Of a stretch of 64,000 bases of DNA, positions 1 to 64,000 are shown one piece after another. Position numbers and translations under genes: made by a program. Within the stretch, counting starts at the first letter, position 1. Every line of letters starts with the position of its first letter. This DNA comes from an uncultured Eubacteriales bacterium (GTDB taxonomy: Bacteria > Bacillota > Clostridia > Christensenellales > Aristaeellaceae), in contig CACWXP010000012.1 in NCBI GenBank assembly GCA_902764875.1, forward strand, positions 1-64,000. Reading direction: 5' to 3'. The notes under the pieces are model-generated. The model made no database searches. It saw nothing but the letters and a program-made list of their open reading frames with translations, and was not told the DNA's origin.

Positions 1-1
1 G

Positions 2-679
2 CGGATCATCAACCTGGGAACGCCATGGCACAAAGACGACGTTTTTTGCCGAATGCCGAACATTCACAGGTACGACTGCTATACGACGGGGTTGATTTCT
101 CCGGCGCAGCTGGACGTTTTGCGCTCCTCCATGCCGCCGAGCATGTTCGCGGCGAACTATGAGCTGAAGCACATTGCTTCGGAGAACGCCTTCTTCACCA
201 CGCCGCCGGTTTTTACGGACAATCCGCTGGTTTTGCGGGACGGGATTTCGCACGTGGACGCTTCGTACGGCGGGGAGGATTTTACAGCCTTTACCTGCGG
301 AAAGCGGAAGGGGAACACGATTTACCTTTACGGGCGGATCTGGCATTCGCATGTGGACAAAGTGCTGGAGGAGATCATCGGGGAGGCGGAGCGGATGATG
401 TGCTGGCCTATGTATTGTGAAGACAACGGAGACAAGGGGTTCTTTTGCAAGGAGATCCGGCGGCGGGGGCATTACGCGAAGACCTATACGGAGCACCAGA
501 ACAAGGTGATCAAGATTTCGAGCTATCTGCGGAAATGGTGGCCGAACATCGTTTTCGTGCGGGGGACGGACGCGGAATATATCAACCAGATTTTGGACTA
601 TACGGAGCAGGCGGAGCACGACGACGCGCCGGATTCGGCCGCTTCAGTTTGTCGGAGATTGGATGCGCATTATTGGTAG
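2..679 (+). CDS. Phage terminase large subunit, C-terminal nuclease part (5' end outside window)
   Basis: The frame is open from the left edge, so only the last ~226 residues are visible. It begins with the end of the ATPase domain (NLGTPWHKDD). An RNase H-like nuclease domain follows, with three acidic positions typical of TerL: Asp in HVDASYGG, Asp in CEDNGD and Asp in DDAPDS. In phages this protein packages DNA into the prohead and cuts concatemers. No portal, capsid or other phage gene follows; the next gene is a chromosomal DUF554 gene on the other strand. The fragment is therefore either the right end of a prophage or an isolated remnant. The call rests on motif layout; the exact phage type cannot be told. 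Confidence 0.8.
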   Translation, partial: RIINLGTPWHKDDVFCRMPNIHRYDCYTTGLISPAQLDVLRSSMPPSMFAANYELKHIASENAFFTTPPVFTDNPLVLRDGISHVDASYGGEDFTAFTCGKRKGNTIYLYGRIWHSHVDKVLEEIIGEAERMMCWPMYCEDNGDKGFFCKEIRRRGHYAKTYTEHQNKVIKISSYLRKWWPNIVFVRGTDAEYINQILDYTEQAEHDDAPDSAASVCRRLDAHYW

Positions 680-694
680 CGAAGAGACTTGAGT

Positions 695-762
695 GGACCG
701 GCGGAAGTGAACCTTTGGTTCACATTAACGCAGGGCCCACTGGGCCCTGCGCCCTCCGGTCC
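695..762 (-). repeat. Three-helix structured repeat element, copy A
   Basis: The segment folds as a three-way junction. Outer helix P1 pairs 695-701 with 756-762 (7 bp). Hairpin P3 pairs 707-713 with 717-723 (7 bp, loop TTT). Hairpin P2 pairs 729-738 with 742-751 (10 bp, loop ACT). A second copy lies at 6238-6307, and every stem difference between the copies is compensated. On the minus strand it starts 3 nt after the stop codon of the DUF554 gene, so it could be a 3'-UTR RNA structure. Conserved flanks extend the match to about 692-766. Strand is inferred only from the neighbouring gene. Confidence 0.75.
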
Positions 763-765
763 GTT

Positions 766-1479
766 TCAGAACTGAATGGGCAGGAAGGCCGCAATCACGG
801 CCAGGACGACAGCGGGAAGCATATTCGCGACTCTGATCTTTTTCCCCCAGACCAGATTCAGACCGACGCAGAAGATGAGAATGGATCCTACCAGAGAAAG
901 ATAGCTCATGGCGAGATCTGTCATTACGGGACGAATGAGGGTGGCAAGAAGCGTCAGCCCGCCTTCCCAGAGGAAGACCGGAATAGCGGAGAACATACAG
1001 CCTTTGCCCATGGAACAGGTCATAACCATGATGATGATCAGGTCCAGGATTGATTTGGCACCGAGCGTCGACCAGTCGCCGGAGATGCCGTCCTGGATTG
1101 CGCCCATGATGGCCATGGCACCGATGCAGACGGTCAGAGAAGCGGTTACAAACCCGTGGACAAATCCCTGATCTTTGGAGTTGCCGGTTTTCCGCTTCAG
1201 CCATTCGCCGAAGCGTTCAAACAGGCGCTCTATGTTGAGGATTTCTCCGATCAGGCCGCCCAGGGCCAGGCACGCGACAACCAGCATTCCGCCGCCGCCG
1301 GGGAGGAGATCGTTATGCAGCATGTGTTTCATCGCGCCGGCTATGCCCAGAAACAGGGTTCCGACGCCGCAGGCCATGGTCAGCGTTTCCTGATGCCTTT
1401 CCCGGATCAGGCGTCCGAATAGAGCCCCGAACAGTCCGCCCGCGATGATGGCCCCGGTGTTGATGATTGTACCCAGCAT
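766..1479 (-). CDS. DUF554 family membrane protein
   Basis: A 237-residue polytopic membrane protein of the DUF554 (YdfK-like) family, whose function is unknown. Recognisable family features are the opening MLGTIINTGAIIAGG, a glycine-rich small-residue helix (GGLFGALFG) and the segment CIGAMAIMGAIQDG. I chose the internal ATG at 1479 because AGGGAGG lies 9 nt upstream; the longer reading from 1551 adds a charged, non-family stretch. It is the last gene of a minus-strand group with a HAD phosphatase and a flavodoxin. Its stop codon directly abuts the three-helix element at 695-762. Confidence 0.85.
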   Translation of the reverse strand: MLGTIINTGAIIAGGLFGALFGRLIRERHQETLTMACGVGTLFLGIAGAMKHMLHNDLLPGGGGMLVVACLALGGLIGEILNIERLFERFGEWLKRKTGNSKDQGFVHGFVTASLTVCIGAMAIMGAIQDGISGDWSTLGAKSILDLIIIMVMTCSMGKGCMFSAIPVFLWEGGLTLLATLIRPVMTDLAMSYLSLVGSILIFCVGLNLVWGKKIRVANMLPAVVLAVIAAFLPIQF

Positions 1480-1540
1480 ATCCGCAACCTCCCTTTTCTG
1501 AAACAGAATACCGACAATAGCCTTTTGGGCAGAAGACGTT

Positions 1541-2275
1541 TTACGGAGCAATTAGTTCTGCAGCGGATGACCACCTTTTGAGAACTTCAAACAATTCGTC
1601 AAAAGAGGAAGCGCAATAGTTGATATCGTAAGCAGCCATCGCTGCTTCGATATCCCCGGAGGGCATGAACCATACGGAATCCAGGGACGCGTTTTTCGCG
1701 CCGAGCATATCCGAAGAAAGTGAATCGCCGATCATGATGCATGAAGATTTCGGTTCCGCGATCTGAGCAAGGCAAATATCGAAGAATGCCGCATCGGGCT
1801 TTGTTGCACCCATTTCTTCACTGATGAATAATCCATCGATATACAGGTCAAGACCGGTGGACGCGATTCTGCCCTTCGCGTTTACGGTCGCACCGTTGGA
1901 GGCAATATAAATCCTCGCGTGCGGTATGTTTTCCTTCAACTTTCCGACAAATTCCAGGGCGCCGTCCATCAATACACCATTTACGGACATCGTACGGATG
2001 AAATCGTCGTTGACCTCCAGAGGATCAAGGCCGGATGCATTTCCTTCGCAGCGGCTGAAAACATCCAGGAATCGCTTCGTAAAGAGTTCTGTTCTTGTGA
2101 TGGCTCCCTTTTCCAATTCAAGCCAGAGAGATTTATTGTATGCTTTAAACGCCTGGTAAATCTCATCTGAGAACGAAAGGCCGTTGGCTTGCAGGACGAT
2201 GCCGAGCGCTTTATACTCGGAGGCATGAAAGTCCAGTAATGTCTGGTCGAGATCAAAGAGAAAGTTGCGATGCAT
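1541..2275 (-). CDS. HAD-superfamily hydrolase, YjjG-like (noncanonical nucleotidase type)
   Basis: A 244-residue HAD subclass IA phosphatase. Motif I is FDLDQTLLDF (Asp8 nucleophile, Asp10), motif II is in YIASNGA, the motif III lysine is in GATKPD, and motif IV is MIGDSLSSDM. The cap-region segment NKSLWLELEKGAIT and the segment LFISEEMGATKP resemble YjjG, which dephosphorylates damaged or noncanonical pyrimidine nucleotides. That substrate is an inference. ATG at 2275 is preferred (AGGAG upstream); the longer reading from 2416 overlaps the flavodoxin gene and adds arginine-rich, non-conserved residues. It lies 31 nt downstream of the flavodoxin gene and is probably co-transcribed with it. 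Confidence 0.85.
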   Translation of the reverse strand: MHRNFLFDLDQTLLDFHASEYKALGIVLQANGLSFSDEIYQAFKAYNKSLWLELEKGAITRTELFTKRFLDVFSRCEGNASGLDPLEVNDDFIRTMSVNGVLMDGALEFVGKLKENIPHARIYIASNGATVNAKGRIASTGLDLYIDGLFISEEMGATKPDAAFFDICLAQIAEPKSSCIMIGDSLSSDMLGAKNASLDSVWFMPSGDIEAAMAAYDINYCASSFDELFEVLKRWSSAAELIAP

Positions 2276-2306
2276 ACGGCAGCTCCTGATCGCAATGGCT
2301 GGCCGT

Positions 2307-2717
2307 TTATCCAACGATCTTTTTCGCGAACGCCGCGGCCGCGACAAGATCCGATTCGTCCGGCTTCCCTTTGTGGAGACCTTTGAATTCGCCCTTGCAA
2401 TGGAATTCCCGCTCATCCATTGAAATGCCGACTTTATCAGCCACAGCTTTGACCTTTTTCCAGGTGGAGTTCATCATGGCGGCTGAACCGAAGTTTACGA
2501 TTTTTCCGACTTTTTCCTTCGACAGGGATTCAACAAACCGGCGCACTTCCGGATCGATGGTAAAGGCATAGTAGGAGTTGCCGAGGAAGAGAATATCCAC
2601 AGATTCAGTGACCGGCGCGGTGACAGGAAGCGCCTCCACGCCGACTGCTTTTGCGATTGCTTCTGCCAGGCGTTTTGTATTTCCTGTTTTCGTGTAATAT
2701 CTTACTGCGATTTTCAT
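2307..2717 (-). CDS. Flavodoxin family protein
   Basis: A 136-residue flavodoxin-like protein. The FMN phosphate-binding loop is visible at the N-terminus (YYTKTGNTKRLAEAI), and the 50s loop region reads GNSYYAFTIDPEVRRFV. Flavodoxins carry electrons one or two at a time through bound FMN; the partner here is unknown. Start ATG at 2717 has AAAGGA upstream. It is the first gene of the flavodoxin-HAD-DUF554 group, with a plausible promoter at 2786-2814. The nucleotide composition here is AT-richer than in the core region to the right. Confidence 0.85.
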   Translation of the reverse strand: MKIAVRYYTKTGNTKRLAEAIAKAVGVEALPVTAPVTESVDILFLGNSYYAFTIDPEVRRFVESLSKEKVGKIVNFGSAAMMNSTWKKVKAVADKVGISMDEREFHCKGEFKGLHKGKPDESDLVAAAAFAKKIVG

Positions 2718-2785
2718 TGGTCAGTACCATCCTTTCTGTCAGGTCATTTGGGTTCGGGAGAATCAAAGCTTAAAAACCCTTTCCG

Positions 2786-2814
2786 ATTATACACGAAAGC
2801 GGGGCGTTTGTCCC
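2786..2814 (-). promoter_or_regulatory. Predicted sigma-A promoter of the flavodoxin operon
   Basis: On the minus strand there is a -35-like GGGACA (2809-2814), a 17-nt spacer and a perfect -10 TATAAT (2786-2791), about 70 nt upstream of the flavodoxin start. Confidence 0.6.
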
Positions 2815-2910
2815 GTGATTCTCAGAAATAGGGAAGAGAGTGCGCAAAAGTTTGCAGTAGGAGACAAAAATTACCATTTTGGAGTGAGAACTAGCAGTTG
2901 GACTACGCTG

Positions 2911-2988
2911 TGTGCCTAGAATTTTTTGTGCCTAAAACGGGGCCTGATGCAAGGAATATCAAGGATTTCGGGGAAAAATGTGTGCCTA
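2911..2988 (+). repeat. Three short direct repeats TGTGCCTA
   Basis: The octamer TGTGCCTA occurs at 2911-2918, 2927-2934 and 2981-2988 in the ~295-bp gap upstream of the unknown gene at 3013. The second and third copies also share a following AAA and a nearby ACGG. They may be protein-binding sites or remnants of a mobile-element end. Apart from these and the flavodoxin promoter I see nothing else in the gap. Confidence 0.5.
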
Positions 2989-3012
2989 AACGGAGAGGAG
3001 GAGAAAAACAGA

Positions 3013-3651
3013 ATGGCCTATTCAACCAAACCGGTTAAGATTCCGAAAGTTCCGGGGAAGATCACGCTTCGGAAGCGCAGCGACCGGACATACGTGGTAT
3101 ATGAGACCGGCAGAACATATAACAGCGCGCGGAAGAACACCAATCCACTGCGGAAATATATCGGGCTGCAGATTCGGAACGCGCCGACGCTGATGCTTCC
3201 GAATGAGAATTATGAAAAGTACTTTGGAAAGGACGGGGAGGAGAAAATGACGGCTAAGGAAAGAACGGCGTCGGAGAATTATGAGGCGATGAGCAACGAT
3301 TTCTGGATGCTTGACTGCATGTTTGAACAGCTGTACTTTGAATTTCAGATTCAGGCGCACCGGAACCCGCATTTCGTTGTGAACGCATACAAGATTCAGC
3401 GGATTAACAAGATTCTGGTTCCTTTGAAGCATCTGATGGAGGGGAAACCCTACGGAGCTTTTCTGGAGATTCCGGAGGAGCCGGTGGAGGTTGAGGAAGA
3501 GGAAGGACTTATTACAACGGGTGTGGATCAGGAGGAGATGCCGGTTCGGGCCCGAAAGACAAAGCTGGTCGGGCTGGATTACAGCGATATTGCATTGCTT
3601 TTGACGCAGTACAAGGGGGCAATGACGCGGTTTGCGGGGGATTGTTTGTGA
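3013..3651 (+). CDS. Unrecognised 212-residue protein
   Basis: I do not recognise a characterised family. The N-terminus is basic (MAYSTKPVKIPKVPGK, then LRKRSDRTYVVYETGRTYN). A middle section is rich in Tyr, Phe and Asn (NENYEKYFGKDGE; FEQLYFEFQIQAHRNP). Near the end there is a Glu/Val run (EEPVEVEEEEG) before a hydrophobic C-terminus. No signal peptide or membrane segment is seen. The start is well supported: GGAGAGGAGGAG precedes ATG at 3013, whereas the longer ORF start at 2926 lies within the TGTGCCTA repeats. The YVVYETGRTYN region faintly resembles leader segments of some Firmicutes transposases, but no catalytic domain follows. It stands alone between the flavodoxin operon and a toxin-antitoxin pair. 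Confidence 0.6.
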   Translation: MAYSTKPVKIPKVPGKITLRKRSDRTYVVYETGRTYNSARKNTNPLRKYIGLQIRNAPTLMLPNENYEKYFGKDGEEKMTAKERTASENYEAMSNDFWMLDCMFEQLYFEFQIQAHRNPHFVVNAYKIQRINKILVPLKHLMEGKPYGAFLEIPEEPVEVEEEEGLITTGVDQEEMPVRARKTKLVGLDYSDIALLLTQYKGAMTRFAGDCL

Positions 3652-3688
3652 TGGGAGGATGTTTGGGCCGAAAAGAATACGCTGAGCG

Positions 3689-3717
3689 TTGCAATTTCCA
3701 AATAATCATGCTATTCT
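3689..3717 (+). promoter_or_regulatory. Predicted promoter of the toxin-antitoxin pair
   Basis: TTGCAA (3689-3694), a 17-nt spacer and TATTCT (3712-3717) lie 43 nt upstream of the antitoxin ATG. The last base of the -10 box is the first base of the palindrome at 3717-3740, so a bound repressor would cover the transcription start. Confidence 0.6.
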
Positions 3718-3740
3718 GTACAAAACGTACGTTTCGTACA
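3717..3740 (+). promoter_or_regulatory. 24-bp palindromic operator upstream of the toxin-antitoxin genes
   Basis: A near-perfect inverted repeat: the left arm begins TGTACAAAACG and the right arm ends GTTTCGTACA, centred on a GTAC. Only one pair of symmetric positions breaks the symmetry. It lies at the probable transcription start and 19 nt before the antitoxin gene, as expected for autoregulation by an antitoxin dimer. Binding is inferred. Confidence 0.7.
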
Positions 3741-3759
3741 TTGCGATTCGGAGGTTGTT

Positions 3760-4197
3760 ATGGATCAGTGCGTTGATTATATGAAAAGCGCTTCAGAGGT
3801 GCGTAAGGAATGGAGCAGTACCATTGATACTGCGCTTCGGGAACATCCTGTGTTTATTCAGCGAACAAGGGATAATCTGATTCTGCTGGACATTGCTACG
3901 CTCAGGCTGGCGTTTGAAAACCTCCGCTTTGAGCTGATCCTCTATCCGGAAAAAGACGGCTCCGTTACCTTGGTTGAAAGTCATCTGGACCTGGTTGAGA
4001 ATGCCGCAAACAAAGATTCCGGCATTGATCAGATGATTCATGCCCTGCGTGATTATGCCAGCGATTTTTACAGCGAGTTTGCATTGTGGTCAAAAGCGCC
4101 AAACAGAAAAAGTCATATTCCCTATATCCTGAAAGTGCTTTCCAGTACCGACGATGAGCTCCGGGAGGATATCGTATGCCGAAATGGAAAGAACTGA
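3760..4197 (+). CDS. Phd/YefM-like antitoxin (probable)
   Basis: A 145-residue protein. Its N-terminal part matches the pattern of Phd/YefM-type antitoxins: a short helix with ASEVRKEWSSTIDTALREHP, then the beta-hairpin VFIQRTRDNLILLD and the segment ATLRLAFENLRFEL. The C-terminal half is acidic and would neutralise the toxin. The gene has GGAGGT 4 nt upstream of ATG. It overlaps the downstream toxin-like gene by 22 nt, a typical antitoxin-first order. The palindrome in front suggests autorepression. The family call is by pattern only. Composition is clearly AT-richer than neighbouring core genes, which fits horizontal transfer. Confidence 0.7.
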   Translation: MDQCVDYMKSASEVRKEWSSTIDTALREHPVFIQRTRDNLILLDIATLRLAFENLRFELILYPEKDGSVTLVESHLDLVENAANKDSGIDQMIHALRDYASDFYSEFALWSKAPNRKSHIPYILKVLSSTDDELREDIVCRNGKN

Positions 4198-4394
4198 AAC
4201 GATTTTGCGATCGGGATAACTGGGAATGCTATAAAGTCACCGATCATTATTTCTATCGTAAGATTCTTCCGGACGGGAACATTCTGTACACCAAAGTTTC
4301 AAAAGGAAGCGGTGAAATTGGATACCACATGTGGAAAGAAATTTTGAATCGACAGCTGAAAGTAACTCAGGAGTATTTCAACAGTAAGATTTAA
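4176..4394 (+). CDS. Small HicA-like toxin candidate
   Basis: A 72-residue basic protein. The layout WECYKVTDHYFYRKI, then a strand ending in TKVSKG, then EIGYHMWKEILNRQLKV recalls HicA-type dsRBD-fold mRNA interferases: an aromatic strand with a central His, followed by a helix that ends in an ILxxQ-like segment. Its start lies inside the end of the antitoxin-like gene (22-nt overlap), so translation is probably coupled. Toxicity and RNA cleavage are inferred from context. A non-HicA small toxin is possible. Confidence 0.65.
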   Translation: MPKWKELKRFCDRDNWECYKVTDHYFYRKILPDGNILYTKVSKGSGEIGYHMWKEILNRQLKVTQEYFNSKI

Positions 4395-4426
4395 TATACT
4401 TCTGATGCAGAGCGGAGGTGAGGGGT

Positions 4427-4672
4427 TTGACATTGACCAGGGTGTTTCAGTACGGAAACAGCCAGGCGGTTCGTATTCCGAAGGAATTCCGATTTAATAC
4501 GGACAGAGTCATTGTTACCCGGGTCGGACATGCACTTGTGCTGACACCGGAAGACCAGCTTGCGGCGGTGATGAGAGAAGGCTTCAGATCCGTACCGGAA
4601 GATTTTTTGGCATCAGGACGGGAAGAATTCATTCCTTCTGAGAAAGATTCACTGGATACCGATCATGAATAA
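4427..4672 (+). CDS. VapB-type antitoxin (orphan)
   Basis: An ~81-residue AbrB/SpoVT-fold protein. The N-terminus reads TRVFQYGNSQAVRIPKEFRF, followed by the swapped-hairpin strand RVIVTRVGHALVLTPED, characteristic of VapB/MazE antitoxins. The TTG at 4427 is preferred because GGAGG (4414-4418) lies 8 nt upstream; a GTG at 4418 overlaps the Shine-Dalgarno sequence. A VapC (PIN-domain) toxin normally follows, but here the next sequence is a truncated surface-protein fragment 3 nt downstream. The toxin gene therefore appears to have been lost or replaced. Confidence 0.8.
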   Translation: MTLTRVFQYGNSQAVRIPKEFRFNTDRVIVTRVGHALVLTPEDQLAAVMREGFRSVPEDFLASGREEFIPSEKDSLDTDHE

Positions 4673-4675
4673 ACT

Positions 4676-5152
4676 GTGCGGGATGAATCCTATGTAGCTT
4701 CGGTAGACAGTTCCGGCAAGATTACTGCAAAGCATGCCGGGAAAACCAGAATTACAGCTACATCTACGGACGGAAGCAAAAAATCAACCTATGTTGATGT
4801 GATTGTTGAGCCGGCTGTCCCAATTTCACTGGATAGTATCGGTTACGGCATTTACAATTACAACCTCCTTGGAATTACAGTAACAAACAAGTGTTCCACT
4901 CAAGCTATAGTTGATTTTGACTTTGATCTAAATTTCTATGACTGGGGCGGAAGCAAGATTAACGGTGGAAGTTACAGTCTGGGAAAAGAAGTAAGAATCA
5001 GGGCCGGCGGTAAAACTACGATTAAGAGGACTGTATATGGCACAGGCCAGGCATATAAAACTGTTATAACAATTACGGGAGTTAAGTTTGCTGACGGATC
5101 ATACTGGTCGATACCTTATGGAAAGCAGGAAACATGGAGCTTTACAAGGTAA
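4676..5152 (+). pseudogene. Truncated Ig-like (Big2) surface-protein fragment
   Basis: 158 codons without a convincing start. The first ~45 residues are the second half of a bacterial Ig-like domain 2 (SVDSSGKITAKHAGKTRITATSTDGS). A beta-rich C-terminal domain follows, with no sorting signal. A complete protein of this type would have a signal peptide and a full Big2 repeat, and both are missing. The fragment begins 3 nt after the vapB stop, with no ribosome binding site of its own beyond the vapB end. I read it as the 3' remnant of a longer secreted protein joined to vapB by deletion or insertion. Confidence 0.7.
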
Positions 5153-5239
5153 AACAGAGAATCGGAAGAGATGAGAAAACGTTTGACGTTTTAAAGTTCG
5201 GCTGGTGTTTTGTAATGCTGAAACGGAAATAAGCGAAAC

Positions 5240-5271
5240 AAAAAAAGGAACGGAGGGTTGCTCCGTTCCTT
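5240..5271 (-). terminator. Rho-independent terminator of the secreted lipocalin-like gene
   Basis: GGAACGGAG (5247-5255) pairs with CTCCGTTCC (5261-5269) around a 5-nt loop. On the minus strand the stem is followed by a T7 run (5240-5246). It lies 22 nt beyond the stop of the gene at 5293-6057. Confidence 0.85.
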
Positions 5272-5292
5272 CATTGGTCTTATTTGCTTTGA

Positions 5293-6057
5293 TCAAGCGG
5301 CGGGGGTTTCGGCGGCCGCGGGGGCGGGCTCGAAGATAAAGGAGATTTCCTGACCCATCGCATTGATATACAGGGAGGCCATGCCATCCTTCAGGAGCAT
5401 GACTCCCAGGGTCATCTGCAGATTGTCGAGGCCCAGGCTGCTCAGATCCATACCGGCGGACTGAGAAGCCTCAGCGAGCATTTTGCCGAGATCAATGGAA
5501 AGGGCTCCGTCCGCGAATTCCATTTCGAGCGGGTCCGCACCTGTCATGGACTCCAGACCGGTCAGATGCATGGTGTTTCCTTCGATCTTCATGCCGGGGA
5601 TCTGAGAGGCGCCCAGCTGTTCCACGGGGATCGCGGTGACATCGATGACCATACCGTTCATGGAAACATATTTGCAGACCCATTCGCCAGCGAAGTCTTC
5701 CAGCTTGGCTTCGGTGTTCACTTCGGCCAGGGTGATGGACTGGGCCGCTTCGGCATCACGGGTGAAGGTAACGGATTGCTTTTCGTTTACGAGGGTTGTT
5801 CCATCGTAGACAAAGCCGTTGGCTGCATCGGTGTCGCCGTCCATGTACACGATGCCGTCCTTCAACTCGTAGGTTCCGGGGAGTTCATTTTCGCCCATGA
5901 GGAGCTTGTAGGTGTTGTCGGCATTGAGGGTGAGCGTGACGCTCATGCCGTACATCGTGCCATACCAGTTGCCGGTGATGTCCGCACCTTCCGCCAGGAC
6001 GGCGGTGTACAGGCAAACCAGGCACAGAGCCAGAAGCAGAGATACGAGTTTCTTCAT
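5293..6057 (-). CDS. Secreted lipocalin-like protein of unknown function
   Basis: A 254-residue protein with a clear signal peptide (MKKLVSLLLALCLVCLYTAVLAEG). The mature part has two beta-rich units with the opening pattern ITGNWYGTMYGMSVTLTLNADNTY and, later, FAGEWVCKYVSMNGMVIDV. This W-containing start followed by 'tyel-dgivymdg' strands is common in lipocalin-like domains of clostridial secreted proteins. It ends in an Ala/Pro-rich tail. ATG at 6057 has AGAAAGGAAG upstream; the longer frame start at 6084 precedes this site. It is monocistronic, with its own promoter (6120-6149) and terminator (5240-5271). The ligand is unknown. Confidence 0.7.
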   Translation of the reverse strand: MKKLVSLLLALCLVCLYTAVLAEGADITGNWYGTMYGMSVTLTLNADNTYKLLMGENELPGTYELKDGIVYMDGDTDAANGFVYDGTTLVNEKQSVTFTRDAEAAQSITLAEVNTEAKLEDFAGEWVCKYVSMNGMVIDVTAIPVEQLGASQIPGMKIEGNTMHLTGLESMTGADPLEMEFADGALSIDLGKMLAEASQSAGMDLSSLGLDNLQMTLGVMLLKDGMASLYINAMGQEISFIFEPAPAAAETPAA

Positions 6058-6119
6058 GTTTCCAATCTTCCTTTCTTGATTCAAAATCTGCCGGCTGGGC
6101 CGGCTGCTCTCCTTTCGCT

Positions 6120-6149
6120 ATTGTAACATTTTTACAGCTGGGTTGTCTA
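6120..6149 (-). promoter_or_regulatory. Predicted promoter of the lipocalin-like gene
   Basis: On the minus strand: TAGACA (6144-6149), an 18-nt spacer and TACAAT (6120-6125), each 5/6 matches to the sigma-A consensus, about 60 nt upstream of the ATG at 6057. Confidence 0.6.
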
Positions 6150-6237
6150 TGACGGGATTGAATTTTCTTTGTACATACAACTTTTAGGGAAATAAATCGA
6201 AAAAGTGGCCGAAAAAAAGGTTTTGTATGCGAAAAGT

Positions 6238-6307
6238 GGTCCGGAAGAAAGTGGACCGATGGTCCACCATTAACGCAGGCCACACAGTGGCCTGCGCCCT
6301 CCGGACC
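6238..6307 (-). repeat. Three-helix structured repeat element, copy B
   Basis: The same architecture as copy A at 695-762. P1 pairs 6238-6244 with 6301-6307. P3 pairs 6251-6257 with 6261-6267 (loop GAT). P2 pairs 6274-6283 with 6287-6296 (loop ACA). Junction strands (ATTAA before P2, CCCT after P2) are conserved, while stem bases change in pairs. It lies 31 nt downstream of the holA stop on the minus strand, so both copies follow the 3' end of a minus-strand operon. The sequence between it and holA contains AGAACCGTCCCCCTA. Confidence 0.75.
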
Positions 6308-6338
6308 GTTTGGCCCTAAAAGAACCGTCCCCCTATGG

Positions 6339-7349
6339 TCACTTTCGGGTTGGGCGGAGGTTGAGGAGCTTCAGCATGACGGCTTCCAGGGCTCCTTCCT
6401 GGTTGAGGCGGCCGGATTTGATGCCGTACTCGGTATCGAAGCAGATATTGACGGCGTTTTTGATCTGGCCGTTGGACCAGCCGGCGGCCTGGCGGACATA
6501 CTGATCCACGGCGAAGGGCGGGACGCCCAGGGCGGAGCGGATCTCCGCGGAGGAACGCTTTTCATACTGCATGATCTTGATATGCTGGAGAAGGCGGAAC
6601 TGGCGGAGGAGCATGGAGAGCATATACATGCGGTCGGCGCCGGCGAGGAGCTGATTGCGCATAAGGAGGAAGGCGCGGCTGCTCTGGCCGGAAACCACGG
6701 CGTCCACCATCTGGAAGACGGTACACTCCGTCGACGGGGTGGCGACAGCGCGGACGGAATCCGGATGGATGACGGGGGATTCGCCGGCATGGGCGGCGAC
6801 CTTGGCGATCTCCGTGAGGAGAAGGCCGGTATCGCTGCCGGAGGTGAAGATGAGGAAATCGGCGGTACGCTCGTCGCACTCCTTGCCGAGATCGCGGAAG
6901 GCGGAAGTGACGAAGGTGGTGAGCTCCCGATCGCGCAGGGGGGAGAAAACCACGACGCCGTTCAGCTTCTTGATGACGGTATAAAGTTTTTTTCTGCCGT
7001 CCGGCTTCTGGGTGCAGAAGAAGAGGAGCACCGCGGAGGGCGGAACGGAGGGGAGATACTCCGCGAGGCGGTCGTCCGCCTCGGCGCGGCCGATGAGGGC
7101 CGGATGATTGCGGACGACGACGAGCCGGCGATCGGCCATGAAAGGCAGGGTTTCCGCCGCGGCGATGATCTGGTCCGTTTCCGGAGCATCGAGAAGCGTG
7201 CGGTTCAGTTCCTGCAGGCCTTCCGGGAGAAGTTTTTTCTGCAGGGCATCGAGGGCGGACTGCTTCATATGCTCCTCTTCACCCTCGAAGAGCAGCACGG
7301 AGGGAATCTTCCCCTGGGAAAGGAGACGGTCAAAATCCTTGCGATCCAT
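6339..7349 (-). CDS. holA: DNA polymerase III subunit delta
   Basis: A 336-residue HolA, the clamp-loader subunit that opens the sliding clamp. The N-terminal part has the family pattern IPSVLLFEGEEEHMKQSALDAL and an AAA+-like fold without a functional Walker A (LPFMADRRLVVVRN). The C-terminal helical domain (MLSMLLRQFRLLQHIKIM) is the collar. It starts 2 nt after the comEC stop, the usual Firmicutes comEC-holA order; rpsT, which often follows, is absent here. It is the last gene of the long minus-strand cluster. Confidence 0.92.
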   Translation of the reverse strand: MDRKDFDRLLSQGKIPSVLLFEGEEEHMKQSALDALQKKLLPEGLQELNRTLLDAPETDQIIAAAETLPFMADRRLVVVRNHPALIGRAEADDRLAEYLPSVPPSAVLLFFCTQKPDGRKKLYTVIKKLNGVVVFSPLRDRELTTFVTSAFRDLGKECDERTADFLIFTSGSDTGLLLTEIAKVAAHAGESPVIHPDSVRAVATPSTECTVFQMVDAVVSGQSSRAFLLMRNQLLAGADRMYMLSMLLRQFRLLQHIKIMQYEKRSSAEIRSALGVPPFAVDQYVRQAAGWSNGQIKNAVNICFDTEYGIKSGRLNQEGALEAVMLKLLNLRPTRK

Positions 7350-7351
7350 AA

Positions 7352-9649
7352 TCAGCGACCTCCGGGATCAGAATGAGAGAGGAAGGGGGTTACGGTGAAG
7401 AAGTTGTCTTCGAAGCGGACGGTGAGCGCACCGCCTTTCGCGGTGGACCAGACGGGGATTTCCCCGACCCGGGCGGAGAAGCTTTCGGCCCGGGAGACTT
7501 TATCGCAGGGCAGGAGAATGGCCCGGGGATTCACGGCGGCGAGGAACTGCGGCGAGGTGGACGAGGCGGAACCGTGGTGGGCGGCCTTGAGAAGATCCGC
7601 CGGGTGGGCGGCGTAAGACTCATAGGCGCCGGTGATATCGGCGGCCTGGAGAAACGCCGTGCCCCGCAGGGAGAAAAGGGAAACGAGGGAATAGTCATTG
7701 GCGTTGCCGCCGGGGCGGGTTTTCTCTCTTTCCGGCCAGAGAACGGTCAGCGACCCGGAGGGCAGGGAAAGAGTATCGCCCCGGGCAAGATACCGGATCT
7801 CGGTGCCGGAGGCACGAAGCTGATCCAGAAGCGCGAGGATATCCTCATCGACCTGCATGTTTTCCGCACCGGAGGGGAGATACAGGGTGCGGACCGGGAT
7901 TTCATCATCGAGGAGAGACTGAAGGCCGCCGGCATGATCCGTATGCAGGTGGGTGAGGACCACAGCGGTTGGGGCGAGCCGGTTGCGGCGGAGAAAACCG
8001 CTGACCACGCCGTCGTTTTCCCCGGCATCCACGACGACAACATCATCCTGATCCCAGAGGACGGCGGCATCGGCGTTTCCGACGCCGAACTGGATATACT
8101 CCGTTTCCCGATGCGGCGGGGGGATCAGCGAAACGCAGACAACCGCCAGGCCGGAGAGGAGACAGAGGATCCGAACCCAAGGCTTCGAGCGGAACAGGCG
8201 GCAGAGCGCAACAAAAACGGCCAGCATGCCCAGGACCGTGACCCAGGTGGAAGCGTGGGTCCAGAGGGTGATGCCCGGGAGGGCGGACAGGGCGCGGACG
8301 CCGGAGACCAGCCAGGACGTGAGCACCCGGGCCGCGGCGGCCGGAAGACCGCACAGGAAGGGAACGGGCAGCAGAAGGAGCACAATCCAATCCAGGGAAA
8401 GGAGGACGGTTACAAAAAACGAAACAGGGAGATTCACCAGGAGCGACAGGAGGGGCAGCTTCTGATAGTAATACAGGACGGGCACGAGGACGCCCAGCTC
8501 GGCACCGAGGACAAAGGACACGGAGCTCCAGAGGCGGGACAGGATCCTTCGGCGCCAGTTCCAGCGAAAGGGATTCAGCGAATCCAGATACGGGGAGATG
8601 AGCGTGATGCCCAGGAGGGCGGCGAACGTCAGCTGGAAGGAGATACCGGTGAGCTGGACCGGGGACCAGAGGAGCAGCAGGATCGCGGAGGCACAGAGCA
8701 GATGCAGGCCGCTGCGGGGGCGGTTCAGAATTTTGCCGCCGAGCGCCAGCAGGAGCAGCAGGGAAGCCCGGACCACCGGCGGATTGAAGCCGCAGAGGGC
8801 ACAATAAGCCAGGAGGACGACGGCATAGAGCACGAGACGCACGGATTGGCGCAGCTTCAGCAAACGGAATAGGGCGGCGAGGAGCATGACGAGGATGCCG
8901 GTATGGAACCCGGAGACGGACAGCACATGGGCGATGCCCAGCTTTGAGAAGGCGGCCCGGTCCTCGGAAGGAATGAGGGAGCGGGTTCCCAGGAGGAGGG
9001 CAGAGGTATAGCCGCCGGCTTCGTCGCCCATTTCCCGGACAAGGGCGGCGCTGAGCCGGGCACGCCAGGAGGCGGTGACACCGGCGAAGGAAAACACGGA
9101 AGGGGCGGAGAAGGAGAGATCCTCATCGCCGTACAAACCGACGGTGATGCCCCGGCGGAGGAGCTCCTCGCGGAAATCATAACCATCCGGATTGGAAGCG
9201 CCTTCGGGATGATACAGGGAGCCGCGGAAAGAAACCTCGCGGCCCGGGGCAAAGGCTTCGGGCAGCTCTTCTTCATCGGTATAGAACGTCCAGTAAGCGC
9301 CGGAAGACAGGGGGCGGCCGTTCAGGGAGACCTCGGAAAGGGTCGTTTGCACCCTGCCGTAACTGCCGCGGCGGATTTCGGAAGAGATAATGCCGCGGAC
9401 TTCATATTCCCCTTCGGCGGGGAGGGAGGGATGCCAGGCCATCTGGCCCGCGGCGGCACCAAGGGCGAAAAACAGCGCCAGACAGGCAACAAAACGCAGC
9501 CTGTCCCGCAGGAGAAAAACAGCGGCAACGGCCGGCAGGCAGGCAAGCCACGGGAGAAGCGGGGAGGAGATTCCCCGACCCAGAAGGATGCCGGCCATGA
9601 GCAACAGGCAGGCCGGGGGCAGGAACCAGGCCCACCGGCGGGCGGTCAT
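7352..9649 (-). CDS. comEC: DNA internalization competence protein ComEC/Rec2
   Basis: A 765-residue membrane protein. An N-terminal membrane region and DUF4131-like OB domain (residues ~1-160) lead into the competence domain with multiple helices (LLGTRSLIPSEDRAAFSKLGIAHVLSVSGFHTG). A C-terminal metallo-beta-lactamase domain has VVLTHLHTDHAGG. ComEC forms the channel that brings single-stranded DNA into the cell during transformation, and the C-terminal domain may degrade the non-transported strand. The upstream MBL gene overlaps its start by 4 nt (ATGA) and holA follows after 2 nt, so expression is coupled. No comEA or pilus genes are in view. Confidence 0.92.
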   Translation of the reverse strand: MTARRWAWFLPPACLLLMAGILLGRGISSPLLPWLACLPAVAAVFLLRDRLRFVACLALFFALGAAAGQMAWHPSLPAEGEYEVRGIISSEIRRGSYGRVQTTLSEVSLNGRPLSSGAYWTFYTDEEELPEAFAPGREVSFRGSLYHPEGASNPDGYDFREELLRRGITVGLYGDEDLSFSAPSVFSFAGVTASWRARLSAALVREMGDEAGGYTSALLLGTRSLIPSEDRAAFSKLGIAHVLSVSGFHTGILVMLLAALFRLLKLRQSVRLVLYAVVLLAYCALCGFNPPVVRASLLLLLALGGKILNRPRSGLHLLCASAILLLLWSPVQLTGISFQLTFAALLGITLISPYLDSLNPFRWNWRRRILSRLWSSVSFVLGAELGVLVPVLYYYQKLPLLSLLVNLPVSFFVTVLLSLDWIVLLLLPVPFLCGLPAAAARVLTSWLVSGVRALSALPGITLWTHASTWVTVLGMLAVFVALCRLFRSKPWVRILCLLSGLAVVCVSLIPPPHRETEYIQFGVGNADAAVLWDQDDVVVVDAGENDGVVSGFLRRNRLAPTAVVLTHLHTDHAGGLQSLLDDEIPVRTLYLPSGAENMQVDEDILALLDQLRASGTEIRYLARGDTLSLPSGSLTVLWPEREKTRPGGNANDYSLVSLFSLRGTAFLQAADITGAYESYAAHPADLLKAAHHGSASSTSPQFLAAVNPRAILLPCDKVSRAESFSARVGEIPVWSTAKGGALTVRFEDNFFTVTPFLSHSDPGGR

Positions 9650-10362
9650 ACGGAAAGAACCGCGCCGGGAGACGCCAGGGTAACGGAAGGATGAACGGCC
9701 TGGGCCTGCCGCAGGAGCTGGCGCGGGGCGTAGGAGGGGTTCAGATGGGTGAGAACCAGTTTTTCCGCCCCGGCATCGCAGGCCAGCTGCGCCGCAAGGG
9801 GGGCGGAGAGATGGGGCCTGGCCTCTGTCCAGGCCTCCGCGGGGAAGAGGGCGTCCGCCAGGAGCAGGGAGCAGCCCTGATAGAAATCTTTCAGGGAAGG
9901 AAGGGTATTGGTATCGCCGGTGAAGCCGAAAACGCGGTCCTCCGACTCAATACGATAGCCGACGGTCGGCACCGGATGGCGTGCTTCGCCGACGCGAACG
10001 GCGCAGGAACCTATGGTGAAGGCGTCGCCGGGGGCGACATCCGTGAGTTCAAAAAAAGGGGATTCGGCGATGATTTTGCGCAGGGGGGATGCTTCGTCCA
10101 CGGGAGCATAGACGCGCAGGGTTTCATTCAGCTGCTGCAGGAGATAGGAAAGGACGAGCAGATCCGCGGTGTGATCATAATGCCAATGGGAGAGCAAAAT
10201 GGCCGAAAGGGATTGCGGGGGCAGCTTCGCCGTGAGGCGGGCGAGGATGCCGCTGCCGAAATCCAGCTGGAGGAGGGTGTCTACGGCTTCCAGAAGATAG
10301 CCGGAGGTTGCACCGTTGGATTCGGGATAAGGGCCGTTGATGCCGAGAATGTGCAGTTTCAT
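9646..10362 (-). CDS. MBL-fold metallo-hydrolase (RNase Z-like)
   Basis: A 238-residue stand-alone metallo-beta-lactamase-fold protein. The zinc motif is SHWHYDHTAD (His59, His61, Asp63, His64). Further ligands are likely in EARHPVPTVGYRIE, FTGDTNT and VLTHLNPSY. The layout resembles the RNase Z / arylsulfatase-like branch, but the exosite of true RNase Z is not evident. The substrate is unknown. It overlaps comEC by 4 nt and follows a barstar-like gene. RNA-processing or cyclic-nucleotide phosphodiesterase roles are possible. Confidence 0.8.
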   Translation of the reverse strand: MKLHILGINGPYPESNGATSGYLLEAVDTLLQLDFGSGILARLTAKLPPQSLSAILLSHWHYDHTADLLVLSYLLQQLNETLRVYAPVDEASPLRKIIAESPFFELTDVAPGDAFTIGSCAVRVGEARHPVPTVGYRIESEDRVFGFTGDTNTLPSLKDFYQGCSLLLADALFPAEAWTEARPHLSAPLAAQLACDAGAEKLVLTHLNPSYAPRQLLRQAQAVHPSVTLASPGAVLSV

Positions 10363-10374
10363 AGGGGCCTCCTT

Positions 10375-10626
10375 TCAGAAGAGTTGCGTCACCTTTCCGC
10401 CGAGGTCTTCGACGACGGCGCAGACGGTGTCCAGGGCGCGGGCGACTTCGCCTTCACCGGGAGATGCGAGCCAGAGATTGACCGGTTCGCGGCGCTCAGA
10501 CAGGCAATCGTGGAGCGCGTCGGCGTTCATGCCGTACCAGTCCGGAAGGCTGAGCATGGCTTTCAGGGCAGCGTGGAGCGCGCGGGGAGTGGGATAGCGG
10601 GACGGATCCAGGTACAGGGTTTGCAT
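10375..10626 (-). CDS. Barstar family protein
   Basis: An 83-residue protein with the barstar fold signature: a short N-terminal strand, then LHAALKAMLSLPDWYGMNADALHDCLSE, the helix that blocks ribonucleases in true barstar. Bacterial barstar inhibits the extracellular RNase barnase. No barnase-like gene is nearby, so this may be a stand-alone YhcO-like member. It has its own GAGGTG site and lies 12 nt before the MBL gene. A heptanucleotide repeat separates it from the upstream membrane-protein gene. Confidence 0.85.
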   Translation of the reverse strand: MQTLYLDPSRYPTPRALHAALKAMLSLPDWYGMNADALHDCLSERREPVNLWLASPGEGEVARALDTVCAVVEDLGGKVTQLF

Positions 10627-10641
10627 AGCGGCACCTCATGG

Positions 10642-10676
10642 AGTGGATAGTGAATAGTGAGGAGTTGATAGTGGGG
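10642..10676. repeat. Heptanucleotide tandem repeat, AGTGGAT family (5 units)
   Basis: Five consecutive 7-bp units: AGTGGAT, AGTGAAT, AGTGAGG, AGTTGAT, AGTGGGG. The array fills the gap between the barstar gene and the stop codon of the membrane-protein gene at 10677. Related arrays are at 12324-12393 and 26088-26122. Confidence 0.85.
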
Positions 10677-11069
10677 TCAGATTCCGCGGCCGGTTCTGAT
10701 CGAGAAGGCCAGGAGGTAGGCCGCGAAGGCTCCTTCGATCGCCACGATCCAGGAACCCGAGGAGCCGGGCTGGACCGCCAGGAGGCGGAGAACCGGAATT
10801 TGCAGGCTCGGGCTGACGGAGGCCAGATACTGATAGAGCAAAATGAGGAGGATGACGGCGGCGGGCACCCAGAGCAGCCAGGCAAAGGGTTCCCGGAGGC
10901 GCGTTGCGCCGGCCAGGGGCAGGAGGAGGCTGAGGAGTGTGCCCAGGAGGAGGCCTATCAGCAGGCCGCCGAAAAACCAGTTCAGAGAGAACAGCAGGGG
11001 CAGCAGAAGGCACAGCAGCAAGAGCATGCCAAGAGGGACGAGAATGACGGTCAGTTTTCGGAGGAACAT
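10677..11069 (-). CDS. Small integral membrane protein, unknown function
   Basis: 130 residues with about four predicted membrane helices: an N-terminal Leu-rich pair separated by a short NWFFGG turn, WLLWVPAAVILLILLYQYL, and a C-terminal VAIEGAFAAYLLAFSI. I recognise no family. Its start lies 19 nt inside the end of trmD, so it is probably translationally coupled. Its stop directly abuts a heptanucleotide repeat. Confidence 0.65.
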   Translation of the reverse strand: MFLRKLTVILVPLGMLLLLCLLLPLLFSLNWFFGGLLIGLLLGTLLSLLLPLAGATRLREPFAWLLWVPAAVILLILLYQYLASVSPSLQIPVLRLLAVQPGSSGSWIVAIEGAFAAYLLAFSIRTGRGI

Positions 11070-11794
11070 TCGTTTTCCAGCTCCTTTAGGATTTTCAGAT
11101 CGGCGGGGGACAGATCCGCGGTTTCCAGCAGATCGGGCCGGAAACGCAGGGTGGCGCGGAGACTTTCGCGGCGGCGCCAGGCGGCGATTTTCGCGTGGTC
11201 TCCGTTCAGGAGGACCTCCGGAACGGAGCGGCCGTTCAGATCCCGGGGACGGGTATACTGGGGATATTCCAGGAGGCCGTCGGAGAAAGATTCCTCCTCC
11301 GGGCTCTCGCTGCTGCCGAGGACACCGGGAATGAAGCGGGCGACGCAGTCCGTGAGGACCATGGCGGCCAGCTCGCCGCCGGTGAGGATATAATCGCCGA
11401 TGCTGATTTCCTCATCAATACAGGCGTCCAGGGCCCTCTGGTCCACGCCTTCGTAATGGCCGCAGAGGAGGATGAGGGACGGCTCCCGGGCCAGCTCCCG
11501 GGCGAGCTGTGTGGTGAGCTTTTTTCCCCGGGGGCCGAGATAGATCCGGCGGGCATTCGGCAGGGACGCGGAGACGGCCGCCATGGCATCCATGATGGGC
11601 TGGGCCGTCATGACCATGCCCGCGCCGCCGCCGAAGGGATAGTCATCGGTGTTTTTATGCCTGGCGGCGGAAAAGGGGCGGATATCCGTGAGGCGGATGT
11701 CCAGAAGGCCCTGCTCCCGGGCACGGCCGAGGATACTGGCGGCGAAGACGCTTTCGAACATCTCCGGAAAGACGGTGAGGATATCAACGGTCAT
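11051..11794 (-). CDS. trmD: tRNA (guanine37-N1)-methyltransferase
   Basis: A 247-residue SPOUT methyltransferase that makes m1G37 in tRNA and so prevents frameshifting. Visible are MTVDILTVFPEMFESVF at the start, FGGGAGMVM, the knot-forming segment LCGHYEGVDQRALD, and DYILTGGELAAMVL. ATG at 11794 is chosen: GGGAGG is 9 nt upstream inside the end of rimM, and the longer frame to 11947 is an out-of-frame reading of rimM. It overlaps rimM by 11 nt. Confidence 0.95.
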   Translation of the reverse strand: MTVDILTVFPEMFESVFAASILGRAREQGLLDIRLTDIRPFSAARHKNTDDYPFGGGAGMVMTAQPIMDAMAAVSASLPNARRIYLGPRGKKLTTQLARELAREPSLILLCGHYEGVDQRALDACIDEEISIGDYILTGGELAAMVLTDCVARFIPGVLGSSESPEEESFSDGLLEYPQYTRPRDLNGRSVPEVLLNGDHAKIAAWRRRESLRATLRFRPDLLETADLSPADLKILKELENECSSEN

Positions 11795-12305
11795 AGACGG
11801 CGACCTCCCGGAGCTTTTCGGCGACGACAAGAATCCGGCGGGCAGCGGCATCCACCTGCGGGAAGACCGCGAGGAGGGCCGGGGCCATGAGGGTGCCGGA
11901 GGCGGTTTTGAACACCCAGGTATCCACGCTGCCGTGCTGGAGGACATCGGTGAGGGTGCCTACGGCGTTGCCTTCCTCATCGACGGCTTCGCAGCCGATG
12001 AGATCGGCGATATAGACGGCGCCGTCCTCCGCCGGGGCGGCGTGGGCCCGGTCGATATAGAGATCCCGGCCGCGGAAGGCTTCGGCGTCATCGGCGGACT
12101 TGCTGTCCGCCAGACAGGCATAGACGAAGCCTTCGTGGATCCGGGTGACTTTCAAAGAAACGGGGGTGTAGGCACCTTTGTCTTCCAGGTAGAGATTTTT
12201 CCAGGAGGAGAACATTTCCACCCGGGCAGCGTAGGGCTTGATTTTGACCTCACCGCGGATGCCCTGGGGCTTGAGGACGGTGCCGATCATGAGATAGGAT
12301 TGCAT
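11784..12305 (-). CDS. rimM: Ribosome maturation factor RimM
   Basis: 173 residues that help 30S head maturation around S19. The N-terminal RimM domain (MIGTVLKPQGIRGEVKIKPY) is followed by the PRC-barrel domain (DLIGCEAVDEEGNAVGTLTDVLQ and ALLAVFPQVDAAARRILV). The start is ATG at 12305, with AAAGGAG upstream. The longer reading from 12476 would translate the heptanucleotide repeat as LSTIHYPL-like residues and is not real. It is coupled to trmD by an 11-nt overlap. Confidence 0.95.
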   Translation of the reverse strand: MQSYLMIGTVLKPQGIRGEVKIKPYAARVEMFSSWKNLYLEDKGAYTPVSLKVTRIHEGFVYACLADSKSADDAEAFRGRDLYIDRAHAAPAEDGAVYIADLIGCEAVDEEGNAVGTLTDVLQHGSVDTWVFKTASGTLMAPALLAVFPQVDAAARRILVVAEKLREVAVYDR

Positions 12306-12323
12306 TTGAGGCTCCTTTGGATG

Positions 12324-12393
12324 AGTGGATAGTGGGTAGTGGATAGTGGGTAGTGGATAGTGGATAGTGGATAGTGAATAGTGGGTAGTGGAT
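12324..12393. repeat. Heptanucleotide tandem repeat, AGTGGAT family (10 units)
   Basis: Ten uninterrupted 7-bp units, mostly AGTGGAT or AGTGGGT with one AGTGAAT. It lies 18 nt upstream of the rimM start within the operon, so the repeat is transcribed into the rimM leader. This is the longest and purest array of the family in the window. Confidence 0.9.
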
Positions 12394-12420
12394 AGACGGC
12401 AGGGTTTGGGGGATAACGAA

Positions 12421-12454
12421 GGCGCGGGATCCTTTCTGCTTCGGATCCCGCGCC
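12421..12454 (-). other. Perfect 12-bp hairpin between khpA and rimM
   Basis: GGCGCGGGATCC (12421-12432) pairs with GGATCCCGCGCC (12443-12454) around a 10-nt loop, starting 5 nt after the khpA stop on the minus strand. No T-run follows directly. It may partly terminate transcription, stabilise the upstream mRNA or mark a processing site. Confidence 0.7.
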
Positions 12455-12459
12455 TGAGA

Positions 12460-12687
12460 TTACTGGATTTCGACAAAAACAGGCTTGCTGTTTTTTGCCG
12501 TAGCCGCCTTGACCACGGCGCGGATCGCCTTGGCTATACGGCCCTGCTTTCCGATGACCTTACCCATATCCTCTTCCGCCACGTGGAGCTCGAGGATGAT
12601 GGCCTCGGGGCCTTCGGTCTCAGTGACGCTGACCTGATCGGGATGCTCCACCAGTGACTGCGCCACGAAGGTAAGAAGTTCTTGCAT
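12460..12687 (-). CDS. khpA: KH-domain RNA-binding protein KhpA
   Basis: A 75-residue single KH domain protein (YlqC family). The GXXG loop is within DMGKVIGKQGRIAKAIRAVVKAA. KhpA pairs with KhpB/Jag to bind many RNAs and influences cell division and elongation in Firmicutes. It lies between rpsP and rimM, the standard Firmicutes position. Confidence 0.93.
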   Translation of the reverse strand: MQELLTFVAQSLVEHPDQVSVTETEGPEAIILELHVAEEDMGKVIGKQGRIAKAIRAVVKAATAKNSKPVFVEIQ

Positions 12688-12711
12688 GGGTACATCCTTT
12701 CTCGGCGTCCG

Positions 12712-12963
12712 TTATTTCTCTTCGATGGCACCGGACTTCTTCAGCAGAATGCGGACGGTGTCGGTGGGCTGGGCGCCAACGCCGAGCCAGTACTTCGCGC
12801 GGTCATTGTCGACCTTGATTTCGGCGGGCTTGGTCATGGGATCATAGTAACCGATCTCCTCGATGAAGCGGCCGTCGCGGGGGCTGCGGATATCGGCAAC
12901 CACAACACGATAGAAAGGCTTTTTCTTCATACCCATTCTCTTCAGACGAATTTTGACAGACAT
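12712..12963 (-). CDS. rpsP: 30S ribosomal protein S16
   Basis: 83 residues, typical length. The S16 signature is at the start ([40 protein letters not shown]), and the C-terminal [20 protein letters not shown] is normal. It sits between ffh and khpA in the SRP/ribosome operon. Confidence 0.97.
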
Positions 12964-13051
12964 TTCGGGAATCCTCCTTAAAATAATTAGAATGAATCAT
13001 CTATGGAAAACATATACCTGTCAGTGTATATGAGTCCAACAAAAGGGGCGT

Positions 13052-14386
13052 TTACATTCCGGGCATACCGCCGGGGAAACGCATGCGCATACGTTTTTTG
13101 CCCTTGCCACTCATCATCTGCTTCATCATCTGCTGCGCCTGCTCGAATTGGCGGATGAGGGTGTTGACATCCTGGACGGTGGTTCCGGAGCCGGCGGCGA
13201 TGCGCTTGCGGCGGGAGGCGTTCAGAATGGAGGGATCGCGACGCTCCTTCGGCGTCATGGAGCGGATGATGGCTTCGGGCTTCTTCATGGCGTTGTCGTC
13301 CACTTCGATGTCCTTGCCGCTCATGCCGGGGAGCATGTTGATCATGCTGCGGAGGCCGCCCATTTTCTTCATGCTCTGCATCTGTTCGAGGAAATCCTCG
13401 AGGGTGAGCTTGTTGGAGACGCCTTTGCGGGCGAACTTTTCGGCATCGTGCTCATCGAAGGCTTCGGAAGCCTGCTCGATGAGGGTGAGGACATCGCCCA
13501 TGCCGAGGATGCGGGAGGCCATCCGGTCCGGATGGAAGGGCTCGATATCCGTGAGCTTTTCACCGGTGCCGCTGAACTTGATGGGCTTGCCGGTGACGGC
13601 CTTGATGGAGAGGGCCGCGCCGCCGCGGGTGTCGCCGTCGAGCTTGGTGAGGATGACGCCGGTGATATCCAGCTTTTCATCGAAGGTTTTGGCGACGTTG
13701 ACCGCGTCCTGACCGGTCATGGCGTCGACGGTCAGCAGAATCTCGGTAGGCTTGACGGCGGCCTTGATGCGGGCCAGCTCGTCCATGAGCGCCTCGTCGA
13801 TATGCAGACGGCCGGCGGTATCGATAATCAGGACATCGCGCTGATAATACCGGGCGTAGTCGATGGCTTCCTTCGCCGTTTTCACGGGATCCTGCGTTCC
13901 CTTTTCGAAGACGGGCACGTTGACCTGCTGACCGACGACCTGCAGCTGCTTGATGGCGGCGGGGCGGTAGATATCGCAGGCGGCGAGCATGGGCTTTTTG
14001 CCCTGCTTGGTGAGATAGCCGGCGAGCTTGGCGCACATGGTGGTTTTGCCGGCGCCCTGGAGGCCGCAGAGCATAAAGATCGTCGGCACGGAAGGGGACC
14101 AGTTGAGCCGGGCGTTGGTGCTGCCCATGAGGTCGGTCATTTCTTCGTTGACGATTTTGATGACCTGCTGGGCAGGGGAGAGGGAGGACAGGACATCCTG
14201 CCCGACACAGCGCTCGGTGACCTTTTTAATGAAGTCCTTGGCGACGGCGTAGTTTACGTCGGCCTCGAGAAGGGCCATGCGCACCTCGCGCATACCTTCC
14301 TTGACGGTCTGCTCGTTCAGCCGGCCGCGGCCGGTCATCTTTTTCAGAGCGCCCTGCAGTTTTTCACTTAAGCCTTCAAAGGCCAT
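13052..14386 (-). CDS. ffh: Signal recognition particle protein Ffh (SRP54)
   Basis: A 444-residue GTPase that binds signal peptides as they leave the ribosome. The N domain is followed by the G domain with GLQGAGKTTMCAKLAGYL (P-loop), DTAGRLHIDE and LTKLDGDTRGGAALS. The C-terminal M domain is Met-rich (QMMKQMMSGKGKKRMRM) and binds 4.5S RNA and signal sequences. The start overlaps ylxM by 11 nt. The C-terminus ends FPGGMPGM, as in many Firmicutes. Confidence 0.97.
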   Translation of the reverse strand: MAFEGLSEKLQGALKKMTGRGRLNEQTVKEGMREVRMALLEADVNYAVAKDFIKKVTERCVGQDVLSSLSPAQQVIKIVNEEMTDLMGSTNARLNWSPSVPTIFMLCGLQGAGKTTMCAKLAGYLTKQGKKPMLAACDIYRPAAIKQLQVVGQQVNVPVFEKGTQDPVKTAKEAIDYARYYQRDVLIIDTAGRLHIDEALMDELARIKAAVKPTEILLTVDAMTGQDAVNVAKTFDEKLDITGVILTKLDGDTRGGAALSIKAVTGKPIKFSGTGEKLTDIEPFHPDRMASRILGMGDVLTLIEQASEAFDEHDAEKFARKGVSNKLTLEDFLEQMQSMKKMGGLRSMINMLPGMSGKDIEVDDNAMKKPEAIIRSMTPKERRDPSILNASRRKRIAAGSGTTVQDVNTLIRQFEQAQQMMKQMMSGKGKKRMRMRFPGGMPGM

Positions 14387-14735
14387 TGCTTTCCTCCTGA
14401 TCCAGGGCGAGCAGGGATTCCAAAACCTGCTGTGCCCGGGGATAATCCTGATTCTTCAGCGCGGTGAGCGCTTCCTGGAGGCCGGACTCCATCTGGCGGA
14501 AACGGCCGGCCACCCCGAGGGTGGCCTCCAGCTCGTTGAGCCGGAAGGCGGCACGGGAGATCGTTTCGTGCACGGCCTGGCGCGAGATGCCGACATCGGC
14601 GGCAATTTCGCCCAGGGACAGATCCTCCTCACAATGAAGGGAGAGGACGCGGCGCTGCTTCTCCGTCAGCAGACCGCCGTAGAAAGCGGAAAGGAAGGCG
14701 AGATCCACCTTTTTCCGCAGATCTTCCTGCGCCAA
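14376..14735 (-). CDS. ylxM: YlxM family putative helix-turn-helix protein
   Basis: A 119-residue UPF0122/YlxM protein, found upstream of ffh in Firmicutes and able to stimulate SRP GTPase activity in some streptococci. The sigma-70 region 4-like HTH reads LTEKQRRVLSLHCEEDLSLGEIAADVGISRQAVHETI. It starts at TTG (14735), with AGGAGG 8 nt upstream. It is the first gene of the long minus-strand cluster, with a consensus promoter at 14777-14804. Confidence 0.92.
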   Translation of the reverse strand: MAQEDLRKKVDLAFLSAFYGGLLTEKQRRVLSLHCEEDLSLGEIAADVGISRQAVHETISRAAFRLNELEATLGVAGRFRQMESGLQEALTALKNQDYPRAQQVLESLLALDQEESNGL

Positions 14736-14776
14736 ACGAAAACCTCCTGCGTCAAGGGAATACCATTGACAGGAGT

Positions 14777-14804
14777 ATTATACAGATCAAAAAAAGATTG
14801 TCAA
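14777..14804 (-). promoter_or_regulatory. Consensus sigma-A promoter of the ylxM-ffh cluster
   Basis: On the minus strand: a perfect -35 TTGACA (14799-14804), a 16-nt spacer and a perfect -10 TATAAT (14777-14782), 42 nt upstream of the ylxM TTG. The -35 box and most of the spacer coincide with the stem and T-run of the terminator of the upstream gene (14789-14826). Confidence 0.85.
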
Positions 14805-14826
14805 GGGTTTTTCCCTGACAATCTTT
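14789..14826 (-). terminator. Terminator of the poly-serine peptidoglycan-binding gene
   Basis: AAAGATTGTCAAGGG (14794-14808) pairs with CCCTGACAATCTTT (14813-14826), with one bulged A. On the minus strand a T-run (14789-14795) follows. It lies 70 nt beyond the stop of the gene at 14896-16125 and carries the -35 box of the ylxM promoter. Confidence 0.8.
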
Positions 14827-14895
14827 AAAAAGGTCTGTGATCATTTGCGATACTTCCGCATGGGATGTGTTACCCATTTGGATGTTTGCGTATCA

Positions 14896-16125
14896 TCAGT
14901 ACTTCAGATCTTCGCCGGTGAGCCTTCTCCAGAGGGAACGGATGGTGTTCTGATTGGAGACGCCGTAGTTCGGATCGTTGGCCTGGGCTTCGGACAGATC
15001 CCGCAGGAAGTGGACGCAGAGGTGACCGTTGAAATTATTGTTTTCAATATGGCCGGACTTATGGGGATTGTCATGGGTGGCGGCAACGGTCCAGACGCCG
15101 GAGGGCAGCTTCACGTAGACGCCCTTCTGATCCCAGGTTTCGATACCGCCGAAGGCCTGCTTCATCCGGTCGGTATCCGCGGCGGTGAGGGGTTCGGCGT
15201 CGCAGTGGCGGCCGCAGGAATGCACCCGGAGAGTCCAGGACATGCCGGTGGACGGATCGTAGACGAGGAGCTGGTTGCCGCTGGCGAGCTGGGGCTTGAC
15301 ATCCTTATACCAGTGGAGGAGCTTCAGCTTGCCGCCGTCGGGGGCGGTGAGGACGGTGTCGGAAGAGGGGGAATTATCGGAAGAAGCCGCGGTGGATTTG
15401 GACTCTTCCTGCGCGGCGGCGGAGGCCGTTGCGGCGCCCTTCACAGCGCCTTTCTTGTCCGCATCTTCCAGCGCGGCCAGGGTCTTTTTGCCGGCCAGGC
15501 CGTCCTCGGTGAGCTTGCAGGCCTTCTGGAAATCCTTGACGGCGGCGAGGGTCTTATCCCCGTAGATGCCGTCGGCATTGCCGGAGAGGTATTTCAGGCG
15601 GATGAGCGCCTGCTGCATGACTTTGACGCGGTCACCCCGGTCCTTGGGCCGGATGGTGGAGTAGTTCCCCCTGAAAAGATTGCCGGAGGTAGAGGATGAT
15701 GAAGAGGAAGACGAACTCGACGAGGACGAGGAAGATGAAGAACCCGACGAGGAACTCGAAGAACTTGAGGATGAGGACGACGAACTTGACGACGAAGAAG
15801 AACTTGACGAAGACGACGAGGACGATTTCTTCTTCCCGACTGCTTCATAAATGGCGGCCTGGGTCTTTTTACCGGCCAGACCGTCCTCGGTCATCTTCCT
15901 GACATGCTGGAAAGAGACGACGGCCAGGTAAGTCAGGTTGCCGTAAATGCCGTCCGCCTTTCCCTTGAGATAGCCCAGATCGATGAGGGCCTGCTGGAGC
16001 TTGCGGACTTCCTCGCCCCGGGAACCGAGGGTCATGGTGTCCGGGGACAGGGCCAAAGCGGAGGCAAAGACGGAAACCGTCAGCGCGAGCACCGCCAGGA
16101 AACAGATCCAACGCGTTTTTTTCAT
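14896..16125 (-). CDS. Secreted peptidoglycan-binding protein with poly-serine linker
   Basis: 409 residues. A signal peptide (MKKTRWICFLAVLALTVSVFASALA) leads to a PG_binding_1 repeat (LGSRGEEVRKLQQALIDLGYLKG, ~33-92). A serine tract follows at ~101-147, with 27 Ser, one Gly and 17 more Ser. A second PG_binding_1 repeat comes next (DRGDRVKVMQQALIRLKYLSG), then an Ala/Ser linker. The C-terminal ~140-residue domain has HSCGRHCDAEPLTAADTDRMK and GHLCVHFLRDL, a His/Asp pattern that recurs in clostridial cell-wall proteins; its activity is unknown to me. ATG at 16125 has AGGAGG upstream. The serine codons are a mixture of TCN and AGT. It has its own promoter and terminator. Confidence 0.8.
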   Translation of the reverse strand: MKKTRWICFLAVLALTVSVFASALALSPDTMTLGSRGEEVRKLQQALIDLGYLKGKADGIYGNLTYLAVVSFQHVRKMTEDGLAGKKTQAAIYEAVGKKKSSSSSSSSSSSSSSSSSSSSSSSSSSSGSSSSSSSSSSSSSSSSSTSGNLFRGNYSTIRPKDRGDRVKVMQQALIRLKYLSGNADGIYGDKTLAAVKDFQKACKLTEDGLAGKKTLAALEDADKKGAVKGAATASAAAQEESKSTAASSDNSPSSDTVLTAPDGGKLKLLHWYKDVKPQLASGNQLLVYDPSTGMSWTLRVHSCGRHCDAEPLTAADTDRMKQAFGGIETWDQKGVYVKLPSGVWTVAATHDNPHKSGHIENNNFNGHLCVHFLRDLSEAQANDPNYGVSNQNTIRSLWRRLTGEDLKY

Positions 16126-16194
16126 TAATACAACCTCCTGTAATTCATTGCAATATGCAGGTAGTCGGGTGGTAACTATATAAGTACGGAAGAA

Positions 16195-16223
16195 AGTATA
16201 GCATAAGTTTTTCAAATTGTAAA
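16195..16223 (-). promoter_or_regulatory. Promoter of the poly-serine peptidoglycan-binding gene
   Basis: On the minus strand: TTTACA (16218-16223), a 17-nt spacer and TATACT (16195-16200), each 5/6 matches, about 70 nt upstream of ATG 16125. It is divergent from the pfkA promoter. Confidence 0.7.
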
Positions 16224-16277
16224 GAAATTGTTACAAAAATTTTACAAAATCTATTTCTTTCATCCGACGGAAAGATA

Positions 16278-16286
16278 TGATATACT
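16278..16286 (+). promoter_or_regulatory. Extended -10 promoter of pfkA
   Basis: TGATATACT: a -10 hexamer TATACT (16281-16286) with the extended TG at 16278-16279 and no good -35. It lies 55 nt upstream of the pfkA ATG. Confidence 0.55.
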
Positions 16287-16341
16287 AAATCCAGATGAAA
16301 AACCGCCGAAGGGGCGGGAAGCTCAAAGGAGCGTAATATTT

Positions 16342-17391
16342 ATGAGAAAGATCGGTGTACTGACCAGCGGCGGGGACAGCCCGGGAATGAACGCCGCGGT
16401 GATGTCCGTGGCACGCAGCGCGGCGCTGTACGGGATTCCCCTGATCGGCATTAAGCGCGGCTACAACGGACTTCTTCGCAAAAGCGAGAATATCAAAGAC
16501 GACCTTCAGGAGCTGACACTGGAGACGGTGCTGGACATCGCGGACCAGCCGGGCACGTATCTGCGGACGGCCCGGTGCAACGAATTCCGGGAGGCCAAAT
16601 ACCGCGAGTTTGCCATGAAGACCCTGCGGGACATGGAGATCGACGGCCTGGTCGTGATCGGCGGGGACGGCAGCTTCAACGGCGCGATCGAGCTTTGCCG
16701 GCTTGGAATGCCCTGCATCGGCATTCCGGGCACCATCGACAACGACCTGGCGTATTCGGAAATGTCGCTGGGGTTTGACACGGCGGTGAACGTCTGCGTG
16801 GACGCGATCCGGAGAATCCGCGCCACATCGCGCAGCCACGACCGGCCGGCAGTGGTGGAGGTGATGGGCCGGCACTGCGGCGACATCGCGCTGACGGCGG
16901 CGGTTTCCACGGGCAGCGAGATTGTGATCGTGCCGGAGGTGCCGTGGTCGGTGGAAGGCATCGCGCTGCGGCTGCAGGAGCAGCTGAACCGTGGGAACTA
17001 CCGGGCGACCATCGTGATGGCGGAAGGCTGCTATGAATCCATGGCGCATTTTAACCTTTACAAATTCCTGACGAGCCGGGGCAAGGCATGCTATCCGGAC
17101 GAGCCCATGAGCGCGGTGCGGTTTGCCTCCGTCATGAAGCGCATGTGCGGCGGGGCGGAAGCGAGAGCCAACGTGATCGGCTATGTGCAGCGCGGCGCGG
17201 AGCCCACCGCCCGGGACAGCAGCTTTGCCTTTGAGGCCGGGAACCTGGCCGTTCGGCTGCTGCGGGACGGCATCGGCAACCAGGTGATCGGCATGCAGAA
17301 GGGCCGGGTGTTCTACATGCCCATCGAGACCGCACTGAAGCGGAAAAAGCAGTTCAACATGGGCATGTACGAGCTGGTGAATTCGCTGTAA
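16342..17391 (+). CDS. pfkA: ATP-dependent 6-phosphofructokinase
   Basis: 349 residues. It phosphorylates fructose 6-phosphate to fructose 1,6-bisphosphate, the committing step of glycolysis. Visible are the nucleotide loop LTSGGDSPGMNAA, GGDGSFNGA (the Gly in GGDGS favours ATP over pyrophosphate), the catalytic GTIDND, and VEVMGRHCGDIA for substrate binding. ATG at 16342 follows AAAGGAG by 10 nt; the longer frame from 16228 runs through the promoter and is rejected. It is slightly longer than the ~320-residue bacterial norm and is probably transcribed alone. Confidence 0.93.
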   Translation: MRKIGVLTSGGDSPGMNAAVMSVARSAALYGIPLIGIKRGYNGLLRKSENIKDDLQELTLETVLDIADQPGTYLRTARCNEFREAKYREFAMKTLRDMEIDGLVVIGGDGSFNGAIELCRLGMPCIGIPGTIDNDLAYSEMSLGFDTAVNVCVDAIRRIRATSRSHDRPAVVEVMGRHCGDIALTAAVSTGSEIVIVPEVPWSVEGIALRLQEQLNRGNYRATIVMAEGCYESMAHFNLYKFLTSRGKACYPDEPMSAVRFASVMKRMCGGAEARANVIGYVQRGAEPTARDSSFAFEAGNLAVRLLRDGIGNQVIGMQKGRVFYMPIETALKRKKQFNMGMYELVNSL

Positions 17392-17399
17392 TTTTAGGG

Positions 17400-17428
17400 T
17401 TGACAGGAGACAGGGGCTGTGGTATCAT
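17400..17428 (+). promoter_or_regulatory. Promoter of the infC-rpmI-rplT operon
   Basis: Perfect TTGACA (17400-17405), a 17-nt spacer and TATCAT (17423-17428), starting 9 nt after the pfkA stop codon. Transcription would begin about 135 nt upstream of infC, leaving a long structured leader. Confidence 0.8.
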
Positions 17429-17434
17429 CACTTT

Positions 17435-17570
17435 TGTTTGAAAGCAGAGGCCTGCCCGTCTCTCACCTTGGCGGTTTTGATCGCCGGGTCACGAAGCATC
17501 CTGAAACAGGATTTTCGATGTGCGCACATGAGCGACGGGTTTGACCCGCCGCTCATTTATTTGGAGGTGC
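17435..17570 (+). promoter_or_regulatory. Structured infC operon leader (L20-leader type candidate) with attenuator
   Basis: The ~135-nt leader ends in a hairpin. GAGCGACGGGT (17530-17540) pairs with ACCCGCCGCTC (17544-17554) around TTG, with one mismatch, and is followed by ATTTATTT (17555-17562). This is a terminator-like attenuator just before the infC ribosome binding site. In Firmicutes the infC-rpmI-rplT operon is repressed by L20 binding its leader, and this position and shape fit that role. Assignment to the Rfam L20 leader is inferred, not computed. Confidence 0.6.
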
Positions 17571-18152
17571 ATGGACATCGCAACCGAACTGATGATCAAT
17601 GAAGAAATCCGCGACCGGGAAGTTCGACTGATCGACGAGAACGGCGAACAGCTCGGCGTCATGACCACGCAGCAGGCGCTGGCGCTGGCCGAAGAGAGAG
17701 GGTACGATCTGGCCAAGATTCAGCCTTCCGCCGTGCCGCCGGTATGCAAGCTGCTGGACTATGACAAATACCGCTACGAGCAATCCAAGCGGGAGCGGGA
17801 GAACCGGAAGAATCAGCGCGTTGTCGATATCAAGGAAGTACAGCTGAGCGCCACGATCGAAGAGAACGACATCAACACGAAGGCGAAGATGGCGATCCGC
17901 TTCCTGGAGAACGGCGACAAGGTTAAGGTTTCCATTCGCTTCCGCGGCCGACAGATCACCCACAGCGAAATCGGCATGAAGGTTATGCTGGACTTCGCGG
18001 ACCGGTGCAAGGACGCCAGCATGGTGGAACGCCGCCCGACGCTGGATGGCCGCAACATGATCATGATCCTGGCTCCCAAGGCCATGAAGGCCTCCTTCGC
18101 CGAAAAGAAGGCGAAGAGGGAGAACGCTGCCCCGAAAGGGACGCAGGAATAA
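17571..18152 (+). CDS. infC: Translation initiation factor IF-3
   Basis: 193 residues if read from the ATG at 17571. IF-3 binds the 30S subunit and checks start-codon pairing. The N-domain (INEEIRDREVRLIDENGEQLGVM), the linker and the C-domain (FRGRQITHSEIGMKVM) are complete; the C-terminus has a short Lys-rich tail. The start is unsettled. GGAGG ends at 17567, only 3 nt before this ATG but 9 nt before the in-frame ATC at 17577, where the sequence aligns with the usual IF-3 N-terminus. An ATC start would allow the known IF-3 self-control through rare start codons. Confidence 0.95.
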   Translation: MDIATELMINEEIRDREVRLIDENGEQLGVMTTQQALALAEERGYDLAKIQPSAVPPVCKLLDYDKYRYEQSKRERENRKNQRVVDIKEVQLSATIEENDINTKAKMAIRFLENGDKVKVSIRFRGRQITHSEIGMKVMLDFADRCKDASMVERRPTLDGRNMIMILAPKAMKASFAEKKAKRENAAPKGTQE

Positions 18153-18178
18153 CCGTACTGGAAGGAGGACCAAACACT

Positions 18179-18379
18179 ATGCCTAAACAGAAATCCCACC
18201 GCGGGGCTGCCAAGCGCTTTTCCTTTACCAAATCCGGTATTGTAAAGCATAAGCAGATGAACGCCAACCATCAGGTGCATCTGAAGACCACCAAGCGCAC
18301 CCGTCACCTGCGGAACGCCGGAATCGTTGACAATTCCGCCGAAGCCCGCACGATTCATAAGCTGCTGCCTTACAAATGA
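18179..18379 (+). CDS. rpmI: 50S ribosomal protein L35
   Basis: 66 residues. MPKQKSHRGAAKRFSFTKSG and the C-terminal RTIHKLLPYK are typical. ATG 18179 follows GGAAGGAGG. It is the second gene of the infC operon. Confidence 0.96.
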   Translation: MPKQKSHRGAAKRFSFTKSGIVKHKQMNANHQVHLKTTKRTRHLRNAGIVDNSAEARTIHKLLPYK

Positions 18380-18409
18380 GCCCATTAACCGGCAAGGAGG
18401 AAAACAAAA

Positions 18410-18757
18410 ATGGCACGTATCAAGAGGGCTGTTAACGCCCATAAAAGCCGCCGCAAGGTGATGAAGCTGGCGAAGGGCTACTTCGGAGCGAAATCCAAGC
18501 AGTACCGCGCCGCGAAAGAACAGGTTGCCCGCAGCCTGCGCTACGCTTTTGTCGGAAGAAAGCTCCGCAAACGCGAATTCCGCCGCCTGTGGATCACCCG
18601 TATCAATGCTGCCGCCCGCCTGAACGGAATCAGCTATTCCAGGTTCATCGCCGGACTGAAGAAGCAGAACATTGATATCAACCGCAAGATGCTGGCAGAC
18701 ATGGCCGTCAACGACGCCGCCGGTTTTGCCAAGCTGGTTGAGATTGCGAAACAGTAA
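18410..18757 (+). CDS. rplT: 50S ribosomal protein L20
   Basis: 115 residues with the L20 signature ([35 protein letters not shown] and [20 protein letters not shown]). It assembles early on 23S rRNA and in Firmicutes represses its own operon through the leader. It is the last gene of the operon, followed by a strong terminator. Confidence 0.97.
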
Positions 18758-18770
18758 TCGGACTGATTCA

Positions 18771-18794
18771 AAAAGCGCCTGACGGCGCTTTTTT
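18771..18794 (+). terminator. Terminator of the infC-rpmI-rplT operon
   Basis: AAAAGCGCC (18771-18779) pairs with GGCGCTTTT (18784-18792) around TGAC, followed by further T residues, 14 nt after rplT. Confidence 0.92.
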
Positions 18795-18923
18795 CATGCC
18801 CGGGGGAAGATTTCTATTTTTCCGATTTGGAAAAATAGAAACGGGTAAACATCCTTTTCCGAGGTTTCAAACGGGCAGTTTTATGATAGAATTGACGTAT
18901 TCTTTGGTTCGGAGGCGCGGAGC

Positions 18924-19928
18924 ATGGCTGTACCGATTTTGCTGTTTATACTGGGGCTGATCCTGCTGATCAAGGGCGGGGACTGGTTTGTGGACGGATC
19001 CGTGGAGCTGGCGCACCGGCTGCACGTGCCGGAACTGATTATCGGGGCCACGGTGGTTTCCATCGGCACGACGCTGCCGGAGGTGCTGGTTTCGGCGACA
19101 GGGGCCATTGAGGGCCACGGCGGCATCGCCTACGGGAACGCGATCGGGAGCGTGATCTGCAACACGGCGCTGATTTCGGCGCTGACCTTTGCGATCCGGC
19201 CGTGCCGGGTGGACCGGGAAACCTTCAAGGTGCCGGTGATCTTCTTCTTCATCGCCGCGGCTTTCTATGCCGGAATCGCCTACATTTCCGGATATTTTGC
19301 CCGGTGGACCGGGATCGCGCTGCTGTGCATTTTCGCCGCGTACATGGCCTACAACGTTTGGGACGGGAGACGGCAGGCGCGGCCCGGCGGGGAGGAGACA
19401 GAGAGACCGGAGGAAGCAGAGAAAGCAGACGAAGAAAAAAAGGACGTGCCGATGTGGCAGTCCATTCTGAAACTGGTGATCGGCGCGGCGTGCATCGCGG
19501 TGGGGGCGAACCTGCTGGTGGACAACGGAACGATTATCGCCACAGAGATGGGCGTTCCGGAAAGCGTGATCGCGCTGACGTTTGTGGCGCTGGGGACAAG
19601 CCTGCCGGAACTGGCCACGGCGATTACCGCGCTGGTCAAAGGACACAGCGCGTTAAGCCTCGGCAACATCGTCGGGGCGAACCTTTTCAATCTTGTGCTG
19701 GTGAGCGGCCTGGCGACGACGATCAATCCGTTCTACGTCAAAGACCTCGGCAGAAACTTCTTCAACGGAGAGCCGGTTTCGCTGATGGTGGACATTCCGG
19801 TGATGCTGTTTGTGATGGCGTTTATGACGCTGCCGGCGCTGAAGCGCGGAAAGCTGACGCGGGCGCAGGGGATCATCCTGCTGGCGGTTTACGCGGCGTT
19901 CTGCGTATTCCAGTTTGCTTACAAATGA
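18924..19928 (+). CDS. Calcium/sodium antiporter (CaCA family, YrbG-like)
   Basis: A 334-residue membrane exchanger with two homologous halves in opposite orientation. The alpha-repeats are VSIGTTLPEVLVSATGAIEG...YGNAIGSVICN and VALGTSLPELATAITALVKG...SLGNIVGANLFN. They carry the Glu residues (TLPE, SLPE) that bind the ion. A charged cytoplasmic loop (EETERPEEAEKADEEKK) separates the halves. It exports Ca2+ or takes up Na+/H+; the exact ion is inferred. It starts at ATG 18924 after GGAGG and ends 11 bp before the convergent phosphatase gene. Confidence 0.9.
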   Translation: MAVPILLFILGLILLIKGGDWFVDGSVELAHRLHVPELIIGATVVSIGTTLPEVLVSATGAIEGHGGIAYGNAIGSVICNTALISALTFAIRPCRVDRETFKVPVIFFFIAAAFYAGIAYISGYFARWTGIALLCIFAAYMAYNVWDGRRQARPGGEETERPEEAEKADEEKKDVPMWQSILKLVIGAACIAVGANLLVDNGTIIATEMGVPESVIALTFVALGTSLPELATAITALVKGHSALSLGNIVGANLFNLVLVSGLATTINPFYVKDLGRNFFNGEPVSLMVDIPVMLFVMAFMTLPALKRGKLTRAQGIILLAVYAAFCVFQFAYK

Positions 19929-19939
19929 TTCTTCTTCCT

Positions 19940-20704
19940 TCAGAAAACGAGCTCCGACCCCGCGGTTCCGTTGAGAGCGGGATCCGTTGAATCGACACCC
20001 GTAAAGCACTCCGGGAAAAGCCCGGCGGTGCTTCTTTTTTCGCCGTTTGACTCCAGATGGCTGATATCGCCGAGGCGGGTGACACGGAAGGAGACTTCGC
20101 CGCGGGTCCGTTCCTCGGTGACCACCTCGGAGACGGAGGAGGGCAGGGTGAGGGCCCTGTGCCAGAGGACCAGGGGGGAACAATCCGTGAGCACGGCGAG
20201 GATGGCCATGGAGATGCCGAAATGGCAGAAGAGGGCGATGGTATCCCGGGTGTTTTTTTCGGCGCGCCAGACGGGACCATCCTTGCGGAAGCCGTAGCGG
20301 GCAAGGAGCTCCTTCGTGCCGGCGACGGTTTCGGCCCAGATTTCCCGGACGTCGCTGCCGGCGAAGAGGGGCGCATCCACCCAGGACGCGGCATCATAGG
20401 CGCCGGGGAGGGCGGACCAGAGACGGGGCGGAAGATCCCAGGGAAGGCGCTTTTCGCCGGTTTGCGGATCGCGGATGCGGCCGCGGAATTCCGCCAGCCA
20501 GGGGAGTTCTTCGGCCGTGCGGTTCAATCTTTTCAGGGTACAGGCGGCGGTGTCCTTTGCCCGGCCCAGGGGGGATACATAGAAATCAGCGATATCATAG
20601 TGAATCATGCGGCGGCTGAGAAGCTCCGCCTCCACGCGGCCCTTCGGGGTCAGAGAGTCCACGGTGTAGTCCGGTTCGGCATGACGGATGAGCAGGATAC
20701 GCAT
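19940..20704 (-). CDS. Histidine phosphatase family protein
   Basis: A 254-residue phosphoglycerate-mutase-like phosphatase. The catalytic His is in LLIRHAEPDYT, with a second Arg in SPLGRAKDT and the late His in ALFCHFGISMA. The substrate is unknown. It resembles the protein at 32526-33245 (same RHxEPDY opening and same GxS segment after the late His), so the two are paralogues. It converges on the antiporter gene with an 11-bp gap. Confidence 0.85.
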   Translation of the reverse strand: MRILLIRHAEPDYTVDSLTPKGRVEAELLSRRMIHYDIADFYVSPLGRAKDTAACTLKRLNRTAEELPWLAEFRGRIRDPQTGEKRLPWDLPPRLWSALPGAYDAASWVDAPLFAGSDVREIWAETVAGTKELLARYGFRKDGPVWRAEKNTRDTIALFCHFGISMAILAVLTDCSPLVLWHRALTLPSSVSEVVTEERTRGEVSFRVTRLGDISHLESNGEKRSTAGLFPECFTGVDSTDPALNGTAGSELVF

Positions 20705-20774
20705 TTGGCACCTCCGGGGATTTCTTACTTATTGCACTTTAACAGTATACCTTTTGCGGTCCCGAAAGACAAGC

Positions 20775-20804
20775 TTGACAGCGGGGCGGGGGAACAGGTA
20801 GAAT
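20775..20804 (+). promoter_or_regulatory. Promoter of the oligoxylanase gene
   Basis: TTGACA (20775-20780), an 18-nt spacer and TAGAAT (20799-20804), 44 nt upstream of the ATG at 20849. Confidence 0.7.
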
Positions 20805-20848
20805 GGATAAAAGTCCGTACAACTTTTGGCAAGGGAGGCGGAGGCAAC

Positions 20849-21976
20849 ATGAGCGGCGGAGCCATCAAAAGCGGCGTTTATCCGAACTATCTGGCGGAGA
20901 TCGGGATCGGCGACGGGGAAGCGCGGAAAAGGGTTGAAGAGGCCTTTGAAACCATCTTTTTTGATCCGGCGGAGAATTTCTGCCACCGGACGGAAGAAGA
21001 CGCCTGGTGCATGGTGGACACGGGGAACAACGACGCCCGGACGGAAGGCATGAGCTATGGGATGATGATGTGCGTGCAGATGGACCGGAAGGACATCTTT
21101 GACCGGCTGTGGACCTTCGCGGACCGCTACATGCGCCTGCGGGAGGGCCCGAACGCCGGGTATTTCGCCTGGTCGGTGCAGCTGGACGGGACGCACAACG
21201 CGGAAGGCCCGGCGCCGGACGGCGAGGAATACTTCGCGATGGCGCTGTTCATGGCGGCCGGCCGGTGGGGCGACGGGGAAGGGCTCTTCAACTATACGCA
21301 GCAGGCGCGGGAGATCCTGCGCCACGCGGTGCACCAGCACGAGATGATCGCCGGCGGGGAACCGATGTGGGAGCCGAAAAACAAATACATCCGCTTTGTG
21401 CCGGGAATGAAGATTTCCGACCCGAGCTATCATCTACCGCATTTCTACGAGCTGTTCGCGGAGCGGGCGGATGAAAGGGACCGGGACTTCTGGCGGGAGA
21501 CGGCCGCGGCCAGCCGGGCATACATCATCAAATCCGCGGACCCGGGGACCGGGCTGAGCCCGGAATACGCGGACTACGACGGGAAGACGGTGCTGCTGTT
21601 CGGGAAGCCCTGGGTTTACTATTCGGACGCCTACCGGGTTGCGGAGAACATCGCGCTGGACCACATCTGGTTCGGGGCGCATCCGGAGGAGAACGACATC
21701 AACACCCGGCTGCAGGATTTCTTCGGGGAACAGGATCTTGAGGACCTGCGGGCCTATGAGCTGGACGGGACGCCGCAGACGGAGCCGGCGATGCATCCGA
21801 CGGCGATTCTGGCCGTTCTGGGGGCGGCCTCCGTTTGCAGCCGGAGCCAGCAGCGGGAAAAGTTTCTGCGTCTGTTTGCGGAGACGCCTTTGCGCAAGGG
21901 CGTGCGGCGGTACTACGACAACTGCCTGTATTTCTTCTGCCTGCTGATGCTGACGGGGTCTTATCGGATTTATTAA
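20849..21976 (+). CDS. Reducing-end xylose-releasing exo-oligoxylanase (GH8)
   Basis: A 375-residue glycoside hydrolase family 8 protein without a signal peptide, so probably cytoplasmic. It would release xylose from the reducing end of imported xylo-oligosaccharides. Glu66 in TEGMSYGMMM and Asp260 in YYSDAYRVAENIALDH match the general acid and base of Rex enzymes. WSVQLDG and HLPHFYELFA are also family features. The start is ATG at 20849 after a GGGAGGCGGAGG stretch; the longer frame to 20057 is antisense to the phosphatase gene. No xylan-transport genes are adjacent. Confidence 0.9.
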   Translation: MSGGAIKSGVYPNYLAEIGIGDGEARKRVEEAFETIFFDPAENFCHRTEEDAWCMVDTGNNDARTEGMSYGMMMCVQMDRKDIFDRLWTFADRYMRLREGPNAGYFAWSVQLDGTHNAEGPAPDGEEYFAMALFMAAGRWGDGEGLFNYTQQAREILRHAVHQHEMIAGGEPMWEPKNKYIRFVPGMKISDPSYHLPHFYELFAERADERDRDFWRETAAASRAYIIKSADPGTGLSPEYADYDGKTVLLFGKPWVYYSDAYRVAENIALDHIWFGAHPEENDINTRLQDFFGEQDLEDLRAYELDGTPQTEPAMHPTAILAVLGAASVCSRSQQREKFLRLFAETPLRKGVRRYYDNCLYFFCLLMLTGSYRIY

Positions 21977-22052
21977 TGGGTTTGGTTTTGCTTTCCGGAA
22001 AAATAAAAACACGGGAAATGCAGAGAAAGGCCCCGGAAACGCCTTTGCGGCG

Positions 22053-22082
22053 TTGACAGGGTTTTTCCCTGCATTTTATAAT
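22053..22082 (+). promoter_or_regulatory. Consensus promoter of the TAXI-TRAP operon
   Basis: Perfect TTGACA (22053-22058), an 18-nt spacer and perfect TATAAT (22077-22082), 50 nt upstream of the solute-binding protein gene. Confidence 0.85.
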
Positions 22083-22132
22083 CATACATCACGAAATGTC
22101 GGAGTATTCCGAAATCAAGGAGGAACGGATTT

Positions 22133-23083
22133 ATGAAGAAACTGTTTGCGATCATCCTTACGCTGGCACTGACGCTGGGCCTGGCCTGCGGCGCACTGGC
22201 GGACGGAGAACTGACCTTCACCACCGGCGGAACCGCCGGCACATACTATGCCTACGGCAACGTGCTGGCGCAGTACGTGGCGGGGAACAGCGACGTGGCG
22301 ATGACGGCCGTGGCCGGCAACGGCAGCGCGGACAACATCGACAAGCTGGACATGGAAGTTGCGCAGCTGGGCTTCGTTCAGAACGACGTGGCCTACTATG
22401 CCTTCAACGGCATCCGCATTTATGAAGGGGATCCGGTGAATTCCTTCACTGCTATCGCCGCACTGTACACCGAGACGGTTCAGCTGATCACCTGCAATCC
22501 TGAGATCAAGAGCGTTGCGGATCTGAAGGGAAAGAACGTTTCCATCGGCTCCCAGGGCAGCGGCGTTTACTTTAACGCCATCGACTTCCTGAACGCCTAT
22601 GACATGACGGAAGCGGACATCACGCCCACCTACCAGAGCTTCGCGGATTCCGCGGAAGCCCTGAAGGACGGCAAGATCGACGCGGCCTTCGTCGTGGCCG
22701 GCGCCCCGACCCCCGCCGTGACCGACCTGGCCACGAGCAAGGACATGTATCTGGTTTCCCTGGACGACGAACACGTTGCGAAACTGCAGGAGATCAGCGG
22801 CGCCTACACCAAGAGCATCATTGCCGCGGGCACCTATTCCAAGCAGGACGCGGACGTGGTCACCGTGGGCGTGAAGGCGACCATCATCGCCAACGGCCAG
22901 GTGAGCGAGGATCAGGCCTACACGATCGTGAAGACGATCTTTGAAGGCAAGGACAACATCGCCCACGACAAGGCGAAGGAACTGGATCTGGAATACGCTT
23001 CCACCTGCGGTCTGCCTTATCATGCCGGCGCGGCCAAGTACTTCGCGGAGCAGGGCATTACGGTTGAAACGGCCAATCCCTGA
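22133..23083 (+). CDS. TAXI family TRAP transporter solute-binding protein
   Basis: 316 residues. The signal peptide (MKKLFAIILTLALTLGLACGALA) is followed by the TAXI signature LTFTTGGTAGTYYAYGNVLAQY and later VSIGSQGSGVYFNAIDFL. It captures a carboxylate (often glutamate or a dicarboxylate; unproven here) outside the membrane and passes it to the TRAP permease encoded next. A hairpin between the two genes probably keeps this protein in excess over the permease. Confidence 0.92.
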   Translation: MKKLFAIILTLALTLGLACGALADGELTFTTGGTAGTYYAYGNVLAQYVAGNSDVAMTAVAGNGSADNIDKLDMEVAQLGFVQNDVAYYAFNGIRIYEGDPVNSFTAIAALYTETVQLITCNPEIKSVADLKGKNVSIGSQGSGVYFNAIDFLNAYDMTEADITPTYQSFADSAEALKDGKIDAAFVVAGAPTPAVTDLATSKDMYLVSLDDEHVAKLQEISGAYTKSIIAAGTYSKQDADVVTVGVKATIIANGQVSEDQAYTIVKTIFEGKDNIAHDKAKELDLEYASTCGLPYHAGAAKYFAEQGITVETANP

Positions 23084-23091
23084 GTGAACGC

Positions 23092-23146
23092 CGGGAATCC
23101 GCTTCCCCGCAAGCGGGGGGCGGATTCCCGTTTCCTTTTTTATTTT
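23092..23146 (+). terminator. Hairpin between TAXI binding protein and TRAP permease genes
   Basis: CGGGAATCCGC (23092-23102) pairs with GCGGATTCCCG (23120-23130), with an inner CCCCGC/GCGGGG pair, followed by a T-rich run. Partial termination here would raise the ratio of binding protein to permease. Confidence 0.75.
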
Positions 23147-23164
23147 ATCTGAGGAGCGGGTTTT

Positions 23165-25402
23165 GTGAGCAAAAAGGACGAAAAACTGATTCCCGAGACG
23201 GGGGAAGAAAGACAGGCGACCGCGGAAGAGCTGGACGCGATCATGCGGAAGTATGACCGGGAAAGCAACGTGCGGATCTGGGAAGGGAAACCGAAGATCA
23301 TCGTCGGGGCCTTCCTGGCTGCCTTTTCCCTGTACTGCATCTATGTGACGCTGTTTGCCAACATGCTGGACCAGGTTCGGCTGAGTTCCTTCATGGGGCT
23401 GGTGGTCGTGATGGGCTACCTGACCTATCCGGCGAAAAAGGGCCGGGTGAAGGTGAACTACATGCCCTGGTATGACATTGTGCTGATGTTGCTCGGCGCG
23501 GCGGCATTCTTTTACTACACCTTCCGCGCACCGCAGCTGATGACGATGCGGGTGAAAACGAAACTCACGGATCCCGTTTACATCACGGCGGGCATTGTCG
23601 GCATCCTGGTGCTTTGCGAACTGTGCCGGAGGAGCGTGGGACTTCCGATCCTCTGCGTGGCGGGGGCTTTTCTGGCCTACACGATTTACTTCTACGTGAA
23701 AGACGGGAAGCTGATGGCCAACGTTGTGCACGAGCTGTTCTACAACGAGAACGGCCTGTTCTCGACGCCGGTGAACGTATGCTCGAAATACATCGTGGTG
23801 TTCATCATCTTCGGGGCATTCCTGGAAAACACCGGTATTTCCGAATTCTTCATCTCCCTGGCCAACGGGCTGACCGGCCGGTTTGCCGGCGGTCCGGCGA
23901 AGGTGGCCGTGATTTCCAGCGCCCTTTGCGGCATGGTTTCCGGCTCCTCGGTGGGCAACACGGTGACCACCGGATCGATTACGATCCCGATGATGAAGAA
24001 GACGGGATACGACAAGAACTTCTCCGGCGCCGTGGAAGCGGCGGCTTCCACCGGCGGACAGATCATGCCGCCGATCATGGGGGCCGCGGCCTTCCTGATG
24101 GCGGACTATCTGGGCGTGCCCTACAGCGACATCATCGTGCGGGCGATCCTGCCGGCATGCCTGTACTTCCTGGGCGTGTTCCTGTCGGTGCACCTGGAAG
24201 CGAAGCGCCTTGGCCTGAAGGGCCTGACGAAAGAGCAGCTTCCGCGGGTGAAGGAACTGATGAAGGAAAGCTATCTGCTGCTGCCGCTGGCGATCCTGAT
24301 TTACCTGGTTTGCTCGAACATGAAGACCATGCAGTTCTCGGCGGCGGTTTCCATCCTGGCGACCATCGTTGTGGGGCTGATTTCCAACTACCTGAAGATG
24401 CGCAAGGCGGTGAAGAACACGGCCGCGGAGTATCCGGCCTCCTTCAACGAGGCGTACCTGCTGCCCTTTGCGATCATCGTTTACCTGCTGCTTTCCCTGC
24501 GGATGGAGGTCGTGACTTCCATTATTGTCACGGTGGTCATTTCCGTGGTGGTATGGTTCTTCTCCTGCTACGTGGTGATGCGGAAAGCCTACCGCAAGAT
24601 GCGCGCTTCGGACGACACGGTTCGGGAGGCGACGCAGGAAATTCACGAATCCCTGTTCAAGCCGGTGAACGTATTCCGGGCGCTGGAGAACGGCGGACGG
24701 AACTGCATTTCCGTGGCGGTAGCCTGCGGCGTGGCGGGGCTGATCTGCGGATGCCTGACGGTGACCGGACTGGCCTCCACGGTGATCAACGCCATCGTGA
24801 CCATTTCCCAGGGAAAACTGTTCCTGGGGCTGCTGCTGACGATGATCTGCTGCATTATCCTTGGCATGGGCCTGCCGACGACGGCGACCTACTGCATCAT
24901 GGCTTCCACGTGCGCGCCGATTCTGATTCAGATGGGCGTGCCGGAACTGGCGGCGCATTTCTTCGTATTCTACTACGGCATTGTGGCGGATATTACGCCA
25001 CCGGTTGCGCTGGCGGCTTACGCCGGATCGGCCATATCCGGCGGAAGCCCGATGAAAACCGGCGTGAACGCCACGAAACTGGCCATCGCGGGCTTTATTA
25101 TCCCGTTTATCTTTGCGCTGAGTCCGGACATGCTGCTGATTAATACCACATGGTATGAAGTGGCGCTGATCACGGTGACATCCATCGTCGGCATGTACGG
25201 CGTGACGGTCGGGCTGAGCGGATTCAGCAGGTATGAAGCGAGCGGAGCGAACCGCGTGATGGGCATTCTTCAGCGGGTGATCGCCATTGCCGGCGGGTTG
25301 ATGCTGATCTATCCCGGATGGGTTACGGACATTGCGGGGATCGCGCTGGTGGGCCTGGCACTGCTTTGGAAACAAATGATGACGAAAAAACAACCGGTAT
25401 AG
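23165..25402 (+). CDS. TRAP transporter fused permease (4TM/12TM)
   Basis: A 745-residue fusion of the small (DctQ-like) and large (DctM-like) TRAP subunits, the form that pairs with TAXI binding proteins. Typical DctM segments are visible: GMVSGSSVGNTVTTGSITIPMM, STGGQIMPPIMGAAAFLMADY, ILGMGLPTTATYCIMAS and DITPPVALAAYAGSAISG. Uptake would be driven by a Na+ or H+ gradient. It starts at GTG 23165 with GAGGAG 9 nt upstream. A hydrophilic N-terminus of ~45 residues precedes the first helix. Confidence 0.92.
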   Translation: MSKKDEKLIPETGEERQATAEELDAIMRKYDRESNVRIWEGKPKIIVGAFLAAFSLYCIYVTLFANMLDQVRLSSFMGLVVVMGYLTYPAKKGRVKVNYMPWYDIVLMLLGAAAFFYYTFRAPQLMTMRVKTKLTDPVYITAGIVGILVLCELCRRSVGLPILCVAGAFLAYTIYFYVKDGKLMANVVHELFYNENGLFSTPVNVCSKYIVVFIIFGAFLENTGISEFFISLANGLTGRFAGGPAKVAVISSALCGMVSGSSVGNTVTTGSITIPMMKKTGYDKNFSGAVEAAASTGGQIMPPIMGAAAFLMADYLGVPYSDIIVRAILPACLYFLGVFLSVHLEAKRLGLKGLTKEQLPRVKELMKESYLLLPLAILIYLVCSNMKTMQFSAAVSILATIVVGLISNYLKMRKAVKNTAAEYPASFNEAYLLPFAIIVYLLLSLRMEVVTSIIVTVVISVVVWFFSCYVVMRKAYRKMRASDDTVREATQEIHESLFKPVNVFRALENGGRNCISVAVACGVAGLICGCLTVTGLASTVINAIVTISQGKLFLGLLLTMICCIILGMGLPTTATYCIMASTCAPILIQMGVPELAAHFFVFYYGIVADITPPVALAAYAGSAISGGSPMKTGVNATKLAIAGFIIPFIFALSPDMLLINTTWYEVALITVTSIVGMYGVTVGLSGFSRYEASGANRVMGILQRVIAIAGGLMLIYPGWVTDIAGIALVGLALLWKQMMTKKQPV

Positions 25403-25415
25403 GACGGAGAAAAGG

Positions 25416-25462
25416 CCGGCTGCGGGGGCTTCGGCACCCGGGCCGGTTTTTCTTTCCTTTTT
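25416..25462 (+). terminator. Terminator of the TAXI-TRAP operon
   Basis: An imperfect stem with CCGGC (25416-25420) pairing with GCCGG (25442-25446), an inner CGGG/CCCG pair and a GC-closed TTCG loop, followed by TTTTTCTTTCCTTTTT. It starts 14 nt after the permease stop. Confidence 0.7.
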
Positions 25463-25513
25463 CATCCAAAAGAGATATAATAAACCGATACACATTCGGG
25501 AGGGATTCTTTTT

Positions 25514-26089
25514 ATGCACTCTGTCTGGTCGCTGGTGCTGAACAGCGTGCTGCTGGGATTCGGGCTGGCGATGGATGCTTTTTCCGTTTCCCTGGTGAAC
25601 GGGCTGCGGGAGCCGGAGATGCCGAAGAGCCGGATGGCCCGGATCGCCGGGGTTTTCGGCGGATTCCAGATGCTGATGCCGATGATCGGATGGATCTGCG
25701 TGCGGACGATTCTGGAGATCTTCAAATCCCTGCAGACGTACATTCCATGGATTGCCTTCGGGCTGCTGGTTTTCATCGGCGGGAAGATGATCCTGGAGGG
25801 GATCCGTAACAGGGAAGCAGAGGAAGCGGAGAAGATCGGGACCGGGGGGCTGATGATCCAGGGGGTTGCCACCTCCATCGACGCGCTGAGCGTCGGGTTC
25901 ACGATGACGGATCTGAACTGGATACAGGCGCTGGCGGAATCGGCCCTGATCGGGGCGGTGACCTTCGGGATTTGCCTGGGCGGGATCCTGATCGGGCGGA
26001 AAGCCGGAACGAAGCTTTCCGGAAAGGCCTCCATCCTGGGAGGCTGCGTGCTGATCGCCATCGGGATCAAAATGGTGGCGTTTGGGTAG
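25514..26089 (+). CDS. mntP: Manganese efflux pump MntP
   Basis: A 191-residue membrane protein with two DUF204 repeats. The metal-site motifs are GLAMDAFSVSLVNG (first repeat) and GVATSIDALSVGF (second), carrying the conserved Asp residues. MntP exports Mn2+. A TATAAT lies ~35 nt upstream, but no Mn riboswitch of the yybP-ykoY type is recognisable in the 111-bp gap. Its stop codon TAG overlaps the first unit of a heptanucleotide repeat. Confidence 0.9.
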   Translation: MHSVWSLVLNSVLLGFGLAMDAFSVSLVNGLREPEMPKSRMARIAGVFGGFQMLMPMIGWICVRTILEIFKSLQTYIPWIAFGLLVFIGGKMILEGIRNREAEEAEKIGTGGLMIQGVATSIDALSVGFTMTDLNWIQALAESALIGAVTFGICLGGILIGRKAGTKLSGKASILGGCVLIAIGIKMVAFG

Positions 26090-26122
26090 TGATTAGTGAT
26101 TAGTGGATTGTTGATAGTGTTT
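26088..26122. repeat. Heptanucleotide tandem repeat, AGTGGAT family (5 units)
   Basis: Units AGTGATT, AGTGATT, AGTGGAT, TGTTGAT, AGTGTTT. The array begins inside the mntP stop codon and is followed after 9 nt by an array of the other heptamer family. Confidence 0.8.
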
Positions 26123-26131
26123 TTTTGGAGG

Positions 26132-26187
26132 TTTTAGGGTTCAGGGTTTAGGTTGTAGGTTTTAGGATTTAGGGATTAAGGTTGAGG
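26132..26187. repeat. Heptanucleotide tandem repeat, TTTAGG family (8 units)
   Basis: Eight 7-bp units ending mostly in AGG: TTTTAGG, GTTCAGG, GTTTAGG, TTGTAGG, TTTTAGG, ATTTAGG, GATTAAG, GTTGAGG. The last unit runs into the ribosome binding site (GGGAGG) of the downstream sugar-binding protein gene. A related array is at 29402-29457. Confidence 0.85.
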
Positions 26188-26201
26188 GAGGATGTCGGAA
26201 G

Positions 26202-27701
26202 TTGAAGAAGATTTTTGCTTTGATGCTTGCTTTGGTGCTGGCCGTTTCGGCCTGTGGGGCTTTCGCGGAAGAACAGAAGGCGCCGGACTTTATCCTGGAG
26301 GGATACGACGGGGAAAGCAGCACGCGGAACTGGGAGACCAACCTGTTCTTTGAACGGATGGAGGAGGCGACCGGGATTTCCTTCGAATTCCGGGAGTATA
26401 CGAGTTCTGACAAATGGCAAGAGCGGAAGACGGCCATCAAGGCGGGGGAAGACCTGCCGGACGTGCTGTTCAAGGCCGAAATGAACGCTTCGGAGATCCG
26501 GGATTTTTACGGGGCGGGGGTGCTGATTGACCTGAAGCCTTACCTGGAAGAATACGCGCCGGACCTTTGGAAGATCCTGCAGGAGGATCCGGAGGCAATG
26601 GCGGCGATTACGCTTCCGGACGGCGCCATTCCGGCGCTTCCGGCCTTCAACAGCCTGCAGAACAACGACGTGATGTGGATCAACAGCACATGGCTGAAGC
26701 GGCTGAAGCTGGAGACACCGAAAACCGCGGAAGAGCTGACGGAAGTATTGCGGGCTTTCAAGACCGGAGACCCGAACGCCAACGGATCGAAGGACGAGGT
26801 TCCGCTGACGTTCATCGGCATGTGGGAGCTGCGCTTCCTCGGCCATGCCTTCGGCATCACGGACAACGACTACTACCTTTCCGCGAAGGATGGGAAGGTG
26901 ACCTCCTCGCTGACGAGCGACAACAACCGGGCGTTCCTGGAATGGCTGCACGGGCTTTGGGACGAGGGGCTGCTGGATCACAACGGCTTTTCCATGGCGG
27001 ACTCGATGCGGCAGATTACGGACGAAAAGGCAACGATTCCCTACGGACTGATTCTTTCTTCCTCGCCGCTGACGGTTGTGCCTTCGTCGTCGCTGAACAG
27101 CTATACGCTGCTGCTTCCTCTTGCATATGAAGGAAAGCAGGTGTACCGGGACCTGACGGGAAACGTGATCCGCGGAACCTTCGCGATTACAAGCCGGTGC
27201 AAGGAACCGGAAAAGCTGGTTGGCTGGGTGAACCGGCTGTACACGGAAGAGGGTTCGCTGATGGCCCAGTACGGCCTGGAAGGAAAGGAATACAGCTTCC
27301 GGGAAGACGGGCTTTGGGAGTGGAACGAGGACCTGACCACGGTGGCCGAATACATGCTGCCGGCGAACACCATCGGCAGCGGAACGGCGGCGCCCGGGAT
27401 CAGCAGCGCGGAATTCCAGACAAAATACAGCGACGAGAACGCACGGCAGGATATCATCGAACTGCTGGAGCTGAAGAAATACACGGTGCTGCCGATGCCG
27501 ATTGTGTCGCTGACGGCGGAGGACGAGAAGACCATCGCGGAGATTCATCTGAAGCTTTCCGACTGGGCGGAGACAGCCATGGCCCGGTTTGTGACGGGGG
27601 ATGTTCCGCTGACGGACGAAACGTGGAAGGAATTCTGCGAAACGGCGGAGAAACTGGGACTGAACGAGCTGATCGCGATCTGGCAGAAGTACGTGAAATG
27701 A
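26202..27701 (+). CDS. Extracellular solute-binding protein (ABC sugar transporter type)
   Basis: A 499-residue secreted binding protein. The signal peptide MKKIFALMLALVLAVSACGAFA contains VSAC, which could be a lipobox. The mature protein starts with NWETNLFFERMEEATGISFEFREY, and DVLFKAEMNASEIRDFYGAGVLIDL is typical of large family 1 sugar-binding proteins. It starts at TTG 26202, about 10 nt after GGGAGG. No permease or ATPase genes are adjacent; the next gene is galactokinase, which suggests a galactoside or oligosaccharide ligand (inference). The permeases must be encoded elsewhere. Confidence 0.85.
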   Translation: MKKIFALMLALVLAVSACGAFAEEQKAPDFILEGYDGESSTRNWETNLFFERMEEATGISFEFREYTSSDKWQERKTAIKAGEDLPDVLFKAEMNASEIRDFYGAGVLIDLKPYLEEYAPDLWKILQEDPEAMAAITLPDGAIPALPAFNSLQNNDVMWINSTWLKRLKLETPKTAEELTEVLRAFKTGDPNANGSKDEVPLTFIGMWELRFLGHAFGITDNDYYLSAKDGKVTSSLTSDNNRAFLEWLHGLWDEGLLDHNGFSMADSMRQITDEKATIPYGLILSSSPLTVVPSSSLNSYTLLLPLAYEGKQVYRDLTGNVIRGTFAITSRCKEPEKLVGWVNRLYTEEGSLMAQYGLEGKEYSFREDGLWEWNEDLTTVAEYMLPANTIGSGTAAPGISSAEFQTKYSDENARQDIIELLELKKYTVLPMPIVSLTAEDEKTIAEIHLKLSDWAETAMARFVTGDVPLTDETWKEFCETAEKLGLNELIAIWQKYVK

Positions 27702-27719
27702 CAACGGGGAGGGACTTGC

Positions 27720-29000
27720 ATGGAGCTGGAGACGATGATTCAGGAACTGGAGACGCCGGAAACCGCGGCACAGCTGGCGCGGCTTTACGGAAACGATCCG
27801 GAAACAGTTGCAAAACAGAAGGCACGCTATGGCGCGATGATTCGGCAGCACAGGAAGCTGTTCGGCGACCGGGGAAAGATTGCCCTGATCAGCGCGCCGG
27901 GACGGACGGAGATCGGAGGAAACCACACGGATCACAACCACGGCCGGGTGCTGGCGGCGGCGGTGAACCTGGACACCCTTTGCGCCGTGACGCCCCGGAA
28001 CGACATGACGGTTCAGTTTCACAGCCAGGGCTATTCACCCATTGAGATCCGCCTGGACGATCTTTCGGTGCACGACGACGAGAAAGGCACTACCATGGCA
28101 CTGATCCGCGGCGTGGCGGCGGGCATGAAGGAAGCCGGATACCGGATCGGCGGATTCGACGCGGTTGTGACTTCCACCGTTGCCGGCGGCAGCGGACTGA
28201 GCAGCTCCGCGGCGCTGGAAGTGATGCTGACGGGGGTGCTGGACGCGCTGTACAACCGGTTTGACATGCCGTATGTGCTGCGGGCGCAGATCAGCCAGCG
28301 GGCGGAGAACATCTGGTTCGGGAAACCTTCCGGACTGCTGGACCAGATGGCCAGCGCGGCGGGCGGACTGGTGACGGTGGACTTCCGGGATCCGGCGAAG
28401 CCCGAGGTGCAGGCGCTGCAGTATGACTTTGCCCGGAAGGGCTACGCACTGGTGGTGGTGGCCACCGGCGGATCCCATGCGGACCTGACGGACCAGTATG
28501 CCGCGATTCCGGCGGAGATGCGGGCTGTTGCCCGCTGCTGCGGACAGAGCGTTCTGCGGGGCGTTACGGTGGAGGAGCTGACGGCCAGAGCGGCCGAAAT
28601 TCGGAAAAGCGCGGGAGACCGGGCGCTGATGCGGGCCTTCCACTTTGTGAACGAGGACGCGCGGGTGCCGGAACAGGTGAAGGCGCTTCGGGAAGACCGG
28701 ATGGAAGATTTCCTGCAGCTGATTATTGACAGCGGCCGGAGCAGCTATATGTACCTTCAGAACGTTTACGGCCCGGGGACGGACCAGAGCCTGAGTCTGG
28801 CGCTTTGCATGGCGGAGGAGATGCTGGCAGGGAAAGGCGCCTGGCGCATTCACGGCGGCGGGTTTGCCGGGACAACGCTGAACTTTGTGCCGACGGCGGA
28901 GATCGGGCGTTTTGTGGAAACCATGGACCGGACCTTCGGGGAAGGCGCCTGCAAGGTGTTGAATATCCGTCCGGAAGGAGCGGCATGGCTGAGATGCTGA
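27720..29000 (+). CDS. galK: Galactokinase
   Basis: A 426-residue GHMP kinase that phosphorylates galactose in the Leloir pathway. The galactokinase signature is GRTEIGGNHTDHNHG (residues 61-75), where the usual sequence is GRxNxIGEHTDY. The ATP loop is VAGGSGLSSSAALEV, and the third motif is AWRIHGGGFAGTTLNFV. The deviation Gly-Asn-His for Gly-Glu-His is a real difference, so another sugar is possible. It has GGGAGGGA upstream and overlaps tsaE by 16 nt. No galT or galE is in view. Confidence 0.85.
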   Translation: MELETMIQELETPETAAQLARLYGNDPETVAKQKARYGAMIRQHRKLFGDRGKIALISAPGRTEIGGNHTDHNHGRVLAAAVNLDTLCAVTPRNDMTVQFHSQGYSPIEIRLDDLSVHDDEKGTTMALIRGVAAGMKEAGYRIGGFDAVVTSTVAGGSGLSSSAALEVMLTGVLDALYNRFDMPYVLRAQISQRAENIWFGKPSGLLDQMASAAGGLVTVDFRDPAKPEVQALQYDFARKGYALVVVATGGSHADLTDQYAAIPAEMRAVARCCGQSVLRGVTVEELTARAAEIRKSAGDRALMRAFHFVNEDARVPEQVKALREDRMEDFLQLIIDSGRSSYMYLQNVYGPGTDQSLSLALCMAEEMLAGKGAWRIHGGGFAGTTLNFVPTAEIGRFVETMDRTFGEGACKVLNIRPEGAAWLRC

Positions 29001-29407
29001 CGGTGACAAACAGCGCGGAGGAAACCCGGGCGCTTGGGGAGCAACTGGCGGAGCGGCTTTCGGCGGGCGACGTGGTGACGCTGGAGGGCGAACTGGGCGC
29101 CGGAAAGAGCGAACTGGCCCGGGGGATCGCCCGGGGCCTGGGGGTGACGGAGACGGTGACCAGCCCCAGCTTCACGATCCTGAACGTTTACGAAAGCGGA
29201 CGGGTTCCGCTGTACCACTTCGACTGGTACCGGCTTGAAAGCGAAGAAGAGCTGTACGAGCTTGGGATGGACGAATACCTGGGCGGGGACGGGATCGCGG
29301 TGGTGGAATGGGCAGAGCGCTGCCCGGACGCCGTACCGGAGAACGCGATCCGGATTACGCTGGAGGCTGTCGGCCCGGAAAGCCGGCGGATCCTCGTAAG
29401 GGGCTAG
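28985..29407 (+). CDS. tsaE: tRNA t6A biosynthesis ATPase TsaE
   Basis: 140 residues. TsaE is the P-loop ATPase of the TsaBDE complex that makes N6-threonylcarbamoyladenosine at tRNA position 37. Visible are LEGELGAGKSELARGIARGLG (Walker A), VTSPSFTILNVYESGRVPLYHFDWYRL and the late VVEWAERCPD. The start at ATG 28985 lies inside the end of galK. Its stop codon overlaps a heptanucleotide repeat that separates it from tsaB. Confidence 0.95.
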   Translation: MAEMLTVTNSAEETRALGEQLAERLSAGDVVTLEGELGAGKSELARGIARGLGVTETVTSPSFTILNVYESGRVPLYHFDWYRLESEEELYELGMDEYLGGDGIAVVEWAERCPDAVPENAIRITLEAVGPESRRILVRG

Positions 29408-29457
29408 GTTTTAGGGTTTGGGTTTTAGGCTGAAGAATGTAGGATACAGGATTTAGG
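29402..29457. repeat. Heptanucleotide tandem repeat, TTTAGG family (~7-8 units)
   Basis: Units in 7-bp register ending mostly in AGG: TTTTAGG, GTTTGGG, TTTTAGG, CTGAAGA, ATGTAGG, ATACAGG, ATTTAGG. It begins over the tsaE stop codon and ends 17 nt before the tsaB ATG, filling an otherwise tight operon gap. Confidence 0.85.
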
Positions 29458-29474
29458 GGTTATTGATTCAGCAT

Positions 29475-30173
29475 ATGAGACTATTGATTATCGACACATC
29501 GGGACCGGTTTGCGGGGTCGCGGTGATGGAAGATGAAAAGGTTCTGAGCGAGTTTACGGCCCAGAACCGGAACACGCATTCCGCAAACCTGATGCCGATG
29601 ACGGAGGCGGCCCTGGAGGCAGCCGGAAAGACCATCGGGGAGATGGACGCGATCGCCGCCGTGACCGGACCGGGCAGCTTTACGGGCGTGCGGATCGGCG
29701 TGGCGACGGCGAAAGGCCTGGCCCACGGAGCGGGGATTCCCTGCATTCCGGTGGACGCGCTGGAGGCGCTGAATGCCTCGGCAGGCGGGTTTGCGGGTGT
29801 GGTATGCCCGATTCAGGACGCGAGGGCCGGGCAGGTGTACGGCGCGGCATTCCGCGGCGGGGAACGCCTGATGAAGGACGAGGCGCTGAAACTGGAAGAG
29901 TTTTTGGAAAGAGTTTCCGGGATGGGAGAAGGCTTCCTGTTTCTCGGGGACGGGATGCCGGTGCACCGGGAAAGAATCCGGGAGATACTCGGGGAAAAAG
30001 CGGTTTTCGCGCCGGCTCACCTGAATTACCTGCGGCCGGCGGCGGCGGGGGTTCTGGCCATGAAGAGCGGGGAGGAAACGGATTACTTGCACCTGGAGGC
30101 CACCTATCTCCGGCCGCCGAACGCCCAGAAGAACAAAAAACTTCTGGAAGCCATGGGGATGAAACAGGAATGA
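29475..30173 (+). CDS. tsaB: tRNA t6A biosynthesis protein TsaB
   Basis: 232 residues of the ASKHA fold, the partner that stabilises TsaD. MRLLIIDTSGPVCGVAV, NTHSANLMPMTEAALE and AVTGPGSFTGVRIGVATAKGLA are diagnostic. ATG at 29475 is preferred by homology, although its only ribosome binding candidate (AGGGG) is 14 nt away within the repeat; TTG at 29463 is an alternative. It overlaps rimI by 4 nt. Confidence 0.94.
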   Translation: MRLLIIDTSGPVCGVAVMEDEKVLSEFTAQNRNTHSANLMPMTEAALEAAGKTIGEMDAIAAVTGPGSFTGVRIGVATAKGLAHGAGIPCIPVDALEALNASAGGFAGVVCPIQDARAGQVYGAAFRGGERLMKDEALKLEEFLERVSGMGEGFLFLGDGMPVHRERIREILGEKAVFAPAHLNYLRPAAAGVLAMKSGEETDYLHLEATYLRPPNAQKNKKLLEAMGMKQE

Positions 30174-30694
30174 ACGGAGAGACAGTGATCCGCCGCATGG
30201 ACCGCGGCGATCTGGACGCGGTTTGCGCCATTGAAAACGCGACCTTTGCGGTTCCGTGGAGCCGGGAAAGCTTTCGACAGGAACTGGAACGGAACGTGGC
30301 GGCGCGGTACCTGGTGGCGGAGACGGACGGAAAGGTCGTCGGATATGCCGGGGCCTGGGTGATTCTGGACGAGAGCCACATCACCAACATTGCCGTTCTG
30401 GAAGCCTACCGGGGGCGGGGCATCGGGAAACAGCTGACCGGGGCGTTGCTGCAGTATCTTTCAAACCTGGGAGCGTGCTACGCAACGCTGGAGGTGCGGG
30501 TGAGCAACGAACGGGCGCAGCACCTTTACAAAAGTTTCGGATTCGTGAGCGTGGGCAAACGGAAACGCTATTATGAGGACAACGGGGAGGACGCCTTCCT
30601 GATGGTTTGCGAACACATGCCGGAGGTGGAGGAGGACTTTTCGGAGGAACCCTGGCCTGCAGCGGCGGCTGTGCGCCCGGAGGAACAGACATGA
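30170..30694 (+). CDS. rimI: Ribosomal protein S18-alanine N-acetyltransferase RimI
   Basis: A 174-residue GNAT acetyltransferase. Visible are IENATFAVPWSRESFRQEL, the acetyl-CoA loop AYRGRGIGKQL, and LEVRVSNERAQHLYKSFGFVSVGKRKRYY, the RimI hallmark. The C-terminal ~25 residues (EVEEDFSEEPWPAA...) extend beyond the family norm. It starts in an ATGA overlap with tsaB and ends in an ATGA overlap with the next gene, so all are coupled. Confidence 0.93.
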   Translation: MNGETVIRRMDRGDLDAVCAIENATFAVPWSRESFRQELERNVAARYLVAETDGKVVGYAGAWVILDESHITNIAVLEAYRGRGIGKQLTGALLQYLSNLGACYATLEVRVSNERAQHLYKSFGFVSVGKRKRYYEDNGEDAFLMVCEHMPEVEEDFSEEPWPAAAAVRPEEQT

Positions 30695-31749
30695 AAAGAA
30701 AGCGGCTGACGGCGGCGCTCTGGGCGATGCTTTTTGCGGTGCTTTCGGTTTTGTTTGCTTCGGCCGAAAACGCGCCGGAATGGGCGGACGCGGAGGAAAC
30801 CGTGATCGGGGAGACGCCGGAAGTGACTTCGGCAACGGAGAGCGCCCCGGCATGGGCGGACGTTACGCTGAACAGCCGCGGATTTCTGGACGAGGGCGAA
30901 TACGTGCTGGAGGACGCGGAGAACGGACACTGGATGTTCGTGAACGGGACGCTGCGGATTCAGATCGAACGGACCTTTGAAACCCCGGAGAAGATCCGGA
31001 AGAAGGACGCGGAACAGACTTTCAACTGCTTTACAACAGAGATTTGGTGCGACACGGAGGCGGGGGAACTGCCCGTGACCCTGTGGGCAGATCCGGACGC
31101 GCCGGGCAATATCAACAAAACGAAAACGGTGGCCGATATCGCCGCGGAACAGGGAGCTGTTTTCGCGGCGAGCACGGATCTTTTTACCGCGCGGATACAG
31201 GAAAAGCGCACGGGGATCGTGATCCGGAACGGAGAAATCCTTTACGACGGAAAAAACAGGCACCGGGCCGGATCGCGGCCGCCCTACGACACGCTGGCGA
31301 TATATGATGACGGGCACATCGACAGCTTTGTGCCGGCGGACAGGCGGGCGGAGGAATATCTGGCGGAAGGCGCTGTTCAGGTTTACACCTTCGGGCCGGT
31401 GCTGGTGCGGAACGGGGAGATTCCGGAAGAGATCGCACGGAAATACGACCGGAACCTGAACCCCATGCACGCCTTCGGGATGATCGCGCCGGGGCACTAT
31501 ATTGACGTGATGTGCGAAGGACGGATGAAATCGCTGAACGGTTCCACAGGCGTCAACATCGAGACCATGGCGCGGATCATGAAAGAAAAGGGATGCAGCA
31601 TTGCGGTGAACCTGGACGGGGGCGACACGGCGGTGATCGCGTTCATGGGGAAACAGCTGAACATGGTCGGGAAGAAGATCAACGGAAAGGTGACCGGCAC
31701 GGCAGGACGGCAGACCTGCGAAGTGATGGCGTTCGGCGTGCGGCGGTAG
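30691..31749 (+). CDS. Phosphodiester glycosidase family protein (NAGPA domain), secreted
   Basis: 352 residues. A signal peptide (MKRKRLTAALWAMLFAVLSVLFASA) leads to an acidic linker and a ~250-residue NAGPA domain. Typical segments are AASTDLF, GIVIRNGEILYD, FGPVLVRNGEI, PMHAFGMIAPGHYIDVMCEG and the C-terminal AVNLDGGDTAVIAFMGK. The domain removes GlcNAc from phosphodiester-linked sugars in characterised members, so a cell-wall or exopolysaccharide role is likely. ATG 30691 overlaps the rimI stop by 4 nt, an odd operon partner for t6A genes. Confidence 0.85.
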   Translation: MKRKRLTAALWAMLFAVLSVLFASAENAPEWADAEETVIGETPEVTSATESAPAWADVTLNSRGFLDEGEYVLEDAENGHWMFVNGTLRIQIERTFETPEKIRKKDAEQTFNCFTTEIWCDTEAGELPVTLWADPDAPGNINKTKTVADIAAEQGAVFAASTDLFTARIQEKRTGIVIRNGEILYDGKNRHRAGSRPPYDTLAIYDDGHIDSFVPADRRAEEYLAEGAVQVYTFGPVLVRNGEIPEEIARKYDRNLNPMHAFGMIAPGHYIDVMCEGRMKSLNGSTGVNIETMARIMKEKGCSIAVNLDGGDTAVIAFMGKQLNMVGKKINGKVTGTAGRQTCEVMAFGVRR

Positions 31750-31912
31750 ATATTTGGACTACAAGCGGAGGAGATGTCACCATATGAAGCATTTCCAGAC
31801 AACATATTCAGGAGGGAAAAACACCGTTCGAAAAGCAAAGTGAAAACGGGGATCGGCCCGTTTCGCCGGAGGGAGAACCGATTTGTTTTGAATGAAAGAA
31901 GGGAAAAGACAG

Positions 31913-32572
31913 ATGAGCCGATACAACCTGTCGGACGACGCGAGCGGGTTTGTGCTGCTGACAGATATCGTACCGGACGCGATCCTTGAGATCCGGTATT
32001 ATTCCACATACAACTTTATCGGCGACCGGATTGATGGCTATGAGCAGCCGGCGGCCCTGCTGACCCGGGAAGCGGCGGAGGCCCTGAAGCTGGTGAGCGA
32101 CGACCTGGCCGGGCAGGGATACCGACTGAAGATTTTTGATACCTACCGGCCGCAGAAGGCGGTGGCCCATTTCATGCGCTGGGCCCGGGATGAAGAAGAC
32201 GTGCGCATGAAAGCATACTTCTATCCGGAACTGGACAAAAACATCCTGATTCCTCAGGGATACATCGCGGAGCATTCGGGCCACAGCCGCGGCAGCACGG
32301 CGGATCTGACGCTGCTCGACATGCGGACGGGAAAGGAAGCCGACATGGGCGGATCCTTTGATTACTTCGGGGAGCTGAGCCATTCGGATTACCGCGGGAT
32401 CACGGAAGAACAGTACGCGAACCGGATGCTTCTTCGGGAAGCGATGACGCGGCGGGGATTTATGCCGCTGACAGAGGAATGGTGGCATTTCACGCTGAAG
32501 GACGAGCCGTATCCGGATACCTATTTCACCTTCCCGGTGAGATTTGATTCGGTCGCGGAAAACCGGAGATAA
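31913..32572 (+). CDS. D-alanyl-D-alanine dipeptidase (VanX-like, M15D)
   Basis: 219 residues. Zinc and catalytic motifs of the M15 family are present: SGHSRGSTADLTLLD (His and Asp ligands) and EEWWHFTL (catalytic Glu, His ligand). FDTYRPQKAV carries the substrate Arg. These enzymes cleave D-Ala-D-Ala; without vanH/vanA nearby, recycling of wall dipeptides is more likely than glycopeptide resistance. ATG 31913 is 10 nt after AAGGGA; ATG 31892 is an alternative. Its last 47 bp overlap the convergent phosphatase gene. Confidence 0.88.
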   Translation: MSRYNLSDDASGFVLLTDIVPDAILEIRYYSTYNFIGDRIDGYEQPAALLTREAAEALKLVSDDLAGQGYRLKIFDTYRPQKAVAHFMRWARDEEDVRMKAYFYPELDKNILIPQGYIAEHSGHSRGSTADLTLLDMRTGKEADMGGSFDYFGELSHSDYRGITEEQYANRMLLREAMTRRGFMPLTEEWWHFTLKDEPYPDTYFTFPVRFDSVAENRR

Positions 32573-33245
32573 CAAAAGAGCCGCCCCGGATATGGCGGCC
32601 GTCGTTAACCAGCTCGAGGCGGGGGGTGTTGAGCGACCCGGGCCTCCGGTCCAGACGGAGAACGGTGATACCCGTGAATTCCAGATGAAACAGGGCGCAG
32701 GCAAAGGGGAAGGGCAGATTCAGCATATGCCCCATGGCCGCGCCGGAAGAACCGCCGTGGCTGAAAAGAGCCACGGTTTTCTGATCATCATTTTCCCGGG
32801 TGCAGCGGTAATAACAGCCCTCCCGCAGGTAGCCGAGGGAGGAAAGCCAGCCGTCAATACCCTCTTCCACCAGATTCACCGAATCGACAGCGGTGTTGTT
32901 GCGGAAAAAGGGAAGGCTGCGCCAGCAGGGATCGTTCAGCGGAAGCCCCTGGCGGGCCATTTCATCCGCGATATCCCAGGGATGGCCGGTGGCAAAGATG
33001 GGGGAGCCGTCGCGGCTGCCCCAGTTCAGTTCGCGCATGAAATCCAGCGTGCGCACCGGAAGGCCGATGGCACGGGACGCGGCGGCGGCCGTTTCCGCGG
33101 CGCGGCCGAGGGGAGAGGACCAGATTTCGCTGATGCCTTCCTCCCGGAGCCTTTCGGCGCAGAGAAGGGCCTGCTGCTTTCCCGTTTCAGTCAGACAGTC
33201 GTGCTGATAATCCGGTTCTCCGTGACGGACAAAAACGATTCTCAT
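32526..33245 (-). CDS. Histidine phosphatase family protein (second copy)
   Basis: 239 residues, paralogous to the protein at 19940-20704. Catalytic His is in VFVRHGEPDYQ, an Arg in SSPLGRAAETA and the late His in ALFSHGGSSGAAMG. The substrate is unknown. The 3' end runs 47 bp into the convergent dipeptidase gene; the C-terminal ~15 residues (SFVISGFPRPNQISPGR) are therefore read antisense to that gene and are probably not conserved. Confidence 0.85.
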   Translation of the reverse strand: MRIVFVRHGEPDYQHDCLTETGKQQALLCAERLREEGISEIWSSPLGRAAETAAAASRAIGLPVRTLDFMRELNWGSRDGSPIFATGHPWDIADEMARQGLPLNDPCWRSLPFFRNNTAVDSVNLVEEGIDGWLSSLGYLREGCYYRCTRENDDQKTVALFSHGGSSGAAMGHMLNLPFPFACALFHLEFTGITVLRLDRRPGSLNTPRLELVNDGRHIRGGSFVISGFPRPNQISPGR

Positions 33246-33388
33246 TCTTCATTCCCACCTGTTCCGATTCATTTCAAGAACTGCTTTGGATTATACCATG
33301 AAAGGCCGGGCTTTGAAAGCGATCCGGCCGGAAAAACGAATCCCGGCAGGGAAATGATTCCGGACGGGATCGGCCGTCCATTTTTTTC

Positions 33389-33417
33389 TTGACACAGGGC
33401 GGGAAGAGTGATACATT
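33389..33417 (+). promoter_or_regulatory. Promoter of rplU-prp-rpmA
   Basis: Perfect TTGACA (33389-33394), a 17-nt spacer and TACATT (33412-33417), about 90 nt upstream of rplU. Confidence 0.65.
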
Positions 33418-33423
33418 ATTGCG

Positions 33424-33509
33424 GTAAGCCGCTCGGGAGAGGTCTGTCCAAATGCGCTTGCGCAACCTCGGAATCCCGGCGAGTATGTAATCAGGAGGTG
33501 CTGTCCCAC
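33424..33509 (+). promoter_or_regulatory. Candidate L21 leader
   Basis: An ~85-nt untranslated leader with GC-rich inverted segments (GCGGTAAGCCGC at 33421-33432; AATGCGCTTGCGCAA around 33452-33466) before AGGAGG. Firmicutes rplU operons often carry an L21-binding leader. The match to that family is positional only. Confidence 0.4.
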
Positions 33510-33818
33510 ATGTACGCTATTATTGCAGCGGGCGGCCGGCAATACCGTGTGTCCCAGGGTGATGTGATCTACATCGACAAAGTCAACCAGGAAGCTGATT
33601 CCAAGATCGATTTCGACGTGCTGATGATCGGCGGCGACGGAGACGTGAAAGTCGGCAACCCCGTTCTGGCAGGCGCCAAGGTTGAAGGCAAGGTTCTGGC
33701 TCAGGTGAAGGGTGAGAAGATCACCGTTTACAAGTACAAGAGCAAGAAGGACTCCAGCCGGAAGATCGGCCACCGTCAGCCCTACACCAAGGTGGAAATC
33801 ACCGGCATCAAGGCATAA
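33510..33818 (+). CDS. rplU: 50S ribosomal protein L21
   Basis: 102 residues. MYAIIAAGGRQYRVSQGDVIYIDK and KKDSSRKIGHRQPYTKVEI are diagnostic. ATG 33510 follows AGGAGG; the longer frame from 33408 reads through the leader. Its TAA shares one base with the prp start codon. Confidence 0.96.
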   Translation: MYAIIAAGGRQYRVSQGDVIYIDKVNQEADSKIDFDVLMIGGDGDVKVGNPVLAGAKVEGKVLAQVKGEKITVYKYKSKKDSSRKIGHRQPYTKVEITGIKA

Positions 33819-34153
33819 TGATTTCCGCGACGATTTATGAGGGAGAAAACGGCTATGCCGCCTGCCGGATTACCGGGCACAGCGGACAGGCCGAAGCGGG
33901 CAGAGACATCGTCTGCGCCGCGGTTTCGATCCTCGGATGCACCTGCGTGAATGCACTGGAAAGCGTGTGCGGCGTGGTTCCCCTGATTGAGGAGAACGAC
34001 GACGGCGTACTCGGATTCCGGCTTCCGGAAACGACCCCGGAAGAAAACGCGAAGGCGCAGATTCTGATGGGCGCCCTGCGACAGGGGCTGGCCGATCTGG
34101 CGGAAGAATTTCCGCAAAACGTGACATTGAAGATTCAACCACTTTCCCATTAA
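33818..34153 (+). CDS. prp: Ribosomal-processing cysteine protease Prp
   Basis: 111 residues (YsxB family). The catalytic residues are in GHSGQAEAGRDIVCAAVS: His of GHSG and Cys of IVCAAVS. Prp removes the N-terminal extension of L27 in Firmicutes, and the extension is present in the downstream rpmA product. It lies between rplU and rpmA, its normal place. Confidence 0.95.
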   Translation: MISATIYEGENGYAACRITGHSGQAEAGRDIVCAAVSILGCTCVNALESVCGVVPLIEENDDGVLGFRLPETTPEENAKAQILMGALRQGLADLAEEFPQNVTLKIQPLSH

Positions 34154-34171
34154 AGAACGGAGGAAACGACC

Positions 34172-34471
34172 ATGATGAAGCTTAATCTGCAGCAATTCGC
34201 TCATAAAAAAGGTATGGGCTCCACCCGGAACGGCCGCGACAGCGAAAGCAAGCGGCTCGGACCGAAGCGGGCGGACGGCCAGATGGCCCTCGCGGGCAAC
34301 ATTCTTGTGCGTCAGCGCGGCACCCATATCCATCCCGGCCACAATGTCGGCATCGGCAAGGACGACACCCTGTTCGCCAAGACCACGGGCATCGTTCGTT
34401 TTGAGCGCATGGGCAAGGATCGCAAACAGGTTTCCGTGTATCCCGTGGAGACCGCGGCCGAGGCTCAGTAA
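34172..34471 (+). CDS. rpmA: 50S ribosomal protein L27 (with Prp-cleaved extension)
   Basis: 99 residues. The N-terminus [24 protein letters not shown] contains the Prp recognition sequence LNLQQF, with cleavage expected after Phe, so the mature protein starts AHKKG. L27's mature N-terminus reaches the peptidyl-transferase centre. It is the last gene of the operon and is followed by a terminator. Confidence 0.96.
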
Positions 34472-34487
34472 GAGAGTTTGGGAAGAA

Positions 34488-34517
34488 TGGGCTGTTGCGG
34501 TGCAACAGCCCATTTTA
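34488..34517 (+). terminator. Terminator after rpmA
   Basis: TGGGCTGTTGC (34488-34498) pairs with GCAACAGCCCA (34502-34512) around GGT, followed by TTTTAAT, 16 nt after the rpmA stop. Confidence 0.88.
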
Positions 34518-34539
34518 ATACAGAAGAGGGGGTAAAGCC

Positions 34540-36555
34540 ATGGAAAAGAAGACCTTCTACATCACCACGCCGATTTATTATCCTTCCGGCAACATGACGA
34601 TCGGCCACACGTATACGACGGTGGCGGCGGACACGATGACCCGGTTCCGGCGAATGCAGGGATATGACACGTACTTCCTGACGGGGACCGACGAACACGG
34701 CCAGAAGATTGAAAAAAAGGCGGCGGAAGCGGGCGTCACCCCCATTCAGTACGTCGACAAAATCGTGGCGGAGACCAAGGAACTTTGGAAACTGATGGAC
34801 ATCGAATACGACGATTTCATCCGGACCACGGAAGAACGCCACATCAAAATTGTTCAGAAGATTTTCCGGCAGTTCTATGAGCAGGGGGATATTTATAAGG
34901 CCGAATATGAAGGCATGTATTGCACGCCCTGCGAAAGCTTCTGGACGCCCACACAGCTGGTTGAAAAGGACGGGGTGAAGGTTTGCCCCGACTGCGGACG
35001 GCCCTGTCAGCCCATGCGGGAAGAAAGCTATTTCTTCAAGATGAGCAAATATCAGGACTGGCTGATCGATTATATCGAGACGCATCCGGACTTCATTCAG
35101 CCGGCGAAGCGGGCCAACGAGATGCTGACCAACTTTCTGCGGCCGGGGCTGCAGGACCTGTGCGTGAGCCGGACGAGCGTGAAATGGGGCGTGCCGGTGG
35201 ACTTCGACGAGAAGCACACGGTGTACGTATGGATTGACGCGCTGAGCAACTACATTACCGCGCTGGGCTACGGCACGGAACACGACGAGCTGTTCCAAAA
35301 GTATTGGCCGGCGGACATCCACCTGGTGGGCAAGGAAATCGTGAGGTTCCACACGATCTACTGGCCGATCATGCTGCACGCGCTGGGACTGCCGCTGCCG
35401 AAACAGGTGTTCGGCCACGGATGGCTGCTGTTCGGAGCGGACCGGATGAGCAAGAGCAAGGGCAACGTGGTTTATCCGGAACCCATCGTCGCGCGCTACG
35501 GCGTGGATCCGCTGCGGTATTACCTGATGCGGGAGATGCCCTTCGGCGCGGACGGCAACTATACGAACGAAAGCTTCCTGACCCGGATGAACGCCGACCT
35601 GGCCAACGACCTGGGCAACCTGGTGAGCCGGACGGTGGCGATGATCGAGAAATACTTTGACGGCGTGCTGCCGGCATGGACCGACGCGACGGATCCGGAA
35701 CTGGACACGCCGCTGAAGGAGCATTGCGCCGCACTGCCCGGCCTTGTGGGCGAGCAGATGGACAAGCTGCAGTTTTCCCAGGCGCTGGCCGAGATCTGGA
35801 AGGTGATCGGCGAATGCAACAAATACATCGACCTGACGCAGCCCTGGATGCTGGGAAAGGATCCGGAGAAGAAGGACCGGCTTGCGAACGTGATGCTGAC
35901 GCTGGCGGAATGCGTACGGTTTGCGGCGGTGCTGATCGGACCGTTTATGCCCTCCACGCCGGCGCGGATCTTTGCGCAGCTGGGCGTTACGGATGACAAG
36001 CTGAAGAGCTGGGAAAGCCTCGGAACCTTCGGCCTGCTGCCCGCGGGTACAAAGGTTTGCAAGGGCGAAGCGCTGTTCCCCCGAATCGACGTGAACAAGG
36101 AACTGGAAGCCCTCGCCGGTGGCAAGGACGCCAAGGAAGCCGGGAAGGAAGCCAAGAAGGCCGAAAAGGAAGAAAAGAAGCAGGAAAAGAAGGCCGACAA
36201 GAAACACGAAGAGCCGGAGTATCCGGCGGAGATTCCGATTGACGACTTCTTCAGGTGCAAGATTCAGGTTGCACGGGTTGTCGCGTGCGAAAAGGTTGAG
36301 AAGAGCAGCAAGCTGCTGAAATTCCGGCTGAGCCTCGGCAAGGACGGGGAGAGAACCGTCGTGAGCGGCATCCAGAAATGGTACGATCCGGAAACGCTGG
36401 TGGGCCGCCAGGTGGCGGTGATCACCAACCTGAAGACGGCAAAGCTGGCCGGCATCGAGAGCCAGGGGATGATCCTGAGCGCGATGGACGACAGCGGAAA
36501 CCTGCGCCTGATGACCGTTGAGGAAGGCGTGGAAGACGGAGCGATCATCGGATGA
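34540..36555 (+). CDS. metG: Methionine--tRNA ligase
   Basis: 671 residues. HIGH motif: MTIGHTYTT; zinc knuckle: CTPCESFW...CPDCGRPC; WIDALSNYITALGY; KMSKS loop: DRMSKSKGNV. A Lys/Glu/Ala-rich linker (~525-565) leads to a C-terminal Trbp111-type tRNA-binding domain (DDFFRCKIQVARVVACEKVE), as in dimeric MetRS. The linker is unusually repetitive in AK and EK. It overlaps tatD by 4 nt (ATGA). Confidence 0.96.
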   Translation: MEKKTFYITTPIYYPSGNMTIGHTYTTVAADTMTRFRRMQGYDTYFLTGTDEHGQKIEKKAAEAGVTPIQYVDKIVAETKELWKLMDIEYDDFIRTTEERHIKIVQKIFRQFYEQGDIYKAEYEGMYCTPCESFWTPTQLVEKDGVKVCPDCGRPCQPMREESYFFKMSKYQDWLIDYIETHPDFIQPAKRANEMLTNFLRPGLQDLCVSRTSVKWGVPVDFDEKHTVYVWIDALSNYITALGYGTEHDELFQKYWPADIHLVGKEIVRFHTIYWPIMLHALGLPLPKQVFGHGWLLFGADRMSKSKGNVVYPEPIVARYGVDPLRYYLMREMPFGADGNYTNESFLTRMNADLANDLGNLVSRTVAMIEKYFDGVLPAWTDATDPELDTPLKEHCAALPGLVGEQMDKLQFSQALAEIWKVIGECNKYIDLTQPWMLGKDPEKKDRLANVMLTLAECVRFAAVLIGPFMPSTPARIFAQLGVTDDKLKSWESLGTFGLLPAGTKVCKGEALFPRIDVNKELEALAGGKDAKEAGKEAKKAEKEEKKQEKKADKKHEEPEYPAEIPIDDFFRCKIQVARVVACEKVEKSSKLLKFRLSLGKDGERTVVSGIQKWYDPETLVGRQVAVITNLKTAKLAGIESQGMILSAMDDSGNLRLMTVEEGVEDGAIIG

Positions 36556-37328
36556 CAGAATGGTTTGACAGCCACTGCCATGTGGACGAAGAACAATTTA
36601 ACGAAGACAGGGATACCGTGCTGGCGCGCATGCGCGAGCACGGTATTACCCGTTTTGCGGTGATCGGCAGCGACATGGAAACCTCGCGGCGGGCGATTGC
36701 CTTTGCGGAGAACCATGCGGGCGCCGTTGCCGTCGGCGGGATTCACCCGCACGAAGCCAAAGGATTCCGGGAAGAGGACTGCGGGGAAATCGCACGGTGG
36801 TGGAAAGAAGGAAAGATCCGGGCCATCGGGGAGATCGGACTGGACTACTACTACGACCACAGCCCGAGGGAAGTCCAACGGGCGGTCTGCAGGCGGCAGA
36901 TGGAGCTGGCATACGAACTGGGAGCGCCGGTGGTCTATCACATCCGGGACGCCCACGGGGAGATGCTGGACATCATGCGGGAGATGAAACCGAAGCTGAC
37001 CGGGGGAATCATTCACTGCTTTTCCGGCAGTGCGGAAACGGCCAAAGAATATTTAAGGCTCGGGTATTATATTTCCTTCGCGGGACCGCTGACCTTCAAA
37101 AAAGCGCCGAAGCTTCAGGAGGCGGCGAAGCTGATTCCGAGGGACCGGCTGCTGATTGAGACGGACAGCCCCTACATGGCGCCGGAACCGGTGCGGGGGC
37201 GGCGGAACGAGCCGGCGAACGTGCGGTACGTCGGGATGAAACTGGCGGAACTGCGCGGGGAGACGGCGGAAGAGGTTGCGGCTTATACGACGGAGAACGC
37301 GATGCGGGTTTACGGGATTTTAGAATGA
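36552..37328 (+). CDS. tatD: TatD family metal-dependent hydrolase
   Basis: A 258-residue TIM-barrel nuclease/hydrolase. DSHCHVDEEQF holds the metal His pair; IGEIGLDYYYDHSPREVQ, GIIHCFSGSAETA and ETDSPYMAPEPVRGRRNEPANV are the other signature segments. It is placed after metG, the common Firmicutes order. TatD proteins act as 3'-5' DNases or D-aminoacyl hydrolases; the role here is unproven. Confidence 0.93.
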   Translation: MTEWFDSHCHVDEEQFNEDRDTVLARMREHGITRFAVIGSDMETSRRAIAFAENHAGAVAVGGIHPHEAKGFREEDCGEIARWWKEGKIRAIGEIGLDYYYDHSPREVQRAVCRRQMELAYELGAPVVYHIRDAHGEMLDIMREMKPKLTGGIIHCFSGSAETAKEYLRLGYYISFAGPLTFKKAPKLQEAAKLIPRDRLLIETDSPYMAPEPVRGRRNEPANVRYVGMKLAELRGETAEEVAAYTTENAMRVYGILE

Positions 37329-37339
37329 GGGTTGGAAGA

Positions 37340-39688
37340 ATGACTACACTGCGGGAACTGAAACCGGGAGAGAGCGGACGGATTGAGGAAGTCGGCGGCG
37401 AGGGGGCCCTGCGGCAGCATTTTCTGGACATGGGACTGATTCCGGGGTGCGACGTGACGGTGGTGAAGCTGGCGCCGATGGGAGATCCCATGGAACTGAT
37501 GATCCGGGGATACGAACTGACGCTGCGGCTGGACGACGCGGCACAGATCCGCGTTTCACCGACGGAAAAAGCGCCGGAGGAAAAGGAAACCGGGGAAAGG
37601 GAAGAAACTCCGCACCCGGGCCTCGGCGAGGAGGGCATATTCCATCCAAAGGGAACGGGAGATCCTCTGCCGGAGGGAATGATGCTGACCTTTGCCCTTG
37701 TCGGAAACCAAAACAGCGGAAAGACGACGCTGTTTAACCAGCTGACGGGAAGCAACCAGCACGTCGGCAACTTTCCCGGGGTGACGGTGGACCGGAAGGA
37801 CGGCATGATCCGGGGACATAAGAACACCTCCATCACGGACCTGCCGGGGATTTATTCCATGAGCCCTTATTCCAGCGAGGAGCTGGTTTCCAGGGACTTT
37901 GTGCTGAAGGAAAAACCCAAGGCGATCATCAATATCGTCGACGCCACAAACATGGAGCGAAACCTGTATCTGACGATGCAGCTGCTGAAGATGAAGATTC
38001 CCATGGTTGTGGCGCTGAACATGATGGACGAGCTTCGGAGAAACGGCGGTACGGTTGACATCAACCGGATGGAAGCCATGCTGGGGGTGCCCGTGGTTCC
38101 GATTTCTGCGGCGAAGAACGCAGGCATTGACGAACTGGTGCGTCACGCGATCCACATCGCCAAATATCAGGAAAAACCGCTGGAGCAGGATTTCTGCAGC
38201 CCGGAGGATCACGACGGATCCATGCACCGGGCACTGCACGCGGTGGCGCACCTGATCGAGGACCACGCGGAACGCACGGGGATTCCGGTTGAATTCGCTG
38301 CGGAAAAGCTGATTGAAGGCGATATGCTGATTGCAGAACAGATGGAACTGGACGAGAACGAGAAAGAGGTTCTCGGGCACATTGTGCTGCAAATGGAAAA
38401 AGAACGCGGCCTGGACGCGAGCGCGGCCATGGCGGACATGCGGTTCGACTATATTGAACGGGTTTGCGACACCTGCCTGATCCGGCCGCGGGAAAGCAGG
38501 GAACACGCCCGCAGCCGGAAAATAGACCGGATTCTCACGGGAAAATATACGGCGATCCCACTGTTCATCGGAATTATGGGGTTGGTGTTTTTCCTGACAT
38601 TCTTCCTGATCGGGCCGTGGCTGCAGGGCCTGCTTGAAACGGGGATCGGATCACTGCAGGATCTGGCGGAACAGGGAATGGAGCGTGTTCACGTGAACGC
38701 GGTGATCCAGAGCCTGGTGAAGGACGGCATCTTCGAGGGCGTCGGGAGCGTAATCAGCTTCCTGCCGCTGATCGTGCTGCTGTTTTTCTTCCTGAGCCTG
38801 CTGGAGGACAGCGGCTACATTGCGCGGGTGGCTTTCGTGATGGACAAGCTGCTGCGTAAAATCGGCCTGAGCGGACGAAGCATCGTGCCGATGCTGATCG
38901 GCTTCGGATGCACGGTGCCGGCGGTGATGAGCACCCGGACGCTGCCCAGCGACCGGGACCGGAAGATGACGATCCTGCTGACACCGTTCATGAGCTGCAC
39001 GGCTAAGCTGCCGATCTACAGCTTTTTCGTGACGTCATTCTTCCCGCGAAGCAGCTGGATGATCATTACGGGACTGTATCTGCTCGGAATTGTAACCGGG
39101 ATTCTTTTCGCACTGATATACAGAAAAACCATCTTCAAAGGAAACGCGGTTCCCTTTGTGATGGAGCTTCCGAACTATCGGATCCCCAGCCCGCGGAACG
39201 TGCTGCAGCTGCTTTGGGAAAAGGCGAAGGACTTTCTGCAGCGGGCTTTCACGGTGATCCTGATCGCGACGATCGTGGTCTGGTTCCTGAAAAACTTCAA
39301 TTTCCACCTGGACATGGTGGAGGAACCGGAAAGCATGCTGGCAACCATTTCCGGCGTGCTGACGCCTTTGTTCAGGCCCCTGGGCATGGGTGACTGGCGG
39401 CTGGTGACTTCGCTGTTCGGCGGATTCATGGCCAAGGAAAGTGTCGTTTCCGTGACGCGAGTGCTGTTTGCGGCGGAAGGCGGCATTAAGGCTGCCATTT
39501 CCTCGCTGACTGCAGTTTGCATGCTGGTGTTCTGCCTGCTCTACACACCGTGCGTGGCCGCAATTGCCGCCATCCGGCGGGAAATGGGTACAAAATGGGC
39601 TTTGTTTACGGTGCTTTGGCAATGCGGAATCGCCTGGGTTGCCGCGCTGATCGTGCGGCTGATCGGGATGCTGCTGGGAGTGGGGTGA
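37340..39688 (+). CDS. feoB: Ferrous iron transporter FeoB with fused FeoA domain
   Basis: 782 residues. Residues ~1-75 form an SH3-like FeoA domain (LRELKPGESGRIEEVGGEGALRQHFLDMGL). An acidic/Pro linker leads to the FeoB G domain: GNQNSGKTTLFN (G1), DLPGIYSM (G3) and NMMDE (G4). The membrane part carries the two Gate motifs and FLPLIVLLFFFLSLLEDSGYIARVAFVMD. It imports Fe2+. The start at ATG 37340 follows GAGGG; ATG 37325, overlapping the tatD stop, is an alternative that adds five residues. A tiny Cys-rich FeoB partner gene follows. Confidence 0.93.
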   Translation: MTTLRELKPGESGRIEEVGGEGALRQHFLDMGLIPGCDVTVVKLAPMGDPMELMIRGYELTLRLDDAAQIRVSPTEKAPEEKETGEREETPHPGLGEEGIFHPKGTGDPLPEGMMLTFALVGNQNSGKTTLFNQLTGSNQHVGNFPGVTVDRKDGMIRGHKNTSITDLPGIYSMSPYSSEELVSRDFVLKEKPKAIINIVDATNMERNLYLTMQLLKMKIPMVVALNMMDELRRNGGTVDINRMEAMLGVPVVPISAAKNAGIDELVRHAIHIAKYQEKPLEQDFCSPEDHDGSMHRALHAVAHLIEDHAERTGIPVEFAAEKLIEGDMLIAEQMELDENEKEVLGHIVLQMEKERGLDASAAMADMRFDYIERVCDTCLIRPRESREHARSRKIDRILTGKYTAIPLFIGIMGLVFFLTFFLIGPWLQGLLETGIGSLQDLAEQGMERVHVNAVIQSLVKDGIFEGVGSVISFLPLIVLLFFFLSLLEDSGYIARVAFVMDKLLRKIGLSGRSIVPMLIGFGCTVPAVMSTRTLPSDRDRKMTILLTPFMSCTAKLPIYSFFVTSFFPRSSWMIITGLYLLGIVTGILFALIYRKTIFKGNAVPFVMELPNYRIPSPRNVLQLLWEKAKDFLQRAFTVILIATIVVWFLKNFNFHLDMVEEPESMLATISGVLTPLFRPLGMGDWRLVTSLFGGFMAKESVVSVTRVLFAAEGGIKAAISSLTAVCMLVFCLLYTPCVAAIAAIRREMGTKWALFTVLWQCGIAWVAALIVRLIGMLLGVG

Positions 39689-39692
39689 CAGG

Positions 39693-39854
39693 ATGAACAT
39701 CTGGGATATTCTGATTCTCTGCGCGGTCGGGGCCGCGGTTGTGGTGGCTGTCCGGACTTTGCGGGGCAAGGGAAAGCAGGGCAGGTGTTCCTGCGGATGC
39801 GGCGGGTGCATGAAAGAGTGCGCTTCGCGGCGGGATCCGGAGGCACGGACTTAA
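39693..39854 (+). CDS. FeoB-associated Cys-rich membrane protein
   Basis: A 53-residue protein with one N-terminal membrane helix (WDILILCAVGAAVVVAV), a basic stretch and a cysteine cluster (CSCGCGGCMKEC). This matches the small FeoB-associated family that follows feoB in many Clostridia and may help iron handling at the membrane. ATG 39693 starts 4 nt after the feoB stop and has only a weak ribosome binding site, so translation is probably coupled. Confidence 0.85.
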   Translation: MNIWDILILCAVGAAVVVAVRTLRGKGKQGRCSCGCGGCMKECASRRDPEART

Positions 39855-39886
39855 GCTTCAGTTTTTCGTGAATTTGGGGGCTGTTT

Positions 39887-42052
39887 ATGGGGAAAATCGT
39901 TGTTCTGGCTGAAAAACCCAGCGTCGGGCGGGATATTGCCCGGGTGATCGGCTGCGGAACAAAGGGCGACGGCTGCCTGATCGGCAACGAGTATATCGTC
40001 ACATGGGCGGTGGGGCACCTGGTGACGCTGGCGGAGCCGGACGAGATGGACGAAAAATACAAGAGATGGAGTTTTACCACGCTGCCGATCCTGCCGGAGA
40101 CGATTCCGCTGAAGGTAATCCCCCAGACGAAAAGCCAGTTTTCCATCGTCAAAAAACTGATCAACGACAAGGAGACGGACTCCCTGATCTGCGCGACGGA
40201 TGCCGGGCGGGAAGGGGAGCTGATCTTCCGGTATATCTACGAAAAAGCAGGCTGCAAAAAGCCTTTCCGGCGGCTGTGGATTTCCTCCATGACGGATGAG
40301 GCGATCCGGGAGGGATTCCGGGAAATCCGGGAGGGGAAGGACTACGACGGCCTTTATGAAAGCGCCCGTTGCCGCAGCCGGGCGGACTGGCTGGTGGGGA
40401 TGAACGCCAGCCGCGCTTTTACGCTGAAATACGACGCGCTGCTGAGCGTTGGGCGGGTGCAGACGCCGACGCTGGCGATTCTGGTGAAGCGGCGGAAGGA
40501 AATTGAGAACTTCAAGCCGGAGGGCTACTGCACGCTGACGGCGGACTTTGGGGACTACCGGGGGACCTACTTCAGCGAAAAGCTGGAGCCGGACACCCAC
40601 CTGAAGACCAAAGCGGAGGCGGAGGCCGTGGCCGCGGCGGTGAAGGGCGGGACGGGTACCGTTACTCAGGCGGAAACCGTTCGGAAAAAGGAACTGCCGC
40701 CCCAGCTGTACGACCTGACGAGCCTGCAGCGGGATGCCAACAGGATGCTCGGGTTTACGGCGGACAAGACGCTGAAAACCGCCCAGAGCCTTTACGAAAC
40801 GCACAAGGCGCTGACCTATCCGCGAACCGACAGCCGATACCTTCCGCCGGATATGATTCCGCGGGTGGTGCAGACAATGAAGCTGCTGCCGGAGAAATAT
40901 CAGGGATTTGTGGCCGGGGCGCTCCCGGGCGGAAAACTGCCGGTGAGCAAACGGACGATCGACGCGAGCAAGGTGACGGATCACCACGCGATTCTTCCGA
41001 CGGCCAGAAGAGCGGACGTTTCCAAGTTTTCAGAGGATGAAAAAAACCTGTACGACATGGTGGCACGGCGGATGCTGGCGGCCTTTTATCCGGCCTGCGA
41101 ATACGACGCGACGAAAGTAATTACCGCGGTTGGGGAGCATACCTTCCGGACCAGCGGGCGCGTAACCGTGGTGAACGGATGGCACGACGTTCCGCCGCTG
41201 GAAAAACCGCCGAAAACGAGGAAAAGCTCGAAGCCGGAGGAGGAAGAGGAAGGCCAGCTGCCGCCGCTGAAGGCCGGAGACACCCGGGACGTGAAAGGAA
41301 CAAAGATCAAGGAGGACCAGACGAAACCGCCGGCCCCGCACACAGACGCCAGCCTGCTGGCCGCGATGGAAACGGCGGGGAAGGATCTGGAGGATGAAGA
41401 ACTGGTGCGCCTGATGAAGGGCAGCGGGATCGGCACGCCGGCCACGCGGGCCGCCATCATTGAACGGCTGATCAAGGTCGGATATGCTTCCCGGCGGGGA
41501 AAGACACTGAACGCCACGGACAAGGGCGTGATGCTGATCGACGTGATGCCGCAGGAGATTGCCAGCCCGGAGACCACGGGAAAATGGGAGCTGGCGCTGC
41601 ACGAGATTACGGACGGAAAGCAGGACGCGGACCGATTTATGGACGGAATCCGGAAGATGAGCGCGTTCCTGGTCGAATACGCGCGGGATAAGGCAAAACC
41701 GATGGCCTTTCCGCCCGACGAGCGGCGGAAGAAGGCCGGCGCAAAGCGCGGTGGCGGGAGCACGGTGATCGAAGGAACGGTCTGCCCGGTTTGCGGGAAA
41801 GGGAAGATGCGCGAGAATTCGGCCGCCTTCGGATGCACGGAGGCGAGATGCAACTGCGTGATCTGGAAGGATTGCCTGACACGGGGCGGCGGACCGGTTT
41901 TGACGGCGAAGATTGTGACGATGCTGCTGGAAAAGAAGGAACTGAAGGGGTCAACGGGAACTGTCGCCCTTCGGGACGGGAAGATTCTGTTTGTGCCCAA
42001 CGGGAAGGACGCGCCGAGCGTCAGCCGGGCATTGGTTTATGAGCGGAAATAA
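39887..42052 (+). CDS. topB: DNA topoisomerase III (type IA)
   Basis: 721 residues. The toprim domain has VVLAEKPSVGRDIA and CATDAGREGELIF. The catalytic Tyr lies in LTYPRTDSRYL (about residue 311). The C-terminal part has one zinc-ribbon-like CPVC...C segment. It relaxes and decatenates DNA. A charged, flexible insert (KPPKTRKSSKPEEEEEGQLPP) lies near residues 440-460. It could be chromosomal topB or one acquired from a mobile element; the neighbours are chromosomal. Confidence 0.92.
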   Translation: MGKIVVLAEKPSVGRDIARVIGCGTKGDGCLIGNEYIVTWAVGHLVTLAEPDEMDEKYKRWSFTTLPILPETIPLKVIPQTKSQFSIVKKLINDKETDSLICATDAGREGELIFRYIYEKAGCKKPFRRLWISSMTDEAIREGFREIREGKDYDGLYESARCRSRADWLVGMNASRAFTLKYDALLSVGRVQTPTLAILVKRRKEIENFKPEGYCTLTADFGDYRGTYFSEKLEPDTHLKTKAEAEAVAAAVKGGTGTVTQAETVRKKELPPQLYDLTSLQRDANRMLGFTADKTLKTAQSLYETHKALTYPRTDSRYLPPDMIPRVVQTMKLLPEKYQGFVAGALPGGKLPVSKRTIDASKVTDHHAILPTARRADVSKFSEDEKNLYDMVARRMLAAFYPACEYDATKVITAVGEHTFRTSGRVTVVNGWHDVPPLEKPPKTRKSSKPEEEEEGQLPPLKAGDTRDVKGTKIKEDQTKPPAPHTDASLLAAMETAGKDLEDEELVRLMKGSGIGTPATRAAIIERLIKVGYASRRGKTLNATDKGVMLIDVMPQEIASPETTGKWELALHEITDGKQDADRFMDGIRKMSAFLVEYARDKAKPMAFPPDERRKKAGAKRGGGSTVIEGTVCPVCGKGKMRENSAAFGCTEARCNCVIWKDCLTRGGGPVLTAKIVTMLLEKKELKGSTGTVALRDGKILFVPNGKDAPSVSRALVYERK

Positions 42053-42097
42053 CCCTGAACGGGTTGAATGATTCGAGATTACCAGGAGGAAATGACC

Positions 42098-43891
42098 ATG
42101 GCTGAAGAGATCAGAAAACGCAGCGAGATTGAGGAAAAGTACAAGTGGGACCTGACGCATATCTATGCTTCGGACGAGGCATGGGAGAAGGATTATCAGG
42201 CGACGGAGGCGGAAATCGGGACGCTTTCTGCTTTTGACGGGCACGTGGCGGAGGATCCGAAGAAGGCGATCATCACGGTGAACGAGACCGTTGAAAAGAT
42301 CATGCCGATTTATGAATACGCTTTTCTGCGGAAGGAAACGGACAACACGGACAGCACGGCCCAGGGGTTGAAAGACAGGGCCATGCGGCTGTACGTGACC
42401 GCGATGACGGTGACGTCTTTCCTGGAGCCGGAACTGCTGGAAATGCCGGAGGAGGCACTGAAGGCGCTGGCGGAGGATCCGGAGATGCGGGACTACGACG
42501 CCATGCTGCGGCGGCTGCTGCTGAGCAAACCGCACACGCTGCCGAAGGAACAGGAGCGGCTGATTGCCATGATGGGCGAGGTGGCGGAAGCGCCGGAAAG
42601 CATCTTCAGCGCGCTGAGCGACGCGGACATGAAGTTCCCGCCGGTGAAAATGCCGGACGGGAGCGAGCAGGAGCTGACGGAAGGAAACTATTCCACCTTC
42701 ATCCGTTCGGACGACCGGGACGTGCGCCGGCAGGCCTTCCGCAACATCATGACCACCTATGAACGCTACGGAAACACGATTGCCGGGACCTACGGCGCCA
42801 GCGTGAAAAAAGACCAGTTCATGGCCGTGAGCCACAACTATTCCAGCGCGCGGGAGGCGGCCATGAAGCCGCTGGAGATCCCGGAAAGCGTATACGACAA
42901 CCTGATTGAGGCAGTTCACGAATACCTGCCGGTACTGCAGGACTATCTGCGCCTGCGGAAGGAACTGCTGGGGCTGGAGGAACTTCATCTTTACGACCTA
43001 TATACCCCTATCGTCAAGGGATTCCGGATGGATCTGCCCTATGAAAAGGCCTTTGACCTTGTGCTGGAAGGGCTGAAACCCATGGGCGAGGACTATATCG
43101 CGAAGCTGCAGGAGGCCCGGGACAGCCGGTGGATCGACGTGTATCCGAGCATCGGGAAGAGTTCCGGCGCTTTCTCCGCCGGCAGCCTGCGGGAAGTGCA
43201 CCCCTATGTGCTGCTGAACCACAACAACAACCTGGACAGCGCCTTCACGATCGCCCACGAGCTTGGCCACAGCATGCACTCCTTCTACAGCAACACGAAC
43301 CAGCCGGCCCCGAAGAGCGACTACAGCCTGTTTGTGGCGGAGGTTGCCTCCACGTGCAACGAAGCGGTGATGCAGCGGTACCTGACGGAAACGATGACGG
43401 AGCCGGAGGCTCAGGCATTTTTGCTGAACCACCTGCTGGAACAGTTCCGGACGACGGTGTTCCGCCAGACGATGTTCGCCGAATTTGAGAAGAAGAGCCA
43501 CGAGATGGCGGCGGAGGGCATCCCGCTGACCAAAGAAAGCCTGAGCGAGATGTACTTCAAACTGAACGAGCAGTACTACGGAGAAACCTGCTTTATGGAT
43601 CCGGAGATTGCCGGTGAATGGATGCGGATTCCGCACTTCTACCGGGCGTTCTATGTGTACGTGTATGCCACCGGCCTTTGCGCCGCGGTTTCCCTGAGCG
43701 ACCGGATCCTGCGCGAGGGCGAGAGCGCCGTAAAGGATTACCGGAAATTCCTGAGCGCGGGATGCAGCGTTCCGCCGATTGAAGCACTGAAGCTGGCCGG
43801 GATCGACATGAGCAAACCGGAGCCGGTGCGACAGGCGCTGGAGGTTTTCCGGCAGACGGTGCGGCAGATGCATGAAGTGACGGGAAAGTAG
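42098..43891 (+). CDS. pepF: Oligoendopeptidase F
   Basis: A 597-residue M3 zinc peptidase with the typical long helical N-terminal part. The active site is HELGHSMH (His387, Glu388, His391), with the third ligand Glu expected in SLFVAEVASTCNEAVM. It is cytoplasmic and cleaves peptides of roughly 7-17 residues. ATG 42098 follows AGGAGG by 9 nt; the ATG at 42068 precedes that site. Confidence 0.94.
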   Translation: MAEEIRKRSEIEEKYKWDLTHIYASDEAWEKDYQATEAEIGTLSAFDGHVAEDPKKAIITVNETVEKIMPIYEYAFLRKETDNTDSTAQGLKDRAMRLYVTAMTVTSFLEPELLEMPEEALKALAEDPEMRDYDAMLRRLLLSKPHTLPKEQERLIAMMGEVAEAPESIFSALSDADMKFPPVKMPDGSEQELTEGNYSTFIRSDDRDVRRQAFRNIMTTYERYGNTIAGTYGASVKKDQFMAVSHNYSSAREAAMKPLEIPESVYDNLIEAVHEYLPVLQDYLRLRKELLGLEELHLYDLYTPIVKGFRMDLPYEKAFDLVLEGLKPMGEDYIAKLQEARDSRWIDVYPSIGKSSGAFSAGSLREVHPYVLLNHNNNLDSAFTIAHELGHSMHSFYSNTNQPAPKSDYSLFVAEVASTCNEAVMQRYLTETMTEPEAQAFLLNHLLEQFRTTVFRQTMFAEFEKKSHEMAAEGIPLTKESLSEMYFKLNEQYYGETCFMDPEIAGEWMRIPHFYRAFYVYVYATGLCAAVSLSDRILREGESAVKDYRKFLSAGCSVPPIEALKLAGIDMSKPEPVRQALEVFRQTVRQMHEVTGK

Positions 43892-43934
43892 GGGTTCAAA
43901 CCGGAACGGGCATTTTGCGGGAAGGAGATTCTGT

Positions 43935-44978
43935 ATGAGCCGGGTGGGAGTTCTGACTTTTCTGCATAACGACAACTACGGATCTGCGCTGCAGGCATAT
44001 GCACTGCAGCGGGCGATCCGCGGGCTCGGCTTTGACTGCGGGCATCTGGACTACTGCCCGGATCGGACGGAAAAGATGCGGAACCTTCTGCGCAGCGGGA
44101 ACAGTCCGAAGCTGATTCTGGAAGGAATGCGGAAACGGCAGGTGAAAGCAGGGCAGGAAGGCGCCCGGAGAAAAAGCCATGCGATCCCGGCGTTTTATGA
44201 GCGGGAAATGCAGCTGAGCCGGCCCTGCAGGAACATGGAAGAGCTGCGGGAAGAATCCGGAAATTACGATATCCTTGTTTGCGGGAGCGACCAGATCTGG
44301 AATCCCGTGTGGCTGAACCCGGCCTACTTCCTGACCTTTGCCCCGGAAGGCAAAAAGAAGGTTGCCTATGCGGCAAGCCTCGGCATCGCCGCGATGCCGC
44401 CGGAGGGGAAAATTCGGAAGATCCGGAAATGGACGGAAGGATTCAGCGCCGTCTCCGTGCGAGAGGAGGAAGGCGCGGAACTTCTGGAAAAAATGACGGG
44501 CCTCCGGGCGGATGTGATGCCGGACCCTGTTTGCCTGCTGAGCCGGGATGAATGGGCAAATGTGGCCGGACCGGCGCCGACGGGGGACAGATACCTGCTG
44601 TGCTATTTTATCGGGGAAAACGCCGGATACCGGGAAAAAGTACGGAAGATCCGAAGCGAAACCGGCCTGCGGGTGCTGGAGATTCCGGTGACGGCGGAAG
44701 GATACGATTCGGAATTTGAAAAGCTGGAAGGCCTTGATCCTGCTGCATTCCTCGGCGCGGTTTTCGGCACAGAATGCTTCTGCACGGACAGCTTCCACGG
44801 CCTGGTGTTCGGAACGCTTGCGGGTGTGCGAACGGAGGTGCTGCGCCGATACAGGGACGACGATCCGGAAAGCAAGAACAGCCGGGTGGACCATTTCCTG
44901 CGGCTGATCCGGCAGGAAGGCCCGGACGAGATGCGCAGCCGGGGCCTTGCATGGCTGCGGAGGGCGCTGGAAAACTGA
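43935..44978 (+). CDS. Polysaccharide pyruvyl transferase family protein
   Basis: 347 residues. The N-terminal motif VGVLTFLHNDNYGSALQAYALQRAI and later VCGSDQIWNP, AYAASLGIAAMP and CTDSFHGLVFG are hallmarks of PF04230. Members add pyruvyl ketals to cell-wall or exopolysaccharide sugars. ATG follows AAGGAG. No other polysaccharide genes are adjacent except the glycosyltransferase at the right edge, 19 kb away. Confidence 0.87.
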   Translation: MSRVGVLTFLHNDNYGSALQAYALQRAIRGLGFDCGHLDYCPDRTEKMRNLLRSGNSPKLILEGMRKRQVKAGQEGARRKSHAIPAFYEREMQLSRPCRNMEELREESGNYDILVCGSDQIWNPVWLNPAYFLTFAPEGKKKVAYAASLGIAAMPPEGKIRKIRKWTEGFSAVSVREEEGAELLEKMTGLRADVMPDPVCLLSRDEWANVAGPAPTGDRYLLCYFIGENAGYREKVRKIRSETGLRVLEIPVTAEGYDSEFEKLEGLDPAAFLGAVFGTECFCTDSFHGLVFGTLAGVRTEVLRRYRDDDPESKNSRVDHFLRLIRQEGPDEMRSRGLAWLRRALEN

Positions 44979-44985
44979 AAAAAAA

Positions 44986-45021
44986 GGCAAAAGAAAATGC
45001 GTCCGTGAACATCACGGACGC
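44986..45021 (-). terminator. Terminator of rpmB (possibly bidirectional)
   Basis: GCGTCCGTGA (44999-45008) pairs perfectly with TCACGGACGC (45012-45021) around ACA. On the minus strand a T-rich stretch follows. It also lies 20 nt after the pyruvyl transferase stop on the plus strand. Confidence 0.85.
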
Positions 45022-45035
45022 GTTTCCATTGCAAT

Positions 45036-45248
45036 TCAGGCCTCTTCGTGAATCTTGGGCAAAGCGCGCTGCACATTGCCGCTGCGGAGACAGCGGGTGC
45101 AAACATTCATCCGCCGGGCAGCTCCGTTCACCATAACGCGAACGCTCTGCACATTGGGAGCCCAGATACGATGGCTCTTGCGGTTGGAATGGCTGACGTT
45201 GTTGCCGTTCAGCGTGCCCTTTTCGCAAATCTCACAATACTTACCCAT
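45036..45248 (-). CDS. rpmB: 50S ribosomal protein L28
   Basis: 70 residues. MGKYCEICEKGTLNGNNVSHSNRKSHR is typical. Two Cys pairs (CEIC and CTRC) mark the zinc-binding form rather than the Cys-less paralogue. ATG 45248 follows AAGGAGG; the longer frame start at 45284 lies upstream of this site. It is monocistronic. Confidence 0.95.
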   Translation of the reverse strand: MGKYCEICEKGTLNGNNVSHSNRKSHRIWAPNVQSVRVMVNGAARRMNVCTRCLRSGNVQRALPKIHEEA

Positions 45249-45298
45249 AGGAATCCTCCTCCTTACTGGAGTGTTACACATCAAGCTTATCTACAATA

Positions 45299-45919
45299 TC
45301 ACAATTGATTGTGAATTGCAAGCATTTTTTTCAGCTTTTCGGCAAGCTCTTCGCTGTCCCCGTGGAAGACGATGCCCTGCCATCCGCACGCAACGGCGCC
45401 GGCCACATTGGCGGCGGCATCGTCAATGAAGACACACTCCTCCGGAAGAAGGGAAAACTTTGCTGTAAAGGCTTTATAGATTTCGGGCATCGGTTTGACG
45501 ACACCGACGTCACAGGAGATCAGCGTTCCGTCGAACCATTCGCTGACGGGCAGCTTTTGCCAATAGTGCGGCTGGGCCTTGCTGGCGTTGGAAAGAAGGT
45601 AAATCCCGAAGCCGGCTGCCTTCAGACGCCTGACCAGATCCTCCATTCCCGGAACGGGATCCCGGGTGAAATGCCAGTTATACAGCAGATTGCGAACATG
45701 ATCCTTCAGCCGGTCCGGAAAACGGGCAAGAATCAGGGGTTCGGCGGTTTCCTCCGTGAGAACTCCCGAATCCATCTGCGCCCATTCCAGAGACCGGAAC
45801 AGCTCGTTCAGGATCAGCTTCCGGTCGGCGGGATCCGTGATCCCTTCGCGGTCGATGAACACCGCGGGATCAAACCGGATGATGACCTGGCCCATGTCAA
45901 AAACAATATTTCTGATCAT
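45299..45919 (-). CDS. HAD family hydrolase (YihX-like)
   Basis: 206 residues. Motif I reads IVFDMGQVIIRF, with Gly where most HADs have the second Asp, as in the YihX alpha-glucose-1-phosphatase branch. LLSNASKAQ (motif II), VVKPMPEIYK (motif III) and CVFIDDAAANVAGA (motif IV) complete the site. The substrate is unknown. ATG 45919 has GAGG 6 nt upstream, inside the end of the ABC permease gene; ATG 45931 lacks a site. Probably co-transcribed with that transporter. Confidence 0.83.
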   Translation of the reverse strand: MIRNIVFDMGQVIIRFDPAVFIDREGITDPADRKLILNELFRSLEWAQMDSGVLTEETAEPLILARFPDRLKDHVRNLLYNWHFTRDPVPGMEDLVRRLKAAGFGIYLLSNASKAQPHYWQKLPVSEWFDGTLISCDVGVVKPMPEIYKAFTAKFSLLPEECVFIDDAAANVAGAVACGWQGIVFHGDSEELAEKLKKMLAIHNQL

Positions 45920-45927
45920 TGCATGCC

Positions 45928-47874
45928 TCATTCAATATGTGCTTCAGCTTTATCGGTTTCTTCAGCCGCGGCGCGGGACAGTCCGAGCTTTCCGCAGACG
46001 GCTTTGAAACGCTTTCTGCGGCGTTCGCGGATGGCGAGTCGTTCGCCCAGATCCCGGGCGCCGACGCCGTAGACCAGATAGAGGATCAGGCCGGAAATCA
46101 CCATGATGAACACCGTGGAGGCGCAACGGCGGCCGGAGGCGTTCATGTTCATGCCGTCCCGCCCTTCCTCGTTGCACATGCTTTGGATCACCATGGCATA
46201 GGAGGTGCCGTGGCTGGAGTGGAAGGTGGCGCTCATGTCATATTCCGTAAACAGGGCGTTGAAATTCAGGGCAAAGACAGCCAGCACACTCGGCAGCACA
46301 ATCGGCAGCTTTACGCGCAGGAAAGTGACCAGCGCACTGGCGCCGAGATTGCGGGCGGCATCTTCCAGTTCCTCGTCAATGGCATAGAAGGCGGCTTTGA
46401 TCATCCGCACGGCGAAAGGTAACTTGACCACCGTGTAAGCCATGATAATCAGGAAACGCACGTTTTCGCCGTAATAGAGATTGTTGCCAAAGACATACCA
46501 GACTTCGTTGTTGAAGAAAATGCGGAAACTGTAACAGATCAGAATGGTCGGCAGGAGCCAGGGGAACAGGAGGCAGGCCTCCACAACTTTGCCGCGCTTT
46601 TTGTTCTTGTGCTTGAAGATGTAGTTGACAGCGACAACCACGATGACACAGGCCAGCGCCGCAGCGATGGCGGAGAGAACGAAGCTGAGGCGGATGCCGC
46701 CGATGGTTTTTTCGTTGGCAAAGACGCCGGAAATCGCGTCCGGACGGATTTTGGTTTTTCCCCGGGAAGTCGTATAGGAATAATCCTGGGAGCCGAAATA
46801 ATTGATCAGGGTCCAGCTGGAGAAATCCAGGGTTTTCGACCGGATCGCCTGCCAGTTCTGGAAGGAGAAGACGATGATCATCACCACAGGCGTCATGTAG
46901 ATGATGAAAAGAACGTAGGCATAAATATGGGCGAGGACGTTGGCCACGGGATTCTGGATCTTCTGCTTGACCAGCTTGGCCTTTGTTTTGGACACGGAAA
47001 GGTAATGGCCCTTCCGCTCATAATGGTTCAGCACGCTGAGCAGAAGAATCGTGAACATAGCGAGGATGATGGAGAGCAGCGCCGCCCGGGCCTGGGGGAA
47101 GGCCTCGTCGGCCGTGGTGGAACCCGCCAGACGGACAATTTCCGGGTTGATGGAATTGTACCCCAGCAGCGTCGGTGCCGACATGGCGCACAGACCGGTG
47201 ATAAAGGTCATGACGGTCAGCGAAAAAAGCGTCGGCAACAGGGTGGGCATAACCACCTTCATCAGCACTTTGAAGGGTTTGGCGCCGAGATTGCGGGCGG
47301 CTTCAACCGTATTATAGTCGATGCCGCGGATCGCGTTGCGCAGGAAAAGCGCGTGATTGGAGGTGCAGGCAAAAGTCATGGTGAACATGACTGCGCTGAA
47401 TCCCGAAAACCATTGCCGGTCTATGTTCGGGAAATACTGCAGGAGCCAGTTTGTGAGGATTCCGTCCTTGTCATAGAGGAACTGATAGCCCGTGACCAGG
47501 GCTACGCCGGAATAGATCAGGGTGGTCATGTATCCGAGGCGGAGGATCTTCGCACCCCTGATATCGAAATACTCCGTCAGGAGCACGATGGAGATGCCGA
47601 CCACGTTGACCGTGATGACAAGCAGAACCGCCAGTTTCAGGGAGTTCAGAACGAAAGTCGGCATGTTGCCGGCGAAGAAGAACCGGATGACCGCAAAGGG
47701 ATCCGCGTTTCCAGCGGCGTCCTTTGTGGAAAAAATGGAGGTCAGCGTATCCAGACAGGGGAACACCATGAAGCCCAGGAAAAGATAGACGAAGAGGATG
47801 CCGCCGAAGATCGTCCAAAGTTTCCCGATGCCGTATTTCTGCTTACCGATTGACTGAGCCTGCACGATCTTCAC
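45928..47874 (-). CDS. ABC transporter permease, fused two-domain (iron/polyamine type)
   Basis: A 648-residue membrane protein with about 12 helices made of two MetI-like halves. Each half has an EAA loop: EAARNLGAKPFKVLMKVVMP and DAARNLGASALVTFLRVKLP. This FbpB/AfuB-like architecture serves ferric iron, phosphonate, thiamine or polyamine importers, so the ligand cannot be named. It is the last transporter gene of the minus-strand set (binding protein, ATPase, permease); a HAD gene follows. Confidence 0.88.
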   Translation of the reverse strand: MKIVQAQSIGKQKYGIGKLWTIFGGILFVYLFLGFMVFPCLDTLTSIFSTKDAAGNADPFAVIRFFFAGNMPTFVLNSLKLAVLLVITVNVVGISIVLLTEYFDIRGAKILRLGYMTTLIYSGVALVTGYQFLYDKDGILTNWLLQYFPNIDRQWFSGFSAVMFTMTFACTSNHALFLRNAIRGIDYNTVEAARNLGAKPFKVLMKVVMPTLLPTLFSLTVMTFITGLCAMSAPTLLGYNSINPEIVRLAGSTTADEAFPQARAALLSIILAMFTILLLSVLNHYERKGHYLSVSKTKAKLVKQKIQNPVANVLAHIYAYVLFIIYMTPVVMIIVFSFQNWQAIRSKTLDFSSWTLINYFGSQDYSYTTSRGKTKIRPDAISGVFANEKTIGGIRLSFVLSAIAAALACVIVVVAVNYIFKHKNKKRGKVVEACLLFPWLLPTILICYSFRIFFNNEVWYVFGNNLYYGENVRFLIIMAYTVVKLPFAVRMIKAAFYAIDEELEDAARNLGASALVTFLRVKLPIVLPSVLAVFALNFNALFTEYDMSATFHSSHGTSYAMVIQSMCNEEGRDGMNMNASGRRCASTVFIMVISGLILYLVYGVGARDLGERLAIRERRRKRFKAVCGKLGLSRAAAEETDKAEAHIE

Positions 47875-47878
47875 CTCC

Positions 47879-48889
47879 TCAATAGCTCATGATATCCGCC
47901 GGGTCGATGCGGAGGATGACAGGATCGCCGGGCTCGTAAATGTTGATCCCATCGTTCTTTTCCACAACCTTCAGCGTCTGGCCCGCGGCCCGGATGGTGT
48001 ACTTGATATACAGGCCGTAATACTCCTGGGACTCAATGGTGCCGGTGAAGGTCGCGGCGTTTCCGGCCGGGACGGAATCCCCCCTGCCTGCGGCGCGGAC
48101 ACCAATCCGCTCCAGACGGATGTAATGTACCTTATCCTCCGCAAGATTCATCGCGGAGACGATGTCGGACTGCAGCTTGTTAATGTCGCCGATGAAGTTC
48201 GCAACGAACTCTGTCTGCGAATGATTGTAGACTTCGTTGGGCGTTCCGATTTGTTCGATATAGCCTTTGTTGAAGACGGCGATCCGGTCGGAGAGAGTCA
48301 GGGCCTCTTCCTGATCGTGGGTGACATAAATGGTCGTGATCCCGAACTCCCGCTGCATTTTCTTCAGCTCGTTGCGCAGGTTTACGCGCAGCTTCGCGTC
48401 CAGGTTGGACAGCGGCTCGTCCATGCAGATGATGGCGGGCTCGGTGACCAGGGCGCGGGCGATGGCTACGCGCTGCTGCTGTCCGCCGGAAAGCTGGGAT
48501 ACGGCCTTGGCCAGCTGCTCTTCCGAGAGATCCACCTTTTTCGCGATCGTATCCACTTTCTGCTGGATGACGTCCTTGGGCATCTTCCTGATTTTCAGGC
48601 CGAAAGCAATGTTATCCCGCACTGTCATGGTCGGGAAAAGGGCGTAGGACTGGAAAACAATGCCGATGTTCCGCTTTTCAATGGGCACATGGGTGATGTC
48701 TTTCCCCTGCATGGAAACAACGCCGCCCGAGGGATTGATGAAGCCGGTGATGGTCCGCAGGGTGGTTGTTTTTCCGCAGCCGGAAGGCCCCAGGAAGGTG
48801 AAAAACTCGCCTTCGTTGACGTGGACATTGATGCCGTGCAGAGCTGTGAAATCGCCAAACCGGACAGTAATATCTTTCAGATCAATCAT
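47879..48889 (-). CDS. ABC transporter ATP-binding protein (iron/polyamine type)
   Basis: A 336-residue ATPase. Walker [11 protein letters not shown]-loop [13 protein letters not shown], signature [15 protein letters not shown], Walker [12 protein letters not shown] and H-loop [10 protein letters not shown] are intact. A C-terminal TOBE domain (~240-336) is present, as in FbpC/PotA. It is 4 nt upstream of the permease. Compare the paralogue at 53336-54424. Confidence 0.92.
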
Positions 48890-49007
48890 GAGCCGCAGTC
48901 CTCCTTAAACCGGAAATTGCTTTGAAGGGGAAGGTTGCCTCACGCGGCGGCGCTCCCCACATAAAAGGAGGCGAGCCCGAAACGGGCCCGCCCGTAAAGA
49001 AAGGATC

Positions 49008-50204
49008 TTATTCAGCCTTCTGGGTCAGGGTTGCCCAATCCAGATTGTCCCAATCCGGTTCGGTCGGCGCGGCAGCGTTGTCCGCCCAGTAGAAGCCCAG
49101 GTTGGTCATGATGTTGGTCCATTCCGCACTGTGGGAAGCCACATACTGGGCATAGTTCATATCCGTGCCCTCGATGGCGTTCAGCGCGAAGTTCGGCAGC
49201 GCGTAGATGCCGGGGGTTCCTTCCGGATACGCGGCGGCAGCAGCGTCTTCGTTGCAGGGGAAGGAGTCGAACTCTTCGGACCAGGCAGTCTGCGTTTCGG
49301 CGGAACCGAACCACTCAGCGAAAGCCTTGACGGTTTCGGTCTGCTCGTCGGTGCGGCCGGCCTTGTTCAGGATGCCGATGTATTCAGCGATGTAGTAGGT
49401 GCCGTCGGCGATATCTACCAGCGCCCAGTTTTCGGGGGTCAGCGTTCCGTGCAGCGCGGTTTCGATGCCGGCTTCTTCAGCGGCTTCGATGTTGCCGTAG
49501 AGGGAAGAAGAATAGAAGGTGGAAACCTGGACGTCGCCGCGGATCAGGGGATCCAGACCGTAGGAGTCGCCGGTGAAGTTGCCGTTGGCGCAGTAGTTCC
49601 AAAGGGTCTTCCAGCCGTCCACGGAGATGCCGCCGGCGGGAGAGGCGGGATCCACAAAGGGATAGAGCATGGCGCTGTTGATGTTGGCATTGGTGGTGCC
49701 GCCGACTTTGCCCTGGCGATACCACTTGTAGCCGCAGTTGACCATGTCTGCCCAGTGATCGAACTTCAGTTCTTTGCCGTTGGTGCCGAGTTCGTCGTTC
49801 CGGTACAGCATCAGAACGTTCTGAACAACGAGGCCGTAGGCCTTGCCGTCGTACTTGTAGTTACCGACTTTGTCCGCCCAGGAAGGCGTCCAGTCAGCGA
49901 TTTCGAGATTCGCATACTTGCCCTTGATCAGCTGATCCCAGCGGGTTTCGTTCAGACCGAAGATCAGGTCGCCGTCTTTGTTTTCATCGGCAGCCTGCAC
50001 GGCGGCGGTGTCGCCGGAGATGACGGAGTTATCGTCGATCTTGATGGTGAAGCCGGCTTCCTTGGCTTTCTCAATCAGCCAGGTTGTCCGCTCGGGGGAG
50101 TTGGAGTTGGAGTAGATCCGGATGGTGTAATCTTCCGCCGCCGCGAAGGACATGACGGAGAATACCATCAGCGCAGCCACCAAAATAGCCAGGAACTTTT
50201 TCAT
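49008..50204 (-). CDS. ABC transporter solute-binding protein (iron/AEP type), set 1
   Basis: 398 residues. The signal peptide MKKFLAILVAALMVFSVMSFAAA lacks a lipobox cysteine. The mature part starts DYTIRIYSNSNSPERTTWLIEKAKEAGF, a pattern of family 1 periplasmic iron-type binding proteins. DGKAYGLVVQNVLMLYRND is the typical hinge region. It is the first gene of the minus-strand transporter set, with a promoter at 50254-50281. Ligand unknown. Confidence 0.87.
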   Translation of the reverse strand: MKKFLAILVAALMVFSVMSFAAAEDYTIRIYSNSNSPERTTWLIEKAKEAGFTIKIDDNSVISGDTAAVQAADENKDGDLIFGLNETRWDQLIKGKYANLEIADWTPSWADKVGNYKYDGKAYGLVVQNVLMLYRNDELGTNGKELKFDHWADMVNCGYKWYRQGKVGGTTNANINSAMLYPFVDPASPAGGISVDGWKTLWNYCANGNFTGDSYGLDPLIRGDVQVSTFYSSSLYGNIEAAEEAGIETALHGTLTPENWALVDIADGTYYIAEYIGILNKAGRTDEQTETVKAFAEWFGSAETQTAWSEEFDSFPCNEDAAAAAYPEGTPGIYALPNFALNAIEGTDMNYAQYVASHSAEWTNIMTNLGFYWADNAAAPTEPDWDNLDWATLTQKAE

Positions 50205-50253
50205 GAAAAGACCTCCTATGTTTTTTTACCGCTATGCGGCTTTTGTTACCACT

Positions 50254-50281
50254 ATTATACTCATTTGCCAGACGATTGCAA
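50254..50281 (-). promoter_or_regulatory. Promoter of the minus-strand ABC transporter set
   Basis: On the minus strand: TTGCAA (50276-50281), a 16-nt spacer and perfect TATAAT (50254-50259), about 50 nt upstream of the binding-protein ATG. Confidence 0.7.
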
Positions 50282-50304
50282 GGAAAAAGTGACAAGACTT
50301 TTTC

Positions 50305-50333
50305 TTGACAGACCCATTCGCGCGTGATAAGAT
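50305..50333 (+). promoter_or_regulatory. Promoter of the plus-strand ABC transporter set
   Basis: Perfect TTGACA (50305-50310), a 17-nt spacer and TAAGAT (50328-50333), 112 nt upstream of ATG 50445. The two divergent promoters' -35 boxes are only 23 bp apart, so one regulator could control both. Confidence 0.7.
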
Positions 50334-50444
50334 GAGCGCAGATCAAATGAAGATGCTCCCGCCGCCCGGAAGGGTGAATTGTTTTCATTGAATATTCCGC
50401 CGCGGGCCATCGCGGCGAAATAAATAAAAGGAGGTTTTCTGGTT

Positions 50445-51548
50445 ATGAAAAAACTGTTTGCTGTTCTGCTTGCCCTGGCGATGCTGCTGAGCTGCGTTGC
50501 CGCGCTTGCCGAGGATGTTGTCGGCGCTCCGGCAGATCTGGTCGAAGCCGCCAAGGCCGAAGGCGAGCTGGTCATTTACGGCTCCTGCGAGGAAGAATAC
50601 CTTGCGGCCGCCGCAAAACACTTCACTGAGCTGTACGGCATCAAGACCGAATATCAGCGGCTGAGCACCGGCGAAGTGCCCACCAAGATTGAGGAAGAAA
50701 ACGGCAATCCATCTGCCGACGTCTGGTTCGGCGGCACGAATAATCCCTACGACGGACTGGCCGCGAAGGGCTTCCTCGACAACAGCTATGTTCCCGCCAA
50801 TGCTTCCCATCTGACCAAGGATATCTACAAGGATCCCAACGGATACTGGTACGGCATCTACACCGGCCTGCTGGGCTTCATGGTGAATAAGCCCGAGCTC
50901 GAACGGCTGGGCCTGGAAGCGCCCCAGACCTGGGACGACCTGCTGAAGCCCGAATACAAGGGCCTGATCTGGCTGTCCAACTACAAGACCGCCGGTACGC
51001 CGAAGCTGGTTGCCAACCTGATGATCCAGCTGAAGGGCCACGATGCGGGCGTGCAGTACCTGGTGGATCTGGACAAGAACGTTCAGGTTTACACGAAGTC
51101 CGGCTCCGGCCCCAGCAAGAACGTGGGCACCGGCGAATGCATCATCGGCATCGGCTTCCTGCATGACGGCATCACCCAGATCATCGACAACGGCTATGAG
51201 AATGTCGGCCTTGTTGTTCCTGCTGACGGAACTGCCTGCGAAGTCGGGCCGGTTGCCATCTTCAAGGGTGCCAAGCATCCGAACGCTGCCAAGCTGTTCA
51301 TGGAATATGCCCTGAGCCCCGAGTGCGTGAATCAGGCCCAGAACTACGGTTCCTATCAGTTCCTGGTGCTGGACAACGCGACCCAGCCCCAGGCTGCCAT
51401 CGACTTCGGTTTGGATCCCAGCCTGGTTTGGGACGGCTATGACTTCGCAGCCGCCGCGAAAGACACCGACCAGAACGTGACCGACGTTATGGAAGCGATC
51501 GCCGCAGTCGGCGCAGACACCAGCGAAGGCCGTTTCAAGACTGAATAA
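50445..51548 (+). CDS. ABC transporter solute-binding protein (iron/AEP type), set 2
   Basis: 367 residues. Signal peptide MKKLFAVLLALAMLLSCVAALA; LLSC could be a lipobox, but AALAED also fits SPase I. The mature part (AAKAEGELVIYGSCEEEYLAAAAKHFTELYGIKTEY) is clearly of the Fe3+/2-aminoethylphosphonate binding-protein class, with DVWFGGTNNPYDGLAAKGFL. It is first in the plus-strand set. It is diverged from the set 1 protein, so the ligands may differ. Confidence 0.88.
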   Translation: MKKLFAVLLALAMLLSCVAALAEDVVGAPADLVEAAKAEGELVIYGSCEEEYLAAAAKHFTELYGIKTEYQRLSTGEVPTKIEEENGNPSADVWFGGTNNPYDGLAAKGFLDNSYVPANASHLTKDIYKDPNGYWYGIYTGLLGFMVNKPELERLGLEAPQTWDDLLKPEYKGLIWLSNYKTAGTPKLVANLMIQLKGHDAGVQYLVDLDKNVQVYTKSGSGPSKNVGTGECIIGIGFLHDGITQIIDNGYENVGLVVPADGTACEVGPVAIFKGAKHPNAAKLFMEYALSPECVNQAQNYGSYQFLVLDNATQPQAAIDFGLDPSLVWDGYDFAAAAKDTDQNVTDVMEAIAAVGADTSEGRFKTE

Positions 51549-51620
51549 TCCGGTCAGACCTGACCGCGAGGATGGCAGAATACGCCATCCTCGCATTTTT
51601 AGGGAAAAGGAGGATGCCTT

Positions 51621-53339
51621 ATGGCAAGGGCTCAGGGTGCATCGCTGGACCGGAAAAAACTGATGGGTGATCCCGTCATGGTAACCACCATCGTGCTGCT
51701 GATCACCTTTCTGACGCTTTTCATTCTTTATCCGCTGGCAATCCTGCTGGTGGACAGCTTTGTCGGGGACGGGACCTTCGGCCTCAGCGTTTTCAAACGG
51801 ATCTTCCAGATGCCGGACTTTACGCGAGCCATAACCAATACGCTGAAGGTTGGCTTTGTTGTGGGTATTCTTTCGACGGCGATCGGTCTGCTGTTTGCCT
51901 ATGTGGAAGTCTACGTAAAAATGAACAAAGGCGTTGGGGGTCTGTTCAAGCTGGTTTCCATGCTCCCGGTTGTCTCGCCGCCCTTCGTGCTGAGTCTGTC
52001 GATGATCATGCTTTTCGGAAAATCCGGACTGATCACGCGCTTCCTGCTTGGCATCTACGACAACAACGTTTATGGCTATTGGGGCATCGTTATCGTTCAG
52101 ACGCTGACGTTCTTCCCGGTGTGCTACATGATGATGAAGGGCCTGCTGAAGAACATCGATCCGTCGCTGGAAGAAGCCTCCCGGGATATGGGCGCCACGC
52201 GCTGGAAGGTGTTCAGGGATGTGACGCTGCCCTTGCTGCTGCCGGGCCTCGGAAACGCATTCCTGGTGACCTTCATTGAATCCATTGCCGACTTTGCGAA
52301 CCCGATGCTGATCGGCGGAAGCTATGACACGCTGGCAACGACGATCTACCTGCAGATCACGGGCGCCTATGACAAGTCTGGAGCGGCTGCCATGGCCGTT
52401 GTGTTGCTGCTGATCACGCTGGCAATGTTCGCCGTGCAGAAATACTACCTTGAAAAGAAAACCGCGGCCACGCTGACCGGCAAGGCCAGCCGTGCCCGGA
52501 TGATGATTGAAGACAAGAGCGTGAAGATCCCGCTGACGATCTTCTGCTCCATCAGCGCGATTTTCGTCATTATGATGTATATCTGCGTGCCGATCGGCGC
52601 GCTGTTCCCGACCTGGGGCTACAAGTTCACGCCGCTGACCTTCAAATGGTTCGAACAGGTGTTCACCAAGTATCGCGGCCTTGAAGCCTTCCGGGATTCC
52701 TTCGTGCTGAGCCTGATCGCGGCGCCGATCACCGCCCTGCTTTCCATGATCATCTCCTATCTGGTTGTGAAGCGGAAATTCAAGGCAAAGGGCTTTATCG
52801 AGGCCGTGTCCATGCTGGCTATGGCCGTGCCCGGAACCGTTCTGGGCGTTGGATATATCCGCGGTTTTTCCGGCGGCATTTTCCACACAGGCTTCCTGCA
52901 GGGACTGTACGGAACGGGCGCGATTCTGGTGATTGTGTTCATTGTCCGTTCGCTGCCGACAGGTACACGGTCCGGCATTTCCGCTCTGCGGCAGATTGAC
53001 AAATCCATTGAGGAAAGCGCCTATGACATGGGCGCGAACAGTTTGCAGGTATTCACCACGGTCACCCTGCCGCTGATCAAGGATTCCTTCCTTTCCGGAC
53101 TTGTAACGGCTTTCGTCCGGTCCATCACAGCCATTTCCGCCATCATCCTGCTGGTGACGCCGAGCTATCTGCTGATCACGGTGCAGATCAACGAATTCGC
53201 GGAGAAAGGCGCGTTCAGCATCGCCTGTGCCTTCGCGACCATCCTGATCATCATCACCTATGGATCGGTCCTGCTGATGAACTTTATTATCAAACATTTC
53301 GGCACCAGCCGCAAAGTGAAGGAGGTTGAGCAAGAATGA
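51621..53339 (+). CDS. ABC transporter permease, fused two-domain (iron/polyamine type), set 2
   Basis: 572 residues with two MetI-like halves. EAA loops: EASRDMGATRWKVFRDVTLP and ESAYDMGANSLQVFTTVTLP. About 12 membrane helices. It overlaps the ATPase gene by 4 nt (ATGA). Same architecture as the permease at 45928-47874 but 76 residues shorter. Confidence 0.88.
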   Translation: MARAQGASLDRKKLMGDPVMVTTIVLLITFLTLFILYPLAILLVDSFVGDGTFGLSVFKRIFQMPDFTRAITNTLKVGFVVGILSTAIGLLFAYVEVYVKMNKGVGGLFKLVSMLPVVSPPFVLSLSMIMLFGKSGLITRFLLGIYDNNVYGYWGIVIVQTLTFFPVCYMMMKGLLKNIDPSLEEASRDMGATRWKVFRDVTLPLLLPGLGNAFLVTFIESIADFANPMLIGGSYDTLATTIYLQITGAYDKSGAAAMAVVLLLITLAMFAVQKYYLEKKTAATLTGKASRARMMIEDKSVKIPLTIFCSISAIFVIMMYICVPIGALFPTWGYKFTPLTFKWFEQVFTKYRGLEAFRDSFVLSLIAAPITALLSMIISYLVVKRKFKAKGFIEAVSMLAMAVPGTVLGVGYIRGFSGGIFHTGFLQGLYGTGAILVIVFIVRSLPTGTRSGISALRQIDKSIEESAYDMGANSLQVFTTVTLPLIKDSFLSGLVTAFVRSITAISAIILLVTPSYLLITVQINEFAEKGAFSIACAFATILIIITYGSVLLMNFIIKHFGTSRKVKEVEQE

Positions 53340-54424
53340 GCGGAAGGAACGCGAAAGAACCCAAAGGAGTTAAACTGGACCATATTTCGAAGATCTATCA
53401 GAATCCCAAAACCGGCAAGGATTTCTATGCGGTTCATGATGTCAGCCTGGATATCAAACCCGGCAGCTTCGTGACGCTGCTGGGCCCCTCCGGCTGCGGA
53501 AAGACCACCACGCTGCGGATGATCGCCGGCTTTGAAAGCCCGGATGAGGGCGAGATTTATCTGGGCGGCGAGCCGATCAACGAGCTGACGCCCAACAAGC
53601 GGGATACGGCCATGGTTTTCCAGAGCTACGCCCTTTTCCCGCACTACAATGTTTTCGACAACGTGGCCTATGGCCTGAAGCTTCGGAAAGTACCTGCCGC
53701 CGAAATTAAGGAGCGGGTGACCAACATCCTGAAGCTGGTGGAGCTTTCCGACATGGAACAGCGGATGACCAACCAGCTGAGCGGCGGCCAGCAGCAGCGC
53801 GTGGCACTGGCCCGGGCGCTGGTGGTGGAGCCGGGCGTGCTGCTGTTTGACGAACCGCTGAGCAACCTGGACGCGAAGCTGCGGGTGCAGATGCGCACGG
53901 AGATCCGCCGGATTCAGCAGGCGCTGGGAATCACAGCCATTTATGTAACCCACGACCAGAGCGAAGCCATGGCGATTTCGGACAACATCATCCTGATGAA
54001 GAGCGGCGTGATTGCCCAGATGGGCTCGCCGACGGAGATTTACTATCATCCGAACAGTGAGTTCGTTGCGGACTTCATCGGCGAGTGCAATTTCCTGCCA
54101 TGCACGGTGAACGGACGGGAAGGCGCAGACGTGCTGTGCCGGGTCAACGGACATCCGGTGAAGGTCCGGTCGGATACGGACAAAATGGGCGAAGCGGAGA
54201 TTGTCCTGCGTCCCGAAGCCATCGAGATTGCCGACGAAGGGCAGCTTCCCTGCAAGGTGGAACTGAGCTGCTTCATGGGCTCCTATCAGAACTACCATGT
54301 GCGGGTCGGGGATACGCTGGTGAAGATCGCGGATAACTGCCCGATCGGGAAGAAGGTCTTCAACGTCGGAGACGACGCGTATATTTCCTTCCGCAGCGAA
54401 TGCTCGCATCTTCTTGAAACCTGA
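53336..54424 (+). CDS. ABC transporter ATP-binding protein (iron/polyamine type), set 2
   Basis: 362 residues. Walker [11 protein letters not shown]-loop [13 protein letters not shown], signature [15 protein letters not shown], Walker [12 protein letters not shown] and H-loop YVTHDQSEAM are intact, with a TOBE domain at the C-terminus (VLRPEAIEIADEGQLPCKVE). It is the last gene of set 2, followed by a terminator. Confidence 0.92.
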   Translation: MSGRNAKEPKGVKLDHISKIYQNPKTGKDFYAVHDVSLDIKPGSFVTLLGPSGCGKTTTLRMIAGFESPDEGEIYLGGEPINELTPNKRDTAMVFQSYALFPHYNVFDNVAYGLKLRKVPAAEIKERVTNILKLVELSDMEQRMTNQLSGGQQQRVALARALVVEPGVLLFDEPLSNLDAKLRVQMRTEIRRIQQALGITAIYVTHDQSEAMAISDNIILMKSGVIAQMGSPTEIYYHPNSEFVADFIGECNFLPCTVNGREGADVLCRVNGHPVKVRSDTDKMGEAEIVLRPEAIEIADEGQLPCKVELSCFMGSYQNYHVRVGDTLVKIADNCPIGKKVFNVGDDAYISFRSECSHLLET

Positions 54425-54440
54425 CGAAAGAAAAGAGTCA

Positions 54441-54475
54441 AAAACGGCGGGCGCCGAAAAAGCGCCGCCGTTTTT
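54441..54475 (+). terminator. Terminator of the plus-strand ABC transporter set
   Basis: AAAACGGCGGGCGC (54441-54454) pairs with GCGCCGCCGTTTT (54462-54474), one bulged G, and T5 follows. Confidence 0.87.
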
Positions 54476-54486
54476 GATTTGATTTA

Positions 54487-54516
54487 TTGACAACGATTTC
54501 CGGGTTATTCTATAAT
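54487..54516 (+). promoter_or_regulatory. Consensus promoter of the secreted protein/clostripain pair
   Basis: Perfect TTGACA (54487-54492), an 18-nt spacer and perfect TATAAT (54511-54516), 45 nt upstream of ATG 54561. Confidence 0.85.
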
Positions 54517-54560
54517 TCTGAGGATGTACATTCAGAGGATTTCAGGAGGAGGATATACTT

Positions 54561-55112
54561 ATGAAGCGTTTATTCGGTTGGATGGTCGCGGCGGTGCTGA
54601 TGCTGTCGGCAGTTTGCGCCGCGGGAGCGGAAGGAGTCACGTTCAAAACGAACTATTTCACTCTGCAGCTGCCGGACGGATGGATCACGGACTACGAAGA
54701 CCTGGAAAAGGAAGAAGGCCTGGAAGGCCTGGGCTTTTTCGGGCAGGATGCGAAGATCGGGCTGATTGCCGGCGCCTATCTTGTATACTATGAAGATCTG
54801 AAGGAAGTGGCCCTCTGGAGCTCCGATTCGGAGGAAATGAAGGCGTATATTGAAGCTATTCTCGAAGACTTTAAGGATGATCATCCGGAATACCTTGATA
54901 CTGTTATGGCCGGGAAGATCCCGATCATCCTCATCAAGGCGACAGACGCGGAAGGGGAATACCTCTATGCGGATACAATGACAAACGGCTATGCGATCCA
55001 GATCCAGGCCTATGTCGCGGATGATTCTGACGAGGAGAAACTCTATCCCCTGACTGAGGAAAACATCGAACAGTTCAAATCTATCCTGGCAACCTTCGTG
55101 CCCGTCACCTGA
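54561..55112 (+). CDS. Small secreted protein, unknown function
   Basis: 183 residues. Signal peptide MKRLFGWMVAAVLMLSAVCAAGAEG. The mature part is acidic (TNYFTLQLPDGWITDYEDLEKEEG; later DDSDEEKLYPLTEENIEQFKSIL), a pattern seen in PsbP/DUF1795-like secreted proteins that begin 'FTLQLPDGW'. It lies 33 nt upstream of the clostripain-like peptidase gene and shares its promoter. It may be a partner or substrate, but nothing shows this. Confidence 0.65.
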   Translation: MKRLFGWMVAAVLMLSAVCAAGAEGVTFKTNYFTLQLPDGWITDYEDLEKEEGLEGLGFFGQDAKIGLIAGAYLVYYEDLKEVALWSSDSEEMKAYIEAILEDFKDDHPEYLDTVMAGKIPIILIKATDAEGEYLYADTMTNGYAIQIQAYVADDSDEEKLYPLTEENIEQFKSILATFVPVT

Positions 55113-55145
55113 TTTTTTCACTTCGATCCGGGGAGGAAACCTGCC

Positions 55146-57509
55146 TTGAAAAAACAGCTTTGTCTTCTGCTGGCGGTCACTGTGCTTGCCCTTCTGTTTC
55201 CGTGGCTTTCTCCGGACGCGAAGGCGGAAGAAAGAGAACTGACGATTCTGGTGTATATCTGCGGAACGGATCTGGAATCCGAAAGCGGGGAAGCCAGCGG
55301 CGATATCCGGGAAATGGCATCGTCGGGCATCGGCAGCTCCGGCGCGGCAACGGTGCTGATTGCGACCGGCGGCGCCTCCCGGTGGAGCGGATACAATTTT
55401 TCAACAAAAAGCGTCCAGTACTATCAGCTGGACGGCAGGAATCCGGTTCTGCTCAAGGATGCGGGACAGATGAGCATGGGAGACGCGAAGACGCTCAGCT
55501 CCTTTATCAGCTATGGCATTTCCGCCGCACCGGCGAAGCGCTACATCATGATCCTCTGGGATCATGGCGGCGGCCCGGTCCACGGCGTTTGCAACGACGA
55601 AAACTATCGGGATGAAGCCCTTTCGCTCGCAGAGCTGAAAACGGGCCTGACCGCCGGGCTGCAGGGCAACAAGCTGGATGTGATCGGCTTTGACTGCTGC
55701 CTGATGAACTGCGTGGATCTGTGCGCGGATCTTTACGGCATTGCGGATTATTCCGTTGTGAGCCAGGAACTGGTCAGCGGAACGGGCCTGGACTATGACG
55801 GGTGGATGCAGCCGATTGAGGAAAACCCGGCCATTTCCTCCGAACAGATCGCCACGCTGATGGCGAAAACCTATGTGGAAGACAACTCCAGGGGCCGCAA
55901 TGCCTCCACGGCCACGATGACGGTCGTTGCCTCAGACAAAATGCCGGAGGTGATGAAGGCGGCAAATGCTTTCAGCGCGTCGCTGACCGATCTGGTGAGC
56001 ACAAACCTGGCAGGGGTGGTCCGGCTTCGCACACAGCTGACTTCTTTCGGAGAGTTCCTGGATTACGACGCCTCTGACCTGGTGGATGTTTCGGACATGT
56101 GCGACGCTTTTTCCGCGCTGCTTCCGCAGGAAAGCGCCGATCTGAAGCAGGCGGCGGCGCAGGCCGTTTGCTATAACTGCACAACCAGCGATATTGCTGC
56201 CTATGCCCACGGAATGTCGTTCTTCCTGCCTTATCAGACGGTTTCCTCCGAACGGCAGGAGATTCTTTCCCATTACAGCGCCCTGAGCGATTCCTATGCC
56301 GCGCTGGCAACGGCCATGACGAGCCAGGTGGCTTCCTCCGGCTATGTGATGACGGCTTCCTCCTATACGCCGGACAATTTCTACAGCTATGACAATAACT
56401 CCTGTTCCGGTTCCTTCTGCGATATCTGGAACGGGTATTACGGAGACACCTGCACCTTTGACGATGCGTATGGCGTATGCGGGGGCGATATCTGGGCCGG
56501 ACTGAATACGGCCGGCGGATCGATCTGGGACGGGTATTCCTCCTGCTCCGGTATCTGGGACGGGTACTGCCCGGACGATTCATTCGACTCATATGGCCCA
56601 TACGATCCATACGGACAATACGATCCATACGGTCAGTATGGCCAGTACGGTCAGACTCAGCCGGAAACGACGCCGGCTGTCAGCGGCATCTGGGCCGGTA
56701 TGGACGAACCCGCCGCGACAGAGGCGCCGGCGCAGCAACAGACCCAGGCCAGCGCGTCCACTGCGCTGAACAACATCTGGGCCGGCCTCCTGAACCAGAA
56801 CAGCAGCTATTATCAGCCCGGCGAAGCAAACCAGAACGTCCAGCCCGGCGTCAGCGAAGCGGTGTCGATGGAAGATGTGGTGGAAACGGCGAACACCTAC
56901 TTCTTAAACTCTTCCCTGACCACCCAGATGATCTATTCCCTTCAGCTGAACAAGGAGGATCTGGATCATCTTTCCATGGCCAGCGGCGTGCTGAGCCGGG
57001 AAGAAGGGGACGAGGTCATTCGGTTCGGGAACATGGGTGCAACGACTATCGACTGGTCAACAGGTATGATTCTCTCAATGTTCGACGGCTCCTGGCCGAT
57101 GCTGGACGGGCAGATGGTCCGGGCTGAATACTTATATGCCGATGAAGAGGGCAATGTGCGGTTTGTAGTTCCGGCCAGGATCAACGGCCTTAAAATGTAT
57201 GTGCTTGGCAATTACACAAAGGACGGAAAAACCGAGGTTCTCGGCGCGACGCAGGGATACGACGACCAGGGCTTTGCCATCCGTGGGGTGATTCCGCTGG
57301 AGGCAGGCATGACGGTGTATCCGCTGTTCACCGCGGTTGCCAAAGACGGAAGCGCGCGGGAGTATGAGGGCAGCGCCATCACCGTTCCCGAGGAGGGACT
57401 GGAAATGACCTGGAACAAAATCCCGGCAGGGAAGTATCAGTATTGCTTTGGACTGACAGATCTTTCCGGACAGGTTCACTATACGGAAAGCGTACCGATG
57501 AGTTTTTAG
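55146..57509 (+). CDS. Clostripain-like (C11) secreted cysteine peptidase with IWxG repeats
   Basis: 787 residues. Signal peptide (residues ~1-27), then a C11 domain: LTILVYICGTDLES, catalytic His140 in ILWDHGGGPVHG and Cys185 in GFDCCLMNCVD. Clostripains cut after Arg (or Lys). Residues ~405-560 are a low-complexity region with six IWxG motifs (427, 449, 460, 470, 515, 544) and a Tyr/Gly/Gln/Asp stretch (DPYGQYDPYGQYGQYGQ). A C-terminal beta-rich domain (~575-787) follows. It starts at TTG 55146 with GGGGAGG upstream. No cell-wall anchor is seen. The role of the IWxG array is unknown. Confidence 0.85.
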   Translation: MKKQLCLLLAVTVLALLFPWLSPDAKAEERELTILVYICGTDLESESGEASGDIREMASSGIGSSGAATVLIATGGASRWSGYNFSTKSVQYYQLDGRNPVLLKDAGQMSMGDAKTLSSFISYGISAAPAKRYIMILWDHGGGPVHGVCNDENYRDEALSLAELKTGLTAGLQGNKLDVIGFDCCLMNCVDLCADLYGIADYSVVSQELVSGTGLDYDGWMQPIEENPAISSEQIATLMAKTYVEDNSRGRNASTATMTVVASDKMPEVMKAANAFSASLTDLVSTNLAGVVRLRTQLTSFGEFLDYDASDLVDVSDMCDAFSALLPQESADLKQAAAQAVCYNCTTSDIAAYAHGMSFFLPYQTVSSERQEILSHYSALSDSYAALATAMTSQVASSGYVMTASSYTPDNFYSYDNNSCSGSFCDIWNGYYGDTCTFDDAYGVCGGDIWAGLNTAGGSIWDGYSSCSGIWDGYCPDDSFDSYGPYDPYGQYDPYGQYGQYGQTQPETTPAVSGIWAGMDEPAATEAPAQQQTQASASTALNNIWAGLLNQNSSYYQPGEANQNVQPGVSEAVSMEDVVETANTYFLNSSLTTQMIYSLQLNKEDLDHLSMASGVLSREEGDEVIRFGNMGATTIDWSTGMILSMFDGSWPMLDGQMVRAEYLYADEEGNVRFVVPARINGLKMYVLGNYTKDGKTEVLGATQGYDDQGFAIRGVIPLEAGMTVYPLFTAVAKDGSAREYEGSAITVPEEGLEMTWNKIPAGKYQYCFGLTDLSGQVHYTESVPMSF

Positions 57510-57521
57510 GAAACTGCCTTT

Positions 57522-58262
57522 TCAGCTTCTCATTTCCTCGATGTGATAAACATAATCCAGGGACTTCAGGGCTTCGATGATTTCCGCGTGTGTCTTGTAT
57601 TTTTTCAGCATCTCATTGCTGACGGTGATGGAAATCGAATACACGGAAAGGCCGCTGCCGACATAGGCCGGGTTCTGCTCTATTTCAACGATCTTCAGGC
57701 CGAGGCGGCGGATCACCGTGACGAAATCCTGCAGGGAAATGCTGTTGGTCAGTTCCAGGTGCAGCTCAAAATGATTGGAGCGGTTGTTCAGCGCAACCTC
57801 CAGGGGCGGGAACCACAGCAGGATGCACAGAAGCGCGGCGAAGGCCGCGATGCCCACGGCATAGCAGCCCATGCCCAGCAGGATGCCGGTGATGACGGCC
57901 ACCCAAAGGCCCACCGCGGTGGTCAGCCCCTTGATCTGGTTCCGGGAAGAATAGAACACCGAGTGGACGGCGATGATCGCCGCGCCGATCACAACCCCAG
58001 CGGAAAGCAGGAAATGGCCGTGACGGCCGGAAGCGATAAAGATGCAGCTGTCTGCGATGGCTGCCAGGGTTCCGATCAGGAAGGTCAGCATAAAGGTTCG
58101 CAGCCCGGCGGAATGCCGCTTGCTGGAACGCTCCCAGCCGATGAACGCCCCCATCAGCAGCGAGAGAAAGATGCGCAGCAGCACGGAACCGACGGTGATA
58201 TCCGCCGCCCAATGCCCCAGCAGCCCGGCCAGGGGATCTGTCATAATGGTTTGCATGTTCAT
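57522..58262 (-). CDS. MgtC/SapB family membrane protein
   Basis: 246 residues. The N-terminal membrane domain has the family motif LLMGAFIGWERSSKRHSAGLRTFMLTFLIGTLAA. A C-terminal ACT-like domain (~165-246; HFELHLELTNSISLQDFVTVIRRLGL) follows. MgtC proteins modulate Mg2+ homeostasis and ATP synthase in pathogens; the role here is unproven. It is 26 nt downstream of a cation/proton antiporter gene, suggesting ion homeostasis. It converges on the clostripain gene with a 12-bp gap. Confidence 0.88.
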   Translation of the reverse strand: MNMQTIMTDPLAGLLGHWAADITVGSVLLRIFLSLLMGAFIGWERSSKRHSAGLRTFMLTFLIGTLAAIADSCIFIASGRHGHFLLSAGVVIGAAIIAVHSVFYSSRNQIKGLTTAVGLWVAVITGILLGMGCYAVGIAAFAALLCILLWFPPLEVALNNRSNHFELHLELTNSISLQDFVTVIRRLGLKIVEIEQNPAYVGSGLSVYSISITVSNEMLKKYKTHAEIIEALKSLDYVYHIEEMRS

Positions 58263-58288
58263 TGGCGTAATCTCCTTTGAAAAGATTG

Positions 58289-59737
58289 TCAGAAAAGACC
58301 TCTCCGGGAGTTTCTCCGCAGGGGGTAATGCTGCTCGCGGTAGTATTCCTCGGCGGCTTCGGTGAATACGCGTTCGTTTTCGCTTTCCGTGTGAACGGGA
58401 AGCTCGCTCTGGATTTTCTGAATCCGTTCGATCAGCAGCTCCACCTCGGACTTTTTCCGGCCTTCCTCGTCCTCCGCGGGAACCGGAGCAACGGTTTCCA
58501 GCTTATTGGAATAGGAGCCGGAAAGGTAGAGCGACAGCTTGGCGGAGGCGGGGCCGATCAGCTCATACAGCACGCTGGAGGAGAGAATGATGGTTTCCAG
58601 CGCGTGTCCCATTTCGCCGCCCAGCGCGCGGGCACCCAGGGCCGCAAGGCCGATGGCCACTCCGGCCTGGGGAATCAGGGCCAGCCCCAGATAATTCCGA
58701 ACTTTCGCAGACTTTCCCGCCATACGGCAGCCGCTCCAGGCGCCGATGTATTTTCCAAGAATGCGAACCAGGAAATAGACAACGCCGACAACCAGCAGCG
58801 GAACCGTGCCGATGGCGCCCGTATTTCCGACCAGGGAGCCCAGGTCGAAGGCCAGGCCGCTGCGGAAGAAGAAGAGCAGCAGAATCGGCGGGCTGAAGTA
58901 ATTCAGCTGGCGGAACATGCGCTCGTCGTCCGTTGTGTTGATATAAACCATGCCCATCGTCATGCAGCCCAGCAGGGGAGAAACATCCACCACCGCGCAC
59001 AGCCCGCAATAGGAGAAAAGAACGGCGATGGCGATGATGAGCCGGTTGTCGGTGCTGCGCCGGGTGCCCACCAGCCATTTCAGCAGCAGGCCGAACCCGC
59101 CGCCGAGGGCCAACAGGAGGATTGTTTTTCCGAGAGGAAGCAGGACGTTTTCAATCCTGAAGCCGGAGCTGGAAAAGACGGCGGTGGCAATGGACACGGC
59201 AATGGAATAGAGCACCAGCCCCACCACGTCGTCCAGGGCGACGACCTGCAGCAGCGTTTCGACAAAATCCCCCTTGGCGCCTGTCTGCCGGATGGTCATG
59301 ATGGTCGAGGCCGGGGCCGTGGCGGTGGCCAGGGCGCCGAGCACAATGGAAAAGGCAAGGTTCAGCCCCAGCATAAGCCAGCAGACCAGGAACACCAGCA
59401 CCGCGGCGCAGCAGGACTCCATCACCGTGATGATCATCACTTTTCCGCCGTTTTTCTTCAGCGCGGAAAAGCGGAAAAACTCGCCGGTGCTGAAGGCGAT
59501 GAAGGCCAGGGCGATATCCGGCAGGAAGGAGGTTCCCTCCACAATGGAGGCGGGCAGCAGATTCAGGCAGAAGGGACCAGCCAAAATGCCGCCGACAATA
59601 TAGGCAGTGACGTTCGGAAGACGCAGAACCTTGGTGATCCTGGTCATCAGGAAGCCGATGGCCAGCATCAGGGCAACGGAGATAATCGTGACCGCGACGG
59701 GCGAGGGATTGTCAATCCAGTTCATCCAGACCGGCAA
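58289..59737 (-). CDS. Cation:proton antiporter (CPA2 family)
   Basis: 482 residues, about 12 helices. The segments TAYIVGGILAGPF, LDDVVGLVLYSIAVSIAT and SPLLGCMTMGMV are typical of Na+/H+ or K+/H+ CPA2 exchangers. It lacks RCK/TrkA-N domains; instead it ends with a charged ~55-residue tail. TTG 59737 is preferred (AAAGGAG 9 nt upstream); ATG 59728 lies too far from that site and ATG 59776 precedes it. Co-transcribed with the MgtC gene. Confidence 0.87.
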   Translation of the reverse strand: MPVWMNWIDNPSPVAVTIISVALMLAIGFLMTRITKVLRLPNVTAYIVGGILAGPFCLNLLPASIVEGTSFLPDIALAFIAFSTGEFFRFSALKKNGGKVMIITVMESCCAAVLVFLVCWLMLGLNLAFSIVLGALATATAPASTIMTIRQTGAKGDFVETLLQVVALDDVVGLVLYSIAVSIATAVFSSSGFRIENVLLPLGKTILLLALGGGFGLLLKWLVGTRRSTDNRLIIAIAVLFSYCGLCAVVDVSPLLGCMTMGMVYINTTDDERMFRQLNYFSPPILLLFFFRSGLAFDLGSLVGNTGAIGTVPLLVVGVVYFLVRILGKYIGAWSGCRMAGKSAKVRNYLGLALIPQAGVAIGLAALGARALGGEMGHALETIILSSSVLYELIGPASAKLSLYLSGSYSNKLETVAPVPAEDEEGRKKSEVELLIERIQKIQSELPVHTESENERVFTEAAEEYYREQHYPLRRNSRRGLF

Positions 59738-59927
59738 GCAATCATCTCCTTTCCGGAAGTTATGAATGAAAAACACAACATGCCGCCCGGGGGAGCATAT
59801 GCTGTTCTTCCTGAAGGCTATTATACACCCGAAAACGCGGTTTGGCTATAAAAAAATATAAAGGGATTTTGCGGGAAGACGAAGAATTATTGATGCAGCA
59901 TGAAAAAATGAATCCGGAGGACGGAAT

Positions 59928-62096
59928 ATGACGGAACAGGCACTGAAAAAACTGCTGGAAAGCATGACGCTGGAGGAAAAAGCAGGTCAGCTGGTGCAGT
60001 GCAACGCGGGGCAGTTTATTGCCAATCAGCTGGAGATCACGGGCCCGGACGGCGAAATGCTGCCGTCGGAGGAGCTGAACCGGGTGATGGGCAGCGTGCT
60101 CACCTTTGAGGACGCGAAGCAGGCCAAGGCCCTGCAGGACAAGCACCTGGCGGCGGATCCGCATAAAATTCCCCTGCTGCTGATGCTGGACGTGATTCAC
60201 GGACTTCGCACCACCTATCCGATTCCACTGGCAATGGGGTGTTCCTTTGACGACGATCTGGTTTACGAATGCGCCGATATGGCGAGGAGGGAATCGTCCG
60301 TCTGCGGCGTGCACGTGACGTTCAATCCAATGGTGGATACCGCCCGGGATCCCCGGTGGGGACGGATCCTGGAGACAAACTCCGAGGAGCCGCTGCTCAA
60401 CGGCAGGATGGGGGCCGCCCTGGTGCGGGCCACGCAGGGGGACGACCTCGGAAAGCCGGAGAACGTTGCGTGCTGCGTCAAGCACTACGCTGCTTACGGC
60501 GCCGGGGAAGCCGGGCGCGATTACAACACGGTGGATGTTTCCGAGCGGATGCTGCGGGAAACCTATCTGCCGGCATACAAGGCCTGCCTGGACGCGGGAG
60601 CGCGGCTGATTATGCCTTCCTTCAACGCGCTGAACGGCGTTCCGTCCGTGGCAAACAAATATCTGATGAACGATATTCTCCGCGGGGAATGGGGCTTTGA
60701 AGGCGTGGTCATCAGCGACTACGACGCGGTCGGCGAACTGGTCAGCCACGGCGTGGCGGCGGATCTGAAGGACGCGGCAAGGCTGGCGATGGAAGCCGGA
60801 TGCGACATTGACATGGTGAAAAACGCCTACTATCTGCATCTGGCCAACCTGGTGCGGGAAGGTACTGTTTCCGAAGAAGCCGTGGACGCAGCCGTAATGC
60901 GGGTGCTGCGACTGAAAAACGAGCTGGGCCTGTTTGAGAACCCCTATCACGGCGCGGACGAGCAGGCGGAGAAGGAAGTCTATCTTTGCGAAAAGCACCG
61001 GGAAATTGCCCGCCGGGCGGCGGAGGAAACCGCTGTGCTGCTGAAAAACGAAGGAATCCTGCCCTTCCGCAGGGAGGTGAAACACGTTGCTCTGATCGGC
61101 CCCTTTGCGGAGGAAACACGGCTGAACGGCTTCTGGAGCCGTCCGGGCGCGGAACGCTACACCGTCACGATCCCGGAGGGAATCCGGAATCTGCTGCCGG
61201 AAGCGGAGCTGATCATCGAACGGGGCTGCGGCGCGGAGTTCGAGGACACGGACCGCAGCGGCATTGACCGGGCGGTACAGGCGGCCGCCGGCGCCGACGC
61301 CGTTATTCTTGCATTGGGAGAACCGGAAAATGACAGCGGAGAGGGAAGAAGCCGCGCGGAGCTGGATCTTCCCGGACCTCAGGCGGAACTGGCACGGCGC
61401 GTGATTGAAGCGAACGGAAACACAGCGATCATCCTGTTCAACGGGCGCCCGCTGGTGCTGACGGAGCTGGTTTCTTTTGCTCCGGCCGTGCTGGAAATGT
61501 GGTATCCGGGAACGGAGGCGGGGAACGCGGTGGCCCGGCTGCTGTGGGGCGAGGCGAATCCCTGCGGAAAGCTTTCGGCGGGACTGCCGCGAAGCGTCGG
61601 GCAGTGTCCGAATCCCTACAACCGGATGAATACCGGGCGGCCGAAGCCGGAACCGGACAGCCGGGCGTTTCCCTTCACCAGCTGCTATCTGGACACGCCA
61701 AACCTGCCGCTGTACTCCTTCGGTTTCGGACTCAGTTATACAACCTTTGCATATGAAAAGCTTTCTCTGGACCGGACGCAGATGACAAAGGACGGCGAAA
61801 TCCGGGTGACGGTCACGGTCCGGAACACGGGCGCCGCCGCGGGAAAGGAAACCGTGCAGCTGTATCTGCGGGATCCCGTTGCCTCTGTTGTGCGGCCGGT
61901 GCAGCAGCTGATTGATTACCGGAAAGTGTTCCTGAAGCCCGGTGAACGCGCAGAGGTGGTGTTCACCGTTTCGGAAATGCAGCTGCGCTTCTTTGACATG
62001 AACGGCAGGGAAATGTCCGAACCCGGGGAATTCAGGATTTCCACCGGATACGCGGATCACCTGCTGCTGACGGAACGTTTTGAACTGACGAAATAG
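59928..62096 (+). CDS. Glycoside hydrolase family 3 (beta-glucosidase/beta-xylosidase)
   Basis: 722 residues, no signal peptide, so probably cytoplasmic. A GH3 N-domain (ARDPRWGRILET, CVKHYAAYGAGEAGRDYN) carries nucleophile Asp264 in VVISDYDAV. A GH3 C-domain and a fibronectin-III-like domain (DGEIRVTVTVRNTGAAAGKETVQLYL) follow. Substrate may be beta-gluco- or xylo-oligosaccharides; it would complement the GH8 oligoxylanase at 20849. ATG 59928 follows GGAGG. No transport genes are adjacent. Confidence 0.92.
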   Translation: MTEQALKKLLESMTLEEKAGQLVQCNAGQFIANQLEITGPDGEMLPSEELNRVMGSVLTFEDAKQAKALQDKHLAADPHKIPLLLMLDVIHGLRTTYPIPLAMGCSFDDDLVYECADMARRESSVCGVHVTFNPMVDTARDPRWGRILETNSEEPLLNGRMGAALVRATQGDDLGKPENVACCVKHYAAYGAGEAGRDYNTVDVSERMLRETYLPAYKACLDAGARLIMPSFNALNGVPSVANKYLMNDILRGEWGFEGVVISDYDAVGELVSHGVAADLKDAARLAMEAGCDIDMVKNAYYLHLANLVREGTVSEEAVDAAVMRVLRLKNELGLFENPYHGADEQAEKEVYLCEKHREIARRAAEETAVLLKNEGILPFRREVKHVALIGPFAEETRLNGFWSRPGAERYTVTIPEGIRNLLPEAELIIERGCGAEFEDTDRSGIDRAVQAAAGADAVILALGEPENDSGEGRSRAELDLPGPQAELARRVIEANGNTAIILFNGRPLVLTELVSFAPAVLEMWYPGTEAGNAVARLLWGEANPCGKLSAGLPRSVGQCPNPYNRMNTGRPKPEPDSRAFPFTSCYLDTPNLPLYSFGFGLSYTTFAYEKLSLDRTQMTKDGEIRVTVTVRNTGAAAGKETVQLYLRDPVASVVRPVQQLIDYRKVFLKPGERAEVVFTVSEMQLRFFDMNGREMSEPGEFRISTGYADHLLLTERFELTK

Positions 62097-62181
62097 CCGG
62101 GGGAATAAAACGGCCGTATGATTCGTCTGATCAATGACGGACGCTTTTTGTCCGGATCATATGACCGGGAGGGAAATTCCA

Positions 62182-63525
62182 GTGAAAAGACTGATATTTC
62201 TGATCATGACGGCGGCCATCCTGGCGCTGTGCGCGGGGGCCGGGGCGGATCCTGCAAGAACGGACGGGACCGTGACGGCATGGATCGGAGAAGAAAACGA
62301 ACTGTTTCTGAAATGCACCGACGGCATTACAAGAAAGCTGTCCACGCCGATGAAAGACATCCTGAGCCTGACGGACACGGACGTGATCGGCCTGACCCAA
62401 ACGGGCCAGATTGTTTCCGTGAAAAAGGAGGGGACCAGTTATTCCATCCTGTCTGCCGCCGCGACGGAAACGGAAATTGCCGAAAAGACAGACAGAACCG
62501 TGCAGCTGCAGGACGGAAAGCTGACCGTTGGGGAGACGGTTTTCTCCGAACGGGCGGCGGTCGCCGCCACGGACGGAAAGATTCTTTACTGGATCAATCA
62601 AAGCGACAGCGGCTTTGTACTGATGCAGAAGGAAACGCCGGGCGCGGCAACGAAGACGGCGGGCACCCTGATTGCGAGCCTCACGGGAAAAAGCGTTCCG
62701 GAGCCGATCTCGATGACCGTGACGGCGGAGGCGCTGACGATCACCGCCGTGGACCGGAGTATCCTTTCCATCAGCCTGAAGGACGGCGAATCCGTTCCGT
62801 TTCCCGCTTCCGGTCAGGCAACGGCCGCAGCCTGCATGGCGGACGGACGTCTTTACAGATACAGAACGACAGAACTGGTTCCATGGGTGCTGGAGACGAT
62901 TGAAAACGACGCAATGCTGCTTGTGACGGTAACCCCGGCGCCGACGGCTGTTCCGGCACCGACGCCGACCCCCACGGCGACGCCGCGAACCACACTGGTA
63001 CCGACCACCGCTCCTTCCGGCGGAGGTTCTTCCTCGCGGCAGGACGACGGCAATATCTATAAAGGGGCGAAAGGGCAGACGGTCCGAAAAATCCAGCGGC
63101 GTCTGCAGGAACTCGGCTATCCCGTCGGTTATGTGGACGGGAGCTACGGCGACCAGACGCAGACGGCGGTGAGCCTCTTCTATGAAGCAATCCGCCAGCG
63201 GGAACGGAATTACATTACACCGAGCATGTACCGCAGGCTGTTTGCAAACGACGCACCCTATTATGACCCCTATGCACCGCTGCAACGGGGAGACTCGGGG
63301 CTGCGGGTTCGTATGGTGCAGATGATGCTGCGGCGGGTCGGCTACGATCCGATTCAGATTGACGGCGCGTACGGCCAGTGGACGGTCAATGCCATGGCAG
63401 CCTATCAGCAGGCTGTCGGGTATATTCCGGCTCAGGGAGAAATCCCCGGCGAGTATGCTTCGCGCGCTGTGCTGGAGAAGCTGCTTGGCCCCGATCCCGT
63501 GCCGGTGACGAATACGGACCTGTGA
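62182..63525 (+). CDS. Secreted protein with two peptidoglycan-binding repeats
   Basis: 447 residues. Signal peptide VKRLIFLIMTAAILALCAGAGA; GTG 62182 has GGGAGGG upstream, and ATG 62134 is an alternative that lies before it. An N-terminal beta-rich region (~30-245) has propeller-like strands (DGKILYWINQSDSGFVLM). A Thr/Pro linker (PAPTPTPTATP) leads to two PG_binding_1 repeats (GQTVRKIQRRLQELGYPVG; SGLRVRMVQMMLRRVGYDP). Probably binds the cell wall. No catalytic motif is recognised. Confidence 0.78.
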   Translation: MKRLIFLIMTAAILALCAGAGADPARTDGTVTAWIGEENELFLKCTDGITRKLSTPMKDILSLTDTDVIGLTQTGQIVSVKKEGTSYSILSAAATETEIAEKTDRTVQLQDGKLTVGETVFSERAAVAATDGKILYWINQSDSGFVLMQKETPGAATKTAGTLIASLTGKSVPEPISMTVTAEALTITAVDRSILSISLKDGESVPFPASGQATAAACMADGRLYRYRTTELVPWVLETIENDAMLLVTVTPAPTAVPAPTPTPTATPRTTLVPTTAPSGGGSSSRQDDGNIYKGAKGQTVRKIQRRLQELGYPVGYVDGSYGDQTQTAVSLFYEAIRQRERNYITPSMYRRLFANDAPYYDPYAPLQRGDSGLRVRMVQMMLRRVGYDPIQIDGAYGQWTVNAMAAYQQAVGYIPAQGEIPGEYASRAVLEKLLGPDPVPVTNTDL

Positions 63526-63538
63526 TTACGGTAACCTT

Positions 63539-63570
63539 AAAACCCGGAAGCACGGAAGCTTCCGGGTTTT
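63539..63570. terminator. Bidirectional terminator between convergent genes
   Basis: AAAACCCGGAAGC (63539-63551) pairs perfectly with GCTTCCGGGTTTT (63558-63570), with an A-run on one side and a T-run on the other. It lies between the peptidoglycan-binding gene and the convergent glycosyltransferase gene. Confidence 0.92.
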
Positions 63571-63590
63571 GAAAACCGCGATGGTTCTGT

Positions 63591-64000
63591 TCAGAAAGTA
63601 ATGCCCCATTTCATGAAGTACCGCAGCACGGTCGGAAGCCGGTGCTGCCGGTTTTCGAGAAAAAGTCCTGAACCTTCAGGCGGACGGAGAATGACCTGCA
63701 TATCCGGATGGTAAACAACGCTGCCCATCCTGCTTTCCAGAATCCGGCGGCAAAGATCGGCGTCCGCCTGGGAACGGGCAAAGTGCGGGTCGAACCCGTT
63801 CAGGCTGCGGAAGATTTCCGTTCGGATCATCATGAAGGAGACGGGAGCCGTATCCACCGGGGTCGGCATTTCTATATCGTGATTGGCCAACATGTATTCA
63901 CGCTTCCAGCGGAGGAAGAATCCGCCAAGGCTGCCGAAGGCACAGCCCAGCAGGCTGCGGACGGAGAGCTGTTTCCTCGGGAAGAACAGTTCTTCGCCTT
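63591..64000 (-). CDS. Glycosyltransferase family 2, C-terminal part (5' end outside window)
   Basis: The frame is open to the right edge, giving ~136 C-terminal residues. VDTAPVSFMMIRTEIFRSLNGFDPHFARSQADADLCRRIL matches the acceptor end of GT2 enzymes (the 'gGfDe.f..y.eDvDLc.R' segment), here with Ala-Asp-Ala-Asp in place of Glu-Asp-Val-Asp. GT2 enzymes build wall or exopolysaccharides. The N-terminal nucleotide-binding part is out of view, so the sugar donor is unknown. Confidence 0.7.
   Translation of the reverse strand, partial: GEELFFPRKQLSVRSLLGCAFGSLGGFFLRWKREYMLANHDIEMPTPVDTAPVSFMMIRTEIFRSLNGFDPHFARSQADADLCRRILESRMGSVVYHPDMQVILRPPEGSGLFLENRQHRLPTVLRYFMKWGITF

Follow-up and report, generated by a model that had tools for sequence, protein, structure and literature searches.

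Three-helix repeats behind two gene ends of an uncultured Eubacteriales bacterium as probable RAYT/TIRYT-type palindromes grown by nesting

The 64,000-nt stretch of DNA analysed here (hereafter the window) contains two copies of a three-helix element, each lying downstream of the end of a minus-strand gene, which raises the question of whether its fold is maintained as that of a structured RNA or belongs to a mobile palindromic repeat. Inspection of the two copies agreed with the first-pass annotation, which had described both from the letters of the DNA: all 24 pairs form in each copy with no mismatch (Table 1), and the four stem differences between them are all compensated, with A-T to T-A in P1, A-T to G-C in P3, and G-C to C-G and C-G to A-T in P2. 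The junction strands ATTAA and CCCT are the same in both copies, and domain matches identified the neighbouring gene ends as those of a DUF554 gene and holA. As RNA, the + strand folded with z −6.75 (copy 1) and −7.17 (copy 2) and the − strand with z −6.90 and −8.68, respectively, with none of 200 shuffles as good in each case; as single-stranded DNA, the − strand gave z −7.50 and −7.34. Between copy 2 and holA lies a further, separate short repeat, at about 6311-6342, within which the holA stop codon falls (6339-6341). On the far side of copy 1, which lies between the two, a + strand ORF at 53-679 is convergent to the DUF554 gene and shows a weak, sub-cutoff likeness to the phage terminase large subunit (TIGR01630, 25.9 bits vs 41.65).

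Table 1. Elements and host genes at the two sites in the window
Feature	Position	Strand	Details
Three-helix composite repeat, copy 1	692..764	-	P1 695-701/756-762, P3 707-713/717-723, P2 729-738/742-751; 96.3 bits
Three-helix composite repeat, copy 2	6235..6309	-	P1 6238-6244/6301-6307, P3 6251-6257/6261-6267, P2 6274-6283/6287-6296; 94.6 bits
Central hairpin 25-mer CGCAGG-N11-CCTGCGTT (P2 + TT), copy 1	727..751	-	
Central hairpin 25-mer CGCAGG-N11-CCTGCGTT (P2 + TT), copy 2	6272..6296	-	
Short GGGACGGTTCTTTT repeat, putative RAYT-type palindrome with degenerate arms, abuts copy 2	6311..6342	-	exact motif 6315-6331; outer limits by eye
DUF554 gene, stop codon adjoins copy 1; host gene, outside the element	766..1482	-	PF04474, 243 bits
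holA gene (DNA polymerase III delta), 3′ end bears the insert; host gene, outside the element	6339..7349	-	PF21694, 95.7 bits

Further copies were sought with a covariance model (R1), a search that the first-pass annotation had proposed, built on the two window copies plus a third one located by a pattern search; the fourth copy was not used. Four strong matches were obtained in the window genome, comprising both window copies (contig C12) and the matches at C13:74153 and C13:77922 (85.7 and 84.6 bits), and the next-best match in this genome scored 41.6 bits. That the element might have no further copies, on which the first-pass annotation had hung its reading of selection for the fold, is set aside by these four. 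The third and fourth full copies are less perfect than those of the window, with pairs broken in P1 and P3 of the third and a DNA fold of z −3.52 for the fourth, for which 1 of 200 shuffles was as good. Weaker copies bearing the central hairpin are also present among the 35 R1 rows for the genome, some of which are the same place on opposite strands and the weakest of which are doubtful. Across the 45 genomes of the genus, no match beyond the four full copies exceeded 43.3 bits and 15 genomes had some match at E up to 0.01, while 16 order-level relatives gave none at E up to 0.001, in runs whose stricter filters lost weak matches. A scan of genome contigs for the exact three-helix core, from which the window genome's own records were possibly left out, returned 0 matches; the form found in congeners had 8 matching stretches, which came from RGIG2654 and RGIG3319, two Clostridia MAGs of the goat forestomach, and viral contigs contained neither the three-helix core nor the short repeat.

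Analysis of covariation, in the full copies as well as for the central hairpin, supported the earlier claim that the fold is conserved. Among the four full copies, a small number of related sequences in an alignment fitted to the structure, 92.7% of 96 cells are paired, six pairs are changed on both sides, and two-sided changes occur in all three helices. Four of five covariation measures beat all 500 shuffles, with slid controls all far lower, and the fifth (further pair types) was reached by 156 of 500 shuffles. For the 16 central hairpins (15 exact copies plus locus L013, giving 14 distinct rows), 97.1% of cells are paired, three inner pairs are changed on both sides and four measures beat all shuffles, while 33 of 500 shuffles reached the number of two-sided pairs. 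That the outer six hairpin pairs are constant here is unusable as an argument, because for 15 of the 16 rows it follows from the search pattern; weaker hairpin copies do vary at these pairs.

Two readings of these paired changes dispense with a functional RNA. Template switching corrects palindromes, and the changes might therefore be a by-product of palindrome mutation, by template switching or copy-to-copy conversion, with no selection on the fold; the inner hairpin arms co-vary in several ways, and the commonest central hairpin of the genus retains an A-C mismatch on the strand read here, as this explanation would allow. However, two-sided changes in all three helices of four copies, together with arms that stay paired over many sequences of the wider family, speak against it, and we consider it unlikely. 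The second reading is mobile DNA, with which the covariation is compatible because a folded single-stranded DNA substrate of a transposase would leave the same signature, such that a functional RNA does not necessarily follow from covariation in a three-helix element with several copies.

Comparison of the full copies with simpler ones showed that the element shares its parts with other repeats in the genome. The central hairpin pattern had 16 exact matches in the window genome (the 4 full copies and 12 other places) and a reversed-pattern control had 0; a looser pattern had some match in 22 of the 45 genomes, among which single matches may be chance because its control gave 0-2 per genome. 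The exact 25-mer CGCAGGCCACAGTGCGGCCTGCGTT was found in the window genome (2) and in G004 (7), G012 (4), G042 (2), G058 and G019. The short repeat, with the layout TGNNCC ... GGGACGGTTCTTTT ... GGNNCA, has its core GGGACGGTTCTTTTNGG at least 22 times in the window genome (control 0), and this exact core occurs in only 3 of the 45 genomes, the window genome and two others. By reading, the left arm fits TGNNCC in 18 and the right arm GGNNCA in 20 of 22 short repeats; the arms pair at outer and inner positions, and each of the two C-G positions adjoining the loop is paired in 21 of 22.

P2 constitutes a module of its own, which simpler copies place in the loop of the short repeat directly after GGGG. 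In the simplest hairpin-bearing copies (L012 and L015), the hairpin is preceded by GGGG and followed by CGGTTCTTTT, and it occupies the place of a single A in the short repeat; L014 and L025 carry a complete short repeat beside the central hairpin. In the window copies, P3 has arms of the kind found in the short repeat (GTGAACC/GGTTCAC and GTGGACC/GGTCCAC, around a three-base loop) and P1 is similar to the termini of a short-repeat variant on contig C47 (GGTCCGGAGGGACGGTTCTTCCGGTCC); at L013 a complete short repeat replaces P3, in a DNA fold whose centroid, though not its minimum-energy form, is three-helical. With P3 arms and P1 ends like those of the short repeat and with the L013 hybrid, the three-helix form therefore reads, on sequence likeness, as repeat nested on repeat, a composite of short repeat and hairpin module.

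The spread of REP/TIR-type repeats is attributed to RAYT or TIRYT, an HUH (Y1) transposase specific for single strands. No match to Y1_Tnp (PF01797) was found in the window genome, the assembly of which is 93.24% complete, and the link to a RAYT therefore rests on the congeners, 28 of 44 of which had PF01797 matches. At 24 of 26 congener loci examined, out of 45 with RAYT-size genes, the motif GGGACRG lies within about 250 nt of the gene, on one side or both (upstream in 21, downstream in 22 and on both sides in 19); it is missing at two, five loci being without it upstream and four downstream. The motif was approximately 7-fold denser near these genes than more than 300 nt away at the same loci; GGGACGG had been taken from the short repeats of the window genome, and A was allowed (R) only after the flanks had been viewed. 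The flanking palindromes have a common core and arms that differ between genes; CAAGACAAGGGGACGGTTCTTTTGTCTTG, beside a G001 gene, is an example. Both RAYTs that were scanned contain the Y1_Tnp domain, with scores of 82.1 and 74 bits for NF047646 (REP-associated tyrosine transposase, cutoff 80), and one of the two has a C-terminal HTH_7. In 20 loci read by eye, no RAYT gene was immediately flanked by the three-helix form or by the CGCAGG hairpin, and the nearest case was a central-hairpin copy about 1 kb from the RAYT in G012.

We propose that the elements are probably RAYT/TIRYT-type non-autonomous palindromic repeats (REP/TIR type) that grew by nesting. Congeners also carry short (~155 aa) Y1 genes, and the terminal arms of the elements resemble short inverted repeats, as would be expected of ordinary MITEs moved by a DDE transposase or by an IS200/IS605 TnpA element with no relation to a RAYT; since GGGACRG palindromes adjoin the RAYT-size genes, however, and no target-site duplication was noticed by eye, we regard such MITEs as very unlikely.

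Comparison with published systems places RAYT/TIRYT-type repeats closest, and the match to a known REP or transposon end that the first-pass annotation had named as a refutation was obtained in part. TIRYT genes are described as Y1 transposase genes flanked by palindromes with GGGG[AT][CG]A[CG], of which dispersed copies occur in some genomes (Di Nocera et al. 2013, PMC3733652; subclass 2.1, PMC6006769), and the transposase of subclass 2.1 is described with a C-terminal helix-turn-helix (PMC6006769). Like these TIRtrons, the RAYT loci of the congeners bear GGGGAC[AG]G-type palindromes with variable arms; unlike them, the repeats studied here, in a Clostridia genus, form by nesting composites of two or three helices that include a second hairpin module, and their own genome is without a detectable transposase. 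The short repeats also read GGGACGG, in which G replaces the A of the published motif: 22 of them carry GGGGACGG, AGGGACGG or CGGGACGG, which depart from the consensus GGGGWSAS by one base or more, and some RAYT flanks in congeners carry GGGGACAG, an exact fit.

REPs and REPINs of E. coli and Pseudomonas are described as short palindromes that lie close to the 3′ ends of genes, are associated with REP-type tyrosine transposases and are presumed to move in the form of single-stranded hairpins (PMC3116915, PMC8266576), and placement downstream of genes is given for REPs in general (PMC3733652). The elements described here likewise include short palindromes near gene 3′ ends with a RAYT association (via congeners), but number in the tens of copies and form a three-way junction instead of two inverted REPs. 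They share the dispersed, mostly intergenic placement near gene 3′ ends of GTAG-type REPs, but none of 15 distinct copies has a GT[AG]G tetranucleotide 5′ of the central hairpin foot, where the four bases are AGGG, GGGG, GGGA, AAGG or CGGG. The nearest published analogue of the composite that we found is provided by the TIRs of P. putida and P. fluorescens, described as degenerate GTAG-1 units joined to unrelated stem-loops in many copies (PMC3733652). As here, a REP is joined to an unrelated hairpin, but the sequence and host are different, and the two parts adjoin instead of being nested in a loop. Searches of the open-access literature found no nested three-helix forms and no account of this repeat family in Clostridia; those for REPIN and RAYT in Firmicutes found none, and those with the motif GGGGACGGTTC gave unrelated matches only.

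The main alternative to a mobile repeat is a cis-acting 3′-UTR RNA, in which a three-way junction just after the stop codon would block exonucleases or end transcription. Gene context, taken from a home-made gene caller for 20 R1 hits, bears on this directly. All four full copies run along the gene strand, 1-29 nt after a same-strand stop codon, whereas the eight partial copies located at most 60 nt from a gene 3′ end comprise one that runs along the gene and seven that run against it. Such a difference between full and partial copies is predicted by an RNA role, and the strand bias of the full form, although a small-sample result, is the best point for that role and the one to be kept from the structured-RNA option of the first-pass annotation. 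The gene strand is also somewhat more stable than its complement in both window copies (−49.5 vs −48.3 and −52.2 vs −45.8 kcal/mol), and compensatory changes are as expected of a conserved RNA.

Nevertheless, the partial copies that run against their genes leave no consistent gene orientation over the wider family, and 4 of the 20 hits fall inside predicted ORFs; of the 16 outside, 12 have a gene 3′ end within 60 nt. Both strands account for pairing faults, with gene-strand G-U in 3 cells and, in 2 cells, A-C, which is G-T on the complement; there is therefore no sign of one selected RNA strand. An intrinsic terminator was rejected, as no terminator-like call was made at 692-764 or 6235-6309, and no curated structured-RNA family fitted, as Rfam gave no match at gathering threshold in the whole window and, over 600-6400, only an unrelated 22.1-bit match at 5230-5352 (E 3.3). 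Together with the absence of the hairpin behind holA in congeners (below), these results make a 3′-UTR RNA unlikely.

The tails after P1 vary between copies. A search for tRNA and tmRNA gave none, and an integron attC site, suggested by the GTTRR after the hairpin, was dropped because several copies misfit GTTRRRY. Elsewhere in the window, a strong terminator-like palindrome with a T run lies at 5244-5272, 3′ of the gene downstream of holA, overlapped by a sub-threshold preQ1-II riboswitch match (22.1 bits, cutoff 47) that is probably chance.

The holA site was compared in 29 congeners, with 30 of 44 holA matches taken as loci. holA and the following secreted-protein gene are adjacent in most congeners read, and the gap between them, 281 nt in the window genome, is 58-131 nt in 26 of 27 congeners and 284 nt in G050; a next gene after holA was found in neither G006 nor G051, where the scan covered 300 nt. 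The central hairpin was absent behind holA in all 29 congeners read, two of which (G004 and G052) have a single GGGACRG motif in that place. G050 and G014 are nearly identical at holA and constitute a filled/empty pair, with an insert of ~180 nt at the holA stop in G050. This insert (L136; G050:C1, about 2500-2690), with the frame CCGAAGGG...GATCGGAAAGCCCC, folds with z −7.27 into a branched structure different from the window form, and its frame (GATCGGAAAGCCC) is common to hairpin-bearing elements of G004, G012, G013 and G015. The inserts of the window genome and G050 differ, and two species therefore bear different multi-hairpin inserts at the same gene end. At the DUF554 site, reading 190 nt after the stop by eye in 20 congeners, out of 29 congener loci, found no such element, and G008 has a short GGGACGG-type motif after its stop; this site is weak evidence because gene order there is not conserved.

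Between the readings that the first-pass annotation had left side by side, a REP-like mobile element is thus favoured by the copies, the modules, the RAYT flanks, the holA gap and the G050/G014 pair, whereas a dedicated structured RNA loses ground on Rfam, gene orientation and the congener holA sites. The transposition step of the proposed RAYT/TIRYT-type repeats is inferred from analogy and association. A further hairpin beside P2 gives the three-way junction. The transposase would recognise and strand-transfer folded single-stranded hairpins, and fold-keeping changes would survive and show up as compensatory changes. The window genome may have lost its transposase, or the assembly may be without it, in which case the copies would be relics that may passively cap gene 3′ ends. 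More tentatively, and with considerable doubt, we suggest that the RAYT repeats of this Clostridia genus could self-nest, with hairpins entering the loops of earlier repeats just after GGGG, with multi-branched single-stranded junctions as the mobile unit, and with three-way junctions having arisen independently in at least two species (the window genome and G050).

These results point to RAYT/TIR-type repeats in a Clostridia lineage, in which the filled/empty holA site and the hybrid forms make the growth of composite repeats traceable and the congeners offer several related transposases whose flanking palindromes can be seen. Two further observations in the window genome concern the arrangement of the modules. 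Loci L076 (C47:2273) and L064 (C11:1774) have similar flanks, but one contains a full central hairpin and the other half a hairpin followed by the short-repeat core, a possible rearrangement intermediate. At L053 (C3:139185), two tandem left halves of the short repeat (TGAACCTATGGGGACGG twice) are followed by one right half, an arrangement that suggests step-wise growth of nested repeats.
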